Shown here: in pieces, positions 1 to 63,713 of the stretch
Layout: every line of letters starts with the position of its first letter
How positions within the stretch are numbered: position 1 is the stretch's first letter
Assembly: GCA_016214075.1 (NCBI GenBank)
Contig: JACRPI010000003.1
Location: forward strand, 1-63,713
DNA length: 63,713 nucleotides
Source of the DNA: Candidatus Woesearchaeota archaeon
GTDB taxonomy: Archaea; Nanobdellota; Nanobdellia; Woesearchaeales; DSVV01
Reading direction: 5' to 3'
Notes under the pieces: model-generated
The model's database searches: none
What the model saw: only the letters and a program-made list of their open reading frames with translations
Told to the model about the DNA's origin: nothing
Position numbers and translations under genes: made by a program

Positions 1-20
1 ATACAATAATTCTAGTTTCA

Positions 21-55
21 AGAGACGCTTCGGAGACTACGTCCGAAGCGTCTCT
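21..55. other. Perfect 14-bp stem-loop
   Basis: Bases 21-34 (AGAGACGCTTCGGA) pair perfectly with 42-55 around a 7-base loop. A short run of T follows. It could be a terminator for a gene to the left of the window or a REP-like hairpin; the AGACGC stem foot recurs in the hairpin at 23741-23765. Confidence 0.6.
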
Positions 56-152
56 TTCAGAGCGCAACACTCTGAAGTCGCTGCAAGAGTTATCCTTCAC
101 AACTTGAAAGCAATATTGTTAGAGATTTTCACCGGAGCCCCAACGACGGAAA

Positions 153-162
153 GATTTATATA
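153..162 (+). promoter_or_regulatory. TATA box for the coiled-coil gene
   Basis: The sequence GATTTATATA matches an archaeal TATA box. A start site about 25 bases downstream gives a 5' leader of roughly 70 bases before the coding region at 254. Confidence 0.5.
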
Positions 163-253
163 GAAACATTCTCAGAAAAGGAGAAGAAGAGAAAGTAAAA
201 TACTGATAAAAATATGAGAAGAAAAATAAAAAGAAGAACAAATCCAAAAAGAG

Positions 254-739
254 GTGTTTGTCATCGTCAGCTTTGAAGGTCTTGGAAAAAATGTCGCGTC
301 ACTGATTTCTGCGGAAGCCGCACGCTTAGGGGAATCAGAAGAAAAATTGCAAGCACTTCGCGGTGATTCTGAGCGAGTAGAACATTTGATTCACGGACTA
401 GAAGAACAACTTCATTTTCTCGCACGCATGGAAGCATACATGAATGGAAAAACACTCAACATTATCGGAGAGTTGAATAGGATCCAGGGTCTTTTAACCG
501 CAAAAGAAGTCAACCTTCAAACCGCGCACAAAAATTTCAAAATGCAAGACAGAACAACAAGCGACGCTGAAGCGCACAAAAAGATGGAAGCAGAAATGCG
601 AAAGACTGGAGAAATGATTCGCAGACTTGACGCGATCATCACTGAGATTAAAGCTGTCGAGAAACGAATAGTTAACGACGCGCAACGCGACATGAGCACA
701 CTCCGCATGATAGCAACAGAAGCAGAACGAGGAGTATAG
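254..739 (+). CDS. Coiled-coil protein of unknown function
   Basis: I do not recognise the family. The 161-residue product is charged and almost entirely helical, with heptad-like spacing from about residue 20 to the end ('EKLQALRGDSERVEHLIHGL'), and has no signal peptide or membrane segment. The start is uncertain: the annotated GTG overlaps an AGAGGTG sequence that looks like a ribosome binding site, which would put initiation a few codons later at a non-standard codon; no ATG fits. It is followed 11 bases later by a tiny membrane protein gene with its own GAGGTGA site, so the two are probably co-transcribed from the TATA box at 153. The product could be a soluble structural or scaffold protein acting with its membrane neighbour. 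Confidence 0.7.
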   Translation: MFVIVSFEGLGKNVASLISAEAARLGESEEKLQALRGDSERVEHLIHGLEEQLHFLARMEAYMNGKTLNIIGELNRIQGLLTAKEVNLQTAHKNFKMQDRTTSDAEAHKKMEAEMRKTGEMIRRLDAIITEIKAVEKRIVNDAQRDMSTLRMIATEAERGV

Positions 740-750
740 AGGTGACACAG

Positions 751-900
751 ATGCAAAGATTGTTTTTTTCAAAGAAAGGATTTATTGGATTATGGGCAGA
801 TGTTTTCAAAGGATTTATCACGGGATTAATCTTTGGAATTATTCTCATGATATTGCTTGTTTTAGAAGTGATTCCTTTCCCGATTAGCTTTTGTGGGTAG
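751..900 (+). CDS. Small single-pass membrane protein (49 aa)
   Basis: This short open frame starts with ATG, preceded by AGAGGTG at a 6-base spacing, which is a good archaeal ribosome binding site. It encodes MQRLFFSKKGFIGLWADV followed by a hydrophobic stretch (GFITGLIFGIILMILLVL) and ends in a short Pro/Cys tail. The gene sits directly after the coiled-coil gene and is likely in its operon. The positively charged N-terminus followed by one membrane helix suggests an inner-membrane miniprotein with its N-terminus inside. No function can be assigned. Confidence 0.6.
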   Translation: MQRLFFSKKGFIGLWADVFKGFITGLIFGIILMILLVLEVIPFPISFCG

Positions 901-980
901 GGATTCGTTCGCTATTTTTTTTCTTCCTTCTTTGTTATTTTTTCTCTCTTGACATATGAGTTTATTCTAAAACAATACCT

Positions 981-1011
981 CATTGCTGCGGCAATGGGTC
1001 CCCCTGACAAT
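981..1011. repeat. Hairpin followed by GGGTCCCCCTGACAAT
   Basis: CATTGC (981-986) pairs with GCAATG (991-996), and GGTCCCCCTGACAAT follows at once. The same tail follows a different hairpin at 30102-30128. The rest of 901-1133 is AT-rich and holds no gene I can support; it also contains GTGCGTGT near 1023. Confidence 0.5.
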
Positions 1012-1133
1012 TGTTTATGCGGGTGCGTGTATTTTTTTTAGTGGCTATTTTTTATTGAGGAGAATAGTTCATTGAGAAAAACAAAAGAGAATAAAAATGA
1101 ATAAAAAATTAAAAAAGAAAAAATCAAAAAAAA

Positions 1134-1910
1134 TTACAACGCATTTCGCAATTGTTCTGCTTTGTCCAGAGAAAGACCGATCATCGTATCAATGTCTTCA
1201 ACAGTCAACGCAGCATCGCCGCCTTTCTGCAACGAACAAATTGTTCCATCCGCAGTTGTCGTCACTGTTAGTCTCGCATCAACACACGCCATCTCTTCCT
1301 GCAATGGGTCAACAATATAATATTTTCCCACTTTCAGAACAGTGAACGGAATTGGCGTTTTACTCAACGGCAATTTTTCTCCTGTCTTTTCCTTGTAATT
1401 CACTTCAATGCCATCATAGCTTGGGAACACTGTATCTTGCAACGCCGCAATAGCCGCAAGACCTGCCGCGTCGAGCAAATTTCCTGCATCATTAATGGTA
1501 CAAATGTCCATGGAGACTCCCCAGACTTTTTCTCCTTTTTTCAAGCAGAGTTTTTTGACATCCAACGCTTTACTTTCGCGCAATCCTCTGTCCACAACAC
1601 GAGCAAGCTCAATCGCTTCAATGCTTGGCGGACCAGACTCAAAGCGCGGACTTGACAATGGAAGCAATTCTGCGTTGACCATGATAATCCCTTCATCTGG
1701 CGTGTCTGGAAATGGTTTTTCCACAGAAAGTTTTACTCCCGCAACAACCTGCGTCTCTCCAATTTTTACTGACGCAGAACCTTCCGCTGTATTGGAAATG
1801 CCGTAGGTGACTTCAACAGTTCGAATTTCGTCTGCTTTTCTGCCATCTAAACGGATTCCTGCATCTAACATCTTTAAGAGATGATCGCGTACTGGGTTTT
1901 TCTTATTCAT
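1134..1910 (-). CDS. rrp42: Exosome complex component Rrp42
   Basis: This is the non-catalytic RNase PH-fold subunit of the archaeal exosome. It pairs with Rrp41 to form the hexameric ring that degrades RNA 3' to 5' and adds heteropolymeric tails. The full RNase PH fold is visible, with RLDGR near the N-terminus, PFPDTPDEGI and an SPRFESGPPS stretch. Length is normal for the family (about 258 residues). I chose the ATG at 1910 because GGTGAAGG precedes it; a GTG four codons upstream (1922) is possible. The gene overlaps the 3' end of rrp41 by 8 bases, so translation is probably coupled. It is the distal gene of the exosome block. Confidence 0.95.
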   Translation of the reverse strand: MNKKNPVRDHLLKMLDAGIRLDGRKADEIRTVEVTYGISNTAEGSASVKIGETQVVAGVKLSVEKPFPDTPDEGIIMVNAELLPLSSPRFESGPPSIEAIELARVVDRGLRESKALDVKKLCLKKGEKVWGVSMDICTINDAGNLLDAAGLAAIAALQDTVFPSYDGIEVNYKEKTGEKLPLSKTPIPFTVLKVGKYYIVDPLQEEMACVDARLTVTTTADGTICSLQKGGDAALTVEDIDTMIGLSLDKAEQLRNAL

Positions 1911-2625
1911 TGCCTTCACCACTCACACTGTATTTTTCTTTCAACGCTCTTTTTTGAATTTCAATGATTTCTTTGCACGCTTCTTGCCCAATCTTTAAGG
2001 CTTCAACAAGCATGTCTTTTGTGATCTCTCCATCCATCTGGAGCAAAGAGATTTCCTGTGTTGAAGGAATATACGCGATTGGAATATCCGCAACTCCTTG
2101 CTCACATTCATACGCTTCTTCCAAATAATCAAGATCAACGACAGTTGTGCCATCAACAGTTCCGACAGAAACCGCGGAAACAAGATCCTTCATTGGAATG
2201 CCCGCGTCCGCAAGCGCAATAGACGCAGCACAAATTCCCGCGCAACGACTTCCTGCGTCTGTCTGTGGCAATTCAATGAAAACGTCAACGACCGCGTTTG
2301 GAAAGTCTTTGAGATCCACCACTGGAAGCAATGCTTTCTCTGTGACCATGGAAATTTCTTTCGCTCGTCTGTTTTGTCCTGGCTTTACTCTATTGCCCAT
2401 TCCTGAGAATGGCATCATGTTGTAATTGCATCGCAAGATACCTGTACTTGGATCCTGCAAAAATTTTGGATGCAATTCTCGTGGACCATACACTGCTGCG
2501 TACGCAATTGTATTTCCAATCTTGAAATATCCAGAACCATCCGCGTTCTTAATCACACCTGCTTTTGCGACAATCGGTCGAATTTCCTTCAGACCGCGTC
2601 CATCTAATCGTTTTGTATATGCCAT
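1903..2625 (-). CDS. rrp41: Exosome complex exonuclease Rrp41
   Basis: This is the catalytic RNase PH subunit of the archaeal exosome; it phosphorolyses RNA in the central chamber formed with Rrp42. The start MAYTKRLDGRGLKEIRP is typical, followed by the RNA and phosphate-binding region (GNRVKPGQNRR) and LPQTDAGSRCAGI. The acidic VVDLDYLEEAYE...ADIPIA stretch carries the Asp residues expected at the active site. The length of 240 residues is normal. AAGGTGA lies just before the ATG. It overlaps rrp42 downstream and lies 51 bases after rrp4, the usual archaeal order rrp4-rrp41-rrp42. Confidence 0.97.
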   Translation of the reverse strand: MAYTKRLDGRGLKEIRPIVAKAGVIKNADGSGYFKIGNTIAYAAVYGPRELHPKFLQDPSTGILRCNYNMMPFSGMGNRVKPGQNRRAKEISMVTEKALLPVVDLKDFPNAVVDVFIELPQTDAGSRCAGICAASIALADAGIPMKDLVSAVSVGTVDGTTVVDLDYLEEAYECEQGVADIPIAYIPSTQEISLLQMDGEITKDMLVEALKIGQEACKEIIEIQKRALKEKYSVSGEGNE

Positions 2626-2676
2626 TATTTCACCTTGTAATTTGTATTGTTTTTAATTTGTTCTCACTCATTTTTT

Positions 2677-3447
2677 TTATTGTTGTTGCTCTTCGTCCAT
2701 TGGACCTTCTGCATCCATTTGTTGTTCTCCTTCAAATGGTTGCTGTTCCTGCTGCGGGAATTTTCCGCATGTTTTTTCGAGGAACTCTGTAATTCTGTCA
2801 GTCAATCCAGAAACGTGCGATTCTTCTTCGATCTTTTTAATTGTTTCAATCGCAATCACTTCTTGCGCTGGTTCTCCTGAAATCCAAATGACTCCATTCT
2901 GTCCAACGATGATTTTACATCCTGTCGCGTTTTTGATCAAGCTGACCATGGAACCCTGCTTGCCAATAATTCTTGGCACTTTATTGCAGTTCACATAGAT
3001 TAATCGTCCTCCGTAGAGTTTTCTTAATCCTGGTCCTTTTGTACTCAAATCCACGAGTTTTTGCGACGTGACATTCACAATCTTCGCAACAACGATGTCT
3101 CCAAGATTAAAGAATTGCGTCAAGTCCGCTCCTCTCGCGATAAAGTCGCTTGTCGCGTCTTTCATCGAAAGCATCGCGCTATACGCGCAATTGATTTCCA
3201 TGCGCCAGCCACTCATCATCACGTCAATAACTTTTCCAATAATAACGTCATTGCGCTTTGGCGCGTATCTGCCACTTAATGAAATTATTTTTACTGCTCT
3301 TCCATCTACTGTCAACAAGCCAAGTCGGCCCGCAAGAATCATATCATCTTTCCTATACGCGCCTTGCGCAGGAAGATAATCCATTCCTTCTGCGATCTGT
3401 TCTCCTGGAACAACAACCGCTCGTTCTTCTACTAACAATTTTCCCAT
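2677..3447 (-). CDS. rrp4: Exosome RNA-binding cap protein Rrp4
   Basis: Rrp4 forms the cap of the exosome ring and gives specificity for poly(A)-rich RNA. An N-terminal region (VVPGEQIAEG) leads to an S1 domain at about residues 65-140 and a KH domain at about 145-210 (VPRIIGKQGSMVSLI). The C-terminus ends in a Gln/Glu-rich tail (QQEQQPFEGEQQ), about 30 residues beyond the KH domain and probably disordered. The gene lies between SBDS and rrp41. The 244-base gap on its upstream side holds a large structured element (3543-3650), so it may have its own promoter or a processing site there. Confidence 0.95.
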   Translation of the reverse strand: MGKLLVEERAVVVPGEQIAEGMDYLPAQGAYRKDDMILAGRLGLLTVDGRAVKIISLSGRYAPKRNDVIIGKVIDVMMSGWRMEINCAYSAMLSMKDATSDFIARGADLTQFFNLGDIVVAKIVNVTSQKLVDLSTKGPGLRKLYGGRLIYVNCNKVPRIIGKQGSMVSLIKNATGCKIIVGQNGVIWISGEPAQEVIAIETIKKIEEESHVSGLTDRITEFLEKTCGKFPQQEQQPFEGEQQMDAEGPMDEEQQQ

Positions 3448-3542
3448 TGTGTATTCATCTCCGTATATTCCTTCTTTTTTTGAGTGTTATTCACAAAACA
3501 ATTTATTTTCAAAATAATATTATCCCCAAAACAACTTATTTT

Positions 3543-3650
3543 CAAAAAACAACAACACAGGCGGCTGACGGCCATTTTGTTTCACAAAATGTCCTACGCG
3601 ACACCCCGAGGGGCCATCCCCCGTCGCGTCAGCGCCATTGTTGTTTTTTG
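3543..3650. repeat. Long imperfect inverted repeat with CAACAAC arms
   Basis: The arm CAAAAAACAACAACAC at 3543 pairs with GTTGTTTTTTG ending at 3650, and GGCTGACG pairs with CGTCAGC. Inside are CATTTTGT/ACAAAATG (3573-3591), CCCCGAGGGG (3604-3613) and ACGCGAC/GTCGCGT. A second element with the same arms lies at 23571-23698. It sits between SBDS and rrp4, either as a mobile MITE-like insertion or as an mRNA processing structure. Confidence 0.6.
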
Positions 3651-3690
3651 ACGTTGTGTTGTTTTATGCTTATTTTGACTTTGCTTTCCT

Positions 3691-4398
3691 CTACGCTTTC
3701 TCGATCTTCAGTGTTTCCGCTTCCACTGATCCATGCGTCATGCTGTTGAGCTGGTCAAAAAGCTCTGTCTGCATGCCTGCTGGAATTTCTATTGTTGCTT
3801 TCCAACTGCCATCATTCATCCACTCTTCTTTTAGGATGTGCGACATTCCTTTGATCACGCTGTATGTTTTTCCCGCATACTGCCCTGGAATTCTCACAGA
3901 CATTTCTTTTCTCTCGAACTTAATTGGCAAGATTGGCTGCAATTTTTTGACAATCTCATGAATCTGCTCCATCACTGGCTTGTGCTCGTCGATGTGAATT
4001 TTTGCTTCTGCAAACGCAAGCTCAATTCGCTGCGGCGGATGTGGCAAATGTGTTTTTGGATCAACACCATTTCTGTGCACATACGCAAGAATTTGTTTTC
4101 TCTTATCATCAATCTCATGCTGCTTATGCTCCGCAGTAACCTGTACTTCTCCTTTCTTGAGAATGATTTTCGCGATTTCCGCTGTGTCTTCTGTCCCGAA
4201 AATTTCCATCATGCGATGCTGCGACGCGACAATGCCTCGCTTTGCTTCTGTAAATATTTTCTGCGACGCAAGAACATCATTCATATCAACATTTTTTCCA
4301 CTTTTGAACGCAAGCGCGCTATCGCAATCAACAAGGATTTCATATCTGTCTCCATGTGTTTTCAACCGCGCAATTACCGCTTTATCAACGTCAACCAT
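3691..4398 (-). CDS. sdo1: SBDS-family ribosome maturation protein
   Basis: This is the archaeal orthologue of Shwachman-Bodian-Diamond syndrome protein/Sdo1, which with EF-2-like GTPases releases the anti-association factor from the new large ribosomal subunit. The N-terminal SBDS domain (about residues 1-90) has VDKAVIARLKTHGDRYEI and the loop KSGKNVDMNDVLAS. The central helical domain has HPPQRIELAF at about residues 120-150. The C-terminal ferredoxin-like domain ends in a short charged tail. The length of 235 residues is normal. AAGGTGA precedes the ATG, and the gene lies 12 bases after psmA, so they share an operon. Confidence 0.96.
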   Translation of the reverse strand: MVDVDKAVIARLKTHGDRYEILVDCDSALAFKSGKNVDMNDVLASQKIFTEAKRGIVASQHRMMEIFGTEDTAEIAKIILKKGEVQVTAEHKQHEIDDKRKQILAYVHRNGVDPKTHLPHPPQRIELAFAEAKIHIDEHKPVMEQIHEIVKKLQPILPIKFERKEMSVRIPGQYAGKTYSVIKGMSHILKEEWMNDGSWKATIEIPAGMQTELFDQLNSMTHGSVEAETLKIEKA

Positions 4399-4410
4399 TT
4401 TTTCACCTTC

Positions 4411-5160
4411 TTATTTCTTTTTTCCGTCTTTGAGTTCGCCAAACGCCTGACTTATTTTTTGTTTTGGCACTCGCGTAAACTGTTTTTTTGGACTTTTTAT
4501 CATGACACAATCCACTCGATCAATACTGAAATTTTCTTTCAATACTGCCTGAAGTGTTTTTATCGCAAGTTTTAATCCTTGATCCACAGTCATATCGTCT
4601 TTGTATTCTTTGTGAAGAATTTCTTCTCCTTCCTGCTCTCCTTCGCCAATGACTGTTGCCTTGTATTCAAAGAAAATTCCTGTCGGATCTGTTTCATACA
4701 AATGCGCACCATCAATGTCAATTCCTCCAATGAGAAGAGAAACACCAAACGGTCTTAGACCGCCACTTTGCGTGCAGATTTGCTTGAGATCACAAACGTC
4801 TTTCACAATACTTTGTGTGTCAATAGGACTGTCAAATGTAACTTTGTGCTGCTGCGCTTTGAGCTGTGAACGTTCAATGAGGACACGCGCATCAGAAATA
4901 ATTCCTGCCGCTGTCGCGCCAATATGCTCGTCAATCTGGAATATTTTCTGAACACTGTCCGCGACAACTAATGGATCGACGATACGCTTGTCCGTGACGA
5001 ACAAGACGCCATCTGTGCAGATCATTCCAATTGCTGTTGAACCCTGCTTGACTGTTTTTTTCGCGTATTCAACTTGAAGGAGTCGTCCATCTGGGCTAAA
5101 CATCGTGATTGCCCTATCGTATCCCATCATCTGATGATTCATTTGCTGTTGTTGTTGCAT
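4411..5160 (-). CDS. psmA: Proteasome alpha subunit
   Basis: This is the outer-ring subunit of the 20S proteasome, which gates the chamber and docks AAA unfoldases. The conserved H0 region reads GYDRAITMFSPDGRLLQVEYA, and GGLRPFGVSLLIGG and the YETDPTG turn are present. It lacks an N-terminal catalytic Thr, as expected for an alpha subunit. The N-terminus is a Gln-rich extension (MQQQQQMNHQMM) ahead of the gating residues. The C-terminus is Lys-rich. GAGGTG precedes the ATG. It is the first gene of the psmA-SBDS-rrp4-rrp41-rrp42 run. Confidence 0.96.
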   Translation of the reverse strand: MQQQQQMNHQMMGYDRAITMFSPDGRLLQVEYAKKTVKQGSTAIGMICTDGVLFVTDKRIVDPLVVADSVQKIFQIDEHIGATAAGIISDARVLIERSQLKAQQHKVTFDSPIDTQSIVKDVCDLKQICTQSGGLRPFGVSLLIGGIDIDGAHLYETDPTGIFFEYKATVIGEGEQEGEEILHKEYKDDMTVDQGLKLAIKTLQAVLKENFSIDRVDCVMIKSPKKQFTRVPKQKISQAFGELKDGKKK

Positions 5161-5257
5161 TTTGGCACCTCAATTTTTTTCTTTATTTTATGCTTTCTCG
5201 TTTAATTATTTGAATTATTTTGCCTTTATATTTTCATAAAGGATGAATTGTGTATGT

Positions 5258-5298
5258 GGTCTTTGCTTGTGCGTGTTTTGTGTTTATGCTTAGCGATT
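5258..5298. repeat. Short dispersed motif cluster (GGTCTTTGCTT / GTGCGTGTTTTGTG / TTAGCGATT)
   Basis: Three short motifs occur in the psmA-pop5 gap: GGTCTTTGCT at 5258, GTGCGTGTTTTGTG at 5269-5282 and GCTTAGCGATT at 5288-5298. The same three recur, rearranged, at 33839-33884. GTGCGTGTT also occurs at 22050 and 30261, always between genes. Confidence 0.5.
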
Positions 5299-5316
5299 CT
5301 TTTTTATTTTTTTTCT

Positions 5317-5652
5317 TTACGCAATGTAGTCATTCGCTTTGTTCAGCATTCCTGACGCGCCAATACTTTTGACGATTACTTTTTGACTATCAATGTTTTT
5401 TATAAATATCAACGCCGCGCGAACTTTGTTCAACGATGTGTGGCTCACTCGCAAAATTCCTTTATTGCCATTATTCTTGACAAACAAAAGACCTGCGTCA
5501 CTTATTCCATTAACACCGACATATTCCTTCATCGCGTCAAAGACCGCTTTCTTTATCATTGCCCATTGAAGCTCTTTTTCTGACAAGACTTCAAATGCAA
5601 GATACCGTTTGCGTTCTCGCAATGTTGGCAACAATGGTTTTATTCGTGCCAT
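5317..5652 (-). CDS. rnp2: Ribonuclease P protein component 2 (Pop5)
   Basis: Archaeal Pop5 binds Rpp30 and the catalytic domain of RNase P RNA and takes part in tRNA 5' maturation. PTLRERKRYLAFEVLSE at the N-terminus is diagnostic, and the C-terminal half (IKSIGASGMLNKA-type end) fits the family. I start at the ATG at 5652, giving 111 residues; an ATG at 5691 would add 13 residues and a TTG at 5751 is unlikely, since it falls about where transcription should begin. A TATA box at 5768-5780 lies upstream. Linkage to psmA and exosome genes is classical for archaea. Confidence 0.9.
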   Translation of the reverse strand: MARIKPLLPTLRERKRYLAFEVLSEKELQWAMIKKAVFDAMKEYVGVNGISDAGLLFVKNNGNKGILRVSHTSLNKVRAALIFIKNIDSQKVIVKSIGASGMLNKANDYIA

Positions 5653-5767
5653 CACTTGTTTTGCCGTTTGGATACTCCAAGGCAACCTCATAATACAACA
5701 TTCATTTGTTGAGAAAGAACATCTGTTCTTATTCGTTTTTCTCTCTCGCAATAGAAAAGATGCTAGA

Positions 5768-5780
5768 GAGATATATAAAG
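5768..5780 (-). promoter_or_regulatory. TATA box for pop5
   Basis: On the minus strand the sequence reads CCTTTATATATCT, a strong archaeal TATA box. The predicted transcription start is near 5747, leaving a leader before either candidate ATG of pop5. Confidence 0.55.
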
Positions 5781-5848
5781 GTTTTGGTTGGAAATTTGGG
5801 GTTGAGAAATGATTGAAATGAGGAAGAAAGAAAGAAAAAATTAAAAAA

Positions 5849-7834
5849 TTATTCTCCCCAAATATAGGTGGTGTCTAAGTATCCTTCGAAGTCGTAGTTG
5901 CTGGTGCATGACGGATCACTGTGACCAAGATAAAGGTCTTTTGTCGTGGTTACTAATGAACCACTTGTTGTTATGGAAGTACCTACCTCTGCACCATCAA
6001 CAAATAGATAAAGCGTATTGTCTCTATAGACGGCAACGACCTCCTGCCATGTATCTGCTGTTACTGTACCACCTTTCACATATTTCATTGTTCCACCAAC
6101 ATTGATGTTAATCTTATACTTCCCTCCAGATGCACTCACAGAATATTGCGGAGAATAACAGGTACTTGTTGGTAATGTTACAATACTATGCTCTCCAGTT
6201 GTATCAGAAGTTGATGGCTTCACGAGTGTTTTAATGACAAACCAACTACCAACATCTGTTGGAAGTGTTGCTGCATCAAAGTAGACATAGTCTTTGCTTG
6301 ATGTATCTGTCAAATCAATTATATAATTCTCACCATCAGAAGTATATGCTACATTTCCTACTGCATACGCTCCTGAACTCGTACTTCCATAATAATTTGT
6401 ATATCCATCACTATCTGAATCTTTGGCAACCCAATCATGACTGTCAATGTCAAAATTAAGAATTTCATAACTGCTTAGCTCATTTGTAGTTGGATCGAAT
6501 CCTATAGTTATCTCAACATAATTACTTAGTCCATCTTCATCATCGTCATCTGCATTTGCAAGACAAATTCCTGTATCTACATAACAGGACTCGCCTGTCC
6601 CACAATCGCTATCTGAAGAACAGCTAGATATACATGCACCTGCATCGCAGGTCATGCCGTAATACGCACAATCAGCATCATCATAGTCCACTGCATCTCC
6701 AATACAATAATACTCCCTCACGAAATAATCAGAGATACAATATTCTGTATAATATGTTGTTCCTGAAGATTTATCAATTGTTTGTCCATATGTGTAGTAA
6801 TCTTTTTCACCATCAGTATTACTACAAAGAGGGTAATCAGTACTATCTGTTGGATCAGTACCAGCTTCTACTTCTACATCATCAGAAATCATGTCTCCAT
6901 CAGTATCTGCATCTGTTGGATCTGTTCCTGCAGTATATTCTTCTACATTCGTGAGACCATCACTATCGTCATCATCTCCACTATCATCTGTTGTGTAATC
7001 TAAACCAAAATATCGTTCCCAAGCATCCGGCATTCCATCACTATCATCGTCTCTTGGTGAAGGAATACTCGTTGCATCCATAGGATCTGAACCTGCAGTT
7101 CCTTCTAAAACATCTGAATACCCATCTCCATCATCATCGAGATCTTCACTATCAACTGTATAATCACCATCTGTATCTGTTTCACAAACACTTGCTGATG
7201 AACATGCTTCTCCACTTGCACAATCTGCATATGTACTACATCCACCACTCAACGCAGCAAGCGCATCAGTCACTTGTTCGCTTACCAAAAGTAAGAGATC
7301 TTCCGCAACGGATAATTCAGTCTCCGCATCAGTTACTAACGCATCAAGAGCAGTTGTATCTTCTCCCGCAGCTGCCGCATCTACAACATCTGCTGTCACA
7401 TCATCAAGGACACTACTAATATCTGCCAATGTTGTTCTTATATCACTCAACTCTGCGCGGATTCTGACAAGCGCTCTGCCATCAGCATCTGCTTCCGCAG
7501 CTCTTCCTTCCATTTTGAGATCTTGTAAATCATCAATAGTATCTTCAAGATCGGAGGAAAGTGAAATCAATATTCGCGCGAGGGATTCTTCATCAAATTC
7601 TTCTACTGCGCCACAATAATCCACATCATATTCTGACGCTCTGCTCACATAATATCCTGTGCCATACGCCGCGAGACCGCATTCATACGCTTCTGTATCG
7701 TCGCAAACAATGTCTCCGTCTCCAACACAGTCTGTTGCGAGTCCAGTAGATGTCGAAGGAATTGAACAAGTCTGCGCTGTTAAGAAAAATATTGCTAAAA
7801 TAGATAGAATTGTTATTGTTATTTTATTACTCAT
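5849..7834 (-). CDS. Secreted surface protein with TSP3-like repeats and LamG-like end
   Basis: This 661-residue protein begins with a signal peptide (ITILSILAIFFLTAQTC) whose Cys is a possible lipid anchor. Next is the module shared by five proteins here (GDIVCDDTEAYECGL...YYVSRASEYD), then a helical stretch at about residues 80-195, a Cys-rich stretch, and Asp-rich calcium-binding repeats of the type DTDGDMISDDVEVEAGTDP at about 215-340. A second Cys-rich patch follows. The last 180 residues look like a concanavalin/LamG sandwich (WFVIKTLVKPS, LYLFVDGAEVG, LYLGHSDPSC, GYLDTTYIWG), usually a carbohydrate or cell-contact module. GAGGTGG precedes the ATG. I infer an adhesin or sheath role. Confidence 0.85.
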   Translation of the reverse strand: MSNKITITILSILAIFFLTAQTCSIPSTSTGLATDCVGDGDIVCDDTEAYECGLAAYGTGYYVSRASEYDVDYCGAVEEFDEESLARILISLSSDLEDTIDDLQDLKMEGRAAEADADGRALVRIRAELSDIRTTLADISSVLDDVTADVVDAAAAGEDTTALDALVTDAETELSVAEDLLLLVSEQVTDALAALSGGCSTYADCASGEACSSASVCETDTDGDYTVDSEDLDDDGDGYSDVLEGTAGSDPMDATSIPSPRDDDSDGMPDAWERYFGLDYTTDDSGDDDDSDGLTNVEEYTAGTDPTDADTDGDMISDDVEVEAGTDPTDSTDYPLCSNTDGEKDYYTYGQTIDKSSGTTYYTEYCISDYFVREYYCIGDAVDYDDADCAYYGMTCDAGACISSCSSDSDCGTGESCYVDTGICLANADDDDEDGLSNYVEITIGFDPTTNELSSYEILNFDIDSHDWVAKDSDSDGYTNYYGSTSSGAYAVGNVAYTSDGENYIIDLTDTSSKDYVYFDAATLPTDVGSWFVIKTLVKPSTSDTTGEHSIVTLPTSTCYSPQYSVSASGGKYKININVGGTMKYVKGGTVTADTWQEVVAVYRDNTLYLFVDGAEVGTSITTSGSLVTTTKDLYLGHSDPSCTSNYDFEGYLDTTYIWGE

Positions 7835-7869
7835 GAAAAAACCACCTCAATGCTGGTTTTTCTGCACAG

Positions 7870-7883
7870 AGAAGTATATAAAG
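7870..7883 (-). promoter_or_regulatory. TATA box of the 661-aa surface gene
   Basis: The minus strand reads CTTTATATACTTC about 40 bases before the ATG. The leader (GAGGTGGTTTTTTC before ATG) is nearly identical to that of the gene ending at 9449, pointing to a recent duplication that kept promoter and leader. Confidence 0.6.
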
Positions 7884-7902
7884 ATTGCGAAAAGAAATTA
7901 CC

Positions 7903-9381
7903 TCACTCTGCCGCTTTCGCAAGATGCGTGGAAGTCAGCGCAGCAGCAGGTGATAAAAGATCCGCGACATTCACTTTTACTCCATCATGCCCGCTATCTG
8001 CATAATAAGTGCTTCCATCTTCCGCAATATAGAACATCATAAACGCATTTACTTTTTGACTGCTCGTTATATCTGGTATCGCAACAGTAATTGTCGAAAC
8101 ATCTGTTGTTATTGTGAGTGTATCTGCACTAGAAAATCCATTCCACGCGACATTTCCAGCACCAAAAAGCAACGGACTTTCCGCAGTAGGATTATTGTTA
8201 TTCCTATCGCTAAAACCAGTGCCTGGTATGTAAAAGCCCATACTTGAGAAACAACCACTCACCACTTTTTCATAATTCCAAAACTGCGGTCTTGTGGTGA
8301 GTGTTGTCGTGTATGATACAGTTGTCACATCTTTAACTTCATAGGGATCTGGATTAGGGAAACTCGTTGCATCTAATGAATCTGTTCCTTCTGCAGCTTC
8401 TTCCGCATCTGTATATCCATCATCGTCGTCGTCATCATCGCAGCCATTCGGCGTTCCATCGCCATCTGTATCTGTTGCGTCATCATACCCTGCGCAAACA
8501 TCATCATCATCAATAACGCCATCTCCATCACTATCTGCTTCACATGCATCTGGAACAGTATCACTATCCGCATCTTCTGCATCATCAGAACCTTCACAAA
8601 GATCACAGCCATCTGGAACTAAATCAGAGTCGCTGTCTGCATTATCATCATATCCGCTACACACATCACAGCTGTCTGGAACAAGATCACTGTCTGCGTC
8701 GGAAGTATCATCTCCGCTACAGACATCGCAACTATCTGGAACAGTATCACTGTCCGCATCTACCATATCGTCATACCCTTCACAGACATCGCAACCATCC
8801 GGAATTGTGTCGCTATCTGCATCGTCAGCATCATTAGAACCTTCGCATACATCGCATCCATCAGGAATTAAATCAGTGTCGCTATCTGTGTTGTCGTCAT
8901 ATCCTTCACAGAGATCATCTTCGTCTGCAACACCATCACCATCGGTGTCTATTATTTTTTCCTCAACTTCTTCTATATCTTCTTCTAAACAATCAGCAAC
9001 ACCGCTTTCTCCTGCAACATCAACCGCATCATCCTCTCCCTCACAAAGATCACAGCCATCTGGAACTGTATCGCTGTCCGCGTCTTCCGCATCGTCATAT
9101 CCTTCACAAACATCATCTTCATCGGCAACCCCATCGTCATCTTCGTCTGCAATTTCTTCTTCTGTTTCTTCTTCTGCGCCACAATCCGAAACATCGTACT
9201 CTGATGCGCGGCTGGTGTAAAATCCTGAAGCGGAAAGACCGCATTCATACGCTTTTGTGTCGTCACAAACAATATCTCCTTCATTTTCACATTCAGCTCC
9301 AAGAGCTGTCGTGGTACAAGTCTGCGCTGTTAAGAAAATGATTGCAAGAATGGAAAGTAAGAATATTATTGTTTTTTTCAT
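7903..9381 (-). CDS. Secreted Asp-rich TSP3-repeat protein
   Basis: This 492-residue protein opens with a signal peptide (IIFLLSILAIIFLTAQTC) and the shared module GDIVCDDTKAYECGLSA. It then has about a dozen thrombospondin type-3-like repeats ([19 protein letters not shown]) at about residues 75-340. These are very acidic, Cys-containing and expected to bind many Ca2+ ions. The C-terminal 140 residues (TTRPQFWNYEKVVSGCFSSM, FGAGNVAWNGFSSADTLTIT, ADLLSPAAALTSTHLAKAAE) are homologous to the end of the next protein upstream (9449-10972). A TTTAAATAGT box precedes it and there is little leader. It probably lies at the cell surface; the ligand of the C-terminal domain is unknown. Confidence 0.85.
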   Translation of the reverse strand: MKKTIIFLLSILAIIFLTAQTCTTTALGAECENEGDIVCDDTKAYECGLSASGFYTSRASEYDVSDCGAEEETEEEIADEDDDGVADEDDVCEGYDDAEDADSDTVPDGCDLCEGEDDAVDVAGESGVADCLEEDIEEVEEKIIDTDGDGVADEDDLCEGYDDNTDSDTDLIPDGCDVCEGSNDADDADSDTIPDGCDVCEGYDDMVDADSDTVPDSCDVCSGDDTSDADSDLVPDSCDVCSGYDDNADSDSDLVPDGCDLCEGSDDAEDADSDTVPDACEADSDGDGVIDDDDVCAGYDDATDTDGDGTPNGCDDDDDDDGYTDAEEAAEGTDSLDATSFPNPDPYEVKDVTTVSYTTTLTTRPQFWNYEKVVSGCFSSMGFYIPGTGFSDRNNNNPTAESPLLFGAGNVAWNGFSSADTLTITTDVSTITVAIPDITSSQKVNAFMMFYIAEDGSTYYADSGHDGVKVNVADLLSPAAALTSTHLAKAAE

Positions 9382-9448
9382 AATGATTTTTTAGAGATTA
9401 TACTATTTAAACATTGCGAAAAAGAAAAAATGAAAAAAGAATAAAAAA

Positions 9449-10972
9449 TTATGGTGCAGCTTGCGCGAGATGATCCGCAGTTATTGCTTCTTCTGAAGTT
9501 AATATATCTGCTGGTGAATCAAGACCATCATGCTCTGCATCCGCATAATACGTGCTTCCATCATCTGCAATATAGAAGAGCATGTATGTGTCAACACGTG
9601 CAGAACTTGATAGTGTTGGAAGATACACATCGATAGTACTCACATCTGTTGTTATAGAAACTACATTCCCTGCAGTTCCTGCCCACAAAGTATTTGAACC
9701 AATTAACAGTGGCGTTGCTGAAGTTGGATTATTAGAGTTCATGTCCGTAAACGCTCCTGTTGATTCGGTAATAAAGCCCATTGCCTTAAACATCGTAGTC
9801 GCATCTCTGTATACAAACAATCTTGTGGAAGAGACTGTGTCTATTGATGCATCTGTTACATCTGTTGCTTCGTATGATGTATGCGACACTTCCGCTGTTG
9901 TTTCACAGTACATTTGATCTCCTGAAGCATCTTCTACAACGAGAACAACAGTATATGTACCGCCTGCACTATAACTATGCGTTGTGGTTATTTCTGAAAC
10001 ATCTGTAACGATAGATGTTGGTCCTTCTGTTGTTCCATCACCAAAGTCCCACTCATACGCAGTAATATCACCAGTACTTGCAGAGCCATCAAATGTAATG
10101 GTATCACCAACTGCACCAGCATATGTTCCTCCACAATCCGCTGCGAGTGTTGCTGCTGGTTCTTCTACTGTAATATCAATCGTACAGTCATCCGTGTTTC
10201 CTTCATCATCAGTAACAGTTAATATTACTGTATAGGATCCTGCATTAATATACCCATATGCAGTATCAGGAACAGTTGTTCCCATAGTACCATCACCAAA
10301 ATCCCATGTATAGCTGACAATAGTCCCATCATCAGTACTTGAAGAACCATAAAAGTAAATGTTTTCCATTTCTTCAACTGTTGTCGCATCTGAACTGCAC
10401 ACTGCTTCCAGAGCTCCCGTTGTTGCACTTGTACAAACATTACTCACACAACTATATCCATCTTCACATTCAGTACCATCAGTACATTCTGTATAACACG
10501 CTGCTGCTGGTTCATCACAGAGATATGCTCCGCAATCTGAAGTACATCGTGTTGCTGGAACGCTTGCACTATCATCTGGATCTGAACCTGCTCGTAGTTC
10601 TATTCTATCTGTATATCCATCATCGTCATCGTCAGTATCACAACCATCAGGCGTGCCATCAGCATCATTATCTTCAGTATCGTTGTACCCTTCGCATACG
10701 TCATCGCTATCATACACACCATCACCATCTGTATCGGTGGTATCTACTGCACCGCAATATTCTGCATCGTTATCTGATGATCTGCTGACATAATATCCCG
10801 TGCCATACGCCGCAAGACCGCATTCATACGCTTCTGTATCATCGCAAACGATGTCTCCTTCTCCAACACAGTCTGCTGCTAATCCTGTAGATGTCCCAAA
10901 ATTACAAGACTGCGCCGTCAAAAAAAATATTGCTAAAATAGATAGAATCGCTATTGTTATTTTATTACTCAT
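9449..10972 (-). CDS. Secreted protein with TSP3 repeats and two PKD domains
   Basis: The product is 507 residues. It has a signal peptide nearly identical to that of the 661-aa protein (ITIAILSILAIFFLTAQSC), the shared GDIVCDDTEAYECGLAAYG module, a short TSP3 stretch (DTDGDGVYDSDDVCEGYND) and a small Cys-rich knot. Two PKD beta-sandwiches lie at about residues 190-275 and 280-365 (YTWDFGDGT and YEWDFGDGT). The C-terminal domain (TSATPLLIGSNTLWAGTAGN, EEAITADHLAQAAP) is shared with the 492-aa neighbour. PKD domains usually space or present ligand-binding domains outside the cell. It probably arose by module shuffling among these tandem paralogues. Confidence 0.85.
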   Translation of the reverse strand: MSNKITIAILSILAIFFLTAQSCNFGTSTGLAADCVGEGDIVCDDTEAYECGLAAYGTGYYVSRSSDNDAEYCGAVDTTDTDGDGVYDSDDVCEGYNDTEDNDADGTPDGCDTDDDDDGYTDRIELRAGSDPDDSASVPATRCTSDCGAYLCDEPAAACYTECTDGTECEDGYSCVSNVCTSATTGALEAVCSSDATTVEEMENIYFYGSSSTDDGTIVSYTWDFGDGTMGTTVPDTAYGYINAGSYTVILTVTDDEGNTDDCTIDITVEEPAATLAADCGGTYAGAVGDTITFDGSASTGDITAYEWDFGDGTTEGPTSIVTDVSEITTTHSYSAGGTYTVVLVVEDASGDQMYCETTAEVSHTSYEATDVTDASIDTVSSTRLFVYRDATTMFKAMGFITESTGAFTDMNSNNPTSATPLLIGSNTLWAGTAGNVVSITTDVSTIDVYLPTLSSSARVDTYMLFYIADDGSTYYADAEHDGLDSPADILTSEEAITADHLAQAAP

Positions 10973-11008
10973 GAAAAAACCACCTCAATGCTGTTTTTTG
11001 TAGGAAGG

Positions 11009-11022
11009 CGCATATATAAAGG
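11009..11022 (-). promoter_or_regulatory. TATA box of the PKD surface gene
   Basis: The minus strand reads CTTTATATATGCGC, a TATA box about 40 bases before the ATG of the 507-aa surface protein. It faces the divergent AbiE-like operon. Confidence 0.55.
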
Positions 11023-11065
11023 CTACGGAATTTGCGTTTATTCATTTCGAATTAATTTTAGCCAG

Positions 11066-11105
11066 ATTTATATATCTTTCTTATTTTATCGAAAGATATA
11101 TAAAT
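11066..11105. promoter_or_regulatory. Inverted-repeat operator overlapping a TATA box
   Basis: Bases 11066-11080 (ATTTATATATCTTTC) are the exact reverse complement of 11091-11105, with a 10-base spacer. The right arm carries a TATA element placed correctly for the AbiEi-like gene at 11128. AbiEi antitoxins repress their own operon by binding inverted repeats, so this is a good candidate operator. The symmetry also places a TATA-like sequence facing the surface gene. Confidence 0.65.
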
Positions 11106-11127
11106 AACTGAGGTTATCCAATGAAAG

Positions 11128-11712
11128 ATGAATAAAACAGAGCTTGTTTATAGAGAACTCCTGTATTGGAGTCTTGAAAAACAAACAAACGAGTTTACAC
11201 AGGCAGCACTTGCAAAAAAACTTCATATTTCACTCAGTACTGTTAACAGCGCAGTTACGCTTCTCGAATCGATGGGCGCGCTTGAAATAAAGCAGAGGTC
11301 GTTCCATCTTCTTGACAGAAAAAAGATTCTTTATTACTGGGCAAGTATCCGAAATTTACAAAAAGACATCATTTATACTACTCGTGTCGAAAAATCAGTT
11401 ATTGCAATAGAAAAGGCAATGCCTAATGACATCATATTTGGCGCATATACCGCATACAAATTTTTATACCACGATGTTCCTGCGGATTATTCTGAAGTAT
11501 ACGTTTATGGTGATGAATATCTGAAAAAACGCTTTCCTTTACAAAAAGGGGTTCCTAACTTGTTTGTCCTAAAAAAAGATCCTTTCATGGAATCCCATGG
11601 AAAAACGACAACAGTTGCACAGACGTTCGTTGATCTTTGGAATCTTAGAGACTGGTATGCAAAGGAATTTATAGTTGCAATGGAGAAACGACTTCATGGA
11701 ATTTTGGAATAG
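11128..11712 (+). CDS. AbiEi-like winged-helix antitoxin/regulator
   Basis: The first 70 residues form a winged helix-turn-helix (FTQAALAKKLHISLSTVNSAV). The remainder resembles the AbiEi C-terminal region, including NDIIFGAYTAYKFLYHDVPA. AbiEi neutralises the partner nucleotidyltransferase and represses its own operon. Length (194 residues) is right. The start ATG lies about 25 bases after a TATA box, so the mRNA is probably leaderless. The gene overlaps the next one by 17 bases. The pair sits alone on the plus strand inside a minus-strand array of surface genes, which suggests insertion by transfer. Confidence 0.75.
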   Translation: MNKTELVYRELLYWSLEKQTNEFTQAALAKKLHISLSTVNSAVTLLESMGALEIKQRSFHLLDRKKILYYWASIRNLQKDIIYTTRVEKSVIAIEKAMPNDIIFGAYTAYKFLYHDVPADYSEVYVYGDEYLKKRFPLQKGVPNLFVLKKDPFMESHGKTTTVAQTFVDLWNLRDWYAKEFIVAMEKRLHGILE

Positions 11713-12307
11713 TCTTCTTACAGAGAAAAGCTGGAAAATTCTTCAAGGAATGAAGAAAGAACCATACTCATTTATAGTCATTGGCGGGTGGGCTGCATAT
11801 CTTTGGACCAAACAACATAAATCAAAAGACATAGACATTATCCTTCCAAACATTAAAGATCTTGATTTTCTCAAACAAAACTATGACCTTAAAAAAAATG
11901 ATCATTTAAAAAAGTATGAAATTCAATTTGAGGAAATAGATTTGGACATTTATGTCCCTTATTATTCTCAGCTTACCCTTCCTGTCGAAGACATAAAAAG
12001 AGAGATAATAACCATTGAAGGAATACCTGTTGTTGCCGCTGAAATTCTCCTGATCCTTAAACAAGGAGCTGAAATTGACAGAAAAGACAGCATCAAAGGC
12101 CAAAAAGATAGGATTGATATTGTCACCCTTCTTTGTTTTGCTCCAATTGATTTTAAGAAATATATTTTTCTCTTAAAAAAATATAATCTTGAAGAATACC
12201 GAATCAGAGTCAAGCATATCCTTACTGGCTTTTCTGATATAAAATATCTCTCTCTTACCCATCAAGAGTTTGTAAAAATAAAAAAAGAACTGTTGAAGAA
12301 GCTATAG
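11696..12307 (+). CDS. AbiEii-like nucleotidyltransferase toxin
   Basis: The product shows the minimal nucleotidyltransferase signature: GGWAAYLW (the GG helix turn) followed by KDIDIIL (the paired Asp) and later EEIDLDIYVP with the third acidic residue. AbiEii-type toxins transfer nucleotides to tRNA or other targets, causing growth arrest in phage-infected cells. I place the start at the ATG at 11696 inside the antitoxin reading frame; an in-frame upstream start at 11675 is possible. It is about 203 residues. Its stop codon lies inside the left end of the structured repeat at 12302-12420, so this repeat probably ends or processes the message. Confidence 0.72.
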   Translation: MEFWNSLLTEKSWKILQGMKKEPYSFIVIGGWAAYLWTKQHKSKDIDIILPNIKDLDFLKQNYDLKKNDHLKKYEIQFEEIDLDIYVPYYSQLTLPVEDIKREIITIEGIPVVAAEILLILKQGAEIDRKDSIKGQKDRIDIVTLLCFAPIDFKKYIFLLKKYNLEEYRIRVKHILTGFSDIKYLSLTHQEFVKIKKELLKKL

Positions 12308-12420
12308 AGAATTTTGAAAAAATCACTTTCTGAGATACAGCATGTGATTTTTTCTCAAAATTCTCAATAGAACCGCTTTGAATTCGCACAAAAATTGAAT
12401 TATTCAAAGCTCTCTATAAT
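12302..12420. repeat. Structured dispersed element, copy 1
   Basis: TATAGAG (12303-12309) pairs with CTCTATA (12412-12418). Inside are a long hairpin (GAGAATTTTGA...ATCAC with GTGATTTTTTCTCAAAATTCTC, 12344-12365) and a second hairpin (GCTTTGAATT at 12375 with AATTATTCAAAGC ending at 12410). Copies lie at 56404-56519 and, diverged, at 28749-28842. All three start at or just after a stop codon or gene end. It could be a MITE-like element or a structured 3' end/terminator. Confidence 0.75.
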
Positions 12421-12501
12421 ATTTTCCCCATTCAAATACTCAACACGGATCTTTATTCTGCTGCTTTTGCAAAAAATTGTTTAACCTTGCGAAAGAAAAA
12501 C

Positions 12502-14643
12502 TTATTCTCCGTAAATATAGATGTTATCAATATATCCATGATATTGGTAATTATCACAAGCAGTATCATACCCAAGCACAAGAGAACCCGCTGTTGCAGA
12601 AGAACTTATTTCTCCTGAAACTGATTCCGACTCCTCTAATACTCCATCAATATACAACTGAACTTCATCTCCTGTATACACACCACGAACTTCCTGCCAT
12701 GCACTTGTTACCTCTGAATCTGAACTGAGCGTATACTCTGTGCCTTCAATCATAATGCTAAACACATATTTTGAATCATAGGTCAAAATAGCATATAGTG
12801 GTTTTCCACAGGTGTCAGTTGTTTTTGTAAGCATATATGCATGTCTATCTCCAAAAGAGACCGCATTGATCTTTCCTTCAACCTGTACTATAAGCCAAGA
12901 ACTTGGCTTCAAATAACTTGCATCTGTAAATATTACATCCCGCGGGTCAGAACTGCCAGAATAAAAGTCTAAATAATAGCCTGCGTCTTTCCCCGCATCA
13001 TAACTATTCACGAGTTTTGTATTTTTTATCGCCCTAGAATCTCTTTCTCTGGAGCTTTCTTCTGTAATTGCTGTGATAGGGAAGATAGCATCTGCTGTTG
13101 CTGAAGAAGTATAATGCGTCATATCCTCTAATTTGAAAAGCTGAAGATCTTCAATTTCTTCATCTGTTTCTTTTACAGTGAGAATAAGATTACATACATC
13201 TGTATTTCCATTTGTGTCTGTTATTGTCAATGCTGGGAGGTATACTCCTTCAGAACGATACTCGTGCGTTTCTACTTCAACAGCACCCACTTCTAACATA
13301 CTTGTGTCAGCAGTTCCATCATCCCAATCCCACTCATAAAAATCAATATCACCATTACTCGCAGAACCGTCAAATGTTGCATCAATTCCCACATAAACTT
13401 CTGCCGTAGTCACACCACAATCTACTTCAAGTCCTGCAACTGTTGGATCTGTCCCTGCTTCATACTCTTCCAAATTTGTTAAACCATCGCTGTCATAATC
13501 TCCTGAATCTGTTCCTGTATGATTTGGATTGAAACTATATGTTACTTCCCATCCATCCGGCAATCCATCGCCGTCTGTATCATCATCTAGAGGATCCGTA
13601 CTATATGTTACTGCTTCATCATAATCAGAAAGCCCATCCCCATCGGTGTCTGTATTGGTTTCATCAGTTCCTAAATTTGCTTCTTGAGAATCTGTTAAAC
13701 CATCACCATCTGTATCTGTTGTCGCAAACATCGGGAATGTCCTAAACTCTGTCACTCTCGGTATAGCAGACATCACTACTGGATAGTCAGCAGCATTTCT
13801 TGGATTTGTCTCATACACATTTATTTCATCATAATCGCTGTACGTATCTCCGTCGGTATCTCCTGTTGTTGGATCTGTTTCATACAAATATTCCTCGTAA
13901 TTGGAGAGACCATCACCATCATAATCTTCGCTTGCGTCAGTCGCATCCAATGGATCAAAGCCAAACGCAATCTCAAAGAAATCAGGCATGCCATCTGCAT
14001 CTCGATCTCTTGCTCCAGGAACATCTGTTGCGTTCAATGGATCAGAACCCGCACGGACTTCAAATCCGTCATCATATCCATCACCATCTGTATCTGCAAG
14101 GTTTGGATCTGTTCCTGCACCTACTTCCACACTATCAGAGAGATGATCATCGTCAGAATCTGCATCGTCTGGATCTGTGCCATATGTAATCTCTTCAAGA
14201 TCTGTTAAACCATCACTGTCACCATCAGAACTTAATGAGCTTGAGCTATGTGTTGGCAAACCTGTCATGCTGCTTGGAGTATCTGTCGCATCCAACGCAT
14301 CATAGTCTGCAACCACTTCTTCTCCATCTAATGCACCATCGCCATCTGTGTCTCTATCATAAGGATCGGTGCCATACGTATTTACTTCATCATAATCGGT
14401 TAGTCCATCTTCGTCAGTATCTGTTGTTGTGTCTGTTGCGCCGCAATATTCTATATCATACTCTGACGCTCTGCTGACGTAATAGCCATACCCTGAATAT
14501 CCACACTCGTATGCTTCTGTGTCATCACACAAAATATCTCCGACGCTCGTACATTCCGCAGCTAACCCTGTTGTACACGTTTGCGCTGTTAAGAATATCA
14601 CTGCTAAAACTGAAAGCATTGCAATAATTATTTTTTTGTTCAT
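12502..14643 (-). CDS. Large secreted TSP3/PKD/LamG-like surface protein
   Basis: At 713 residues this is the longest of the array. It has a signal peptide (IIIAMLSVLAVIFLTAQTC), the shared module (GDILCDDTEAYECGYSG) and about ten TSP3-type repeats of the form DTDGDGLSDYDEAVTYSTDP between residues 70 and 430. A PKD domain follows at about 430-515 (YEWDWDDGTADTSMLEV), then a C-terminal LamG-like sandwich (SWLIVQVEGKINAVSFGDRH, VQLYIDGVLEES, LVLGYDTACDNYQYHGYIDN). That end matches the C-terminus of the 661-aa protein. A TATA box (TTATTATATACTC on the minus strand near 14672) precedes it. It is likely a Ca2+-stiffened stalk with a distal binding domain. Confidence 0.85.
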   Translation of the reverse strand: MNKKIIIAMLSVLAVIFLTAQTCTTGLAAECTSVGDILCDDTEAYECGYSGYGYYVSRASEYDIEYCGATDTTTDTDEDGLTDYDEVNTYGTDPYDRDTDGDGALDGEEVVADYDALDATDTPSSMTGLPTHSSSSLSSDGDSDGLTDLEEITYGTDPDDADSDDDHLSDSVEVGAGTDPNLADTDGDGYDDGFEVRAGSDPLNATDVPGARDRDADGMPDFFEIAFGFDPLDATDASEDYDGDGLSNYEEYLYETDPTTGDTDGDTYSDYDEINVYETNPRNAADYPVVMSAIPRVTEFRTFPMFATTDTDGDGLTDSQEANLGTDETNTDTDGDGLSDYDEAVTYSTDPLDDDTDGDGLPDGWEVTYSFNPNHTGTDSGDYDSDGLTNLEEYEAGTDPTVAGLEVDCGVTTAEVYVGIDATFDGSASNGDIDFYEWDWDDGTADTSMLEVGAVEVETHEYRSEGVYLPALTITDTNGNTDVCNLILTVKETDEEIEDLQLFKLEDMTHYTSSATADAIFPITAITEESSRERDSRAIKNTKLVNSYDAGKDAGYYLDFYSGSSDPRDVIFTDASYLKPSSWLIVQVEGKINAVSFGDRHAYMLTKTTDTCGKPLYAILTYDSKYVFSIMIEGTEYTLSSDSEVTSAWQEVRGVYTGDEVQLYIDGVLEESESVSGEISSSATAGSLVLGYDTACDNYQYHGYIDNIYIYGE

Positions 14644-14694
14644 TGTAACCCTGTTCTTTTTTTGAAACTCGCGAGTATATAATAATTACGAAAA

Positions 14695-16155
14695 CTAACT
14701 TGTAATGATCACATCTGCTTCACACATATCACTGTCTGAATCACTCTCTACAGAGAGCTGCATTTTATATGTTGAAGCACTCGTAAAGCTGTGCGTGTTC
14801 ACTGAAGATGCACCATATTCTTCTGTTCCGTCCCCAAAACTCCATGTATATAGGGTAATATCTCCAGTACTCGCAGAACCATCAAATATTATTTCTTCAC
14901 CCACTACTCCACCATACACTGTTGCACCACAATCAGCATAGACATATGTAAAAAAAGCACCAGGTGTTACTGCTGTTATTCCTGAAATGAATATAGATGG
15001 ACTTTTTTTATAACTTGTTGATCCACCTAAGGAACTTGCTAATGCACTTGTCATCATACTCTGCGCAGTTATTCCTAAAGCACTCATTGTTCTTGCTCCC
15101 GATGATGCATCTACTACTTCTAAGACAGCCCTTCCACTTTTAGCCAGATCAGCACTTGCGACTAATGCCTCTCTCGACTCTAACTCCACCATAGTATGCG
15201 CTCCTAACTCTACTCCCGATATTATTGCTGTTTCACACACTCCTAAAGAAGGATTACAAAATTCATCTGTATCACACGCAATTCTTTCCGCCGCGACATA
15301 TCCACTCTCATGACAATAATATTCAATAACACTTTCTCTGTCTGGCGCACAACGATCTGGCCAATCTGTAATATCAGTAAAATCATAATCAGATGCTCCG
15401 CTAATTGTTCCTGCTGTGTATGGATCATTTGCTTCATCTGTATCCACGCACCCTGTTGCTGGCGCTTCTTGACATGTATCAGTATACGGAGCGCACACTT
15501 CATCATCAGTGCAATCATCAGCAGACATGCATCGCGTTCCTTCTGTTTCTTGACAGATTCCTTCGCTACAAATCATCCCATCATCACACGCAACAAATTC
15601 CGCAGTAATGTAATCACTTTCTTCATCACAATAAAATTCCCACGAACCTGTTCCATCATCTGCACAAATGTCTTCTTCACCTTCTGCTTCTTCGCCATCT
15701 GCAAACGAAAGACCATAAATTTTACCGAGCACTGTTGGATCATTTGACACATCTGTATCTGCGCATGATGCTGTTGGCTCTGTATAACAGATATTGTACT
15801 CTGGGAGGCAAACTTCATCTTCTGCACACTCTGCGTTTGAAGAACAAGTGGTGACCGTAATCTCTTCTACGCATGTTCCTGCAATACAATATCCTTCTGA
15901 GCAATCGTCCTGTGATGCACATATCTGTTCTGCATTGCATTCCGAAGAATCAAACGCTGTTGCGCGAGTGACATAATATCCTACCCCATACGACGCGAGC
16001 TGACATTGGTATGCTTTGTCTTCATCACACACAATGTCTTCTTCACCAACACAGTCTGCTGCTAAACCTGTTGAAACTCCACCGTATGAACACGTTTGCG
16101 CTGTTAAGAAAAAAACAGTGAGTATTGAGAGGAGTACAATTATTACTTTATTCAT
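14695..16155 (-). CDS. Secreted Cys-rich protein with C-terminal PKD domain
   Basis: This 486-residue protein starts with a lipoprotein-like signal peptide (IIVLLSILTVFFLTAQTC) and a diverged shared module (DIVCDEDKAYQCQLASYG). Three Cys-rich EGF/knot-like blocks follow (CSSNAECAEDEVC, CMSADDCTDDEVCAPYTDTC). A middle segment at about residues 325-390 looks Ala/Ser-rich and low-complexity. The last 85 residues are a PKD domain (LYTWSFGDGTEEYG). It lies 7 bases after the next gene upstream with AGGTGA between, so it is the last gene of a four-gene operon running from 19387. Confidence 0.85.
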   Translation of the reverse strand: MNKVIIVLLSILTVFFLTAQTCSYGGVSTGLAADCVGEEDIVCDEDKAYQCQLASYGVGYYVTRATAFDSSECNAEQICASQDDCSEGYCIAGTCVEEITVTTCSSNAECAEDEVCLPEYNICYTEPTASCADTDVSNDPTVLGKIYGLSFADGEEAEGEEDICADDGTGSWEFYCDEESDYITAEFVACDDGMICSEGICQETEGTRCMSADDCTDDEVCAPYTDTCQEAPATGCVDTDEANDPYTAGTISGASDYDFTDITDWPDRCAPDRESVIEYYCHESGYVAAERIACDTDEFCNPSLGVCETAIISGVELGAHTMVELESREALVASADLAKSGRAVLEVVDASSGARTMSALGITAQSMMTSALASSLGGSTSYKKSPSIFISGITAVTPGAFFTYVYADCGATVYGGVVGEEIIFDGSASTGDITLYTWSFGDGTEEYGASSVNTHSFTSASTYKMQLSVESDSDSDMCEADVIITS

Positions 16156-16162
16156 TTTTCAC

Positions 16163-17605
16163 CTATGAAACTGTTATAGTTACAGTTTCTGTATCTGTCA
16201 CGCCATCATTATCCGTGACTGTTAATATGACCGTGTAACTTCCTGCTGAACTGTACGAATGTGTTGGTCCGGAACTTGTACTGCTATAACTATCGCCAAA
16301 GTCCCACGAATAACTGCTAATACTTCCGTCGCTATCTGTACTTCCTGTGCCACTAAAGGTGACTGTTTCATTCACAGAAACACTCGCATTCGAAGGGCTT
16401 ACTGTAATATTTGCAACAGGCGCGGTATTTGTCACATAATCTTCTCTGTCAAATGTGATGTTGAAATATTCTTCATTATTATCTTCATCGCTTTCATTAA
16501 TCACATCATCAACATCCACTTCCACAAGGAAAAGGACAAGATATGTTTGCGCTGCACTGTTTGCATTAAAATAATCTTCCGGATTGTACTCAATTTCTAT
16601 TTCTACTTCTACTTCTCCTTCATCGTCTGGCTCAAGACCATCGCTGAACGTTGCCTTGACATCATCTACCTTTGTACTGTTATCTGTTTCATAACTACTG
16701 AGTTTTACCCTAAACGAATCGTTTGCAGTTATGTTTCCTTCATCATCATTCTTGAATGTAATAGTGAATGTCGCGTCATTGCCATCAATGCTCTCAAAGT
16801 CAAGATCTTCTACTGTCAAATCAGGACTTGTCGCTGGCTCAAGATCATTAATCGCTTCTTCTATCGCTTCAACTTCTGTTGTCTGCTCTTCGATGTATGC
16901 TTCAATTTCTGTTTTTGCCGCGTCAACAGTCAATCCGATATTCGCGATTTCCGCATTTGTTTCTACCGCATCAAGATCGTCTTCATACCCCGCAAGCGTG
17001 TCTTTATATGATTCTAACTCTGTCACGACATCGTCTAACGCATCAATGTCTTCCTGGATTGCGGCAATATCTTCATCACTCGCGTCTGCCACGTCCAAAC
17101 TTGTTTGCAACGCGTCAATTTGATCGAGGAGTGTTTCGATTTGTGTGTTCAAGTCATCAATGGTGTCTTGAATTTCTTGCGTTGCAGAAGTATCAATCTC
17201 TTCTTCCTCTTCTGTACATGCATTCTCTGCGCAGACATACCCGTCTGGACAATGACTATCTTCTGTACAATCTACTGGTTTGCACGCGCTGTCTTCACAC
17301 ACTTCTTTTTCTGCGCAATCCGCGTCTGTTGAACAAGTTTCACAATCTTCTGGACAGACACCCCCTTCTTCTGATGGCTGACAAACAGTGTCCCCACAGA
17401 TATCTTTCTTGAGTTCCAAATCTTTTTCTTTCATATCACAATCATCCAAACAATATGCTTTATCATCTTCCACTAACATACATTCTTTGAAGCATGCTCG
17501 CTTTTCTTCGAGATCATCAGCATTATCTCCGCCATTCTTACAGCTGGAGAGGAAAAGCAATGCCACAAGCATTACTGAAAATAAAAAGACATATTGTTTT
17601 TTCAT
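16163..17605 (-). CDS. Lipoprotein with Cys-rich, coiled-coil, CARDB-like and PKD domains
   Basis: The N-terminus has a clear lipobox (LFLSSC). After it come a Cys-rich head (about residues 30-130, e.g. CSTDADCAEKEVCEDSAC), an acidic coiled coil at about 145-265 (DTIDDLNTQIETLLDQI), a beta-sandwich resembling CARDB (about 270-395, with NDSFRVKLSSYETDN and DEDNNEEYFNITF) and a C-terminal PKD domain (SSYSWDFGDSYSSTS). The order suggests a lipid-anchored stalk that holds two sandwich domains away from the membrane. AAGGTGA precedes the ATG. It is third of four genes in the operon, 9 bases after the next gene. Confidence 0.85.
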   Translation of the reverse strand: MKKQYVFLFSVMLVALLFLSSCKNGGDNADDLEEKRACFKECMLVEDDKAYCLDDCDMKEKDLELKKDICGDTVCQPSEEGGVCPEDCETCSTDADCAEKEVCEDSACKPVDCTEDSHCPDGYVCAENACTEEEEEIDTSATQEIQDTIDDLNTQIETLLDQIDALQTSLDVADASDEDIAAIQEDIDALDDVVTELESYKDTLAGYEDDLDAVETNAEIANIGLTVDAAKTEIEAYIEEQTTEVEAIEEAINDLEPATSPDLTVEDLDFESIDGNDATFTITFKNDDEGNITANDSFRVKLSSYETDNSTKVDDVKATFSDGLEPDDEGEVEVEIEIEYNPEDYFNANSAAQTYLVLFLVEVDVDDVINESDEDNNEEYFNITFDREDYVTNTAPVANITVSPSNASVSVNETVTFSGTGSTDSDGSISSYSWDFGDSYSSTSSGPTHSYSSAGSYTVILTVTDNDGVTDTETVTITVS

Positions 17606-17614
17606 GATTTCACC

Positions 17615-18241
17615 TTATACGCATGCACCATTATTGCATGCTGTTCCTGAGGGACAATTATAATTCTTTGATGTTGCAGTACCACCTGATGTGCACGTCC
17701 ATTCTAACAAAGTCACATCATCACAATTACTTGTTCCAGTACCATCTTCCTCATAACAGTACACTGGCCATGAAGAAGTTGATGTTTCACATTCATCTGA
17801 GTTTTGTGTTCCAGTATTTGGTGCACTTGAAGAATATGAAAAAACTGTTCCTTGTGTACTGAGATCAATACTACCATCATCATCATAACATTCTGTATAA
17901 TCGCTACTATCTGTTGGATCTGTCTGCGTATAATATTCAAATAAATCTCTATATCCATCACCATCAGTATCTGCTTTCAAATAACTTGTTTTGTACCCCA
18001 ACGAACTATCTGTTTCATAGCCGTTCTTTATACCATCACTATCTGAGTCTGTTGTTTTACTGATTGATGCGATCTTCGAGAAGGTATCGCTTTTGATACT
18101 ACTTGATCTTGCGGAAATTGCTTCACCTGAAACATCATCTACTGGAGCGGATATTCCACTCGCGATAAGCGTTAGAATACCAAGCACTGCAACAACACCG
18201 ACAATTGCAACCAATAAGAGTTTTAGTTTTTCGTCTTCCAT
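17615..18241 (-). CDS. Membrane-anchored TSP3-repeat protein
   Basis: This 208-residue protein has an N-terminal membrane anchor (LLLVAIVGVVAVLGILTLIA) with short charged residues before it, then the motif VSGEAIS, which resembles the TGxAV motif seen after anchors in other secreted proteins of this window. A central region has TSP3-like repeats (DSDSDGIKNGYETD, DTDGDGYRDLFEYYT). The C-terminal half carries paired Cys residues (ending in CNNGACV) like those in the 337-aa protein at 57109. It is second in the operon, 9 bases from each neighbour, with AAGGTGA at its start. Confidence 0.8.
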   Translation of the reverse strand: MEDEKLKLLLVAIVGVVAVLGILTLIASGISAPVDDVSGEAISARSSSIKSDTFSKIASISKTTDSDSDGIKNGYETDSSLGYKTSYLKADTDGDGYRDLFEYYTQTDPTDSSDYTECYDDDGSIDLSTQGTVFSYSSSAPNTGTQNSDECETSTSSWPVYCYEEDGTGTSNCDDVTLLEWTCTSGGTATSKNYNCPSGTACNNGACV

Positions 18242-18250
18242 TTTTTCACC

Positions 18251-19387
18251 TTAACTTGATTCATCATCGTCATCATATCCACTGCAACTTGTATCTGTAT
18301 AAGAAGAATCACCACTATAATCCCAACTTCCATCCCCATCATTGTCTTCACCATCAGAACATGCTGCGACATAACAACTATACGCACCAAATGTGGCATT
18401 GCACAACTCATACGCACTGCTGTCACAATAATCATCATTCAAACATTCAGGAGAATCTGCATCTAACGGATCACTGCCATAAGTAATAATCTCTTCATAG
18501 TCTGTGGAAAGATCTCCTTCTGTATCACTATCTTCAGGGTTTGTATCATTCTCATGCTCATCCGCATCACTGAGACCGTCATCATCAGAATCATCATCCA
18601 ATGGATCAGAAGTATAAAGAACACCATACGATGTTTCTAAACCCATAACTTCTTCATAATCAGATAATCCATCATCATCTGTATCCACATCATTAGGATC
18701 TGTTCCGTATGTTATTTCTTCATCATCAGTTAATCCATCTCCATCTGTATCTGTAGTTGTATCTTCTTCTGTTTCCAAACAATCTGCGATGTCATTCGCA
18801 TCATCATCAACAGTGTCATCTTCTTCATCACAAAGATCGCAGCCATCAGGAACTGTATCGCTGTCCGCATCTGCTGTATCATCATAATCTTCACAAACAT
18901 CATCTCCGTCTGCAACGCCATCAGCATCCGCGTCGGCAACTTCCTCTTCTACAGTCACTTCGATTGTACACTCATCTGTATTTCCGTCCTCATCAGTAAT
19001 TGTTAATATTGCATCGTAGGTTCCTGCTGTGTCATAAGAATAATCATAGGTGACAGAACCTGTATCCTCACTTCCATCACCATCTACATCCCAAGAATAG
19101 GTTAATGTTCCTGAACCACTGCTTGCTGAACCATCAAAAGAAATTTCATCCCCAAGCGTTGCAGTGTATGTTGTATCACCACAATCTGCTGTCGCAGTTG
19201 TCGCTTCTGACTCAGAGTCGCTGCACTCATCACAATATTGACCACCACAATCAACATCAGTTTCATCTCTGTCCATAATGCCATCTTCACAATAATCTCC
19301 TGTGTAGGAAACAGTAAATCCACTGGAACAACTCTGCAAGAAAAGAACTACTAATACTAGAATTGAAATAAAATATTTTGTTTTCAC
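18251..19387 (-). CDS. Lipoprotein with PKD domain and TSP3 repeats
   Basis: This is the first gene of the four-gene surface operon. The start is best placed at the GTG at 19387, five bases after GAGGTGG; reading from 19396 would include the ribosome binding site. A lipobox follows (LFLQSC). Then come a small Cys cluster ([12 protein letters not shown]), a PKD domain at about residues 65-150 ([14 protein letters not shown]), and TSP3 repeats ([36 protein letters not shown]) to about residue 325. The acidic Cys-containing tail ends DDDDESS. It probably lies outside the membrane and binds Ca2+. Confidence 0.85.
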
Positions 19388-19448
19388 TGAAGCCACCTCA
19401 TTTTGAAAATGATCACTATTTACGAATATCTCCCTCGTTCTGAAGAAA

Positions 19449-19462
19449 ATAGTATATAAACA
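19449..19462 (-). promoter_or_regulatory. TATA box of the four-gene surface operon
   Basis: The minus strand reads TTTATATACTATT, about 65 bases before the GTG at 19387. It is the only clear TATA box for the genes from 19387 down to 14695, whose spacings are 7-9 bases. Confidence 0.6.
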
Positions 19463-19529
19463 TTACGAAAATAGCTTTTTTGTCCTTACAATGGCCTTCT
19501 TGTTAGATTAATTTTGCTGTTAAGAGAAT

Positions 19530-19655
19530 AAATACAAATTCCTAAAAATTCGCTATCCCAATCGCAGCAGAGCTGCGGGGCACTAAAAAATGAATTTTTT
19601 GTGCATGAAAACTTCGTTTTCACAGTATTAGCGAATTTTCTTAACGGAATTTGTG
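19530..19655. repeat. Nested hairpin element containing a REP-like unit
   Basis: ACAAATTCC near 19530 pairs with GGAATTTGT near 19653, and AATTCGCTA pairs with TAGCGAATT. Inside are CGCAGC-AGA-GCTGCG (19563-19577, followed by GGGCA) and GAAAACTTCGTTTTC. Together with the next element it fills most of the 440-base gap 19388-19831, in which I see no gene. Confidence 0.55.
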
Positions 19656-19763
19656 TTATTACGCTCATGGGTATCGAATCCGTAGCAAGCTACGGGGTAT
19701 TATTTCGAGCTATGCTCGTAATACTACGAACCTTCGGTTCGAAGTAAACCCATTCGGTAATAA
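19656..19763. other. Cloverleaf-like multi-hairpin structure
   Basis: TTATTAC (19656-19662) and ATGGGT (19667-19672) pair with ACCCAT (19748-19753) and GTAATAA (19757-19763). Three arms lie inside: CGTAGC/GCTACG (19681-19694), GTATTA..CGAGC/GCTCGTAATAC (about 19697-19724) and CGAACC/GGTTCG (19727-19741). It is not a tRNA: no tRNA consensus loops are present. It may be a structured RNA or a folded mobile element. Confidence 0.5.
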
Positions 19764-19831
19764 AAAGGTTTGGGGATTCTCAAGCGCTGCAAGGCGATTA
19801 ATGAGAATGGGTGAGCAAGAAAAGATTTTGT

Positions 19832-21952
19832 TTAGGATAATTGAAAATATTCCTTAAATGAAGTTTTATGCTCTACTTCAAAGCATGCGTTTATCTTTTC
19901 AACAGGATCTTTGCCAAAGATTTTAAGTGTACTAGATATTCTTTCTTCATACTCTTGCAGCGTTATTTCTTTTTTGTCATACTTCATTTTTGTTTCAAGC
20001 AAGTTCTTTTCAACAGCAAAGTATTTTGTTTTTGTTTCCACAGAAAGAAGATCGGACAACAGATATCCTCGCTCAGGCATTTCTATGTTCAATATATTAT
20101 ACGCTTCTTTGAGGAATGCATTCTTTATTTTATTTCGAATTTCTTTGCATATTTGTTTTTCTTTTTCCAGTTGTTCATCTGACGCTTCTTTTCCTAAAGG
20201 TTTTGCAACGACTTCCATGTATATTTTCGTTTTTGGCTCTGTTCCCGAAGGACGCACAGTGATTTTCATGGATTCTACATTTTCTACTGGATCTAATTCA
20301 AATACGAGAACGTTTCTTGACGCTGTGTCTGTCTCTGACAAATGTTTTCCGCCGTCCCATTTGTCAGTAAAACCTTTCACAAAAAATTCTCCAATTTTTT
20401 TTGGCTTTTTTGCTCTGAATTCATTTTGAATCATTGTAATCTTTTCAATCCCTGCTGCTCCCTGCATAATTAATGATGCCAAATAATTCTCCGCATACCC
20501 ATACTCTTTGTAGATGTCATCAAGAAATTTGACGATTGTTTTGTTTTGCGGTTTTAGTTTTTCTGCAAGCTCCGCAAGCACTAACGCTGCTGCTGCTGCG
20601 TCTTTATCTCTGCAATATGTTCCCACAAGATACCCATGACTTTCTTCAAGCCCAAGTAGGAAGTTTTTTTCTTTTTCTTGTTTTTCTAATTGCGCAATTT
20701 CATTTCCCACATATTTGAACCCAACCAGAAGATCATTGATTATGCTGATTTCGTTTTTTTCGCACATTTTTGTGAGCAGTGAAGAAGTGACTGCTGTTTT
20801 CGCGACAATTTTATCTGCCGCGTTTTGTTCTTTTGCAACAAGCGCCGCAAGCAGAATTATTCCTATTTCATTTCCGTTGAGGTATTTCCATTTGCCATTG
20901 TGTTTTGCAGCGACGCCCAAACGATCCGCGTCAGGATCTGACGCGAAAATAATATCGCACAATGCCGCTTCTGGATTTGTATAGCACGTTTCAAAGGATT
21001 CCGGAACTTCTGGATTTGGAATGTTAAATTTGACATTTGTAAAAAAACCATCTGGTGTTTTTGTCGCATTGTCTTCAATGACACTAAACCCTGCTTCTGT
21101 TAGCGCTTTGAAAATACTTGTCGAACCGACGCCATGCAATGGGGTATACAAGATTTTGATACTCTTGTTGTTGATTTGTTTTGTTATTTGCGCCGCATTT
21201 CTGACTGCCGCAATATACGCGTCATCTATTTCTTTTCCTATCTTTCTTATCAGATTTGCATTTGCTTCGCGATTGATTGTTTCCACTGCGTTGACTGTCT
21301 CCGCAACAACCTGATCTTCAGGAGGAATTAATTGCGATCCGTCAGCGCCGTAGATTTTTTTTCCATTGTCTTCTTTAGGATTGTGGCTTGCGCTGATGAC
21401 AATTCCCGCGACTGCGTTGAGATGAGGAACCGCAAACGACAGTTCTGGTGTTGTGCGAATATCTTCGAAGATATAAACAAGAAGTTCATTTGCAGTGTAG
21501 ACTGCCGCCGCTGCTTCTGCAAAATCTTTTGAAGTCATTCCTTTAACTGGATTCGGGAGGTTTGGATTGTAGACAGTTGTTTCTGGATATTTTCTACAGT
21601 CATACGCAATAACAACGCCTCGCTCTTTTGCATCTGGATATTTTTTGAGAAGATAATTACTATGCCCTTGCGCAGATGCTTGGAGGGTCCACGTGTTTAT
21701 TCTGTTTGTCCCAATTCCTACTGGTCCACGTCTTCCTCCTGTTCCAAAAGGGATCACTTGATAAAAACTGTCGAGGAGGAGTTCGAATTTTTTATTTTCT
21801 ATTAAATAGAGAATTTGTTCTTTGTAGTCTTTGAATTCTTCTTTTGTCAGCCAGCGTTGGATATTTTTTATTGCCGCGATTTTGTAGAAATTAGAAACTT
21901 GGAGATGAGAAAATCCTTCTTCAATCTTTTGTAAAATATTCACTTCTTGCAT
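19832..21952 (-). CDS. Phosphoglucomutase/phosphomannomutase, PGM2-like, with C-terminal extension
   Basis: This alpha-D-phosphohexomutase interconverts hexose 1- and 6-phosphates (or pentose phosphates). Four signatures are visible: the phosphoserine loop VISASHNPKEDNGKKIYG, the metal loop DPDADRLG, the sugar loop LGLEESHGYLVG and the phosphate loop RPSGTEPKTKIY. The N-terminal FGTGGRRGPVGIGTNRIN and EESHGY are typical of the PGM2/phosphopentomutase-like branch. At 706 residues it is longer than the usual 550-600. The last 110 residues form an added charged helical tail (YDKKEITLQEYEERISSTLK) that I do not recognise. Next to a sugar-nucleotide nucleotidyltransferase, it probably supplies hexose 1-phosphate. 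Confidence 0.92.
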   Translation of the reverse strand: MQEVNILQKIEEGFSHLQVSNFYKIAAIKNIQRWLTKEEFKDYKEQILYLIENKKFELLLDSFYQVIPFGTGGRRGPVGIGTNRINTWTLQASAQGHSNYLLKKYPDAKERGVVIAYDCRKYPETTVYNPNLPNPVKGMTSKDFAEAAAAVYTANELLVYIFEDIRTTPELSFAVPHLNAVAGIVISASHNPKEDNGKKIYGADGSQLIPPEDQVVAETVNAVETINREANANLIRKIGKEIDDAYIAAVRNAAQITKQINNKSIKILYTPLHGVGSTSIFKALTEAGFSVIEDNATKTPDGFFTNVKFNIPNPEVPESFETCYTNPEAALCDIIFASDPDADRLGVAAKHNGKWKYLNGNEIGIILLAALVAKEQNAADKIVAKTAVTSSLLTKMCEKNEISIINDLLVGFKYVGNEIAQLEKQEKEKNFLLGLEESHGYLVGTYCRDKDAAAAALVLAELAEKLKPQNKTIVKFLDDIYKEYGYAENYLASLIMQGAAGIEKITMIQNEFRAKKPKKIGEFFVKGFTDKWDGGKHLSETDTASRNVLVFELDPVENVESMKITVRPSGTEPKTKIYMEVVAKPLGKEASDEQLEKEKQICKEIRNKIKNAFLKEAYNILNIEMPERGYLLSDLLSVETKTKYFAVEKNLLETKMKYDKKEITLQEYEERISSTLKIFGKDPVEKINACFEVEHKTSFKEYFQLS

Positions 21953-22090
21953 ATTCGCTCAACTGCTTTTGAATCGCCTTATCGCTTCTGAATCTCTAAT
22001 CCTTTTTTTATTTTAATAATAAATATTTGAAGATACTTTTTCTTTATTAGTGCGTGTTCAGTGTGTTGGTGCGCGTTTTTTCTAAATAGA

Positions 22091-22927
22091 TCAAATAATA
22101 TCGTTCCACTTTGCCATCGCGTCTTCATAGCGCTCAAGAGTTCCCGTATCAAACCACTGTCCTGAAAATGGAAATCCAAACAGTTTTCCATCTGTCGCAA
22201 TCTTCGGAAACACTTCTCTTTCAATTGAACTCGCGCCTTTTGGGACAAGATCCAACACAGATGGTTCAAGAATATATAATCCCGCGTTAATCAGATTGGA
22301 CGGCGCAGTTCCCGCCGCAGGCTTTTCAATAAATTCCTGAATTTTACTGCCCATCAATTTCGCAACGCCATACTGACTCGGATCCGCGACTGTCGTCAAC
22401 GCGAGTGTTGCCGCCGCGCCATTCTCTTTATGGAACAAATACATTTCATTGAGATCAATATTTTTTAATTCATCTGCATTGCACATCACGAACGTGTCTG
22501 TGAGATACTCTCGCGCGAGATTGAGCGGACCTGCTGTTCCGAGTGGATCTGTTTCTTCGACGTAGGTGATGTTCACACCAAATCGCTTTCCATTACCGAA
22601 ATATTCCTTTATTTTTTCTCCTTTATATCCAATGGAAATAATAATGTCCGTAATTCCATGCTTCTTGAACAAATCTAATGTGTGCTGAAGGATGGGTTTG
22701 TCGTGAAGCGGAACAAGCGGTTTTGGAATTTCATTGGTGATTGGCTTTAATCGTGTCCCTTTTCCACCCGCAAGAATAAACGCTTTCTTTGGTCTTGTTT
22801 GATCCATTGCTTTCATTAATAATAATTCTACTGCGTGCGATCTGTTCTTTATTTTGAATCCATCGACTTGTTTGTCGACGCTTTCGAGAATACTTTGTTC
22901 TACTGTTAATGTTACTCGCTCTTTCAT
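22091..22927 (-). CDS. NDP-sugar nucleotidylyltransferase with N-terminal ribbon-helix-helix domain
   Basis: Residues about 50-278 are a sugar-1-phosphate nucleotidylyltransferase: the signature AFILAGGKGTRLKP, the IPKPLVPL segment and the sugar site (EKPAAG) are present. The first 45 residues (KERVTLTVEQSILESVDKQ ... NRSHAVELLLMKAM) look like a CopG/Arc ribbon-helix-helix DNA-binding domain. A DNA-binding head on a sugar nucleotidyltransferase is unusual and could let the enzyme regulate its own operon. I start at the ATG at 22927, leaderless behind a TATA box at 22948. The nucleotide and sugar preference cannot be read from the sequence. Confidence 0.88.
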   Translation of the reverse strand: MKERVTLTVEQSILESVDKQVDGFKIKNRSHAVELLLMKAMDQTRPKKAFILAGGKGTRLKPITNEIPKPLVPLHDKPILQHTLDLFKKHGITDIIISIGYKGEKIKEYFGNGKRFGVNITYVEETDPLGTAGPLNLAREYLTDTFVMCNADELKNIDLNEMYLFHKENGAAATLALTTVADPSQYGVAKLMGSKIQEFIEKPAAGTAPSNLINAGLYILEPSVLDLVPKGASSIEREVFPKIATDGKLFGFPFSGQWFDTGTLERYEDAMAKWNDII

Positions 22928-22947
22928 TGTATGCAAGAATTATGAAG

Positions 22948-22957
22948 GGTATATAAA
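22948..22957 (-). promoter_or_regulatory. TATA box of the RHH-nucleotidyltransferase
   Basis: CTTTTATATACCC on the minus strand lies about 25 bases before the ATG at 22927, which implies a leaderless message. Confidence 0.55.
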
Positions 22958-22994
22958 AGTTATGAAAAAGTATGAGGATGTGTGATAATTGTGC

Positions 22995-23513
22995 TTATCC
23001 AAACAACGCATCCAATGTATCGGTGACTTTTGCCATCTGCGCTTCGACATACGGCCTCGCTAATTTACCAATGTTGATACTTTTTTCCGTATGACCTGTG
23101 AGAGTAAAGAAAGCGAGATACGACGCATCTGCGTCAACCTTGATGTCCATAGTCACATTTTTTCCCGCTACAATGAGCACCATTGTTTCCTGATCTGGAA
23201 CCCACTCAATCTCATCATTTAATGAAAACGTTGCTGTTTCTCCCGCAGGGATTTTAATTGTTTCAATAGTTCCTTCCAAAACAGTTTCTTCTTTTATTGT
23301 TCCAACATAACGAATTTCTTTGATTGTGACGGGAATTGCACTTGGATTGGAAAGGACGCCTTCTCCTTCGATTGTGAACTGGAGATTTCTATTCATACCC
23401 ACTTCTGTTATTTCAAAGTCCTGCATTTCGACGGAGTTTAACGCGTAGAGTTGGTAGATGGGGAAGAGAAGGACAAGAAATATGACGCTTGCAATAAGAA
23501 TTATTTTTTTCAT
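22995..23513 (-). CDS. Membrane-anchored LEA14/WHy-like protein
   Basis: The N-terminus is a signal anchor (IILIASVIFLVLLFPIYQLYA). The rest is a beta-rich domain of the LEA-2/WHy type, with a strand pattern such as VLSNPSAIPVTIKEIRYVG and an IPAGETATFSL turn. Such domains occur in anchored stress proteins of archaea and bacteria, but the function here is unknown. Length is 172 residues. It lies between the nucleotidyltransferase and a block of hairpins, on the same strand as its neighbours. Confidence 0.7.
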   Translation of the reverse strand: MKKIILIASVIFLVLLFPIYQLYALNSVEMQDFEITEVGMNRNLQFTIEGEGVLSNPSAIPVTIKEIRYVGTIKEETVLEGTIETIKIPAGETATFSLNDEIEWVPDQETMVLIVAGKNVTMDIKVDADASYLAFFTLTGHTEKSINIGKLARPYVEAQMAKVTDTLDALFG

Positions 23514-23570
23514 TGAAGAAATAAAATGTTATCAGAATAAAAATGTTTGTGATTTAAGTAAACGGTGAAG

Positions 23571-23698
23571 CACACAAAAACAACAACAATGGCACAGACG
23601 GTCTTGTCGCTTCGCTCCAAGCCCTACTTCGCAAACCACAACCCCTCACTTTGTAAGGGAACGTGGTTTGCTTCGTCTGGCCATGTTGTTTTTGTGTG
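23571..23698. repeat. Long inverted repeat with CAACAAC arms, copy 2
   Basis: CACACAAAAACAACAACAATGG...CAGACG (23571-23600) pairs imperfectly with CGTCTGGCCATGTTGTTTTTGTGTG (23674-23698). An inner stem CAAACCAC/GTGGTTTG (23632-23670) closes a smaller hairpin. The arm sequence matches the element at 3543-3650. The gap 23514-23818 holds no supported gene. Confidence 0.6.
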
Positions 23699-23700
23699 AA

Positions 23701-23738
23701 ACGCACAAGGTCGAACGTTCCTGTGAGACCTTGTGCGT
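23701..23738. other. Perfect 12-bp hairpin
   Basis: ACGCACAAGGTC (23701-23712) pairs with GACCTTGTGCGT (23727-23738). It lies between the long inverted repeat and a third hairpin, in the 5' direction of the minus-strand LEA-like gene. Confidence 0.55.
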
Positions 23739-23740
23739 TA

Positions 23741-23770
23741 AGACGCGAGCATTTGTCGAGCGTCTCTTTT
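23741..23770 (+). terminator. Hairpin followed by T-run
   Basis: AGACGC (23741-23746) pairs with GCGTCT (23760-23765) and is followed by a run of T. It would suit termination of plus-strand transcripts, although no plus-strand gene ends here; it may be part of the repeat cluster instead. Confidence 0.35.
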
Positions 23771-23818
23771 TTTATAAGAAATATTCTTAACAAGGTATAT
23801 TAAAAATATGATCCACTA

Positions 23819-24250
23819 TCAGAAATAATTTCTCATAAAAAACTGTATGATGATCAGAACGATAAAGACGGTCACCAGACCAATCAAGCCAAGCCACAGC
23901 AATGGTTTATAGCCGACAGAAAGTTTTGGGATCGCGAATTTATTCACAATACCTTGCAAAATTAACATGAACGCAACAAGAATAAATAATGCGCTTAATC
24001 CGAAATTCACCAGAAGCGCGACATAAAGATTGGATAGAAGAATGTAATTGGTGTGTATCGTCGCATATTCTGGCACAATTTCTCCACGCGCAAGCTCCGC
24101 GCGCTCTAACCCGCTGAGTTGATCAGACGCAGTTTGTGTAAATTGGATATGCGACGCAGCAAAAAGATTACTGAGATACACTGTCGCAATAATCAAAAAA
24201 ATTCCCAGTGTTATTTGTGTGACTCCAATGATTCTTCGTAAATCCGCCAT
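23819..24250 (-). CDS. Three-helix membrane protein of unknown function
   Basis: I do not recognise the family. The start is the ATG at 24250, which follows GAGGGGAAC; an upstream ATG at 24268 contains that site and is unlikely. The 143-residue product has three membrane segments: about residues 14-34 (TLGIFLIIATVYLSNLFAA), 72-98 (LYVALLVNFGLSALFILVAF) and 112-137 (LLWLGLIGLVTVFIVLIIIQ). The loop between the first two is about 40 residues and carries few charges. It stands alone between divergent neighbours. Confidence 0.65.
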   Translation of the reverse strand: MADLRRIIGVTQITLGIFLIIATVYLSNLFAASHIQFTQTASDQLSGLERAELARGEIVPEYATIHTNYILLSNLYVALLVNFGLSALFILVAFMLILQGIVNKFAIPKLSVGYKPLLWLGLIGLVTVFIVLIIIQFFMRNYF

Positions 24251-24363
24251 GTTCCCCTCTTTTGTCATTGCATTAGGATAAAACCACTATAAATACGTTT
24301 GGATTTGTCGTGTCGAAAACTATATAAGCATCTTTTTGTTACATCACAAACAAGGTCATATAT

Positions 24364-24486
24364 ATGCAATACAACAGAACAGGATTGCCCCGTTTTGAAA
24401 AAGTACCAGAAGAACCGCCGCATTATTCTATGTATTTCTGGATGGCACTTGTTGCAATTCTTTTTGCACTATGGTTTTTTGCTTGA
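24364..24486 (+). CDS. Small tail-anchored protein (40 aa)
   Basis: A TATA box (CTATATAAGC near 24320) and an AAGGT site precede an ATG at 24364. The frame encodes MQYNRTGLPRFEKVPEEPPH, then one hydrophobic helix (FWMALVAILFALWFFA) ending at the stop. The promoter, spacing and sensible topology support a real gene. It converges with the phosphoribosyltransferase gene, whose stop lies 3 bases away on the other strand. Function unknown. Confidence 0.55.
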   Translation: MQYNRTGLPRFEKVPEEPPHYSMYFWMALVAILFALWFFA

Positions 24487-24489
24487 GAA

Positions 24490-25059
24490 TTATTTTCTTA
24501 ATAATGCCGCGATATCTGATCCATAGTGTGTTGCAATCTCCTCTTGCGTACAATCACCCAATTCATGCGGAAAGACAAGCCATTGATCTGTTTTATGAAT
24601 AAAATGATCGGGTTTTCTCTTGGATTTATTTCTCTCTGGTTTGTAATACACTGTCGCAACACGAATATTGTCAGGGAATTGATCACCAGTTGCTCCTTCA
24701 AACATCAGAAAAAATTGATCTATACTTCTTCCCGAATCCCAAACATCATCAACAACTAAGACATTGTCGTCTTTTCTTGTCACTCCTGCAAGCGAATCAA
24801 GTCCTTGCACTGCAACACGAGCACGAGGCTTATCAGCGCCATCTTTATATCCTCTTGTAATAACAGGAATATAATCCGCACGAACACCAAGCACTTTCAG
24901 CGCTTCATGAACATACAATCCAATAGGAGATCCACCACGCCACAATCCAATAATTCGGTTTGGCTGATAGCCCGCATCATATAATTGCCGCGCAACTGCA
25001 ACAGCATCTCTACGTAAAGAATCAGGAGTAATAAAGAGTTTTTGTACTTCTTCTGCCAT
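24490..25059 (-). CDS. Purine-type phosphoribosyltransferase
   Basis: This belongs to the type I phosphoribosyltransferase family and probably salvages a purine base (hypoxanthine, xanthine or guanine) with PRPP. The PRPP-binding loop is VLVVDDVWDSGRS at about residues 95-107, and the N-terminal RIIGLWRGGSPIG loop also fits. Length is 189 residues. The ATG at 25059 has no strong ribosome binding site. Its divergent neighbour is the FBPase-aldolase gene, and the two share a 95-base promoter region. Confidence 0.85.
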   Translation of the reverse strand: MAEEVQKLFITPDSLRRDAVAVARQLYDAGYQPNRIIGLWRGGSPIGLYVHEALKVLGVRADYIPVITRGYKDGADKPRARVAVQGLDSLAGVTRKDDNVLVVDDVWDSGRSIDQFFLMFEGATGDQFPDNIRVATVYYKPERNKSKRKPDHFIHKTDQWLVFPHELGDCTQEEIATHYGSDIAALLRK

Positions 25060-25154
25060 ACATAAGGAAGGAGATTTGCCTATTTATTGTTTTCGCTAAT
25101 TTTTTTAATAAAACATTTAAAGCGCGCAAAAACCACTTTTTAAAGGGATAACTG

Positions 25155-27074
25155 ATGCGACTGTACGAAAAACTGGGCTACGACAATGACGCGATTCGCG
25201 AGATTCTTTTAACACTCGCAGAAGGCGCACAACACGTAAGCGCGCTCTTTCATCCTGAAAACAGAAAATACGCAGGCACTATAAACAGTACCGGCGACCT
25301 TCAAGTGCAGATGGATGTTGCTGCTGATAATTTATTCTTTGATCTGTTCAAACAAAAAAACAATGTGCGCAGTTTTGCGTCAGAAGAACGCGAAGAAATC
25401 ACGCGTTTGAATGAACACGCGCCGTACTCTATCAGCATTGACCCGCTTGATGGCTCTTCTCTTGTTGATGTCAATCTTTCTGTCGGCACTATTCTTGGTA
25501 TTTGGGAAGGAGAACTCCTTACTGGGAAACTTGTCGCAGCAGCATACATTGTTTACGGACCAACGACACTTTTAGTTTATAGCACTGGAAACGGCGTCCA
25601 TGAATTTATGCTCCAAGGAAATGAGTTTATGCTTGTGCAGGAACATCTTCGCATGAAAGAAAAAGGAACTCTTTATAGTGTCGGTGGCTTGCGAACACAA
25701 TGGCTTCCTGCGCACCGCGCGTATATTGAATCTCTTGAACAAGAAGGCTACAAATTGCGTTACAGCGGTGGATTAGTTCCTGATTTTCATCAAATCCTTC
25801 TCAAAAAAGGAGGCGTGTTTACGTACCCTGCACTCGTTGACAGCCCAGGCGGAAAACTTCGTGTGCTCTTTGAACTTTATCCTTTCGCATTTATCGCAGA
25901 ACAAGCAGGAGGAAGCGCGACCAATGGGCTTCAACGCATTTTAGAAATTCCCGTTACTAAAGTTCATCAAAAAGATGGCATTTACATTGGCAGCACCCTT
26001 GAAGTGGAAAAAGCCGCGCGATTTTTGCGTGGCGTCCATACAGCGCAAGGACATTCATCACTAAAAACTGGGAAAACTACTGATCAGCATTGCGAGGGGA
26101 AAACTATGACAACTGAATGCACAGAGAAGAAATGTTCTGATCGAAAAGTATACGTTCCCGCAGATGTTCCTGCTGGAATGGTGCAACGATACATCGATAA
26201 CTATTTGACTATTACTAAAAATACAGGACGATTATTTTTGTTTGCTGGTGATCAGAAAATAGAACATCTTAACGATGATTTTTTTGGGCCCTTCGAAGAA
26301 GGAACTATTCCTCTCGATGACGCTGATCCTGAACATCTTTTTAGAATTGCTTCTTCTGCAAAAAAACACATCGGTGTTTTTGCCAGCCAATATGGATTAA
26401 TCGCGAAATATGGACGATCTTATATTGATGTTCCTTACTTAGTCAAGATGAATTCTAAATCTCATCTTGTCAAAACAAAACAAGCAGAACCCGTGAGTAG
26501 CGCGCTTGTTTCTTTCAAAGATGTTCTTTATTTGAAGAAGAACAGTGGCTTGAACATTGTTGGATTGGGATACACCATTTATGTCGGCAGCGCTCGCGAA
26601 GATGAAATGTTCGCAGAAGCTGGACGATTGATTGCCGCTGCGCACAGACATGGGATGCTTGTGGTATTGTGGATTTATCCTCGTGGAGCAGCTGTTCCTG
26701 ATGAAAAAGATCCGCACATTATTGCTGGCGCTGCTGGTGTTGCATGCTGCTTAGGAGCGGATTTTGTCAAGGTGAACTACTGCAAGAAAGAAGGCGTTCT
26801 TAGTGAAGAAGCGTTCAAAGAAGCAGTGCTTGCTGCCGGAAGAACTGGATTAATTACCTCTGGTGGTGGAAGTACTGATGTTCGCAAATTCTTGAACACA
26901 TTACACAAACAGATTCATGTGAGTGGCGCTTCTGGAAACGCGACAGGCAGAAACATTCATCAGAAAGATTTGGCTTCTGCATTGAAAATGTGCGCTGCTG
27001 TTGCCGCGATTACATACGGCAATAAAGACGTTGATTTCGCGATGAAGGTTTATGAAGGAAAAGAGCAGTTTTAG
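25155..27074 (+). CDS. Fused fructose-1,6-bisphosphatase and DhnA-type FBP aldolase
   Basis: Residues 1-310 are a class I FBPase of the Li+-sensitive phosphatase fold: the metal site [13 protein letters not shown] and the late [16 protein letters not shown] stretch fit. Residues about 330-639 are a DhnA-family class I aldolase ([41 protein letters not shown] with the Schiff-base Lys). Both steps belong to gluconeogenesis: aldolase makes FBP and the phosphatase makes fructose 6-phosphate. There is no stop between them. An internal GAGGGG followed 8 bases later by an in-frame ATG (26106) could also let the aldolase be made alone. Transaldolase and GAPDH follow at once. Confidence 0.9.
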
Positions 27075-27082
27075 GTGAAAAC

Positions 27083-27745
27083 ATGAAAATTTTTGTAGAT
27101 ACAGCAGACGTTGCGGAAATTAAACGGTTGAATGATTTAGGTATTATTGATGGCGTCACGACCAATCCTTCTCTTGTTTTGAAAGTGGGGAAGAATTTCA
27201 AAGACGTTGTTTCTGATATTTGCCAGATTGTTGATGGACCAGTGAGCGCAGAAGTAATCGCAACGGATTTTGACGGCATGATTAAAGAAGGACAAGAATT
27301 AGTGAAGATTCACAAGAATGTTGTGGTCAAAGTGCCGATGACTCCTGCTGGTGTCAAAGCAATCGCATGGTTTTCCCGTCATGGCATTAAAACAAATTGC
27401 ACCCTCGTGTTTAGCGCAAACCAAGCATTATTGTGCGCAAAAGCAGGAGCAACCTATGTCAGCCCATTTATTGGCAGACTTGATGACATTGGTCAAACAG
27501 GGATGGATTTGATTGTGGAAATAAAACAGTTGTATGAAAATTATGGATTCGCAACACAAATTCTTGCCGCTTCCATTAGGCATCCTATTCATGTCAAGGA
27601 AAGCGCACTTGCTGGCGCTCATGTCGCAACGTGTCCACCACAAATTATTGATCAGCTGTTTAAGCATGCGCTTACTGATTCTGGATTGCAGAAATTCTTG
27701 GATGACTGGAAAAAGATTCCTGAGGAATTGAGAAGGATTGTTTGA
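27083..27745 (+). CDS. Small transaldolase / fructose-6-phosphate aldolase family
   Basis: The family signature [11 protein letters not shown] near the N-terminus, the Schiff-base Lys in NVVVKVPMT (about residue 84) and the late [20 protein letters not shown] stretch are present. The length of 220 residues matches the short TalC/MipB branch. These enzymes transfer or cleave a dihydroxyacetone unit between sugar phosphates and here could feed pentose synthesis. The gene starts 8 bases after the FBPase-aldolase stop, with AGGTGAA before ATG. Confidence 0.93.
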
Positions 27746-27755
27746 GGATTTTATT

Positions 27756-28754
27756 ATGATCCGCATCGGCATCAACGGTTTTGGCAGAATTGGACGGCTT
27801 GCATTACGCATTTGTCAGCTGCCAGAATACAAAGAGAAGATTAAAGTTGTTGCGATTAATAGCCGAGCAGACATCGAAAGTCATGCACTGTTATTTCAAT
27901 ATGACTCTACTTATGGGAAATTTTCTGGCACTGTTGGTGTGGAACATGATCATCTTCAAGTAAATGGAGAAAAGGTCACTGTTTTTCGTGAAGATGATCC
28001 TGCAAATATTCCCTGGAACTCTGTCGATGTTGATATTGTACTGGAATGCACTGGCAAATTTGTCAAAAAAGAACAAGCTGCTGCGCATTTGGAGAATGAA
28101 GTAAAAAAAGTCATTATTTCTTCCCCTGGCAAAGGTTGTGGAACTTATGTCATGGGCGTCAATCATGATAAATATTTAGAAACAAAAGAAGATGTGTTAT
28201 CGTGCGCATCTTGCACAACAAATTGTCTTGCACCTGTTGCCGCTGTTTTGGAGAAAGAATTTGGAATTGAAAAAGGTTTCATGACGACGGTGCACGCTAT
28301 CACCAATGACCAGAACATTATTGACAACTCGCATAAAAAAGATTTACGACGGGCACGAACTGCTTCTGTGAATATTATTCCCACAACGACCGGCGCAGCT
28401 GAAGCAGTCGGGAAAGTTATACCTTCCCTTGCGGGGAAATTAACAGGGATTGCACTGCGCGTTCCTGTGCCAACTGTTTCTGTTGTTGATTTAGTTTGCA
28501 CATTGGGTAGAAAAGTGACCAAAGAAGAAGTGAATGAAACGTTTGTTGCTTCTGCAAACCAATATCTTGGCGTGACGGTGAAGCCGCTTGTTTCTTCTGA
28601 TTTTATTGGCAATCATCATTCCGCGATTGTGGATTTGTTAAGCACTGATGTGATCGGAGAGAATATGGTCAAAGTCATTGCATGGTATGACAATGAATAT
28701 GGCTATGCCTGTCGCTTGATTGATTTGGCTGTGTTTGTTGGGGAGAATCTCTAA
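27756..28754 (+). CDS. gap: Glyceraldehyde-3-phosphate dehydrogenase, bacterial type
   Basis: MIRIGINGFGRIGRLALR opens the NAD(P)-binding domain, and SCASCTTNCLAP carries the catalytic Cys. WYDNEYGYACRLIDL closes the domain. Both are classical features of the bacterial/eukaryotic enzyme and differ from the archaeal type II enzyme. It interconverts glyceraldehyde 3-phosphate and 1,3-bisphosphoglycerate. I start at the ATG at 27756 after GAGGATTTTATT; a start at 27738 would include that site. It is the last gene of the FBPase-aldolase/transaldolase/gap operon, and its end abuts a structured repeat. A bacterial origin by transfer is likely. Confidence 0.95.
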   Translation: MIRIGINGFGRIGRLALRICQLPEYKEKIKVVAINSRADIESHALLFQYDSTYGKFSGTVGVEHDHLQVNGEKVTVFREDDPANIPWNSVDVDIVLECTGKFVKKEQAAAHLENEVKKVIISSPGKGCGTYVMGVNHDKYLETKEDVLSCASCTTNCLAPVAAVLEKEFGIEKGFMTTVHAITNDQNIIDNSHKKDLRRARTASVNIIPTTTGAAEAVGKVIPSLAGKLTGIALRVPVPTVSVVDLVCTLGRKVTKEEVNETFVASANQYLGVTVKPLVSSDFIGNHHSAIVDLLSTDVIGENMVKVIAWYDNEYGYACRLIDLAVFVGENL

Positions 28755-28842
28755 TGATAATTTTGACACTTTGGTGAGTTATTCAAAATTTTCATTAGAG
28801 CCGCTTTGAATTCGACGCAAAGATTGAATTATTCAAAGCTCC
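28749..28842. repeat. Structured dispersed element, diverged copy 2
   Basis: CTCTAATGA (28749-28757, overlapping the gap stop codon) pairs with TCATTAGAG (28792-28800), with AATTTTGA/TCAAAATT inside. The second hairpin GCTTTGAATT (28803-28812) with AATTATTCAAAGC (28827-28839) is identical to those at 12375 and 56476. Confidence 0.65.
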
Positions 28843-28874
28843 CTAAACAAATCGTTTTATTTCTGGAAGATCTT

Positions 28875-28943
28875 CTATCGTCTTGATAGTTCTTCCGCTT
28901 CTTGACTTGGTTCTTGTTTTTCGTTTTTTGTTTTGTTTTCCAT
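28875..28943 (-). CDS. Possible 22-aa charged microprotein
   Basis: A strong ribosome binding site (GGAGGAAATAAAA) precedes an ATG at 28943. The frame encodes MENKTKNEKQEPSQEAEELS and ends RR-stop. It begins 2 bases after the stop of the 210-aa gene, so it could be the end of that operon. The strong site is the only positive evidence. Confidence 0.3.
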   Translation of the reverse strand: MENKTKNEKQEPSQEAEELSRR

Positions 28944-28945
28944 TT

Positions 28946-29578
28946 TTATTTCCTCCGTTGATATTGCTCTATCCTCATTTCCGCTATTTCTTCCAGTTTT
29001 CTCTGCGTTTCTCCTGTAACAGGAATCTGTCTCCATGTTTGCCTGAGAGTTTCGCTAAAAAGCTCTGCATTACAAAGATTCATTGGAATTTTATCAGATT
29101 CGAACAAGACTGTTGCGTTTATCAGCAAATCAGGGATTTCAACTGCGAAAGGATTCTCTGCTGGCCCACAATAAGAATCATTGACTCCTAAAATATCACT
29201 AAGAGACTTGTACTGATAGAGTGCAAACTTTGGTGCAACGAATCTTACATTATAATATGTGTCTACATCCATTTCTGCAAGTCTTTGTACATCATCTCTT
29301 CTTTCTTCAGGAATTGGAAATGGAACCCTTTGCCAATTCTTTCTCATTGCACGACTAAAGGCACAGCTATCTCCATACCCTGAACTTCCTTGCCTGAGAA
29401 GATACCTCACTCCATCTCCAAATCCCTTCTCTACCTCTAGCGCTGCCATCATTACTTCGATCTCGCTTTCGTTCAATCTCTTCTTTCCTAAAACAATCTT
29501 GCAATACTTTTCATATTGGTACTCTGCTCTATCTATATAATCAAATTTTTCATCTGCTGACATGTTCACCAACTCCAT
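28946..29578 (-). CDS. Hypothetical protein with internal duplication
   Basis: I do not recognise the family. The 210-residue soluble protein has two related segments: residues about 75-112 (FSRAMRKNWQRVPFPIPEE...) and about 172-208 (FSETLRQTWRQIPVTGET...). Both end in an E-M-x-(V/I)-(D/E)-x-Y-helix, so it may be built from two copies of one helical unit. No signal peptide is seen. The ATG at 29578 is used here; an ATG at 29563 follows GGTGA closely. Possible partner: the 22-aa frame just downstream. Confidence 0.65.
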   Translation of the reverse strand: MELVNMSADEKFDYIDRAEYQYEKYCKIVLGKKRLNESEIEVMMAALEVEKGFGDGVRYLLRQGSSGYGDSCAFSRAMRKNWQRVPFPIPEERRDDVQRLAEMDVDTYYNVRFVAPKFALYQYKSLSDILGVNDSYCGPAENPFAVEIPDLLINATVLFESDKIPMNLCNAELFSETLRQTWRQIPVTGETQRKLEEIAEMRIEQYQRRK

Positions 29579-29785
29579 TTGTTTTTTCTTATTTTCTAGC
29601 GCTATAGCTATTTCTCTTCTTGATTTTTTTAGAGATTCTTTTCACTCTATTTTTTTTTAAATATCTTTACTCTTTTCAGAAAAAATTAATGACGATGCTC
29701 TTTGTAGAGAAATCTCAAACGTTCAAAAAGCGTTGGTTGAGAATAGAGTAATGAAAAATAATAGAATAAGAGAGGAGAGATGAAA

Positions 29786-29851
29786 CTATTTGAAATGAAT
29801 ATAACCAGCACCGTATGATGCTTTTCCTTCAGAGATTTGTCCCATAATCAT
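29786..29851 (-). CDS. Possible leaderless 21-aa microprotein
   Basis: A TATA box (GGTTTAAATAGG on the minus strand near 29866-29876) lies about 20-25 bases before an ATG at 29851. The frame reads MIMGQISEGKASYGAGYIHF and ends K-stop. The spacing suits a leaderless message, but the frame is too short to judge by composition. The surrounding gap 29579-30287 otherwise holds the Lys-rich frame below and hairpins. Confidence 0.25.
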   Translation of the reverse strand: MIMGQISEGKASYGAGYIHFK

Positions 29852-29911
29852 AGAGAAAATGAACTACCTATTTAAACCCTTTGACACATTTGAATTGAAA
29901 AAAAGAAAAAA

Positions 29912-29992
29912 TTAACACATACTACATTTATGTGCTTTTTTCTTTGCTGATTTTTTTGTTGCTTTCTTTTTTGTTTTCTTTTTTGCTGCCAT
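29912..29992 (-). CDS. Tiny Lys-rich basic protein (26 aa)
   Basis: AGGTGATATT precedes an ATG at 29992. The frame encodes MAAKKKTKKKATKKSAKKKA followed by HKCSMC and a stop. The composition resembles histone H1-like or nucleic-acid-coating tails, and the CxxC end could bind a metal or form a disulfide. The good ribosome binding site and the non-random composition support translation. Confidence 0.45.
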   Translation of the reverse strand: MAAKKKTKKKATKKSAKKKAHKCSMC

Positions 29993-30101
29993 AATATCAC
30001 CTTGATTCTTTTTTGATTTACTGGTATTTAATTGTTGTGGAAGTTGGTTTTTATTAGACTAGAAGTATTTGGGTTAGAATTTTTTTATTTCTCATAATGA
30101 C

Positions 30102-30144
30102 CCCACGCAATGCTTCGCGTCGCGTGGGTCCCCCTGACAATAAA
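30102..30144. repeat. Hairpin followed by TCCCCCTGACAAT
   Basis: CCCACGC (30102-30108) pairs with GCGTGGG (30122-30128), and TCCCCCTGACAAT follows. The tail GGGTCCCCCTGACAAT is the same 16 bases that follow the hairpin at 981-996. Confidence 0.55.
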
Positions 30145-30155
30145 AAATCCCAACA

Positions 30156-30226
30156 GGAGCAGAGCTCCGGGGTATTTTTTAAGCCTTGAAATCGAGTATC
30201 GATAACCAAAGCAGAGCTTCGGGGCA
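30156..30226. repeat. Pair of REP-like hairpins (AGC-AGA-GCT + GGGGYA)
   Basis: GGAGC-AGA-GCTCC then GGGGTA (30156-30174) and AAGC-AGA-GCTT then CGGGGCA (30209-30226) match the pattern of the units at 19563 and 19681. The stem sequences differ while the loop AGA and the tail GGGGYA are kept, so the structure is under constraint or copied by one mechanism. Confidence 0.55.
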
Positions 30227-30287
30227 TCAAACCCATTTCAAGCAATGAAAGGACTTACTGGTGCGTGTTTTGTATTTGCACTTTAAA

Positions 30288-31634
30288 TTAGACTCGTATC
30301 TGCAATAACTGCGGTTGTTCGTTATCTTGCTCTTCACTCTTCGCTTCAACAAACGCCCGCAAGTCATACGTCGCTGTCTCTTTGATCGTCACTTCTACTT
30401 CTTCTCCTAAACTATATCGTCCTTTGAGGAGGATTGGCTTGTAGGCATAATTTCTCGCGACCATCGTATTGCTTTTTCCATACTCATCCACAAGCGCTTT
30501 TCCTACCCAACCTTTCCACACCGCATTTTGTTCTCTACTTATTCTTTCCGCAACATCCATCAACACTTTTGATCGTTCTTTTATTGTGTTCGTTGGAACT
30601 TGCTTCATTCCTGCTGCTTTTGTGCCTGGTCTTGCCGCAAATCTCGAGCGGTTAACGACATTTGGTTTTGTTTCTTCAAGAATTTTTATTGTTTCCTGAA
30701 ATTCCGCTTCTGTCTCTCCTGGGAAGCCGACAATAATATCTGTCGCAATCGTTATTTCAGGATACACTTTTTTGAATTTAGTTATACACTCTTTATACTG
30801 CTCCACTGTGTATGGCCGTTTCATATCTTTCAAGACTTTGTTACTGCCTGATTGAATAGGGATGTGCAAAAATTTGTAGATTTTCGGATGCTGATAAACT
30901 GCAATTAAGCGATCAAGATGCCGATAGACATGATTTGGAGACGTCATTCCCACTCGAATCATGAAGTCTCCTTCTATTCTTATTAGAGCATCAATGAGTT
31001 CTGGAAGTTCGATTCTTTTGTTTTTCTGGTCTGCTTTCCAGTCCAATCCATACGCGCCTGTGTCTTGGCCTGTGAGATATATTTCTTTCGCGCCTTCCGC
31101 GACAGAACGCTTTACTTCATCGACAATCTCTTGGATACTATATGATTGGATGTTTCCTTTGATTAATTTGACAGAACAATAGGTGCAAACAGATGTGCAG
31201 CCATTTCCCACGGGAACGATATTGATGATGGGATTAAGGCGGACTTTGGGAAGATTGATCTTTGTTGTTTTGTTTTTTTCCAGCGCGTCAATGACATCGC
31301 CTTCGATCACTGCTTCCACTACTTCCACAATTTTATGGATGTTATGGGTATTGAGGAGCGAGAGAGATGGATTTTCGCTTCTTAGTGTTGCTTTTGTGCT
31401 TTCCAGAATACAACCAGCGGCAATAATCTTCGCAGTGTACTGCTTTGTTGTTTCTTTGAGCGTGCTCAGCGCCTGATGATCCCCTTTGACTGTGCACAAG
31501 TTCAGGATAATAATATCTGCTCCGTATGGATCTTTTGTGATTTCATAGCCTGCTGCTTCTAATAAGCCAGCCATTACTTCTCCTTCATGAAAGTTGTTGG
31601 AACAGCCGAAGGAGAGGAGGTGAATCTTTTCCAT
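30288..31634 (-). CDS. tRNA N6-threonylcarbamoyladenosine C2-methylthiotransferase (MtaB/CDKAL1 type)
   Basis: This radical SAM enzyme adds a methylthio group to t6A37 of tRNAs reading ANN codons. Three domains are visible: an N-terminal UPF0004 domain (GCSNNFHEGEVMAGLLEAAG with Cys residues at about 10, 46 and 75 for the auxiliary cluster), the radical SAM core (CTSVCTYCSVKLIKG, i.e. CxxxCxxC, at about residue 149) and a C-terminal TRAM domain at about 385-440. Length is normal. It stands alone on the minus strand. Confidence 0.93.
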   Translation of the reverse strand: MEKIHLLSFGCSNNFHEGEVMAGLLEAAGYEITKDPYGADIIILNLCTVKGDHQALSTLKETTKQYTAKIIAAGCILESTKATLRSENPSLSLLNTHNIHKIVEVVEAVIEGDVIDALEKNKTTKINLPKVRLNPIINIVPVGNGCTSVCTYCSVKLIKGNIQSYSIQEIVDEVKRSVAEGAKEIYLTGQDTGAYGLDWKADQKNKRIELPELIDALIRIEGDFMIRVGMTSPNHVYRHLDRLIAVYQHPKIYKFLHIPIQSGSNKVLKDMKRPYTVEQYKECITKFKKVYPEITIATDIIVGFPGETEAEFQETIKILEETKPNVVNRSRFAARPGTKAAGMKQVPTNTIKERSKVLMDVAERISREQNAVWKGWVGKALVDEYGKSNTMVARNYAYKPILLKGRYSLGEEVEVTIKETATYDLRAFVEAKSEEQDNEQPQLLQIRV

Positions 31635-31708
31635 TCCTTGAAAAAATAAGGGAATAATTATAAAGTTTGCTGCGGGAATTGTAAAAAGAAAAAAAAGAAA
31701 AAAAGAAA

Positions 31709-33271
31709 CTAATCGTATGAATAATATATTGGTCGTCCTCTAACATAACTTCCTGTAGAATATGTCCATAGTTCTGTACCATCATCTGCATCTAACGCGA
31801 ATACAGTTCCTGATTCTCCACCTACATACAAGACGCTCCCAAGCGAACCAACACTCTTTACCACATATGGATCTCCATTCACGTCCTCTCCTGCATTATA
31901 TGCCCATACTTCACTCCCATCAGCAGCATCTACTGCATAAACATAACCATCATCAGAGCCAAAGTAAACATAACTTGTTGCAGAAGCTTCTAAGGCTTCG
32001 CTCTGAACTAAATCGCCAGTCTCATATTCCCACAAAACAGTTCCACCGCTTGTTTCCACAGCGAAAACAGAATTTGATGCACTCACATAAAGCACGTCAT
32101 TATATATTGTAAGTCCATATACACGCGCATTTGTTACTCTTGTGCTCCATAACACAGTGCTATCTGTATCAAGAGCATGGACATACCCCTCATCATCTCC
32201 TATGTAAATAGCATCTCCTGCTACTGGACCAACAAGAAGATCGCTTGTATCAGTTGCCTCCACATCATACGTCCAAAGAGTATCAGGATAGTCATCATCT
32301 GACGTTAGTATATCTCCCCCTTCAATAATGTTTGTCATATCAAGCGCATAAATTGTCCCACTTTTTCCAGCAGCATAAATCGTATCACCTAATATTGCGG
32401 GTTTATTAAAATCCTCATCTGAACTTACATCATACTGCCAATAAATTTCTGCATTGTTTATATCAATGGCAATAATCCTATCAGATGTGGAACCTACATA
32501 AGTATAATATTCATCTACTTCAGGCTGATCGTCTTCAAAATAGCTTAATCCACCAGAATCATAGACATACGTTCCTGCTGTATCGGTTCCAAGAGAACTA
32601 AAATCATCTATATTATACGCATGGAGACCCACTGCCTGAGTGATATAAAGAACATCGCTAACGACTTCACCATGATACTCTGAAGCAGCAGTTGCGCTTA
32701 TTGTTTCAACAAGAGATCCATCTTCTGCATTAAGGACATAAACATTTCCATCTTGTGATCCTGCAATAACTATTTCAGAGACAGAAGTGTCACAACCATC
32801 CGGCGTCCCATCGCCATCTGCATCATCTGTATCATCATACCCTGGACAAACATCACTTGCATCAGGAACTCCATCTGCATCTGAATCTAATACACACGCA
32901 CCACTAATACAGCGATATCCTGCGCCAACCTTTATTGCACAATCGACGTAATTATAAAAACCATGAGTTGAATCAGGACAAAATCCTTCCAAAAGGTATC
33001 CTGCTTTTCTTCCGCTTGTCACACAGGAATCTGTTTTATCCGCATATACTGCACCTGTTGTTTTCCATGTTCCTCCAGAAATTGTTCCTTGTGTGGTATA
33101 TACTAATCCTCCTGCTCCCACGGGTCCATCTGTATCAGTACACAGTGGATCTCCTACTGCTTGACCTGTAAGATTATTTGATCCTCCAGTCATTAATAGT
33201 GAAAGAACTCCAACAATTGCAACAACAAGAACTGCACCCACAATATATTTTTCCATATGCGTTTTACTCAT
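31709..33271 (-). CDS. Anchored PQQ-like beta-propeller surface protein
   Basis: The start is the ATG at 33271 after AGAGGTGTG. A short basic N-terminus is followed by one membrane helix (IVGAVLVVAIVGVLSLLM) and the motif NLTGQAVG, which recurs in other secreted proteins here. A Cys-containing segment and one TSP3 unit (DSDADGVPDASDVCPGYDDT) lead to a beta-propeller of PQQ/quinoprotein type, residues about 175-510, with repeats such as YFGSDDGYVYAVDAADGS and YVGGESGTVFALDADDG. At least seven blades are visible. It lacks haem sites, so I infer a binding platform, not a dehydrogenase. A TATA box (TTTATATAG, minus, near 33322) drives it. Confidence 0.82.
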   Translation of the reverse strand: MSKTHMEKYIVGAVLVVAIVGVLSLLMTGGSNNLTGQAVGDPLCTDTDGPVGAGGLVYTTQGTISGGTWKTTGAVYADKTDSCVTSGRKAGYLLEGFCPDSTHGFYNYVDCAIKVGAGYRCISGACVLDSDADGVPDASDVCPGYDDTDDADGDGTPDGCDTSVSEIVIAGSQDGNVYVLNAEDGSLVETISATAASEYHGEVVSDVLYITQAVGLHAYNIDDFSSLGTDTAGTYVYDSGGLSYFEDDQPEVDEYYTYVGSTSDRIIAIDINNAEIYWQYDVSSDEDFNKPAILGDTIYAAGKSGTIYALDMTNIIEGGDILTSDDDYPDTLWTYDVEATDTSDLLVGPVAGDAIYIGDDEGYVHALDTDSTVLWSTRVTNARVYGLTIYNDVLYVSASNSVFAVETSGGTVLWEYETGDLVQSEALEASATSYVYFGSDDGYVYAVDAADGSEVWAYNAGEDVNGDPYVVKSVGSLGSVLYVGGESGTVFALDADDGTELWTYSTGSYVRGRPIYYSYD

Positions 33272-33453
33272 GATACACACCTCTCTTTGATAAGAATACA
33301 CTTCTCTTACTATTTTTCTATATAAACCTATCCATATTATAGTTCATGAAAATCGCAACAATAATCTTTATATACCTTGAGTTCTAAAAAAGATCGTTCT
33401 CGTGAGAACCAAAACATAGTGTTGAAATCGCAGTGAAATAAGAGGTGAAGGAT

Positions 33454-33762
33454 ATGACTTTAGAACTTGGTGGTAATATTCAATTAACTGGATTTAGAGA
33501 GCTTGATCCGGCAACATTAGTGATTGTCAAAAAAATAGTGGGTAATTTTGTCAAAGACATGAGCGCACACAACAGCGGCTTTCGTGGCTTGAACATGACC
33601 CTTAAAACAGTTCATGAACGAGAAAAATCAGAGAAATACGAAATTCACGCGCACTTAAAGATAGATAATGTCTATACCGCATATGTTGTTGAACGAAATC
33701 TTCTTGTGGGATTGGATAGTGTCTTGAAGAAAGTGGAAAAAGAAGCACGTCCGAGGGTTTGA
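33454..33762 (+). CDS. Hypothetical small protein, faint HPF/RaiA resemblance
   Basis: I start at the ATG at 33454, six bases after GAGGTGA; a GTG at 33445 overlaps that site. The 102-residue product has an alternating strand/helix pattern: 'IQLTGFRELDPATLVIVKKI', strands at 'MTLKTVHEREKSEKYEIHAH' and a final helix RNLLVGLDSVLKKVEKEA. That order is reminiscent of ribosome hibernation factors (HPF/RaiA), which end in a helix after the strand VYTAYVVE. The likeness is weak and I hold it as a guess. A TATA box (CTTTATATACC at 33362) and a leader of about 65 bases precede it. Confidence 0.65.
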   Translation: MTLELGGNIQLTGFRELDPATLVIVKKIVGNFVKDMSAHNSGFRGLNMTLKTVHEREKSEKYEIHAHLKIDNVYTAYVVERNLLVGLDSVLKKVEKEARPRV

Positions 33763-33838
33763 TTTTTTTATTCTTTTATTATTTTCTGTTTATAGGTCGG
33801 ATTTATTTTTAATAATAATAGATTGCGTAGTCATACAA

Positions 33839-33884
33839 GGTCTTTGCTTAGCGATTGATTTTCTTTCATGGTGCGTGTTTTGTG
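33839..33884. repeat. Short dispersed motif cluster, second copy
   Basis: GGTCTTTGCTTAGCGATT (33839-33856) and GTGCGTGTTTTGTG (33871-33884) repeat the motifs of 5258-5298 in a different order. A TATA-like ACATATATAG follows before the DUF167 gene. Confidence 0.5.
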
Positions 33885-33923
33885 ATAGGTACACATATAT
33901 AGTGGAGAGATAAGTTAAAAATT

Positions 33924-34166
33924 ATGCTCAGTGATTATCTTGTGAACAACAAAATTCACATTTCTGTCAAACCAAACGCAAAAAAGACTGAAATTCTTTC
34001 TTATGATGCTGCTGCTCACATCGTCAAAATCGCTGTCGCCGCTCCTGCTGATAAAGACAAAGCAAACAAAGAACTCCTTAAGTTTGTTTCTCGACAACTT
34101 AAGAAAAAAGTTGCGTTTGTTTCTGGATTGCGAAGTAAGGAGAAAATATTGAAAATAATGGAATAA
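33924..34166 (+). CDS. DUF167/UPF0235 (YggU) family protein
   Basis: This 80-residue protein shows the family pattern: HISVKPNAKKTEI at the N-terminus, then a strand VKIAVAAPADKDKANKELLKF and the end VSGLRSKEKILKI. The family is widespread in archaea, bacteria and eukaryotes with no settled function. A TATA-like box near 33893 precedes it. Its stop lies 5 bases from the convergent beta-propeller gene. Confidence 0.85.
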   Translation: MLSDYLVNNKIHISVKPNAKKTEILSYDAAAHIVKIAVAAPADKDKANKELLKFVSRQLKKKVAFVSGLRSKEKILKIME

Positions 34167-34171
34167 GAATT

Positions 34172-36034
34172 TCAACCCAACTCAGTCACGACGTACCGCA
34201 AATCTTTTTCTTCTGTTGGATAATACGTTATATGTAGATAGTTGGAGTCATCCACCACAAGATCTCCTTGATATAACGCAAATCCGCCAAGGTCATAGGT
34301 ATTCTGTTGCCACGTGGCATCCTCAACATACTGCAGATTTACTGCTTTGTCCAGCAATCCATTATAATACCACAAAGACAGTTTTCCCTCTGCATTCGCC
34401 TGTATGCTTGTCCATAATCCCATACTTCCTGAATCATCAATGATCATTGTTTGCCATATCCCTCTTTCCTCATGCGCATACTTCACCAGATCGTATCCAT
34501 TTTCAAAATAGACGATGTGCGGATTATCATCGCTGTCTAGCATCATTGAAGGATTTGCTCCTACATCTCCTTTTTCATCGACAATTTCTGTTTCCCATTG
34601 CTGTACTTCTGCATCATATTTCATGTACAACAGATTGTCATTTTCATAATCATAAAACGCAATGCGCGGCTGGTTGTTGCTATCTAACGCAATTGTTGGA
34701 TTTACAGCAGTCGTGTATGCGTCTTCTATTATCCAGAGATTCCATTGTGAACCATCGTAATTCGCGTACTTGAGTTGCTTATTCTTTGTGTCTGTATAGA
34801 TAATGTGTGGAAGATCATTTGTGTCCAGCGCAATCGCGGATTCTCTGCCGACGTTTCCTGTATCGATTGTTTGCACATACCAACCATCCGCTGTTTCATA
34901 CGCGTATTTCAACGCGTCATTTGTTTCATCAAAATAACTGATGTACGCATTTCCTCGTTTGTCTAAGACAAGAGAAGAATCTCTTCCCACATCGCCTTGC
35001 GTATCCACGCCATAGATTGTCTGCGCTGTCTCTTGTGTTGTTTTTTGTATTGTTACTATTGCGCCGGTCGTTGTTTTTTTATAGCTTATAGTCAGTTTAT
35101 TTTTTTCTTCCGCATAGGTGAACAGTGTTCCTTTATTTGTGTAAAAAGAACGTGTTTGATCTGTCGTGTACCAGCCACTGCCCTGCGCTTTTCCTAAATC
35201 CGTCAAGAGATTGTTACTTATTTCTATTTGGTTGTTATAGAGATCATCGTAAACTATTTCGATACTCAGCGCAGGATTTGTCCCATGACCAATGTATTTG
35301 CTCGCTGCTAACGCGCCATCCGCATATTCTGAAAACAAAAACCCTTCAACAATTTGTGTTCCTGTGTTTGTGTTGACGAGTTCTAGTGTTGCTTTGTCGT
35401 AGAGTTCAATTGTTGCTCCATCGCTGCTACCAATGCTGGTGAAGGAAATTTGGTTTGTCGCTTCATTGATTGTCAGAAAGATTGTCGTATCGCCAATAGT
35501 AAACGCTGTTGCACTTCCATCTGTGTACTGAAGATTATTCGCCTCTTTTTCATACGAACTGTCTTCCATACTGATTTGATTTTTTTCTGTGTTTATACTT
35601 TTGATCTTGAAAAGATGCGCGTTCTGCCGCGCAATGACAAGAAATTGCGCACCAACACAATCTTCGACACTTGTTGTTCCTGCACACGCTTCACTTTCTA
35701 AGTATATTCTGTCATCCGGATTTCCATTCTGCTCTTTTCCGTAATATACTGCTTCTGTCTGCGATTGTCCACTCGCACTGCCATCTCCTGCAATAGGGAT
35801 GGAAATTAATTTTCCATCACTATTTTTCCATTTTATTGTGCCACTTGTTGCTTTTGCAGAAATGGAAAAAATATCTGTTTGCGCTGTCGCTACTGCGGCG
35901 CCTGTGAGAGAAAAATAAATTGACTCTTCTGTGTTGTGCGTTGTTATTCCTTCCGCGTCTTGAATGAGCAAAATAACCCCCATACTTACACAAGCAACCA
36001 ATGCAGTGAAGAGGAGCGGATAAAGTTGTTTCAT
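34172..36034 (-). CDS. Anchored extracellular protein with C-terminal beta-propeller
   Basis: The N-terminus is a signal anchor (LYPLLFTALVACVSMGVILL), followed at about residue 40 by YFSLTGAAVATAQ, the recurring post-anchor motif. Residues about 55-330 are beta-rich with no family I can name. Residues about 340-620 hold repeats of about 47 residues, e.g. GRDSSLVLDKRGNAYISYFD and GRESAIALDTNDLPHIIYTD and GANPSMMLDSDDNPHIVYFE, which look like propeller blades. One Cys pair is present (CAGTTSVEDC). Its 5' end meets the divergent methyltransferase gene. Confidence 0.75.
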   Translation of the reverse strand: MKQLYPLLFTALVACVSMGVILLIQDAEGITTHNTEESIYFSLTGAAVATAQTDIFSISAKATSGTIKWKNSDGKLISIPIAGDGSASGQSQTEAVYYGKEQNGNPDDRIYLESEACAGTTSVEDCVGAQFLVIARQNAHLFKIKSINTEKNQISMEDSSYEKEANNLQYTDGSATAFTIGDTTIFLTINEATNQISFTSIGSSDGATIELYDKATLELVNTNTGTQIVEGFLFSEYADGALAASKYIGHGTNPALSIEIVYDDLYNNQIEISNNLLTDLGKAQGSGWYTTDQTRSFYTNKGTLFTYAEEKNKLTISYKKTTTGAIVTIQKTTQETAQTIYGVDTQGDVGRDSSLVLDKRGNAYISYFDETNDALKYAYETADGWYVQTIDTGNVGRESAIALDTNDLPHIIYTDTKNKQLKYANYDGSQWNLWIIEDAYTTAVNPTIALDSNNQPRIAFYDYENDNLLYMKYDAEVQQWETEIVDEKGDVGANPSMMLDSDDNPHIVYFENGYDLVKYAHEERGIWQTMIIDDSGSMGLWTSIQANAEGKLSLWYYNGLLDKAVNLQYVEDATWQQNTYDLGGFALYQGDLVVDDSNYLHITYYPTEEKDLRYVVTELG

Positions 36035-36078
36035 GGATTTTTCTGCGTCATTCTTCTATATAAAACTTCGTCCGAAAG

Positions 36079-36090
36079 GTTTATATAAAA
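36079..36090 (+). promoter_or_regulatory. TATA box of the methyltransferase gene
   Basis: GGTTTATATAAAAC lies about 25 bases before the ATG at 36114, implying a leaderless message and deciding the start. Confidence 0.55.
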
Positions 36091-36113
36091 CTAAATATGA
36101 GAAAAGAATTATT

Positions 36114-36821
36114 ATGGCAAAGAAAAAAGCAGAGAAAAAGATAAACTCCAAATACAAGAGCTACATCAAAGATTCTTATACTAAAAAATTATACAAAAAT
36201 GTTGTTGAGGAATATACTGGCATCGCGAGGATTTATAATGACAAATGGAAAACATATCTTGCTTCTACTGAAAAAGCAATTCTTGATCAACTCAAATTGA
36301 AAGGCAAGGAAACAATTCTTGACGCAGGCTGCGGCACTGGAAGTCTTATTGCCGGAATCCGACAGAAGTTCAAGCATCGTGGGAATATTTTAGGATTTGA
36401 CATTACGCCCGCTATGCTTGATCTTGCGGAATATCATCTTTCCAAAGATAGATTTAACAAAACACTTTCTCTTGAACTTGCGCACTGCGAAAATTTTAGC
36501 GCGAAGAACGCAAGCGTTGATGTGGTGATTTCTTCTTCAGTGTTACATCATTTACCCCATCCTGATCACGCGCTTGCGGAATTTCGCCGCGTGTTGAAGA
36601 AGAATGGAAGATTGTTGATACTTGACATTTGCACTGATTATCCGACGACATTTATCTTTGATAGATTTGCACGATTGTTTCATAAGGCACATCATAAAGC
36701 ATACAGCGCAGCAGAAGTAGAAGAGATGCTCAAGAAGCATAAGTTTACTGTTACTGCGTTTAAGACGTGGAAAGCGACTCCAACACTCGGTGTGTTTTTG
36801 TTCGAAGCGAAGAAGAAGTAG
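36114..36821 (+). CDS. Class I SAM-dependent methyltransferase
   Basis: The glycine-rich SAM loop ILDAGCGTGSLIAGI (motif I), the acidic GFDITPAMLDLA (motif II) and VVISSSVLHHLPHPDHALAE (motif III/IV) place it in the UbiE/Methyltransf_11 group. The substrate is unknown; small molecules or lipids are common for this group. The start at 36114 gives 235 residues with a Lys-rich N-terminus (MAKKKAEKKINSKYKSY). The 3' end overlaps the HTH_40-like gene on the other strand by 62 bases. Confidence 0.85.
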   Translation: MAKKKAEKKINSKYKSYIKDSYTKKLYKNVVEEYTGIARIYNDKWKTYLASTEKAILDQLKLKGKETILDAGCGTGSLIAGIRQKFKHRGNILGFDITPAMLDLAEYHLSKDRFNKTLSLELAHCENFSAKNASVDVVISSSVLHHLPHPDHALAEFRRVLKKNGRLLILDICTDYPTTFIFDRFARLFHKAHHKAYSAAEVEEMLKKHKFTVTAFKTWKATPTLGVFLFEAKKK

Positions 36822-37119
36822 GTTGGACAGACTTTTTTCTAGATTTTCTGTTTCTTACTCTATAACATGCAAGAACACATGCGATCTCATTATAAGTTAT
36901 TGTTTGATTCGGAATTCGGTCTTTTATTATTTTCAGCGTGTCAACACTATTATGGATATAAAAGAGAGTCTCCAAAACACGTTCTTTTGTTAGAATTTGA
37001 TAAATCGAGATATTATTTGAAGCAATACCTTTTACTGCATGTTCCCAAACCGTGTTTTCTTTGATGCTACGCAATTCTGCTACTTGTTGAATTGTATTTC
37101 CTCTCTTAAGAAATTGCAC
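36760..37119 (-). CDS. HTH_40-like protein next to the DGR reverse transcriptase
   Basis: The 119-residue product matches the HTH_40 domain known from RecQ-type helicase C-termini: a helix-turn-helix (TIQQVAELRSIKENTVWEH) followed by AVKGIASNNISIYQILTKE and a final YNEIACVLACYR helix. The start is a GTG at 37119. On the same strand the frame stays open upstream, without a stop, to the C-tract in the RT gene, so removing one C would join it to the RT. DGR cassettes are known to carry accessory genes (avd, HRDC-domain); this may fill that role. That is inference. Confidence 0.6.
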   Translation of the reverse strand: MQFLKRGNTIQQVAELRSIKENTVWEHAVKGIASNNISIYQILTKERVLETLFYIHNSVDTLKIIKDRIPNQTITYNEIACVLACYRVRNRKSRKKSVQPTSSSLRTKTHRVLESLSTS

Positions 37120-37183
37120 ACTCTTTTGATAACTAAACTGTTCTTGACTCCTTCTTATTTTCTTTTGAAAATTTGTTGTTTTC

Positions 37184-38269
37184 TTAGTTACCGTCGGGGG
37201 GGGGGGGGGCGAAAAAATTATTTTTTGGTGTAATTTTTAATTTCAACGGAAATAAGATGTTAAACGTGCGCACAACTTTTCTTCTGTATTTGTATGTATT
37301 AGCGTGAGAAACATGAGCTATCCATCCTTCTAAAGACTCGATTACTTTTTCTCTACCTATTTTCCCTTTTGCATACATTTTTTTGAGTGCTTTTAGCTTT
37401 CTCTTAAATTTCCAAACATTCTTTTTTCTAACAAGCGTATGATGAAAAAAGATACGGAAACCAAGAAAAGTGATACCATTATTTAATGTGAGAATTTTTG
37501 ATTTTGTCGGATGAAGTTCCAATTGCAATGTTGTTTTCAGAAAGAAATCAATTTTTTCTTTCCATAATTCTAAAATATTTCTCTTTTCGTCTAAAATCAC
37601 AAAATCATCCACGTAACGAATGTACCATTTTGCTTTCAAATCGTGTTTTACAAATTGGTCTAATTCGTTTAAGTAAATATTCGCAAAAAATTGTGATGTG
37701 AGGTTTCCTAACGGCATTCCTTTGCCTATCTCTGTTGTATGATGGTTTTCCAGAATTATAGCAATAAGCCACAACAAATCCTTATCAAAGATTCTCTTCT
37801 CAAGGAGAGAAAGGAGAATCTTGTGATCAACAGCATCAAAATACTTTTTTATGTCTGCTTTCAAAATATAACAGGTTCTGCTGTTATTTTTTGAGACAAT
37901 TCGTTTGAAATAATGTAAACGCTGTATTGCTTTCAGTGTCCCTTTTCCTACCCTATTCGCATAGGAATCATAAATAAACTGTTTATCGAATATTGGTTCA
38001 ATGATATTGCAAATTGCGTGATGCACTATTCTGTCACGAAAATCTGATTTACTAATCTTTCGTGTCTTTGGATCTCTCAGGATAAATGTTTCCAATGGCT
38101 TTGGTCTGTAGCAATGAAGCAATAATTCATTGCGTAATGTAATCAGATTTGTATCTATATTTTGTTCAAAATCAAGAACATACGTTTTTAGCGTCTTTCC
38201 TTTTCTGGCTTTTTGAAATGCTTCTTTCAAGTTATCAAGGTCGCAAACTTTGTCATACAATACTGGCAT
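37184..38269 (-). CDS. DGR-type reverse transcriptase
   Basis: The protein has the RT domains in order: RDRIVHHAICNIIEPIF (motif 1-2 region), LKADIKKYFDAVDHKIL (motif 3 with the first catalytic Asp), GMPLGNLTSQFFANIYLNEL (motif 4; the (I/L)GNxxSQ form is typical of DGR and related RTs), YIRYVDDFVIL (motif 5 with the paired Asp) and FLGFRIFFH. A basic thumb ends near SHANTYKYRRKV. Length is 361 residues. In a DGR the RT copies the TR transcript while misreading adenines. The tail ends FFAPPPPDGN, encoded by 14 C. The TR lies 35 bases upstream. Confidence 0.95.
   Translation of the reverse strand: MPVLYDKVCDLDNLKEAFQKARKGKTLKTYVLDFEQNIDTNLITLRNELLLHCYRPKPLETFILRDPKTRKISKSDFRDRIVHHAICNIIEPIFDKQFIYDSYANRVGKGTLKAIQRLHYFKRIVSKNNSRTCYILKADIKKYFDAVDHKILLSLLEKRIFDKDLLWLIAIILENHHTTEIGKGMPLGNLTSQFFANIYLNELDQFVKHDLKAKWYIRYVDDFVILDEKRNILELWKEKIDFFLKTTLQLELHPTKSKILTLNNGITFLGFRIFFHHTLVRKKNVWKFKRKLKALKKMYAKGKIGREKVIESLEGWIAHVSHANTYKYRRKVVRTFNILFPLKLKITPKNNFFAPPPPDGN
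37196..37209. repeat. Homopolymer of 14 G (14 C on the coding strand)
   Basis: The run lies in the last codons of the RT. It encodes the Pro repeat of the tail. A change of one base would move the RT into the frame that stays open to the HTH_40-like domain. It may be a phase-variable tract or a sequencing/assembly artefact. Confidence 0.8.
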
Positions 38270-38303
38270 AGAAAAAATAAAAGTCCCAGCTTTAAGAACT
38301 TGA

Positions 38304-38399
38304 CTATTCCGACGAGGAAGCGGCCATTGTTGTTGAGGTTGTTGTTGCCATTCAAGCCATTGTTATCATTGTTGCCAGCAAAGAGCACACGCCCCTGAG
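38304..38399 (-). other. DGR template repeat (TR)
   Basis: On the minus strand this 96-base segment would read (T)QGRVLFAGNNDNNGLNGNNN..., in a non-coding stretch between target gene and RT. It aligns without gaps to 38738-38833. Every difference lies at a TR adenine (T on the plus strand): ten within the 96 bases and one more at 38400. The TR is rich in AAC/AAT codons, the best template for adenine mutagenesis. The rest of 38270-38582 holds the TR transcript flanks and no gene. Confidence 0.95.
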
Positions 38400-38582
38400 T
38401 AGCCCTCTTGCGGAAATGATCACCACCACTTCATTGCTGTCGTGGTTGAATTTTATAAGAGCAAGCTCCCGTAGCAAGAGGACGTGTAGTCTAAAGCCCT
38501 TGTTGCAAAACCATCACGGGTTTTGTTTTATAGCTGAGACATAAAATAAAAGAAAGAAGAGGTATAAAAAATGTTTGAAAAA

Positions 38583-39482
38583 TTATTTTCTCAAATCGTA
38601 CGTGCGACCGTTGTAGGTGATAGTTTCTGCACCACTTTCCAAACTAGTCAAAAAATCACGAGGCAATGCTACATTCACCATACCTTCGAGAGGTGATTTT
38701 TTCGCGTCTGCGCTTCGCGCAACGTGCGCCTCCGGCGCTACCCCGACGAGGAAGCGGCCATTGCCGTTGAGGCTGTAGTTGCCAACCAAGCCATAGTAAT
38801 CATTGTTGCCAGCAAAGAGCACACGCCCCTGAGCCTCGTCCGCATTAATAGCATTGAAGAGATGCCAATTTCCATAGCTTGTGTATCGCTGAGCGATTTT
38901 GTCAACAAAAGCGTTTGCTTCTGCAACTCCGCCTGCACGAACAATCACAAGCGCATTATCACGCAAACTTTCTACTGGAAAATGTCCAGAAGCTACGCTT
39001 TTTGCCATTTCATAATCCATAACAACTGCATAACGTCGTGGCAAATCAGTAATGCCCTTTCTAAAATCGGCAAAAGAATAGACTGGAATTTCTGTTTGAT
39101 CAGCCAACTTTCCTTTTAAGAGGTCTTTTACTTCACTTTCTGCAAGATGTGCTGCGTATTGTTTTGTCAGCCTTCGTTGATATGCTGTTTCAATTCGTTC
39201 TGGTGTTAAAATTCCTCCACCGTGAACTTCAATCATGACTTTATTTCCTTGTTCTGTTGTTCCGACATCCTCTTCTGAAGCGCAAGTGTACCATGTACTC
39301 CAAACAGGGTTAGTAAATGGAGCTTTTCTCCTAAGAACTAAAATTTCTGGCATTGATTTAACAAAATTACCTGTTTCAGAAGCACGTGCTTGTGCTGCTC
39401 TTAACGCAGTTGGTAGAGAATCATCATAAAATGAATCTGCTGCGTGCTCATCATTGATTGTTACTCGTTCTTGTTTCGCCAT
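38583..39482 (-). CDS. DGR target protein (variable protein)
   Basis: This 299-residue protein carries the VR at about residues 217-248 (AQGRVLFAGNNDYYGLVGNY...). I start at the ATG at 39482, 8 bases after GGTGA; ATG 39491 and GTG 39494 overlap that site. It has no signal peptide or membrane segment, so it is probably cytoplasmic, unlike many lectin-fold DGR targets. The region before the VR (GNWHLFNAINADEA) and after it (GRFLVGVAPEAHVARS) may form the scaffold that displays the variable loop; about 50 residues follow the VR. The fold is unknown to me. A TATA box at 39526-39537 drives it. Confidence 0.85.
   Translation of the reverse strand: MAKQERVTINDEHAADSFYDDSLPTALRAAQARASETGNFVKSMPEILVLRRKAPFTNPVWSTWYTCASEEDVGTTEQGNKVMIEVHGGGILTPERIETAYQRRLTKQYAAHLAESEVKDLLKGKLADQTEIPVYSFADFRKGITDLPRRYAVVMDYEMAKSVASGHFPVESLRDNALVIVRAGGVAEANAFVDKIAQRYTSYGNWHLFNAINADEAQGRVLFAGNNDYYGLVGNYSLNGNGRFLVGVAPEAHVARSADAKKSPLEGMVNVALPRDFLTSLESGAETITYNGRTYDLRK
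38709..38738 (-). promoter_or_regulatory. Two small hairpins at the 3' boundary of the VR
   Basis: TGCGC-TTC-GCGCA (38709-38721) and GCGCC-TCC-GGCGC (38726-38738) are perfect 5-bp stems with 3-base loops, just beyond the last shared base of the VR. DGR homing is known to use hairpin or cruciform sites downstream of the VR; these are placed to do this. The stretch is more GC-rich than its surroundings. Confidence 0.65.
38738..38833 (-). other. DGR variable repeat (VR) in the target gene
   Basis: Compared with the TR, six Asn codons of the core have become Tyr, Tyr, Val, Tyr, Ser and Gly, each through A-to-N changes (for example AAC to TAC, AAT to GTT). Two further A-to-G changes lie near the 3' end. 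Non-adenine positions are identical, which shows recent or active diversification. Confidence 0.95.
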
Positions 39483-39525
39483 TTGTGTCATCACCTTAAT
39501 TGTTTAATATTGGTACTAAAATCGT

Positions 39526-39537
39526 GTTATTTATATA
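39526..39537 (-). promoter_or_regulatory. TATA box of the DGR target gene
   Basis: CTATATAAATAA on the minus strand lies about 45 bases before the ATG at 39482. It may drive the whole target-TR-RT unit, since no other TATA box is evident before the RT. Confidence 0.55.
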
Positions 39538-39626
39538 GTTTTCGCTTAATTTACTACTTGAAAGTTAATTATTAAAACAGTAAAATATATATACTTGTAA
39601 ATCCACGCATATCTTGGTGATTACTT

Positions 39627-39845
39627 ATTCAAATTGTTTTTAGTAAGCATGCCTTAGAAAAAATGGATGGATATGGTCTTGATATTGAAGAAGTTGAAAC
39701 TGCGCTTAAACAAGGAATGAAATGGAAGGAGCATGATACAGAAAAATGGCATGCAAACATGGCAGGAACTGAGTGTGTTTTTGTCAAAGAGGAAGATACC
39801 TTATTTGTCATAACTGTTTACAAAAATATGGGTGAAAAACTATGA
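39627..39845 (+). CDS. DUF4258-type toxin, probably using an ATT start
   Basis: From the first ATG (39663) the product lacks the N-terminal strand and catalytic-region His of the family. The frame stays open upstream, and an ATT at 39627, six bases after GGTGA, would give MQIVFSKHALEKMDGYGLDI, the exact form of DUF4258 N-termini ('xxxSKHALERM'). Later strands (ECVFVKEEDTLFVITVY) also fit. DUF4258 proteins resemble RelE/MqsR-type toxins. The stop overlaps the next ATG (ATGA), so translation is coupled to the antitoxin. Confidence 0.7.
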   Translation: MQIVFSKHALEKMDGYGLDIEEVETALKQGMKWKEHDTEKWHANMAGTECVFVKEEDTLFVITVYKNMGEKL

Positions 39846-40168
39846 AATGCGTGATGTGCGGAAAAGGAACATTAGAAGAAAAGATTGTTGAACACAAAGA
39901 ATTTGGTGTTTCCCTTGGCAAATTTAAGGCACAAGCTTGTTCTTCTTGTGGAGAAGCTTTCTTTGATAGTGACACTGCAAAAAAAATACAAGTGAAATCA
40001 AAAGAACTGGGTTTATTTGGACTTGCGAAAAAGACAAAGGTTGCACAAGTAGGAAATAGTCTTGCAGTCAGAATCCCCAAAGAGATTGCTGCATTTCTTA
40101 ACCTTCAAAAAGAAAAAGAAGTCCGTATTGTTCCAAAAAACACCCATGAAATTACGATTGAAGTTTGA
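39842..40168 (+). CDS. Antitoxin with YgiT-type zinc finger and AbrB-like domain
   Basis: The first 50 residues have two Cys pairs (MKCVMCGKGT and CSSCGEAFFD), a YgiT/MqsA-type zinc finger that wraps the toxin. The C-terminal half (VAQVGNSLAVRIPKEIAAFL) is a SpoVT/AbrB swapped-hairpin DNA-binding domain in place of the usual helix-turn-helix. It probably neutralises the DUF4258 toxin and represses the operon. Length is 108 residues. Confidence 0.82.
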   Translation: MKCVMCGKGTLEEKIVEHKEFGVSLGKFKAQACSSCGEAFFDSDTAKKIQVKSKELGLFGLAKKTKVAQVGNSLAVRIPKEIAAFLNLQKEKEVRIVPKNTHEITIEV

Positions 40169-40588
40169 TTACTCTCTTTCTTTCTTCATCCAACTATCAA
40201 TACTCCACTTCATTTGTTCTCTCAATGAAAGCGCAAGCGTTGCCATAAATAAACCAAAGTCTCTGACCGTGATTTCGTTGTAGCCTAACGCAACTATTAT
40301 GCCTGCGAGATGCAACGCGCAGAGAAAAGAAACTGTTCTCGACCAAAAACCGATCAATAACAGAAATCCAAGCACTGCTTCGATTACTCCCTGAATGTAC
40401 ATAAATAAAGTGAGATTTATTGGAATGAATTGCGCTGCCAAGGGTGGAACATATGCAAGCCACGCATTGACATGAAAAAATTTGTCAATCCCGAAGATGA
40501 GGAAAACGACAGCAACTCCTGTTCTCAGCAGGATTGGCGCAAGCCATTGGTATTGCTGTGCTTTCGCTTCTATTTTTTGAAATATCAT
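40169..40588 (-). CDS. DoxX-family membrane protein
   Basis: The 139-residue protein has four membrane helices and the DoxX pattern (ILLRTGVAVVFLIFGIDKFF at residues 19-38, GVIEAVLGFLLLIGFWSR at about 66-83). DoxX proteins are linked to quinone or thiosulfate redox reactions in some archaea, but many are of unknown role. AGAGGTG lies before the ATG. Its 3' end abuts the antitoxin gene on the other strand. Confidence 0.82.
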   Translation of the reverse strand: MIFQKIEAKAQQYQWLAPILLRTGVAVVFLIFGIDKFFHVNAWLAYVPPLAAQFIPINLTLFMYIQGVIEAVLGFLLLIGFWSRTVSFLCALHLAGIIVALGYNEITVRDFGLFMATLALSLREQMKWSIDSWMKKERE

Positions 40589-40644
40589 TTTTCTACACCT
40601 CTTTTTTTCTTCTTTCCCAATTGATGAGAAAAATAGTTGTGAAA

Positions 40645-40908
40645 TTAATAAATATCTCCCCTGTGATCTATAGCTTCTAAATATACAATTTTTTCTTGTT
40701 CATTTAGAGAAAAAATAAGACGGAACTTTCTAATAAGACGAGTAGAACGTTTTCCGTGTAATGCTCCTGCTAACTCTCCACCTACAGCAACAGGATCTTC
40801 CTTTAGATGCTGGATTTTTTTATCTAACGCTGCAAAAAGCTGTGCATTATGCCTATGTGGTTTGAGAAAACGAAGAAAAGTGTCTGTACGCTTGATCATC
40901 CATGACAT
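40645..40908 (-). CDS. RelE/ParE-type toxin
   Basis: This 87-residue protein follows the RelE fold: DTFLRFLKPHRHNAQLFAAL helix, then LHGKRSTRLIRKFRLIFSLN (strands with the basic cleft) and EQEKIVYLEAIDHRGDIY at the end. RelE toxins cleave mRNA on the ribosome. It overlaps the upstream antitoxin gene by one base, the normal antitoxin-toxin order. Confidence 0.82.
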   Translation of the reverse strand: MSWMIKRTDTFLRFLKPHRHNAQLFAALDKKIQHLKEDPVAVGGELAGALHGKRSTRLIRKFRLIFSLNEQEKIVYLEAIDHRGDIY

Positions 40909-41123
40909 TATAACTCACTAAGTAAATCGTGTGCTGACGTGACTTGTCTTACTTTGCCTTTTCGAATATCTTCCGCACTCTCCGCAAGCTGCTTCATTGT
41001 TTCAGGGTTACTGAGAATTTCAATAGTCGCCGAAAGTGATTCAAGCTCCTGCTTTGTGACCATATTGCGCTCTATCTTCTTTAATTCTTCATACACATCT
41101 GTTATAGATATTGCTTCTGACAT
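40908..41123 (-). CDS. Antitoxin of the RelE pair
   Basis: The 71-residue helical protein (SITDVYEELKKIERNMVTKQ) ends in a stretch RKGKVRQVTSAHDLLSEL typical of the toxin-wrapping tail of RelB-like or Phd-like antitoxins. I see no clear DNA-binding motif. Its stop overlaps the toxin ATG. Confidence 0.75.
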   Translation of the reverse strand: MSEAISITDVYEELKKIERNMVTKQELESLSATIEILSNPETMKQLAESAEDIRKGKVRQVTSAHDLLSEL

Positions 41124-41241
41124 ATTCCCCGTTAGGGAGAACTTCTATTTATAGTTTTAGTCATAAAAAGAGGTTTTGGACAAGTTGACTACATTCAAGC
41201 AAAAATTAAGAAAAAATGCAAAAATGTACTTTTCGATTATT

Positions 41242-41739
41242 CTATTCCACAACCACATTTCCTGTCATGCTTGGATGATAGCTGCAGTAATAATCATACA
41301 ACCCTTTTTTCGTGAAGGTATAAGTCCATGATTCTCCCTGGCTGATTGTTCTGGAATTTAATCCTTCCCCATCCACTGTATGCGGCGCGCTATCATAATT
41401 TGTCCAGACTACTGTTGTTCCTTCTTTAATCCTGATTTCCTGATCGTCAAATTTGTAGTTCCGCATCGCAACCGCCACTATTTCCGCTTCAGCAGTTTCT
41501 TCTGTGTCACTTTGTTCTTCACTGTCTTTTTCTTCATCATTTCCAACGGAAACTGAGACATCACTGTCACCGACATTGACAACCACTGTTTCTTCCACAC
41601 CCGCGCCTTCTTCTCCAAGCACTGGCTGTGTTGCGACAACTTCTGTTTCCGCTGCTTTTTCTCCACAACTTACTAAGAAAAATACCATACACAATAATAC
41701 TACCATTATACTTGTTTTTTTACTTATCATATTTATCAT
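41242..41739 (-). CDS. Lipoprotein cupredoxin (plastocyanin-like)
   Basis: A lipobox (FFLVSC) is followed by an acidic linker (residues about 25-75) and a cupredoxin domain. The copper site is complete: the first His in SAPHTVDG, then CSYHPSM with Cys, His and Met. It is a type 1 blue copper protein that probably carries electrons outside the membrane. Length is 165 residues. It is the first of the redox or isoprenoid genes and lies divergent from the lycopene-cyclase-like gene. Confidence 0.88.
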   Translation of the reverse strand: MINMISKKTSIMVVLLCMVFFLVSCGEKAAETEVVATQPVLGEEGAGVEETVVVNVGDSDVSVSVGNDEEKDSEEQSDTEETAEAEIVAVAMRNYKFDDQEIRIKEGTTVVWTNYDSAPHTVDGEGLNSRTISQGESWTYTFTKKGLYDYYCSYHPSMTGNVVVE

Positions 41740-41820
41740 ATTATCACCAAAAAGAGTAAAAACGTTGTTCTTTTTTAATGTTTGGAAAAATATAAATAAT
41801 ATGCAATGTAAAAGGGTTTA

Positions 41821-42528
41821 ATGACCCTCAATAATCCTTTTAACCCCTGGCTTACGTTTTCCCTTCTCTTTTTAGGTGTCTGGCTTCTTATTTTTCTAGC
41901 GAAGCCCACAGTCAGAAGAGAAATGTTCTGGGTCAGCTTATTTACTATGCCCTTTGGCTTCACAGAGCCGCTTTTTGTTCCAGAATATTGGAGTCCACCA
42001 TCACTTTTCGATCTTGCCGCAAGAACAGGATTTGACATCGAAAGCTTGATTTTTTGCTTCGCGATTGGAGGGATTGGCGCTGTTTTATATGAGGCTCTCT
42101 TTAGAGTAAAACACAAGAAACTCCCTGAAAAAGAAAAACACTGCAAACGACATCACTTTCATCTTCTTGCGCTTACGTCGCCACTATTCGTGTTCATTCC
42201 TCTTCTTTTATGGACAGAAATCAACTCTATTTACGCCGCGTGCATCGCAATGTTTGTCGGCGGCATCGCCGCGATGCTCTGCAGACCTGACTTAACGAGA
42301 AAGATACTAATTGGCGCGCTCTTATTTCTTAGTCTTTATTTTATTTTCTTCCTTACGTTCATACTAGCCTATCCGGGGATTGTTCAGGAAGTCTGGAATC
42401 TTTCAGCGCTCTCTGGAATTCTCTTTCTTGGAATTCCCATCGAGGAACTATTATTCGGCTTTACTTTCGGCATGCTCTGGAGCAGCGCCTATGAACACGC
42501 GCTGTGGTACACGGTTGTGAAAAAATGA
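41821..42528 (+). CDS. Lycopene-cyclase-domain membrane protein
   Basis: The 235-residue protein has six or seven membrane helices and motifs of the archaeal/fungal-type cyclase (CrtYcd/CarRA): PFGFTEPLFVPEYWSPP near residue 45 and GIPIEELLFGFTFGM near residue 205 with the conserved Glu pair. Such enzymes close rings on linear carotenoids. A TATA-like AAATATAAATAA at 41788 precedes the gene. Its stop overlaps the start of the FAD oxidoreductase (ATGA), so they are co-expressed. Confidence 0.8.
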   Translation: MTLNNPFNPWLTFSLLFLGVWLLIFLAKPTVRREMFWVSLFTMPFGFTEPLFVPEYWSPPSLFDLAARTGFDIESLIFCFAIGGIGAVLYEALFRVKHKKLPEKEKHCKRHHFHLLALTSPLFVFIPLLLWTEINSIYAACIAMFVGGIAAMLCRPDLTRKILIGALLFLSLYFIFFLTFILAYPGIVQEVWNLSALSGILFLGIPIEELLFGFTFGMLWSSAYEHALWYTVVKK

Positions 42529-43823
42529 AAACACCCCGCTTGAGAAAAATCGCGGTGATCGGCGCAGGAATTGCCGGACTCACCTGCGCGTACGAACTCC
42601 AAAAAGCGGGTTTTGCGGTCACTGTTTATGAGAAAGAAAATATTGTTGGCGGAAGAATGTCCACAAGAACAAAAAAGGACATGCCCTTTGACATTGGCGC
42701 AAATCATCTCGCGAATGTCTATACCGAAATGAGAAAATACTGCAACGAACTCGGCGTTCTCTGGCAGAAGATGTCTTTTCTGCAATACGGCATCGCCCGT
42801 GATGGCAACATTCTTCCATTGACCGCAGGAGTGAGCTGGGTTTCAAAGGTGCTGCTTTCTCTCCAATTTCTCCGCTGTGGAAAGGGAATTGATTTCTTTG
42901 ATCTTTCCACCGCTAGAGCATATGACCATGAAAACGCATATGATTTCATGAAACGAAAAACAGGAAAAGAGATTGCTGATTATTATGTTGATCCTTTCGC
43001 GTCAACATATCAATTTCATAGAGCAAAAGAAATAAGCGTCAGCGCCTTACTTGGAGTTATGCAGTCTATAAAATACCATAAAAAAGATTGGGATCTTCAT
43101 AACACAAAAGGCGGAATGAGCGCATTGCCCAACGCGCTAGCAAAACAACTCCACGTAAGAACAGCTACTCCTGTCACACACATTCACGCGAGGAAAAAAA
43201 GCGTCGAACTTGTGACAAATGGAAAAACAGCATCTTTTGAAAAAGCGGTTTTGGCAACCACAGCAGGCATCACCAAAAAGATATACAAAAACCCGACGAG
43301 GGAACAACAAAAGGTGCTTGATGGAACACCATACTCTTCCACAATCAGCGTCGCTTTCCGCGTCCCCTCAAAAAAAATGCGGCAGTTTTCTGTTGTCTGG
43401 GTTCCATATAAAGAAAGCAGCGCAATATCTGGATTTACCAATGAAAAAATGAAAGGAGAAGAACTCATCCATAAAGACAAAAGCATGCTCTCTGTCTGGC
43501 TTCATGAAGATTTCGCGAAAAAGATTCTTGACAAACCAGATAAAGAGATATTCTCTCTTGTCCGAAAAGAATTTCTTAAGATTTGTTCCTGGCTCGACGA
43601 GGATGATCTGGAAGGGTATGATTTGCATCGCTGGCCAGAAGCAATGCCCAAATTTTCGCAGGAACATATTCGATCTGTTAGCGAATTTCTGAAAAAAGGG
43701 CAAGGAGAAAACAACATTTATTTTTGCGGCGATTATCTCAACAGTCCATGGACAGAAGGAGCGCTTCGCTGCGGTCAACGGGTTGCTCAACAAATCATTG
43801 CTTCTTACAAACCCACGCAATAA
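42525..43823 (+). CDS. FAD-dependent amine oxidase/desaturase-like enzyme
   Basis: The Rossmann dinucleotide motif IAVIGAGIAGLTCAYEL starts at about residue 9, followed by EKENIVGGRMST. The late CGDYLNSPWTEGALRCG is the closing FAD motif of the amine oxidase/protoporphyrinogen oxidase group. Length (432 residues) is normal. In this context it is a candidate isoprenoid or carotenoid oxidoreductase, though the substrate is unknown. The 3' end overlaps the opposing desaturase-like gene by 29 bases. Confidence 0.82.
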   Translation: MKTPRLRKIAVIGAGIAGLTCAYELQKAGFAVTVYEKENIVGGRMSTRTKKDMPFDIGANHLANVYTEMRKYCNELGVLWQKMSFLQYGIARDGNILPLTAGVSWVSKVLLSLQFLRCGKGIDFFDLSTARAYDHENAYDFMKRKTGKEIADYYVDPFASTYQFHRAKEISVSALLGVMQSIKYHKKDWDLHNTKGGMSALPNALAKQLHVRTATPVTHIHARKKSVELVTNGKTASFEKAVLATTAGITKKIYKNPTREQQKVLDGTPYSSTISVAFRVPSKKMRQFSVVWVPYKESSAISGFTNEKMKGEELIHKDKSMLSVWLHEDFAKKILDKPDKEIFSLVRKEFLKICSWLDEDDLEGYDLHRWPEAMPKFSQEHIRSVSEFLKKGQGENNIYFCGDYLNSPWTEGALRCGQRVAQQIIASYKPTQ

Positions 43824-45444
43824 TTTTCTCATCATCAGGAACATTTCTTGAGTCAAAAAACTTGTCTCCAGTAAGGTCCATATACAGATTCATTCCTGTC
43901 GCAACGGTGCCATAGACTCCCGCATATCCGCTTGACGCATTGCACCAGAAGAAGTTTGTAAACGGTGTCTTTGCTTTCAGGCGACCAAGACCCATTTGCT
44001 CTGGCGTCATGTTGGAGCCGTACGCATTGCCGCGAATCGCCTGACAGAAATCTTCATGCGTCACTGGTGTGCCCACTACTTTTACCGCAATATGCTTACG
44101 CAAATCTGGAACATAATATTTTTCCACTAAATCCAGCATCCTCTCCGCAACTGCCATCTTTGCCTGAAGATATTCTTTATAGCTGTTCTTCTGCATATTT
44201 TTGAAAACATCATATCCTGTGACTGTCGCGATTTCCATGACATGACTTCCTTTTGGCGCAGTTCCTGCTTTTTCTGTATGCAATGTCGGCGTTGAAATAA
44301 AAAACCACTGCTTCTCAAAATTGTGCTCTTCCAACTGCTCTTTCCACATCTTGTTCATATCCCACTGCAGAAGATGCCATGTATTATATTTTCCAAACCC
44401 ATATTTGAGAAGATCAATATCTTTAAGACCTAAATAAATCATTACTCCTGATGGAGAATATTCATAATCAAGTTTTTTGATGTATTGCTTTGGAAATTTA
44501 TCCCTGCCAATGATGTAGGACGCTGCCTGAGGATCCATATTACAAATGAACTGTGTAGCGGTAAACGTCTTGCCGTCTTTTGTTTCGAGGCTTGTTACTT
44601 TATTTTCTTCTGTATTTATTTTATCCACTTCTGTTTCATAAAAAATATGGCAACCCTCATGCTCTGTGATGAATGACGCAAGCCGTTCTGTCAAATACTT
44701 GAAATGTTTTGTTGGATAATACGCTCCATTGTTATAGCCGCAAAATAACGCAATATACGCGAAGATGGACAATCGCTCCGGCGGAAGCATGAAATCTCCC
44801 GCGTTCGCGCAGAGAACCGCCTGCGCTTCTTTGCTGAGACCGCACTCATCAAAAACATCTTGAAGTGTTTTTTTTCGATATTTCAGTATTGTCAAACATT
44901 TTGGAAAGCTTTTGACGTACTCCCACCAGCCGCTCTTCTGTTTTGGAAGAAATGCTATCTCTTTTCGAATCGTGGTGAGTATCTTGCAGAACTTGTTTAC
45001 TTTTTTTCCTTCTCCTGGATACGCCGCTTCAATATGCCGCTCAAGCTTGTCAAAGCCGTATGGAATCATAACACTTTTCTCATCGGGCAGAACAACGCGG
45101 TCATAGCCTTCTGGATTGAACAATTCAAAAGTGATATCCTTTTCTAATCCTATCTGTTTGAGGAATTCGTAAATTCTCTCTCCTGGCGCGCATCCCCAGA
45201 TATAATGGATTTGCGCGCAGAAATGAAAATCACCCATCTTAAAGGTGTGCGCATACCCTCCTGGAACGTCGTGCGCCTCGACCATACAAATCTTTTTTCC
45301 CGCGTGCGCTAATAGGGCACCTACAGTCAACGCAGAAATTCCTGTTCCAATAATGATAAAATCATATTTCTTTCTTTGTTTGTATATCGCATCCTGCTCT
45401 TGACGCTGTTCTTTTGATAACGCACCTGTACTATGCTTCTTCAT
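43795..45444 (-). CDS. Phytoene desaturase/carotenoid isomerase/retinol saturase-like FAD protein
   Basis: The N-terminal FAD motif (FIIIGTGISALTVGALLAHA) lies at about residue 29, then EAHDVPGGYAHTF. The C-terminal region (NAYGSNMTPEQMGLGRLKAK and GYAGVYGTVATGMN) matches the CrtI/CrtISO/RetSat group. Length is 549 residues. Such enzymes desaturate, isomerise or saturate polyene chains. It is transcribed opposite to the lycopene-cyclase pair. No phytoene synthase lies in this window. Confidence 0.85.
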   Translation of the reverse strand: MKKHSTGALSKEQRQEQDAIYKQRKKYDFIIIGTGISALTVGALLAHAGKKICMVEAHDVPGGYAHTFKMGDFHFCAQIHYIWGCAPGERIYEFLKQIGLEKDITFELFNPEGYDRVVLPDEKSVMIPYGFDKLERHIEAAYPGEGKKVNKFCKILTTIRKEIAFLPKQKSGWWEYVKSFPKCLTILKYRKKTLQDVFDECGLSKEAQAVLCANAGDFMLPPERLSIFAYIALFCGYNNGAYYPTKHFKYLTERLASFITEHEGCHIFYETEVDKINTEENKVTSLETKDGKTFTATQFICNMDPQAASYIIGRDKFPKQYIKKLDYEYSPSGVMIYLGLKDIDLLKYGFGKYNTWHLLQWDMNKMWKEQLEEHNFEKQWFFISTPTLHTEKAGTAPKGSHVMEIATVTGYDVFKNMQKNSYKEYLQAKMAVAERMLDLVEKYYVPDLRKHIAVKVVGTPVTHEDFCQAIRGNAYGSNMTPEQMGLGRLKAKTPFTNFFWCNASSGYAGVYGTVATGMNLYMDLTGDKFFDSRNVPDDEKIIAWVCKKQ

Positions 45445-45547
45445 TTGTTTTCAGATAAAGAAGAACTATTTCAATGTTTCTGTGTTGGTTAGCAAAAGGT
45501 TTAAATAAGATGATAAGCAATAATCGTCACTAGTAGAGCACTATACT

Positions 45548-47233
45548 ATGACCTCCTTACACCATATTAAACAAGACATAGAAGACATGAAAAGACTGAG
45601 CGACATCGCTACTGCTTTTTTTATGGGCGGTTTTTCGTATTACATTAAAAAAAGTGGACTCAAGAAATGTGTTTCTGTCCGTTGCCGGATTCGCTGTTTC
45701 ATCAAAAGAAAATGCAATTGTCCTCCTGAAAAGCATTCACTCCCTCTCCATTTCAGAGAAGTGATTGAAAATCTTGGGCCAACATTCATCAAATTTGGCC
45801 AGTTACTCAGCTTACGTCCAGATGTTATCCCTGAAGAATACTGCGCTGAACTTCGGAAATTACAGGAAGATGTTCCTGGATTTTCATTCAACGAAGTACA
45901 GAAAATTATTGAAGCTGAATTTGGCAAACCTGTTCAATCACTTTTTTCTTCCTTTGATAAAAAACCTATTGCTGCCGCATCCATCGCGCAAGTTCATATT
46001 GCCCAGCTAAAAAATGGAAAAAAGGTTGCGGTAAAAGTGCTCAGACCTGACGTTCGAACCACTATTGAACAAGACATTAGAATCATGGAAAAAGTTGCCG
46101 CTCTTTTTGAAACGCACATTCCAGAAACACGACCATTCCGACCGAAGCGGTTTGTTCAGGAATTTAAAGATTGGACCATGAAGGAACTTGATTTCCGCAA
46201 TGAAGGCCGCATTATGGATGAGATGCGGACTGTCTTCAAAAATGAAACGCTTCTCAAAATACCTGAAGTCCACTGGGAATTGACATCGAAAAAAATAGTC
46301 ACCATGGAATTTATTGACGGTACACACATTAGTGATGCCAAAGGATTACAAAAACTCCACATAAACAAAAAAGAACTTGCTATAAATGGCATCACCATTA
46401 TTGTCGCGCAAACACTTGTTCATGGCATTTTTCATGGTGATCCTCATCCCGGCAACATTCTTGCTCTCCAAGGAAACAGATTTGGTTTTCTTGATTTTGG
46501 CATTGTGGGGAGAGTGACTGAACGACAGCGGCGAAAACTTTCTCTTTATCTCATCCACTTGTTAGAGCGTGATTTTGAGAGAGCCATGGTGCACATCCTT
46601 GATCTCGCGGAGACAACAGAAGAATCAGATATTGAAGGATTTAAAAGAGCGTTCATGGACATCCTTGCTGCATGCTACGGCTCTGTGGGAAACAGCAGTT
46701 TGAGCGACGCATTTTTTCGCGCAGTTATCGCGGGCGTGCCTTACAAAATTTACTTTCCTTCAGATTTAGTATTACTCTCTAAAGCGTTTGTTACTTCTGA
46801 ATCTGTTGGAAGAAACCTTTACCCTCAATTTAACATTCTTACTGACGCACGGGAGTCTGTAGAAAAGACGCTGAAACAACAACTTCACCCTGTTAAAACC
46901 GTCAAAAATTTATTGAGAAATTCTCTTGATTATGGAGAGATTGTTGAAGATCTTCCGCTTCATACGGCGCGAGTTCTAAAACTCATCGAAAAAGGAAGCA
47001 TCGCTGTCACCATAGATAAAAAAGAGTTTAGTGGATATATGAACGAATTTCATAAAGCAAACAACATACGCGTTGTTGGAACTATTATCGCGGCACTTGT
47101 CATCGCAAGCGCTATTACAAGCTTTCTTCAAGAAGGACAACAGCATATGTTGTCGCTTCCTATGATCGAGCTGTATCTGGCACTAGGACTTGGTATATGG
47201 CTTGTGCATTATATGAAAAACAACAAGAAATAA
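45548..47233 (+). CDS. UbiB/ABC1-family atypical kinase
   Basis: The 561-residue protein has the family signature IKFGQLLSLRPDVIP (KxGQ), the Ala-rich loop PIAAASIAQVH, the VAVKVLRP Lys, HGIFHGDPHPGNIL and FLDFGIVGR. Two hydrophobic segments at the end (VVGTIIAALVIASAITSF and LPMIELYLALGLGIWLVHY) anchor it. UbiB-like ATPases support synthesis or extraction of prenyl lipids such as quinones. Its place among isoprenoid-type enzymes suggests a role on their lipid product. A TTTAAATAAG box near 45500 precedes it. Confidence 0.93.
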   Translation: MTSLHHIKQDIEDMKRLSDIATAFFMGGFSYYIKKSGLKKCVSVRCRIRCFIKRKCNCPPEKHSLPLHFREVIENLGPTFIKFGQLLSLRPDVIPEEYCAELRKLQEDVPGFSFNEVQKIIEAEFGKPVQSLFSSFDKKPIAAASIAQVHIAQLKNGKKVAVKVLRPDVRTTIEQDIRIMEKVAALFETHIPETRPFRPKRFVQEFKDWTMKELDFRNEGRIMDEMRTVFKNETLLKIPEVHWELTSKKIVTMEFIDGTHISDAKGLQKLHINKKELAINGITIIVAQTLVHGIFHGDPHPGNILALQGNRFGFLDFGIVGRVTERQRRKLSLYLIHLLERDFERAMVHILDLAETTEESDIEGFKRAFMDILAACYGSVGNSSLSDAFFRAVIAGVPYKIYFPSDLVLLSKAFVTSESVGRNLYPQFNILTDARESVEKTLKQQLHPVKTVKNLLRNSLDYGEIVEDLPLHTARVLKLIEKGSIAVTIDKKEFSGYMNEFHKANNIRVVGTIIAALVIASAITSFLQEGQQHMLSLPMIELYLALGLGIWLVHYMKNNKK

Positions 47234-47257
47234 ATAGAGAACAATTATAGAAGAAGC

Positions 47258-47881
47258 ATGAGCAAAAATCTTACTTCAGTTCAATCTCTTTATCATCTCG
47301 GTCACGCGACCTGGTATGATCCTTTTCGAATACTATGGACAAGGATTGTTGAACACACCCTTGAGAAGGATTTTCTTGAAGCACTTCAAATGAATATTAC
47401 TTCCAAAACAAAGATTGTAGAGATTGGCTGCGGCACTGGAATTAATATTGGTAGAATTTTGTCTTTGCAGAAACCATTTCCCTCGTATCTCGGCATTGAT
47501 TTCTCTCCTGATATGCTCGCTGTCGCGCAACAGAAATTTGGACGTCAAGAGCATATTTCTTTTCTTGAAGGAGACGCGCGTACTGTTGTGCTCCCCAAAA
47601 CCATTGACCTTATGATTTGCACGTGGGTGCTTTCCCACATTCCTGAACCTTCTGCTGTTGTCAACAGAGGTTACAAAAATTTAGCCAAAGATGGCACAAT
47701 ACTTCTTGTTTTTCTCACAAAACCCGTATGGTATATTGCATTCTGGTTTCTTCCCCTTGCAACACACCTCTTTCGCTCTACTTTTGTTTCTGCCGAAGAA
47801 ATTGAAAAAATGAATGGTAAAAAGGAAATAAAGAAATACGCGTGCGGACTTGCAACATTTGTTGTGATTAAAAAGATATGA
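47258..47881 (+). CDS. Class I methyltransferase, UbiE-like
   Basis: The SAM loop IVEIGCGTGINIGRIL (motif I), GIDFSPDMLAVAQQKF (motif II) and LMICTWVLSHIPEPSAVV (motif III) are clear. It lies 24 bases after the UbiB-type gene, and methyltransferases of this group methylate quinone or other prenyl rings, so I infer a lipid substrate. The C-terminus has one hydrophobic stretch (VWYIAFWFLPLATHLF) that may touch the membrane. Length is 207 residues. Confidence 0.85.
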   Translation: MSKNLTSVQSLYHLGHATWYDPFRILWTRIVEHTLEKDFLEALQMNITSKTKIVEIGCGTGINIGRILSLQKPFPSYLGIDFSPDMLAVAQQKFGRQEHISFLEGDARTVVLPKTIDLMICTWVLSHIPEPSAVVNRGYKNLAKDGTILLVFLTKPVWYIAFWFLPLATHLFRSTFVSAEEIEKMNGKKEIKKYACGLATFVVIKKI

Positions 47882-47889
47882 GTTCTTCT

Positions 47890-48246
47890 TTACTTCGATA
47901 TCTTTAACATATAATACGTTGCAACATACAGAAAAAAAAGATGTTCTGGGAAAACAATAAGATGAAACAATACTGGATAACCGTACAACAAATAACGGAT
48001 TTGGAGTAATGTGACTGTGACTATTGTGATGACCGCAGCCTGCTTTGGAATAGAGAGCTTTGTTACGAAAAGACCTGCAAGACATGCCCACAGCGTTCCA
48101 TACAGAATTTTATTTGTGAAATACCATAATGGCACTTCAAGCATCTGGCTACTTTGATGCACCAGCCAATCGAAAAACGTGAATATAAGAATTGCACAAA
48201 AAAGAAAAAAAGAGCGCCGTATGTGGCGCTTTATTCGCGCTTTCAT
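47890..48246 (-). CDS. Four-helix membrane protein of unknown function
   Basis: The start is the ATG at 48246, three bases after the stop of the upstream gene; a longer frame would overlap that gene. The 118-residue product has a basic N-terminus (MKARIKRHIRRSF) and four membrane helices, e.g. FLFCAILIFTFFDWLVH and AAVITIVTVTLLQIRYLLY. I do not recognise the family. It may belong to the neighbouring lipid locus. Confidence 0.65.
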   Translation of the reverse strand: MKARIKRHIRRSFFLFCAILIFTFFDWLVHQSSQMLEVPLWYFTNKILYGTLWACLAGLFVTKLSIPKQAAVITIVTVTLLQIRYLLYGYPVLFHLIVFPEHLFFLYVATYYMLKISK

Positions 48247-48248
48247 GT

Positions 48249-48443
48249 TTATTGTGGTTTTAATCCGAGCATTTCTTTCAATGCGCAATAACAGAAAAAG
48301 CTTTCTACCAACGCAATCCAACCCACGATTGCAATGACCCAATTCAGCCACACCATATTATACTGCGGTGCCCATGGTCCTAGCCACCAAAACGCTAACG
48401 CAAAGCGTAACACGCGATCCACTGTTCCTAGATTTTGTTTCAT
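48249..48443 (-). CDS. DUF2892-family (YgaP-like) membrane protein
   Basis: This 64-residue protein starts MKQNLGTVDRVLRFALAFWW, the hallmark of DUF2892, and has two membrane helices. The family is often found fused or next to rhodanese domains; here a rhodanese gene lies 100 bases away, divergently transcribed. AGAGGTG precedes the ATG. Confidence 0.85.
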   Translation of the reverse strand: MKQNLGTVDRVLRFALAFWWLGPWAPQYNMVWLNWVIAIVGWIALVESFFCYCALKEMLGLKPQ

Positions 48444-48543
48444 GATAAAACACCTCTTTTGTTCTCTTTTGTCACTGTGTGTATATTAAAGTTGCTGTTT
48501 TTCCTTCACAAAACATAAAAACAATGAGTCTCTTCTTTTCTCT

Positions 48544-48951
48544 ATGAAACAATTTTTACAAAAATTATTTGGAAAAGAAACAACATGCGCAACAGGAACA
48601 TGCACCACTGCTGCTCCTAAAGAGGAGAATAGAACACTTGATCTTTCTCCTGAAGACTTTTCCAAAGAACTAAAAAAACAAGACATTATTCTTATCGATG
48701 TCCGACGACCTGAAGAATTCAACGAAGGACACATCAAAAACGCAAAACTTCTTCCTGTACAGGAGCTCTCTGAAGAGAAAATGGATGAACTTGGCGTGAA
48801 GAAAAATGATGACATTCTTCTGTATTGCAGATCTGGTGGCAGAAGCGGACACGCACTGCATATGCTGCAAGCAGCAGGATACAACCATGTTCGACATCTT
48901 GATGGCGGTATTTTAGCGTGGCAGGAAAAGAAGTTGCCGCTGGAAAAATAA
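48544..48951 (+). CDS. Single-domain rhodanese
   Basis: The core ILIDVRRPEEFNEGHIKNAK and the active-site loop YCRSGGRS (catalytic Cys) are present, ending HLDGGILAWQEKKLP. It transfers sulfane sulfur between thiols. A short N-terminal extension has Cys residues (TTCATGTCTTA) that could add a metal or thiol site. Length is 135 residues. It pairs with the divergent DUF2892 gene. It lacks the extra domain of TrhO and is not a tRNA hydroxylase by itself. Confidence 0.88.
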   Translation: MKQFLQKLFGKETTCATGTCTTAAPKEENRTLDLSPEDFSKELKKQDIILIDVRRPEEFNEGHIKNAKLLPVQELSEEKMDELGVKKNDDILLYCRSGGRSGHALHMLQAAGYNHVRHLDGGILAWQEKKLPLEK

Positions 48952-48964
48952 TTTGAGGAGAGAC

Positions 48965-49408
48965 ATGGCTATTTCCTATACTCCAGAAGATCTTCATGAC
49001 CATCATGGCATTGCGGCAATCATTACTAATGAAAATGGTGAAATTCTCATGCAGGAACATGTTAAATTTGGTTTCTGGACTATTCCTGTTGGTAAGACAA
49101 AAGAGAATCAATGTGTTGAGGATTCGCTTCGGGAAGAACTTCGCGAAGAATGTAACATCTCGATTACTTCCTTCAAAGAGATTGCGACACAAGATTTTCT
49201 TTATATGCGATATGGCAAAAATGTTGTTGTCAAAGGACACCTCTTCGCAATTCTTGCTTTTTCTGGGACTCTTCAAAATAAAGAACCGCATAAACATAAA
49301 ACGCAGTGCTTTATGCCTCTTGAAAAAATAAAAAAACTTCCTTTGGTCTCTGATTTTACCTTGCTTTACCTCAATACGTTAGGAATCTCCCGTCCAAAAA
49401 GCCTATAA
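48965..49408 (+). CDS. Nudix hydrolase
   Basis: I start at the ATG at 48965 after GAGGAGAGAC. The Nudix box region is PVGKTKENQCVEDSLREEL followed by REECNI. It departs from the consensus at two places: Gln replaces the Glu six residues after Gly, and the usual Arg before the ELxEE core is shifted by one. Nudix proteins hydrolyse nucleoside diphosphates linked to another group. Length is 147 residues. It lies 13 bases after the rhodanese gene. Substrate unknown. Confidence 0.85.
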   Translation: MAISYTPEDLHDHHGIAAIITNENGEILMQEHVKFGFWTIPVGKTKENQCVEDSLREELREECNISITSFKEIATQDFLYMRYGKNVVVKGHLFAILAFSGTLQNKEPHKHKTQCFMPLEKIKKLPLVSDFTLLYLNTLGISRPKSL

Positions 49409-49439
49409 AGTTAAAAAGGATTGCTTCTTTTCTTCCTTT

Positions 49440-50702
49440 ATGGAGACAAAAAAAAACATCGACATTATGGCTCCTGCGGGGTCCTACGAGTCGCTCATGG
49501 CAGCACTGCACGCAGGCGCGACTTCTGTTTATTTTGGTATTGAACAACTCAACATGCGCGCGCGAGCGACAAATAACTTTCACTTTGAGGATCTTCCAAA
49601 AATCGCCGCGCTCTGTAAAAAACAGCACGTCAAAACATATCTCACCGTGAACACTATCCTTTATGATCACGACATTGTTCTCATGAAAAAGATTTGTGAC
49701 GCCGCAAAAGTAGCAGGGATTGATGCGATCATCGCGAGTGATTTTGCTGTGCTTCAATACGCACAACAGATTGGGCAGCCAGTCCATATTTCCACGCAGA
49801 TGAACATCTCAAATATAGAAGCTGTTCGCTTTTTCGCGCAACACGCTGATGTTCTTGTGCTTGCGCGAGAACTGACACTTTTACAAATAAAAGAAATTTC
49901 TGAACAGATTCAGGAACAAAAGATTAAAGGTCCTTCTGGAGCATTAGTCCAAATTGAGGTATTTGTCCATGGAGCCCTTTGCGTCGCAATTTCCGGCAAA
50001 TGCTACATGAGCCTTGCAACCTACAACGCTTCCGCGAACAGAGGAGCATGCCTCCAAAACTGCCGACGATCCTACAAACTTACTGACGATGAAACAGGAG
50101 AGGAACTTGTTGTGGACAACAAATACATCATGTCTCCAAAAGATCTCTGCACTATTGGCTTTATTGACAAGCTTATTGAAGCAGGCGTTTCTATCATGAA
50201 AATTGAAGGCAGAGGAAAAGCACCCGAATATGTCGCAACCGTTACCGCTGCCTATAAAGAAGCAGTTGATAGCTATTTCGCTGGAACATACACTCCTGAA
50301 AAGATTGAAGCATGGACTAAAAAACTTGAAGAAGTGTATAACAGAGGGTTCTGGCACGGCGGCTATTATCTGGGCAAAAAACTTGGAGAGTGGAGCGGCA
50401 CTTATGGCTCTTGCGCAACAAAAGAAAAGAAATATCTTGGCACCGCGAAAAATTATTATCCAAAAGCTGAGATTGCTCACTTTATGCTCGAAGCAGGAGA
50501 ACTGAAGACAGGCGATGAAGTAATCATTACTGGACAAACAACTGGAGTGCTTCAGACCATAATAAACGAACTTTATGTTCAGGACAAACGGGCAATTATT
50601 GGAAAGAAAGGAGAAGAGATAACCTTTTCTGTTCCTCAAAAGATTCGGAAAAACGACAAGCTCTTTGTCGTCATCGATAAAACAGCAGGGAAAAATGCCT
50701 AA
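49440..50702 (+). CDS. U32 peptidase-family protein, TrhP/YegQ-like
   Basis: The N-terminus IMAPAGSYESLMAALHAGA and the Cys-rich signature ISGKCYMSLATYNASANRGA then CLQNCRRSY (the Fe-S binding Cys set) mark the U32 family. Members related to TrhP hydroxylate U34 of tRNA, while others act on ubiquinone (UbiU/V) or 23S rRNA (RlhA). In this operon a ferredoxin and a chorismate mutase follow at once, which favours the TrhP role, since ho5U synthesis by TrhP needs prephenate. Length is 420 residues. Its stop overlaps the ferredoxin start by 8 bases. Confidence 0.85.
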   Translation: METKKNIDIMAPAGSYESLMAALHAGATSVYFGIEQLNMRARATNNFHFEDLPKIAALCKKQHVKTYLTVNTILYDHDIVLMKKICDAAKVAGIDAIIASDFAVLQYAQQIGQPVHISTQMNISNIEAVRFFAQHADVLVLARELTLLQIKEISEQIQEQKIKGPSGALVQIEVFVHGALCVAISGKCYMSLATYNASANRGACLQNCRRSYKLTDDETGEELVVDNKYIMSPKDLCTIGFIDKLIEAGVSIMKIEGRGKAPEYVATVTAAYKEAVDSYFAGTYTPEKIEAWTKKLEEVYNRGFWHGGYYLGKKLGEWSGTYGSCATKEKKYLGTAKNYYPKAEIAHFMLEAGELKTGDEVIITGQTTGVLQTIINELYVQDKRAIIGKKGEEITFSVPQKIRKNDKLFVVIDKTAGKNA

Positions 50703-50922
50703 AATAATTCATTACAGAGACAGATGCATTGGATGCAATTCTTGTGTTGAGCATGCTCCTCAGTATTGGACCATTTCAAAAGCTGATGGGAAGTCTTGTC
50801 TTCTTGGCTCGGAAAAGAAAAAGGACTGTTTTGTTCGCACTATTAGCACTGTTGAAGTTGAGGCGAACAAACGCGCTGCGCAGGATTGTCCTGTGCATAT
50901 TATTCACGTTATTGAGGATTGA
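50695..50922 (+). CDS. Single [4Fe-4S] ferredoxin
   Basis: I start at the ATG at 50695. The 75-residue protein has the cluster motif CIGCNSC near residue 11 and a distant CP at about residue 65, which supplies the fourth ligand; two extra Cys lie between. It probably gives electrons to the U32 protein, with whose gene it overlaps. Confidence 0.88.
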   Translation: MPKIIHYRDRCIGCNSCVEHAPQYWTISKADGKSCLLGSEKKKDCFVRTISTVEVEANKRAAQDCPVHIIHVIED

Positions 50923-50926
50923 TAGA

Positions 50927-51244
50927 ATGGACGCTGAACTTTGCACGTATAGAACTGAAATAGATCTCCTTGACTATCAATTACTCGATACTTTTTCCAA
51001 ACAGATGGAACTCGGTGAAGAAGCACGAACTCTTCTTGGAAAACGAATGAAAACTGTTGAACGTGTTGCCCAGTACAAACAAGAACATGGACTGCCCTTC
51101 TTTGACTCTGTCAGAGAAAAAGAGATTCTTGCATCACGATGCAAATATGGAGCAGAACTCGGACTTTCTCCTGCATTTGTGACTGACTTGTTTCAGCGCA
51201 TTCTTGAAGAATCGCATTGTATTTACAGAAACAAAGAAATATAA
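50927..51244 (+). CDS. Chorismate mutase, AroQ class
   Basis: The all-helical 105-residue product follows the AroQ pattern: an N-terminal helix (YRTEIDLLDYQLLDTF) with the conserved Arg, the GKRMKTVERVAQYKQEHGLP stretch with the Lys, and FFDSVREKEIL with the Asp/Arg/Glu set. It turns chorismate to prephenate. GAGGATTGATAGA precedes the ATG. No other aromatic pathway gene is close by, so it probably serves the U32 tRNA-hydroxylation enzyme next to it. Confidence 0.85.
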   Translation: MDAELCTYRTEIDLLDYQLLDTFSKQMELGEEARTLLGKRMKTVERVAQYKQEHGLPFFDSVREKEILASRCKYGAELGLSPAFVTDLFQRILEESHCIYRNKEI

Positions 51245-51267
51245 ACCCATTCTGGTTCCAATCTCTT

Positions 51268-51825
51268 ATGGAACAAAAGAATTTGGGTATTTTCCTGATT
51301 ATCGTGGGCATTGCGCTCGCGGGGTTGTTTTATAAAATCAAACTCGATGAAGAAGTCACTATTCAAACTATCACCGCGCTTCGCGAGGATCCAACAGATT
51401 GTTTCCTCGAAGATGGCACCTGTCTTCATCAACAACAAAGCAAGATCTTTGTGATTGGCGAAGCGTTCTCGTTGTTGCTTTTTTCAATAGGGGTTTATCT
51501 TTTGTTCTTCGACAAAACAAAGCAAATTCTCGCATTACAAGCGGAGCAAAATCTTCAAATTGCCGGCGCATTACAGAAAGCGGAAGTGGAAAAGAAAAAG
51601 GATGAGAAATTTAGCGCTTTTCTTGCTGGATTTTCTGAGGATGAAAGAAAGATTCTTACTGCGATAAAAGAACAGGAAGGGATTTTGCAATCTACATTAC
51701 GATTTAGAGCGGGATTAACCAAAACTGATGTTTCTTTGATCTTGAAAAAATTTGAAGAGAAAGGGATTATTAGCAAGAAACCAGAAGGGAATACGAATAA
51801 GGTTTATTTGAGGAAGGTTTTTTGA
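51268..51825 (+). CDS. Membrane-anchored winged-helix regulator
   Basis: Two membrane helices (NLGIFLIIVGIALAGLFY and IFVIGEAFSLLLFSIGVYLL) flank a short outer loop with Cys residues (DCFLEDGTC), a possible sensor. A coiled linker leads to a MarR/winged-helix domain at about residues 120-185 (KILTAIKEQEGILQSTLRFR, KTDVSLILKKFEEKGII). A TATA box (AATATAAACC at 51238) places the start at the ATG at 51268, probably leaderless. The two loop Cys and the copper operon just downstream suggest a metal- or redox-sensing regulator; this is inference. Confidence 0.78.
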   Translation: MEQKNLGIFLIIVGIALAGLFYKIKLDEEVTIQTITALREDPTDCFLEDGTCLHQQQSKIFVIGEAFSLLLFSIGVYLLFFDKTKQILALQAEQNLQIAGALQKAEVEKKKDEKFSAFLAGFSEDERKILTAIKEQEGILQSTLRFRAGLTKTDVSLILKKFEEKGIISKKPEGNTNKVYLRKVF

Positions 51826-51981
51826 AAGCCTTTGCTTTCTTGAAACTGTAAAAAAATGCGTTCTAAACAGTTTTAAACATTCTTTAGCTAAAAGAAGGCT
51901 AAATCAAGCTTCCCTAAACGCTTTCTTTGCAGGAAATATATTAATAAAAGAGCGCTTTTCTATGCGAATAGGTGATTGATT

Positions 51982-52191
51982 ATGACAAAAATTCATTTGA
52001 ACATTGAAGGCGTACACTGCAAAAGCTGCAAAATGGTTATTGAGGATAATTTGCAGGAACTTGGCGCAAAAGAGATTCATGTGACTGTTGATGAGAAGAA
52101 AAAAACTGGAACAGTGACATGCGAGTATGATGGAGATTCCATCAACATTGTCAACTCGATTAAAAAAGAAGGATATAAGGTGCTGAAATAA
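51982..52191 (+). CDS. Heavy-metal-associated (HMA) copper chaperone
   Basis: The 69-residue protein has the HMA motif GVHCKSCKMV (CxxC) and a ferredoxin-like fold. It is the size of CopZ/Atx1 and likely carries Cu(I). GGTGATTGATT precedes the ATG at 51982, and a TATA-like GAAATATATTAATAAAAG at 51930 lies upstream. It begins the copper locus. Confidence 0.9.
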   Translation: MTKIHLNIEGVHCKSCKMVIEDNLQELGAKEIHVTVDEKKKTGTVTCEYDGDSINIVNSIKKEGYKVLK

Positions 52192-52325
52192 TATTGTATA
52201 TAGTCGCTGAACAGTTTGTTGACATTTTTTTAAAATACTAAATAAAAAAGATTTAGGGATTCAAAAGCAGCAAGGCGATTCAAAAAAGAGCATGGCGAAT
52301 AAATAAACAATAAGAAGTGATAAAA

Positions 52326-53240
52326 ATGCAAATAACAAAAAAGACGATTTACAGCCCAGACATTACCTGCGGCAGCTGTGTCAAAGTACTCAGCAAAATG
52401 TTTGAGAATACAAAAGGAATAGAAAAATTTTCTATCTCTGTTACGTCCAGCGCTATTGATTTAGAATATGATGCTTCTGCGCTTTCAGAAGAACAGCTTC
52501 TTCGACTCATTCACAACAAAGGATACCGCGCGTCATTCTCTGTCTTCGGCAGAAAAACATTTTCTGACCGCTACAAAGACTTTGTTCAAAACAAAGAAAA
52601 ATACGCAATGGAATATACCATGCTTCGCTATTCAGGACTTTCACTTTTGCTGCTTCTTTTGCTCCAAGCGATTGTCTGGAAAACCATCTTTGGCGGGGAT
52701 GTAACACTCCTCACGACAAAAGCATTGTGGATACTTTATCTTGACATCACGGTTGTCGCTCTTGGCGCAGCACTCTGGCATTTCCACGCCTACAAAACAG
52801 AAGTTCCCTGCATGGTGGGCATGATGATCGGCATGACCTTAGGAATGCAGTCCAGCATGCTTCTCGGCACGATTATCGGGGCAACGAATGGTATCTTTAT
52901 TGGCTCTGTTGTCGGGGTTCTTGTTGGCGTTGTTCTCGGCGCATTCAACGGCAAATGCTGTGGCATCATGGGCATCATGGAAGGAATGATGGCAGGAGTT
53001 ATGGGTGGAACAATGGGTCCTATGATCGCGGTGATGATGCAGTTTGATCGTTTACTTTGGTTTATGCCGCTTTTCATGCTCGTGAACCTCTTTATTTTAT
53101 GGGGGCTTTCGTACATGCTTTACGAAGAAGTTGTTGAAGAAAATCCAACAGTAGAAAAACAACCACTTGACTTCATGACATTTTTTTCCTTTTGTCTCGT
53201 CAGCGTTATTTTATTTGTCTTTATCATATTTTTTATTTAG
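52326..53240 (+). CDS. HMA domain fused to a Gly/Met-rich membrane protein
   Basis: I start at the ATG at 52326. The first 70 residues are an HMA domain (PDITCGSCVKVLSKMF). Then come membrane helices from about residue 95. The middle block (residues about 155-240) is rich in Gly and Met (MVGMMIGMTLGMQSS, IMGIMEGMMAGVMGGTM), resembling Met-lined Cu(I) paths and glycine zippers. I know no named family that joins these parts. Position between a chaperone and CopA suggests copper transport or delivery. Confidence 0.8.
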   Translation: MQITKKTIYSPDITCGSCVKVLSKMFENTKGIEKFSISVTSSAIDLEYDASALSEEQLLRLIHNKGYRASFSVFGRKTFSDRYKDFVQNKEKYAMEYTMLRYSGLSLLLLLLLQAIVWKTIFGGDVTLLTTKALWILYLDITVVALGAALWHFHAYKTEVPCMVGMMIGMTLGMQSSMLLGTIIGATNGIFIGSVVGVLVGVVLGAFNGKCCGIMGIMEGMMAGVMGGTMGPMIAVMMQFDRLLWFMPLFMLVNLFILWGLSYMLYEEVVEENPTVEKQPLDFMTFFSFCLVSVILFVFIIFFI

Positions 53241-53250
53241 GGGTGAAACA

Positions 53251-53661
53251 ATGGAACTACAAACAATTATGAAAAATATCGGGACTGTCCTGCTCGTTCT
53301 TATTGCAGGAGTCGCGTTTGGCTTTTTTCTCAGTGGGAGAAGCATTTCGTTTTCAGGAGATTCTGGAGAAGAAACAGAAACTAGGCCTGACTCCGGTGAA
53401 TATCAAGAATTCACGCTCTCTTTAGGCGCATATAACTATGATCCTGAAACAATCACTGTTGAAGCAGGAAAACCTGTTCGCATTACAGCAGACTTGAATT
53501 CACTCACGGGCTGCTTTCGAACATTTTTGATTCCAGACCTTGGCATCAAGAAACAATTTAAAGCAGGAGATGACACATTGGAGTTTACTCCAACAGAAAA
53601 AGGGAGCTACAGTTTCAGATGCTCTATGGGCATGGGAAGAGGCACACTGATCGTCCAATGA
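53251..53661 (+). CDS. Membrane-anchored cupredoxin
   Basis: The start is the ATG at 53251 after GGGGTGAAACA. An N-terminal anchor (IGTVLLVLIAGVAFGFFL) is followed by a cupredoxin-like domain with YNYDPETITVEAGKPVRIT and the end [13 protein letters not shown]. Unlike a blue copper site, the usual His ligands are missing; Cys and Met remain, so it probably binds Cu(I) and stores or passes it on. The stop overlaps the next start (ATGA). Confidence 0.85.
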   Translation: MELQTIMKNIGTVLLVLIAGVAFGFFLSGRSISFSGDSGEETETRPDSGEYQEFTLSLGAYNYDPETITVEAGKPVRITADLNSLTGCFRTFLIPDLGIKKQFKAGDDTLEFTPTEKGSYSFRCSMGMGRGTLIVQ

Positions 53662-54161
53662 AAACACCACAGCTCTTTGGGAAAAAACAGTATGGCATTA
53701 TTGCAGCAGTTACATTACTGTATGTTACCATAACTGTGCTTGTGAGCAAGTTTTATGTGACTGCGCAATACATTCCTTATTTTGTTGATACTATTAACTG
53801 GATTCAGTTGCTGCTCTCTGTTGCATTGACACTCACAATAGGAATACTGCTTGGGTTAAATGCTGCTTTCCTTTATTTGGTTTATCAAGAATATAAACGT
53901 AACAAAACTTGCAGTACTTCAGGACTTGGCACGACCGCAAGCGTGACAAGTATCGGCGCAGTGGGCGGCGTCGCGACAGGCGTTTGCAGCGCATGTGTCG
54001 CAAGCATTTTTCCCGCGCTCTTTGGATTATTTGGCATTACGTTAAGCTGGGGAGCACTTCCATTTCAAGGACTTGAAATACAACTTGGAATTGTCGCTCT
54101 TCTTACCGCAAATGGATATTATTTACGAAAAAAACTAGTGAAAGGTGGAATTTATGACTAA
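53658..54161 (+). CDS. Membrane protein of the copper operon
   Basis: The start is the ATG at 53658, overlapping the previous stop. The 167-residue protein has four membrane helices ([72 protein letters not shown]). A CSAC motif lies within the third helix and could bind a metal. I do not recognise the family. The stop falls 8 bases inside copA, so they are coupled. Confidence 0.72.
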
Positions 54162-56358
54162 TGAAAACAAAAAAGTACAACTGAGTATTTCTGGCATGCA
54201 CTGCGCAAGCTGCGCGACAATATTGACGAAAGCACTGACCAAAGTGTCCGGCGTTACAGAGGCAACTGTCAATTATTCTACTGAACGCGCTGTTGTTTCT
54301 TATGATCCACAGCAGACTGGTGTTCCTGCTTTTATCAACGCAATTAAAGGAAAAGGATATACCGCAACTGTTTTTGACAGCGCAAAAGGAAAAGACAAAG
54401 AAGAACACCGACGGAAAAAAGAGATCGCTGAAACAAAACAACTCTTTTTTATTGGACTACTTTTTTCTCTCCCCGCGTTTCTCATCACGTCTGTGTTTCC
54501 AAGCGTTGGAATAGAAATTCCCTTCGCGGAATACATTGCATGGATTCTTGCATCTCCAGTCCAGTTTTATGTGGGATGGCAATTTTATCGAGGAACATGG
54601 CATTCTCTTCGAAATGGAAGCGCTTCCATGGACACCCTTATTGCCATCGGAACAAGCGCAGCGTATTTTTACAGCATCTATGTTGTCTTGTTCCAGCCAG
54701 AACTTGGACAATATTTTGAAGTCGGCGCAATCTTGATTACCTTTGTCATGCTCGGTAAATACCTTGAAGCGCTCGCGAAAGGAAAAACCAGCGCAGCTAT
54801 TAAAAAACTCATGGGCTTACAGCCGAAAACAGCGCTTGTTGTTCGCAACGGAAAACAAGAAGAAATTCCTATTGACAGCGTTGTTGTTGGTGACATTGTC
54901 ATTGTGAAACCTGGGCAGAAAATCCCTGTTGATGGGACTATTGTCGATGGACACTCTTCTGTTGATGAGAGCATGATTACGGGAGAAAGCATCCCTGTTG
55001 AAAAGAAAAAAGGAGATCCTGTCATTGGCGCAACGATCAACAAAACGGGAAGCTTCCGCTTTAAAGCAACAAAAGTTGGCGCGAATACAACACTTTCGCA
55101 GATTGTCCAACTCATTGAAGACGCGCAGGCAAAAAAAGCACCTATTCAACGGTTTGCTGATGCGGTGAGTGCATACTTTGTTCCAATAGTTATCGGAATT
55201 GCAATTCTGACATTTATTACCTGGTACTTCGGTGCTGGTGAAACGTTCTCTTTTAGTCTTCTCACTGCTGTCGCTGTTCTTGTTATCGCATGTCCGTGCG
55301 CACTTGGTCTCGCAACACCAACCGCAATCATGGTGGGAACAGGCAAAGGGGCAGAAAAAGGGGTTTTGATTAAAGGCGGGGACGCGCTTGAAGCGGCGCA
55401 CAAAGTTCGCTCTGTTATTTTTGATAAGACAGGAACCATCACTCATGGAGAACCTGTCGTGACAGATATTGTTTCAACAGGATCTTTATCTGAGAAGCAG
55501 CTTCTTCAACTTGCCGCAAGCATTGAACAGCATTCTGAACATCCGCTCGCAGAAGCAATTGTCGCAGACGCGCAAAAGAAGGCGCTTCCTCTTTTGAAAT
55601 CAACTAATTTTTCCGCTATTCCCGGACATGGCGTTACCGCGACGCTTGGTAAAAAATTGTTTTATTTTGGAAACAGTAGACTGATGCAGAAACAGCACAT
55701 CCATACAACATCTGTTGCTGAAAAACTGATCGCGCTTGAAGAACAAGGAAAAACCGTTATGCTTCTTGCTGACGGAAAAACAGTTCTTGGTCTTGTCGCT
55801 GTCGCAGACACTATCAAAGAAACCGCGAAAAAAGCAGTTGAGAAACTCCAACGCATGGGTGTTTCTGTGTATTTAATTACTGGAGATAATCAACGAACCG
55901 CGCAAGGTATTGCAAAGCAAGCAGGAATTACTAATGTTTTTGCTGAAGTACTGCCTGACCAAAAAGCCGCATATGTCAAGAAATTGCAGAAAAAAGGAAG
56001 TGTTGCGATGGTTGGCGATGGTATCAACGACGCGCCCGCGATCGCGCAAGCAGACATTGGCATTGCGATGGGTTCTGGCACAGACGTTGCGATGGAAACT
56101 GGAAATGTTGTTCTCATGAGAAATGACCCTCTTGATGTCGCAAAAGCGATTCGCTTGAGTAAAATCACCATGGCAAAAATCAAACAGAATATGTTCTGGG
56201 CATTGTTTTACAATGTTCTGGGTATTCCGATTGCCGCAGGGATTTTGTATCCATTCACTGGCTGGTTGTTGAGTCCAATGATCGCAGGTGGCGCAATGGC
56301 ATTAAGCAGTGTCAGCGTTGTAGGGAATTCATTGTTGCTCAAGATGAAGAAGTTATAA
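54154..56358 (+). CDS. copA: Copper-transporting P1B-type ATPase
   Basis: The start is the ATG at 54154 after AAGGTGGAATTT. One N-terminal HMA domain ([15 protein letters not shown]) is followed by eight expected membrane helices. [10 protein letters not shown] in the sixth helix is the Cu(I) path, DKTGTIT carries the phosphorylated Asp, TGES is the dephosphorylation loop and GDGINDAPA the hinge. HP in SEHPLAEAI is also present. It pumps Cu(I) out of the cell. Length is 734 residues. It ends the operon 45 bases before a structured repeat. Confidence 0.96.
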
Positions 56359-56403
56359 TATTGTTATTTTGAATCGCCCTGTTGCTCATTCACATGTTCA
56401 TGC

Positions 56404-56519
56404 TATAGAGAATTTTGAAAAAATCACTTTTTGGTATACATATGGTGATTTTTTCTCAAAATTCTCAATAGAACCGCTTTGAATTCGGAGAAAAATTGAA
56501 TTATTCAAAGCTCTCTATA
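56404..56519. repeat. Structured dispersed element, copy 3
   Basis: TATAGAG (56404-56410) pairs with CTCTATA (56513-56519). The hairpin GAGAATTTTGA...GTGATTTTTTCTCAAAATTCTC and the second hairpin GCTTTGAATT (56476-56485)/AATTATTCAAAGC (56499-56511) match copy 1 almost base for base, except in the loops. The rest of 56359-56662 holds a TATA-like box (ATTTATTTATAC near 56617) and no gene I can support. Confidence 0.75.
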
Positions 56520-56662
56520 CTTTTTAATAAATAGATGAATTGTGTCAATTCTTTCGCCAATTGGAAGCGAGATCAAGTACGACACTCACTGCGTTCGGTC
56601 GTACGCTTAACATAATTTATTTATACTTTTGCTTACAAATGATTTTTTATGAGCGTGTGAAA

Positions 56663-57100
56663 ATGAAAAAGATAAAAGAAATAATAAAACTACATGTGAT
56701 TATTTTCTGTCTTGCTTTTCTGCTTAACATTCTTTGGGAATATCTTCACGCACCACTCTATGTGACCACAATGGTCCATGATTTCTATGGATTCCTGTAC
56801 ATGGCTGCTGCAGATGGATTGCTTGTTCTGCTCATTTATTGGATTGTTTGTTTGCAGGCACGAACTTTCTTTTGGCTTTCTGATTGGAAGAAACAGCTTG
56901 TTTTGATTATTGTTTCAGGTATATTTCTTAGCTTTTTTATTGAAATCAAAAATATGTACTTTACCTCTGTGTGGAGTTATACTGCTGCAATGCCTGTTCT
57001 GCCTATTCTTCATGTAGGTATAAGTCCTGTTCTTCAGATGGTCGTGACGCCTCTTCTGGTCTTCTCTCTTGCGCAACGTTTTTATACTAGTAAATCTTGA
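56663..57100 (+). CDS. Polytopic membrane protein of unknown function
   Basis: The start is the ATG at 56663, preceded by GAGCGTGTGAAA. The 145-residue product has four hydrophobic helices (HVIIFCLAFLLNILWEYLH, GLLVLLIYWIVCL, LVLIIVSGIFLSFFIE, PVLQMVVTPLLVFSLA). Conserved-looking charged residues within helices (NILWEYLHAP, FIEIKN) suggest a catalytic or transport role. I do not recognise the family with certainty. The next gene begins 8 bases after its stop. Confidence 0.68.
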   Translation: MKKIKEIIKLHVIIFCLAFLLNILWEYLHAPLYVTTMVHDFYGFLYMAAADGLLVLLIYWIVCLQARTFFWLSDWKKQLVLIIVSGIFLSFFIEIKNMYFTSVWSYTAAMPVLPILHVGISPVLQMVVTPLLVFSLAQRFYTSKS

Positions 57101-57108
57101 ATAAGGAT

Positions 57109-58110
57109 ATGATCAACAAAGAACTGGCTGATTACATTAAACGGCAGTTTGAACACGGACATGATAGCGCAACTATTCGGGAACATCTTCTCAAGCACGG
57201 CTACACAGAAACAATCGCTGATGAAGCGCTTCATGACGTGCATCCTCCTGAAAAACCACACATTAAAGGTCTGAAATATCTTCCTTTCTCTGGTAAAAAA
57301 ATGACTATTGCGTTTCTTGCGCTTTTCGCGCTGGGCGGCATTGGCTTTGCACTCATGAACCTGCTTGGCTCAGGAGATCTTGCAGGCGCCGCAACTGAAC
57401 CAACTGACTTTCCTGATGAGATTGGACAGGAAATTACACAGGAGCAACCTGAAGAAGAACAACCTGCTGAGGAAATTTCTGAAGAACCTGTTCTTCCTGA
57501 AGAAGAGATCATAGAAGAAGTTCCCGAAGAGGAACCTGTTGAAGAAACAACAGAAGAAGTTGTTGAAGAAGAACCTGCAACTGAGGAAGAAGAAGAGGTT
57601 GCCGTCTCTGGCTGTACCGGCGACAGCAGTTGTGATACTGGCTATGTCTGCTATGAACAAGGATGCTCTGTTGATAATGATCGAGACTTACTCTCTGACG
57701 CACAAGAAGAGAGTGAAGGAACTGATTCCCTTGATCAAGACAGCGATGATGATGGTTATTTTGATTCTCAAGAATTGGATGATGGCAGTGATCCTCTTGA
57801 CGCGACGAGTCCTGGATACACGACTTGCTCGTCCACATCCGATTGCGCAGCAGGATCCACTTGTTCTGAAGATGGTATCTGTGTTGCCTGCGAAGACAGC
57901 GATGCACTGAATTATAAGAAAAAAGGAACGACACAAGGAGTGCATTATACTGTTGGTAAAGCAATTCTTGCGCAGGACAATTGTCAAGACGAGTCAACAC
58001 TCATGGAATATTACTGCAGAGATGGCTCTGCATTCTATTTTGAACAAGTCAGCTGTGAAGAAGAATATGGCACTGGATATAGTTGCAGTAATGGAAAGTG
58101 TGTGAGTTAG
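57109..58110 (+). CDS. Anchored acidic surface protein with TSP3 and Cys-rich end
   Basis: I start at the ATG at 57109 after AAGGAT. The first 45 residues form a helical UBA-like or SHOCT-like unit (ELADYIKRQFEHGHDSATIR), presumably cytoplasmic. One membrane helix (MTIAFLALFALGGIGFALMN) is followed by DLAGAATEP, which resembles the post-anchor motif. A Glu/Pro-rich stalk spans about residues 100-165. TSP3-like repeats (DQDSDDDGYFDSQELDDG) and a Cys-rich end (CSSTSDCAAGSTCSEDGIC) follow, as in the proteins at 14695-18241. It is a surface protein outside the main array. Confidence 0.8.
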   Translation: MINKELADYIKRQFEHGHDSATIREHLLKHGYTETIADEALHDVHPPEKPHIKGLKYLPFSGKKMTIAFLALFALGGIGFALMNLLGSGDLAGAATEPTDFPDEIGQEITQEQPEEEQPAEEISEEPVLPEEEIIEEVPEEEPVEETTEEVVEEEPATEEEEEVAVSGCTGDSSCDTGYVCYEQGCSVDNDRDLLSDAQEESEGTDSLDQDSDDDGYFDSQELDDGSDPLDATSPGYTTCSSTSDCAAGSTCSEDGICVACEDSDALNYKKKGTTQGVHYTVGKAILAQDNCQDESTLMEYYCRDGSAFYFEQVSCEEEYGTGYSCSNGKCVS

Positions 58111-58140
58111 AAATAGTTTGCATCACTTTACTTACTTGTT

Positions 58141-58806
58141 TTATTTTCTCTCGACAACAAACAAACAGTGATCTTTCTCAAACGGATCTAATCTACTCTG
58201 CCAATGAATTTTGACTTCTTTCTCTAATTCTTTCTTTACTTTTTCATAGACGTCTTTTGGATCCGCAAGCACGTCAATGGACTTCGCCTTTATCGCGAGC
58301 ATTGCAAGCTTGCCCTGCTTCAAAAATCTCATATTTTTCAGAAATATCGCAACCTGTTCTCTCTGCGCAATATCCTGAAACAAGAAATCCACTTCACAAA
58401 TGAGATCCTGGTATTTTTCAGGACGATTTGCGTCTGCTAATATTGGCGCAATGTTTTTTCTTTTTTCCGCGAGCATGACCAATCTTCTCAACATGTAAAA
58501 GGAAAATTCCACCGCAAAAATCATTCCGTCTTCTCCCACCATGTCAGACAAATGAGAAACAGTAGTTCCGGAAGATGCACCTAAATAGAGAATGACGTCT
58601 CCTTCTTCAACAGGAAGTTTTTTGAGTCCTTTCGCAAGCCCCGCAGCAAGCTTTGATTTTTTGACACTCCATTGTCTCAACGCGCCATTGCTAACGAGCT
58701 TTTCATCATAGACTGTTTCTCCAGGAGTGAGATTTTTCGTCCAAAACTGGTCTCCTCTTCTTGTTTTTTCCACAAAAAGGTTTGCTTGAAGTTGCTGCAT
58801 GGTCAT
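58141..58806 (-). CDS. flpA: Fibrillarin (2'-O-methyltransferase)
   Basis: This is the catalytic subunit of the archaeal box C/D sRNP, which methylates rRNA and tRNA. LYLGASSGTTVSHLSDMVG is the SAM loop, then FAVEFSFYMLRRLV and the DVDFLFQDIAQ-type segment (EVDFLFQDIAQREQ). The N-terminal short domain (QFWTKNLTPGETVYDEKL) is also typical. Length is 221 residues. It follows nop5 by 14 bases, the usual archaeal arrangement. Confidence 0.96.
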   Translation of the reverse strand: MTMQQLQANLFVEKTRRGDQFWTKNLTPGETVYDEKLVSNGALRQWSVKKSKLAAGLAKGLKKLPVEEGDVILYLGASSGTTVSHLSDMVGEDGMIFAVEFSFYMLRRLVMLAEKRKNIAPILADANRPEKYQDLICEVDFLFQDIAQREQVAIFLKNMRFLKQGKLAMLAIKAKSIDVLADPKDVYEKVKKELEKEVKIHWQSRLDPFEKDHCLFVVERK

Positions 58807-58820
58807 GATTATTTTCTCCG

Positions 58821-60224
58821 TTATTTCCTGAATGGTTTGAATGTTTTTCGTTTTTTGTTTGTATCGTTATGATAGGGCTGATACTTTTGTTTATTCTTTT
58901 GTTGATCCTTTGTTTTATAATTCATAGTGGATTGCGTTTGTGTTTGTGGTCTTTGCGCGTGCGTGGTTCTTCCATCACGTGGCGATTCAGAGCGCTGCTG
59001 CGAATGCTCATATCCTGAACTTCTTGGGTGTGGTCTTGAATACATAGATCTTCCATCGCGCGGTGATTCACGATGTTGCCCAGAATATTTATACCCGGGT
59101 CTTCGCTCAGGCGCTCCTTGCTGCCGATGCTGCCTAAATGGCGTATTGCCTGTTCTTGCTCCATGATCTGGTCTTGCATTCTGATATGAGGATCTTTCTT
59201 GACGGAATGGTCTTTCTGTTTCACGAGGTCTTTCATACCTTTCTTCTCGTTGCTTTGGCACATACGCTCGTGGTTTTATTTTTCTTGGCTTTGAGACGAG
59301 CGTTGCAACATCTTTGTCGAGCTTTTCTCTCAGCGCAAATCCTTTATACTGGTCGCCGTGAAATCTATCCAGCCGCGCCGCGATGCTGAGTATTCCCGCA
59401 AGCTTTCTCGAGACTTTTCCATGGTACTCTCCTTTTGCTCCCGCAAGCAACGGATGCTTGACAATAATTCCATGGCGTGGACAATTTCCTTGCTTTTTGA
59501 GATGCAAGAAAAGCGCATTTTCCGCGCCGAGCAACTGGATTGTGGAAGCAGGCATTTTTCCCAGCTTTTCTAAGGAACCTGCGTGAAGTAAGAGTTCTGC
59601 CGCAAGCACTGGACCCGCAACCGCAAGCAGGTTTGGTGCAATGTCATGCAACGCTTTTTCAATATATTCTTCGAGCTGTTTTTTGAAATTGTAGAGAAGT
59701 TTAATTTGCTTGCCAAATTCTTCCATTGGTTCAATGTCAATTGTTGCAATATCCGCGCCCATTGTTGTAGCGATATTAAACTCATCAAGAATTTCCTGTT
59801 TACTTTTTGTGGTGATTATTTCAATGAACGCTTCATGATTCGCAACCTTTTCATTGACTTCTGGACAGTACAACGCAAACCATTCCCGACAGCGCTTGAC
59901 GAGCGGATTTACTGCCTTTTCTATATCTTCCATAGACGCAACTGCCTGCATGATGAAATGCTCCTTTCGCACCGCATCTTTGCACGCCTGCTTCGCAACT
60001 GCGATGTTGATTTCCCAGAATTTTTTCAAGAATTCTTTTTCTTGTGGGAATGTGAACGTGGTTTCTTTTTTTGCTTCTGGATGTTTTTTAAGAAGTTCTG
60101 CTTCACAATGCTGCGCATGGTGCTTGTTCTTATATTCCAAATCCCTAAATAGAATTTTATCAATAATCTTATTCTCCTGAATGATAAATATGCCAATGAA
60201 ATTCGTGACGAGGATTTGAGCCAT
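58821..60224 (-). CDS. nop5: Nop5 (NOP56/58 family) with long basic tail
   Basis: Nop5 bridges fibrillarin and L7Ae on box C/D RNA. The N-terminal domain, coiled coil (about 120-210) and Nop domain (ASTIQLLGAENALFLHLKKQ then PRHGIIVKHPLLAGA) are present. From about residue 315 a disordered tail of some 150 residues rich in Arg, Gln, Ser, Pro and Gly follows (RPFRQERSSYQNARPDHG), with repeats of the form ESPRDGR. Archaeal Nop5 usually ends with a short Lys-rich tail, so this RG/RS-like extension is unusual. A TATA box (CTTATATACTTTTC, minus) lies near 60268. Confidence 0.95.
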   Translation of the reverse strand: MAQILVTNFIGIFIIQENKIIDKILFRDLEYKNKHHAQHCEAELLKKHPEAKKETTFTFPQEKEFLKKFWEINIAVAKQACKDAVRKEHFIMQAVASMEDIEKAVNPLVKRCREWFALYCPEVNEKVANHEAFIEIITTKSKQEILDEFNIATTMGADIATIDIEPMEEFGKQIKLLYNFKKQLEEYIEKALHDIAPNLLAVAGPVLAAELLLHAGSLEKLGKMPASTIQLLGAENALFLHLKKQGNCPRHGIIVKHPLLAGAKGEYHGKVSRKLAGILSIAARLDRFHGDQYKGFALREKLDKDVATLVSKPRKIKPRAYVPKQREERYERPRETERPFRQERSSYQNARPDHGARTGNTPFRQHRQQGAPERRPGYKYSGQHRESPRDGRSMYSRPHPRSSGYEHSQQRSESPRDGRTTHAQRPQTQTQSTMNYKTKDQQKNKQKYQPYHNDTNKKRKTFKPFRK

Positions 60225-60309
60225 ATTATGAAATAATCTCTAGTTGTATATATAGTTTCTTTCGAAAAGTATATAAGCAACTTGGAGGGGTAACGTATTG
60301 TGGGGATTT

Positions 60310-60615
60310 ATGCTTGCATTATACATTCCTTGCAAAGACAAACAGCAGGCAATGGATATCGCTGCGCATCTTCTGAAGAAAAAACTTATCGCGTGCGCAA
60401 ACATTATTCCCTCGACAAGCATGTACTTCTGGGAAGGGAAACTCGAGACCAATGAAGAACATATTATTCTCGCAAAAACTGTGGAGAAGAGATACAACGC
60501 AATTGAGAAAGCAGTTGTTGCGCTTCATTCTTACGAATGCCCTTGCATTACTGCATGGAAGATAGATAAAGCAAACCGCAGTTACGAACGCTGGGTTAAA
60601 AAGATGGTGAAATAA
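60310..60615 (+). CDS. cutA: CutA1-family divalent cation tolerance protein
   Basis: The fold is recognised by MLALYIPCKDKQQAMDIAAH, KKLIACANIIPSTSMYFWEG (the central strand with Cys and the Trp) and HSYECPCITAWKI near the end. CutA forms trimers and binds divalent metals; its role is debated. I start at the ATG at 60310; a TTG at 60298, 7 bases after GGAGGGG, would add four residues and is a real alternative. Length is 101 residues. The next gene overlaps its stop (TAATG). Confidence 0.9.
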   Translation: MLALYIPCKDKQQAMDIAAHLLKKKLIACANIIPSTSMYFWEGKLETNEEHIILAKTVEKRYNAIEKAVVALHSYECPCITAWKIDKANRSYERWVKKMVK

Positions 60616-60896
60616 TGCTTATTCATCAGCTTCTCAAAGAACAGGATTTTAAAGACAAATGCTTGTATTGTGGTAAGGATTTTGTTGACCAAAATCTACC
60701 CCTACTTTCCAGACATGGCAATAAAGAATATATTACCCTCTCGTGCACTTCTGGCCATAAACATTCTTTTGCTGTGGACATGACCCGCGCGTATGACGCA
60801 AAACTGATTCACAAGGAAATTCAAAACAGAAACAAAGGAAAAACACGATCTATTGAAGACGTGATTGTTCTGAGTGAAGAAGCAAAGAGAAATTGA
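60615..60896 (+). CDS. Small zinc-ribbon-like protein
   Basis: I do not recognise the family. The 93-residue product has CLYCGKDF near residue 16 and a second possible metal set at LSCTSGHKHSFAV, which together could bind zinc. It ends in a Lys/Arg-rich stretch (QNRNKGKTRSIEDVI). It is coupled to cutA by overlapping stop and start codons. Confidence 0.65.
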   Translation: MLIHQLLKEQDFKDKCLYCGKDFVDQNLPLLSRHGNKEYITLSCTSGHKHSFAVDMTRAYDAKLIHKEIQNRNKGKTRSIEDVIVLSEEAKRN

Positions 60897-60911
60897 GAAG
60901 GAAAAATTGAA

Positions 60912-61157
60912 TTATTCTGTATTTGTCTGATTTGATCCGACGACACGAACTACTGCTCCATGTCCTTCTTCTTGTGGTGCTGTTTCTGTCTGCTGTTCTT
61001 CTCCCCCTATATTTTCTGCAGTTATATCAATTACCGCTGTTGCTCCAGTTATCGGCGAAGCGTCAGTATTCATCTTCCCAAGAATTAACAAGGTTCCCAC
61101 AAGAGAAACAAGAAGCGCAACCATCACAATAAGATGCTGCATTTTTAGATCTGCCAT
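60912..61157 (-). CDS. Small anchored protein with TGATAV motif
   Basis: The 81-residue product has one membrane helix (LIVMVALLVSLVGTLLILG) followed by SPITGATAVIDITAE and an acidic Gln-rich tail. The TGxxAV motif matches those after anchors at 33271 and 36034. The tail is probably outside. A TATA-like CTATATATAG (minus) near 61185 precedes it. Confidence 0.6.
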   Translation of the reverse strand: MADLKMQHLIVMVALLVSLVGTLLILGKMNTDASPITGATAVIDITAENIGGEEQQTETAPQEEGHGAVVRVVGSNQTNTE

Positions 61158-61296
61158 ACATCTTTCTATGGTTCCCTGCTATATATAGTTTTCTTTAGCC
61201 TCTTCGACTCAAACCCAATTAGTAACTACTTTTTAGTAGTTATTTTACGAAACATTTAAATATAGGTAGCTCTTTTACGCTTCTATTGGGGTTATT

Positions 61297-61968
61297 ATGG
61301 AACGAGATTCATTGATTATAGGAATTGTCAGCATGACTATGCTTCTTGCACTTGTAGGTGTTTTGCTCTTTGTCACAGAATATCATGAACTCTCTGAAGA
61401 ACAATTACTCGCAAGCTACACTGAAGAAGAAGTTCCTTCTGCTCTTGAAGCATCATTCGCTGAAGCAGCAGGCGGAACAACTGTTGTCTATGTTCATACG
61501 ATCACTGTTCCTCTGACAGAGACTGAAGAGAGTCCTGTAGAAGAGACAGCAGCTGTAGAAACTCCAGAAGAAACAGAAGAAGTTACTGCAGAGACAGTTG
61601 AAGAAAAAACAGAAATTGAAGTTCTTTTAGATGATCTTGAATCCGCATTTAATCAACTTGATAATCTTGATGACGACCTACAGGATTTCAAAGACGCTAT
61701 CGCTGACGCAGATAGTGATGACGACCTTGAAGATTTAGAAGAAGATCTTGAAGATGTTGAAGATGATATTGATGATCTCGAAGACTTTATTGATACAATA
61801 GAAGACGATTTTGATGATCTTGACTACCGCGATTTTGACGGCTATACTGACGATGACTTTGATGACATCCAAGACAGCATCGATAACGCACAGGATAATC
61901 ACAACGATCTTCTTAAATATTATAATGAAGTTAGCGCATACCTTTCTGATAGATATGACGATGTTTAG
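61297..61968 (+). CDS. Anchored acidic coiled-coil protein
   Basis: The N-terminus has one membrane helix (LIIGIVSMTMLLALVGVLLF). A Glu/Thr-rich linker spans residues about 75-110. The remainder is an extremely acidic helical region (DDLEDLEEDLEDVEDDIDDL) with a heptad-like Leu/Ile spacing. The pattern suggests an extracellular coiled coil that binds cations. A TATA-like ATTTAAATATAG at 61254 precedes the gene, divergent from the small anchored protein. No function is known. Confidence 0.7.
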   Translation: MERDSLIIGIVSMTMLLALVGVLLFVTEYHELSEEQLLASYTEEEVPSALEASFAEAAGGTTVVYVHTITVPLTETEESPVEETAAVETPEETEEVTAETVEEKTEIEVLLDDLESAFNQLDNLDDDLQDFKDAIADADSDDDLEDLEEDLEDVEDDIDDLEDFIDTIEDDFDDLDYRDFDGYTDDDFDDIQDSIDNAQDNHNDLLKYYNEVSAYLSDRYDDV

Positions 61969-61976
61969 GTGTTCAT

Positions 61977-62861
61977 ATGACGTACACAATTCGTCGAGCG
62001 ACACCTGATGATTTAGAACAAATAATCGGGCTTTTTCAACGAGGTTTTGGTCCTGCTGTTCAGCCAATACTCATAGAAGAAGTTCAGACTTCGACAAGAG
62101 AAGCATCATCTGTTCGTTTTGTTGCTGTTGAGGATCGAGAAGTTATTGGATATGCCCGCATTCATTATATTAAGCCCGATAAAGCACTTTTTGGCGCTCT
62201 TGTTGTTGATGAAGCACAGAGGAATAGAGGAATTGCAACTGCGTTAAGCAGGGCGCGGGTTGGATATTTAACAGACAATAACTTCCAAGGTCTTGCACTT
62301 TCTGATGCAGTTACATTGCACCCATATTCACAACAACAACTTTTTTCTGTTGGCTTCTCTCCAGTTCGTATCCTCCCTGGAAATTTTCCAGATCATGGTT
62401 CTGGACCTGAAACTTCCGTTGGTTTTGCACAAATTTTCTCTCCTGTTGGGTTATGGAGAGCAGAAGCAACAACACTTTCACTTTACCTTCCTCATGAATA
62501 TAGAACAATTGCTGAAGAAACATTATGTTCTTTCGGCAGTGTCGTCTTCAGAGAGGCAAGTGTTGAAACTGCTGGAGAAAGAACACGTTCTTTTGTAACA
62601 GGAGAAGAGATATTGTATCCAAAAAAGCTGTACCCTGTACGGCTTTATGAACCAAGCGCTCCCGCTGACATGAAACTTCTCCAAGAAAAAGGATATATTA
62701 TTGCGGGATTTGCACCTCTTATTGTTGACGGTTCTGTTTCTGCTGTCGCATATATGTACAATGTTCCTGACGTTGCCCTCGATAAAGAGAAGATAAAAAT
62801 AATTCCTACTGCACGACGATTATTTGATTTTGTCTGGGAACAGTATGAGAGCGTGAGATGA
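61977..62861 (+). CDS. GNAT acetyltransferase with extra C-terminal domain
   Basis: The first 150 residues are a GNAT fold (YTIRRATPDDLEQIIGLFQR, then VVDEAQRNRGIATALSRARV, the acetyl-CoA loop RxxGIA). Residues about 155-294 form a second domain (ATTLSLYLPHEYRTIAEETL...) that I cannot name. The same two-part plan is repeated in the next gene, which overlaps by four bases (ATGA). The substrate is unknown. Confidence 0.82.
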   Translation: MTYTIRRATPDDLEQIIGLFQRGFGPAVQPILIEEVQTSTREASSVRFVAVEDREVIGYARIHYIKPDKALFGALVVDEAQRNRGIATALSRARVGYLTDNNFQGLALSDAVTLHPYSQQQLFSVGFSPVRILPGNFPDHGSGPETSVGFAQIFSPVGLWRAEATTLSLYLPHEYRTIAEETLCSFGSVVFREASVETAGERTRSFVTGEEILYPKKLYPVRLYEPSAPADMKLLQEKGYIIAGFAPLIVDGSVSAVAYMYNVPDVALDKEKIKIIPTARRLFDFVWEQYESVR

Positions 62862-63331
62862 TGAGCTTCATTATCCGCAAGGCTACATTAGGTAATTTAG
62901 AAAGAATTTGTGTACTTGCACAACAAAGTTTACCTCCTATTGTCGCTGCAAGAAAAGTAAAACATCTCAGGCGCATTTATGATTATTCTCCTAACCATTC
63001 GCTCACTGCAACATGCTTTGTTGCTGAGGAAGATGGTCTACTTTTAGGTCATGCTTCTATAGAATCATATCCTTCAGTAACAGAAGTTGGAGATTTATTT
63101 GTTGCCAAAGAAGCACGAGGAAGAGGGATTGCAGGCAAACTCGCTGATGCACAGATGGCGTACTTGGCTGATTTTCAAGGTACATTGTTTACAGGGACTG
63201 TAACAAGTTCTACTCATTCTCAACAAGTATATTACTCTCGTGGCTTTGTCCCTATTGGATTCCGGATAGGATGGATCCCAAATTATCATGATGAGCATGG
63301 GCAAGATGACTCCGCAATTATGATGACGTAG
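62858..63331 (+). CDS. GNAT acetyltransferase cut short by an in-frame TAG
   Basis: The 157-residue product is a GNAT domain (FIIRKATLGNLERICVLAQQ, FVAKEARGRGIAGKLADAQM, with the R-G-R-G-I-A acetyl-CoA loop) and is a paralogue of the preceding gene. It ends at TAG (63329-63331), where the paralogue continues into a second domain. The frame stays open after that TAG for 85 codons that resemble that second domain, so this gene is probably a disrupted or readthrough version. Confidence 0.8.
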   Translation: MMSFIIRKATLGNLERICVLAQQSLPPIVAARKVKHLRRIYDYSPNHSLTATCFVAEEDGLLLGHASIESYPSVTEVGDLFVAKEARGRGIAGKLADAQMAYLADFQGTLFTGTVTSSTHSQQVYYSRGFVPIGFRIGWIPNYHDEHGQDDSAIMMT

Positions 63332-63589
63332 TTTAGTTATTCACAGCTTACTCTTCCTTCTACGCTTTATGTTCCTTCTTCTTTCAGAGATATTACTACT
63401 GCCACTTTCAGTAAAGTTCTTGGACAGTATGGAAACATCAACATTCTTGATGCAGAAAAAATAAACCTCCCTCATAATGCATTAGAAACTCAATTAAATC
63501 AAGAGTTTGCGCGTTTCAATCCAGAGCGACAAGAAAACGTACCGGTTGACCTTCAAAAGCCTACTGCTGAATTGACATTGTCTATTTAG
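63332..63589 (+). pseudogene. In-frame extension of the second GNAT gene after TAG
   Basis: The 85 codons after the TAG read FSYSQLTLPSTLYVPSSFRD... and end in TAG at 63587-63589. TLYVPSSFRDITTATFSKVL aligns with SLYLPHEYRTIAEETLCSFG of the upstream paralogue. It has no start codon or ribosome binding site of its own that I can see. TAG is an ordinary stop elsewhere in the window, so a nonsense mutation is the simplest reading. Confidence 0.6.
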
Positions 63590-63637
63590 CGTCATCTATA
63601 TATATTAGTTAATTCTTAGGTTGTTTTGGTGATTTTT

Positions 63638-63713
63638 ATGGACATTCAATGTTTGAACTGTAAATCCAGTGATATTGCTAAAAAAGGTTATAGAAAAAAT
63701 AAGTTAGGAAAAA
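63638..63713 (+). CDS. Zinc-ribbon protein, partial; possible transposase start
   Basis: The ATG at 63638 follows GGTGATTTTT, and a TATA box (ATCTATATATATTAG) lies upstream at about 63594. The visible residues MDIQCLNCKSSDIAKKGYRK continue NKLGK and run off the window. The CxxCxSxDIxKxG(Y/K)RKxK form is common at the N-terminus of IS1/IS1595-type and related transposases. Only 25 residues are visible, so the call is tentative. Confidence 0.5.
   Translation, partial: MDIQCLNCKSSDIAKKGYRKNKLGK

Follow-up and report, generated by a model that had tools for sequence, protein, structure and literature searches.

A short TATA-flanked double-hairpin repeat of Woesearchaeota is probably a MITE mobilised by an IS5-family transposase

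Archaeal IS5-related MITEs (relatives of ISMbu10, ISMba19, ISMma12, and ISMac15) are among the closest described systems; they are 140-252 bp long, carry 15- to 17-bp terminal repeats, and are present in multiple copies (PMC3852290). The repeat analyzed here is likewise short, gene-less, and multi-copy, with a predicted IS5-family partner and an archaeal host. It differs in its flanking motif, the 4-bp TATA, whereas target duplications of 0 or 3 bp are listed for the described MITEs; in its DPANN host, since theirs are methanogens; and in having a double hairpin with covarying inner arms, which does not appear in the accessible portion of that account (PMC3852290). MITECca01 of Cardinium resembles it as an IS-derived MITE with palindromic inverted repeats and a parent that shares its ends, but MITECca01 is ~240 bp long and has an IS982-family parent and a bacterial endosymbiont host (PMC9769881). 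A text search returned no paper joining the term MITE with DPANN, which is weak evidence since most subscription journals lie outside such a search. We describe an abundant mobile repeat in a phylum for which searchable papers report no MITE, and this Woesearchaeota repeat is now tied to a predicted parent transposase and to a target rule.

RUP elements work in a similar way, but with another transposase family and target, being mobilised by IS630 transposase, and REPINs depend on Y1 RAYT transposases; unlike such REPINs, the element described here has the ends of a DDE element. REPINs are similar to it in carrying two inverted hairpin units per element (PMC3116915). Correia- and ERIC-type elements share its general features: they measure 100-200 bp, insert between genes in AT-rich DNA, give transcripts with stable stem-loops, and move by means of an IS transposase supplied in trans. 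They use other transposase families and targets, however, and Correia elements lie mainly upstream of genes (PMC10969869).

The host is a Woesearchaeota-type archaeon. The window, by which we mean the whole 63,713-nt stretch of its genome that was analyzed, holds three copies of the element:

12303-12418, plus strand: full copy 1, between the 3' ends of convergent genes, with the left TATA at 12303-12306 and the right TATA at 12415-12418
12307-12365, plus strand: hairpin 1 of copy 1, the left terminal repeat paired with its own inner inverted copy (from fold and covariation)
12367-12417, plus strand: hairpin 2 of copy 1, in which the right terminal repeat TTATTCAAAGCTCTCTATA pairs with an inner arm (from fold and pattern)
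12305-12307, plus strand: stop codon TAG of the ORF at 11675-12307, formed by the first bases of copy 1
28752-28845, plus strand (covariance model frame): diverged copy 2, where the GAPDH gene (27738-28754) ends
56404-56519, plus strand: full copy 3; a heavy-metal P-type ATPase gene (54145-56358) ends 45 nt upstream

All three copies matched the family covariance model (E values of 6.6e-7, 1.1e-6, and 2.8e-4, with 173 kb searched), and each folded better than all 200 of its shuffles, either as DNA (z scores against dinucleotide shuffles of -6.5, -6.2, and -4.3) or as RNA (-7.0, -6.7, and -4.1). The three-copy structured repeat proposed in an initial annotation of the sequence is thus real, with some changes in its details. 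Two hairpins had been described as common to all copies, the second of them identical throughout. Hairpin 2 is indeed retained in each, with identical arms but differing loops, whereas hairpin 1 of copy 2 is of another sequence, yet still pairs. The ends TATAGAG and CTCTATA, common to two copies, had been thought to close a cloverleaf-like element. A closed cloverleaf or three-way junction was rejected, as the minimum-energy fold of copy 1 consists of two independent hairpins, at 12307-12365 and 12367-12417, and the terminal TATA is mostly unpaired. Copies 1 and 3 are 92% identical across 116 bp and are longer than the common form of ~97 bp because their hairpin 1 has a longer stem-loop. As originally noted, the copies start at or soon after a gene end, with stop codons inside copies 1 and 2 and upstream of copy 3, and the stop codon of the ORF at 11675-12307 lies within copy 1. 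If copy 1 were removed, this codon would be spelled TAA by the single TATA and the right flank, and hence the insertion probably left the end of that protein unaltered.

The element is not confined to the three copies first counted. Contig C1 of the source genome carries a full-length relative, contigs C24 and C26 carry half copies, and the pattern for hairpin 2 was found in more than 118 stretches of species genomes, nearly all titled Woesearchaeota, and in none of the viral contigs searched. When up to 14 candidates per genome were scored with the covariance model, the element was detected in 50 of the 288 genomes of the order (17%), with dozens of copies in some. Counts of the two ends in three genomes were 48 + 63, 56 + 48, and 18 + 18, versus 0-3 for a reversed control pattern. 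Many copies are dispersed, and their flanks are unrelated. Copies in the model-fitted set are 81-127 bp long and contain no gene; the common form, ~97 bp, is TATAGAGAATTTTGA-loop-TCAAAATTCTCTAAGAGAACTTTGAA-loop-TTATTCAAAGTTCTCTATA, bearing the inverted terminal repeats TATAGAGRRYTTTGA...TCAAARYYCTCTATA. Conserved ATAAC/GTTAT extensions adjoin the outer arms in inverted orientation. Each terminal repeat is followed by its own inverted copy, so the element consists of two palindromes fused head to tail. ARAGORN found no tRNA-like match to it.

At its two ends, the element carries the same ~20-bp terminal repeats that bound full-length IS5-family elements elsewhere in the phylum. Intact elements of ~1.2 kb, bounded by inverted ~20-bp ends TATAGAGRRYTTTGAWTAACC, were found at G399:C5, G409:C107, and G400:C98 (loci L368, L369, and L370). 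The ORFs of these three encode 333-354 aa with DUF772 and DDE_Tnp_1 domains and pass the NCBIfam model NF033581 (transpos_IS5_4) with 195-212 bits against a cut-off of 140. On the strength of these profile and domain matches, the parent is predicted to be an IS5-family DDE transposase. The intact relatives were retrieved with the N-terminal part of the product of a decayed DDE_Tnp_1 gene in genome G274, which is enclosed by the ends TATAGAGAGCTTTGAAAAA and TATAGAGAGTTTTGAAAAA at a spacing of 845 bp. G212 and G225 also have decayed or shortened copies with ends of this kind, and a more distant parent copy with similar ends occurs in G419. Judged by eye, the end lying upstream of the gene reads ...TTTTGA in most parents and the downstream one ...CTTTGA, the same left/right difference that the small element shows. 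The transposase was identified in seven genomes of the order, five of which have the element, compared with 45 of the 281 genomes without this transposase (Fisher p = 0.002). No matching transposase was found in the source genome; its mobiliser may have been lost, be missing from the assembly, or be too diverged.

Other candidate partners were considered and rejected. Loci between paired ends, in the first loci collected, held only host genes, and neither IS630-type DDE_3 genes nor Y1 transposases showed a consistent link to the element. A DDE_Tnp_1 gene on contig C26 of the source genome adjoins a half copy, but it has ends of its own that read as TTGCTGTGTTGCATAATT and was for that reason rejected as the parent.

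Empty sites defined the target. In genome G273, the loop of a larger repeat is interrupted by the element. The filled copy (L089) reads GAATAAC-TATA..TATA-TTCGATTC, and three uninterrupted copies of the larger repeat read GAATAAC-TATA-TTCGATTC or GAATAAC-TATA-TCCGATTC, with the shared form ..GAATAAC-TATA-TYCGATTC.. A second, independent empty site (L203 versus L164) obeys the same rule, with one TATA when empty and two when filled. These two exact empty sites are as expected of a target-site duplication, although insertion next to TATA with no duplication would formally give the same result: a 4-bp duplication of TATA and insertion beside TATA of an element that itself ends in TATA would fit the sequences equally. 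No target duplication longer than 4 bp was seen when this was tested. Orthologous regions in relatives of G166 lack the element carried by G166.

Given terminal repeats shared with IS5-family elements, exact empty sites, and dispersed copies, we interpret the element as a MITE, gene-less and probably moved by an IS5-family DDE transposase that acts in trans (probability roughly 0.88). The initial annotation had offered a non-autonomous transposon as one of two interpretations, and the high copy number and the nesting of elements also agree with it. The transposase would bind both terminal repeats and move the element, either duplicating the 4-bp TATA target or inserting an element that carries its own TATA next to a TATA. 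Mobilisation of the REPIN or IS200/IS605 kind, in which a Y1 (HUH) transposase acts on single-stranded hairpins and inserts next to TATA without duplication, would account for two hairpins per short element and for a fixed flanking tetranucleotide, and 13 of the 25 relatives have Y1 genes. The Y1 genes checked, however, are not flanked by the element repeat, and none is bounded by its hairpins as in the REPIN/RAYT arrangement; those that were folded carry other hairpins. The terminal inverted repeats also depart from the IS200/IS605 pattern of subterminal hairpins without such repeats, their inverted ATAAC/GTTAT extensions are as in double-strand terminal repeats, and the element's ends bound DDE transposase genes. 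We therefore consider a Y1-type mobiliser very improbable.

Gene context was assessed with a simple longest-ORF gene call, by which 71 of the 72 scorable copies were intergenic, versus 60% of TATA sites located in ORFs. Within tandem gaps, 31 of 45 copies were nearer to the 3' end of the upstream gene, a position that 44% of TATA sites share (p = 0.0008). Copies were depleted in divergent gaps (8 of 71; p = 0.001), and their median distance was 33 nt from 3' ends but 93 nt from 5' ends. The copies in the window show the same trend, lying in a convergent gap (copy 1), at the GAPDH end (copy 2), and after the P-type ATPase gene (copy 3). Such a bias to gene 3' ends, together with strong RNA folding and base-pair covariation, would suit an RNA element of the host that acts at the 3' ends of mRNAs as a stabiliser, terminator, or processing site, whether spread by transposition or otherwise, and a functional 3' RNA structure was the other interpretation first offered. 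Orientation relative to tandem genes is nevertheless unbiased (18 same, 27 opposite), the genes linked to the three window copies are mutually unrelated, positions are not conserved, and the distribution is patchy, with the element in only 17% of genomes. No Rfam family matched the element (the sole Rfam match in the window, RT-16, lies elsewhere), and the empty sites and nesting indicate mobility. The 3' bias also fits loss of harmful insertions: selection would remove copies near promoters or inside genes, so that the survivors lie after stop codons. A host RNA origin is thus unsupported and very improbable, and the element is most probably not a host regulatory RNA, while a secondary, co-opted RNA role is possible.

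The absence of further copies and of compensatory changes had been named at the outset as what would speak against the repeat; further copies and compensatory changes both exist. Changes on both sides were found in 18 of 28 pairs of the model-fitted alignment, which leans to its own structure but still allows alternatives to be compared, and the covariation score was reached by no shuffle. At four variable arm positions, the outer arm equals the inner arm exactly in 46 of 50 copies for hairpin 1 and in 26 of 50 for hairpin 2, whereas the two ends of one element match in none of the 50, nor do the two inner arms. Change per site in two subfamilies was 0.012-0.016 in the inner arm, 0.022-0.024 in the outer arm, and 0.09-0.18 in the loops, the arm figures for group A being inflated by one misaligned member (L117, ignored). 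Pairing is therefore maintained at each end separately: outer and inner arms change together at one end irrespective of the opposite end, and conservation of the inner arm equals that of the outer. Compensatory changes alone do not establish an RNA function, and covariation within a dispersed repeat should not be taken as proof of a functional RNA.

Intact parents have no inner arms, and copies in G212 have a hairpin at the left end only. Palindromes of 56 bp made of two right-type ends also occur, and the 97-bp form may accordingly be read as a fusion of a left-type with a right-type palindrome. As for what keeps the inner arm identical, our tentative preference, at a little under even odds, is that the outer arm is copied by hairpin templating (quasi-palindrome correction). 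Ranked second, and rather unlikely, is selection during transposition, and an RNA-level effect, by selection on transcripts, ranks third and is less likely again. Alternatively, inner arms might be extra transposase-binding sites, with binding rather than pairing under selection, so that outer and inner arms are alike. The inner arm does bear the terminal-repeat sequence, and the 56-bp palindromes would suit such a role, but if one protein bound these sites, the two ends should resemble each other as well, and they never match at the variable positions; the parents, moreover, are intact without inner arms. This explanation is unlikely, and templated copying of the outer arm stays the preferred one. 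Self-folding of each end might also be required for the element to move or persist, with the terminal repeats acting as cruciforms or single-strand hairpins, or with transcripts that must fold; we regard this as doubtful. If true, dependence on end hairpins would be a property not known for IS5 elements, and should the two end hairpins covary independently for functional reasons, this would allow one to test directly whether a DDE transposon is helped to move by terminal hairpins.

Several further arrangements were observed. Other two-hairpin repeats are inserted within copies of the element (L040 and L041 in G001; L282-L290 in G189; L294 in G166); the nested composite recurs several times in G001 and G189, and nested hairpin elements may move together. 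The right end occurs in tandem one to three times, in 21-bp steps (TTCAAAGTTCTCTATAGGTAA), at L060, L081, and L100 (Bin_274 / G212). Contig MHFY01000091.1 (L113; 6 kb), binned as an Omnitrophica bacterium, has two good copies of the element and the rest of that genome has none, which points to mis-binning or recent transfer. A second dispersed repeat, around CGAGGCGAAATTTAGTGGC..GTCGCGAAGCGACGC, is present in the downstream flank of L125 and has many copies across genus g120. Positions 1143-2500 of L342 (G000 contig C26) hold a separate insertion sequence whose ends resemble TTGCTGTGTTGCATAATT, with a half copy of the element ~100 bp beyond it, and G001 C1 has a similar arrangement.

The window has other features as well. 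Large proteins of secreted type are clustered between 5849 and 19396; they are rich in calcium-binding TSP3 repeats and have near-identical signal regions, and those scanned contain Laminin_G_3 and PKD domains. A diversity-generating retroelement is located at 37184-38833 on the minus strand, with a reverse transcriptase at 37184-38269 and the Rfam RT-16 RNA at 38394-38525. Its 91-bp template-like repeat (~38309-38399) matches 38743-38833 in the upstream ORF with eight mismatches, several of them at template adenines.
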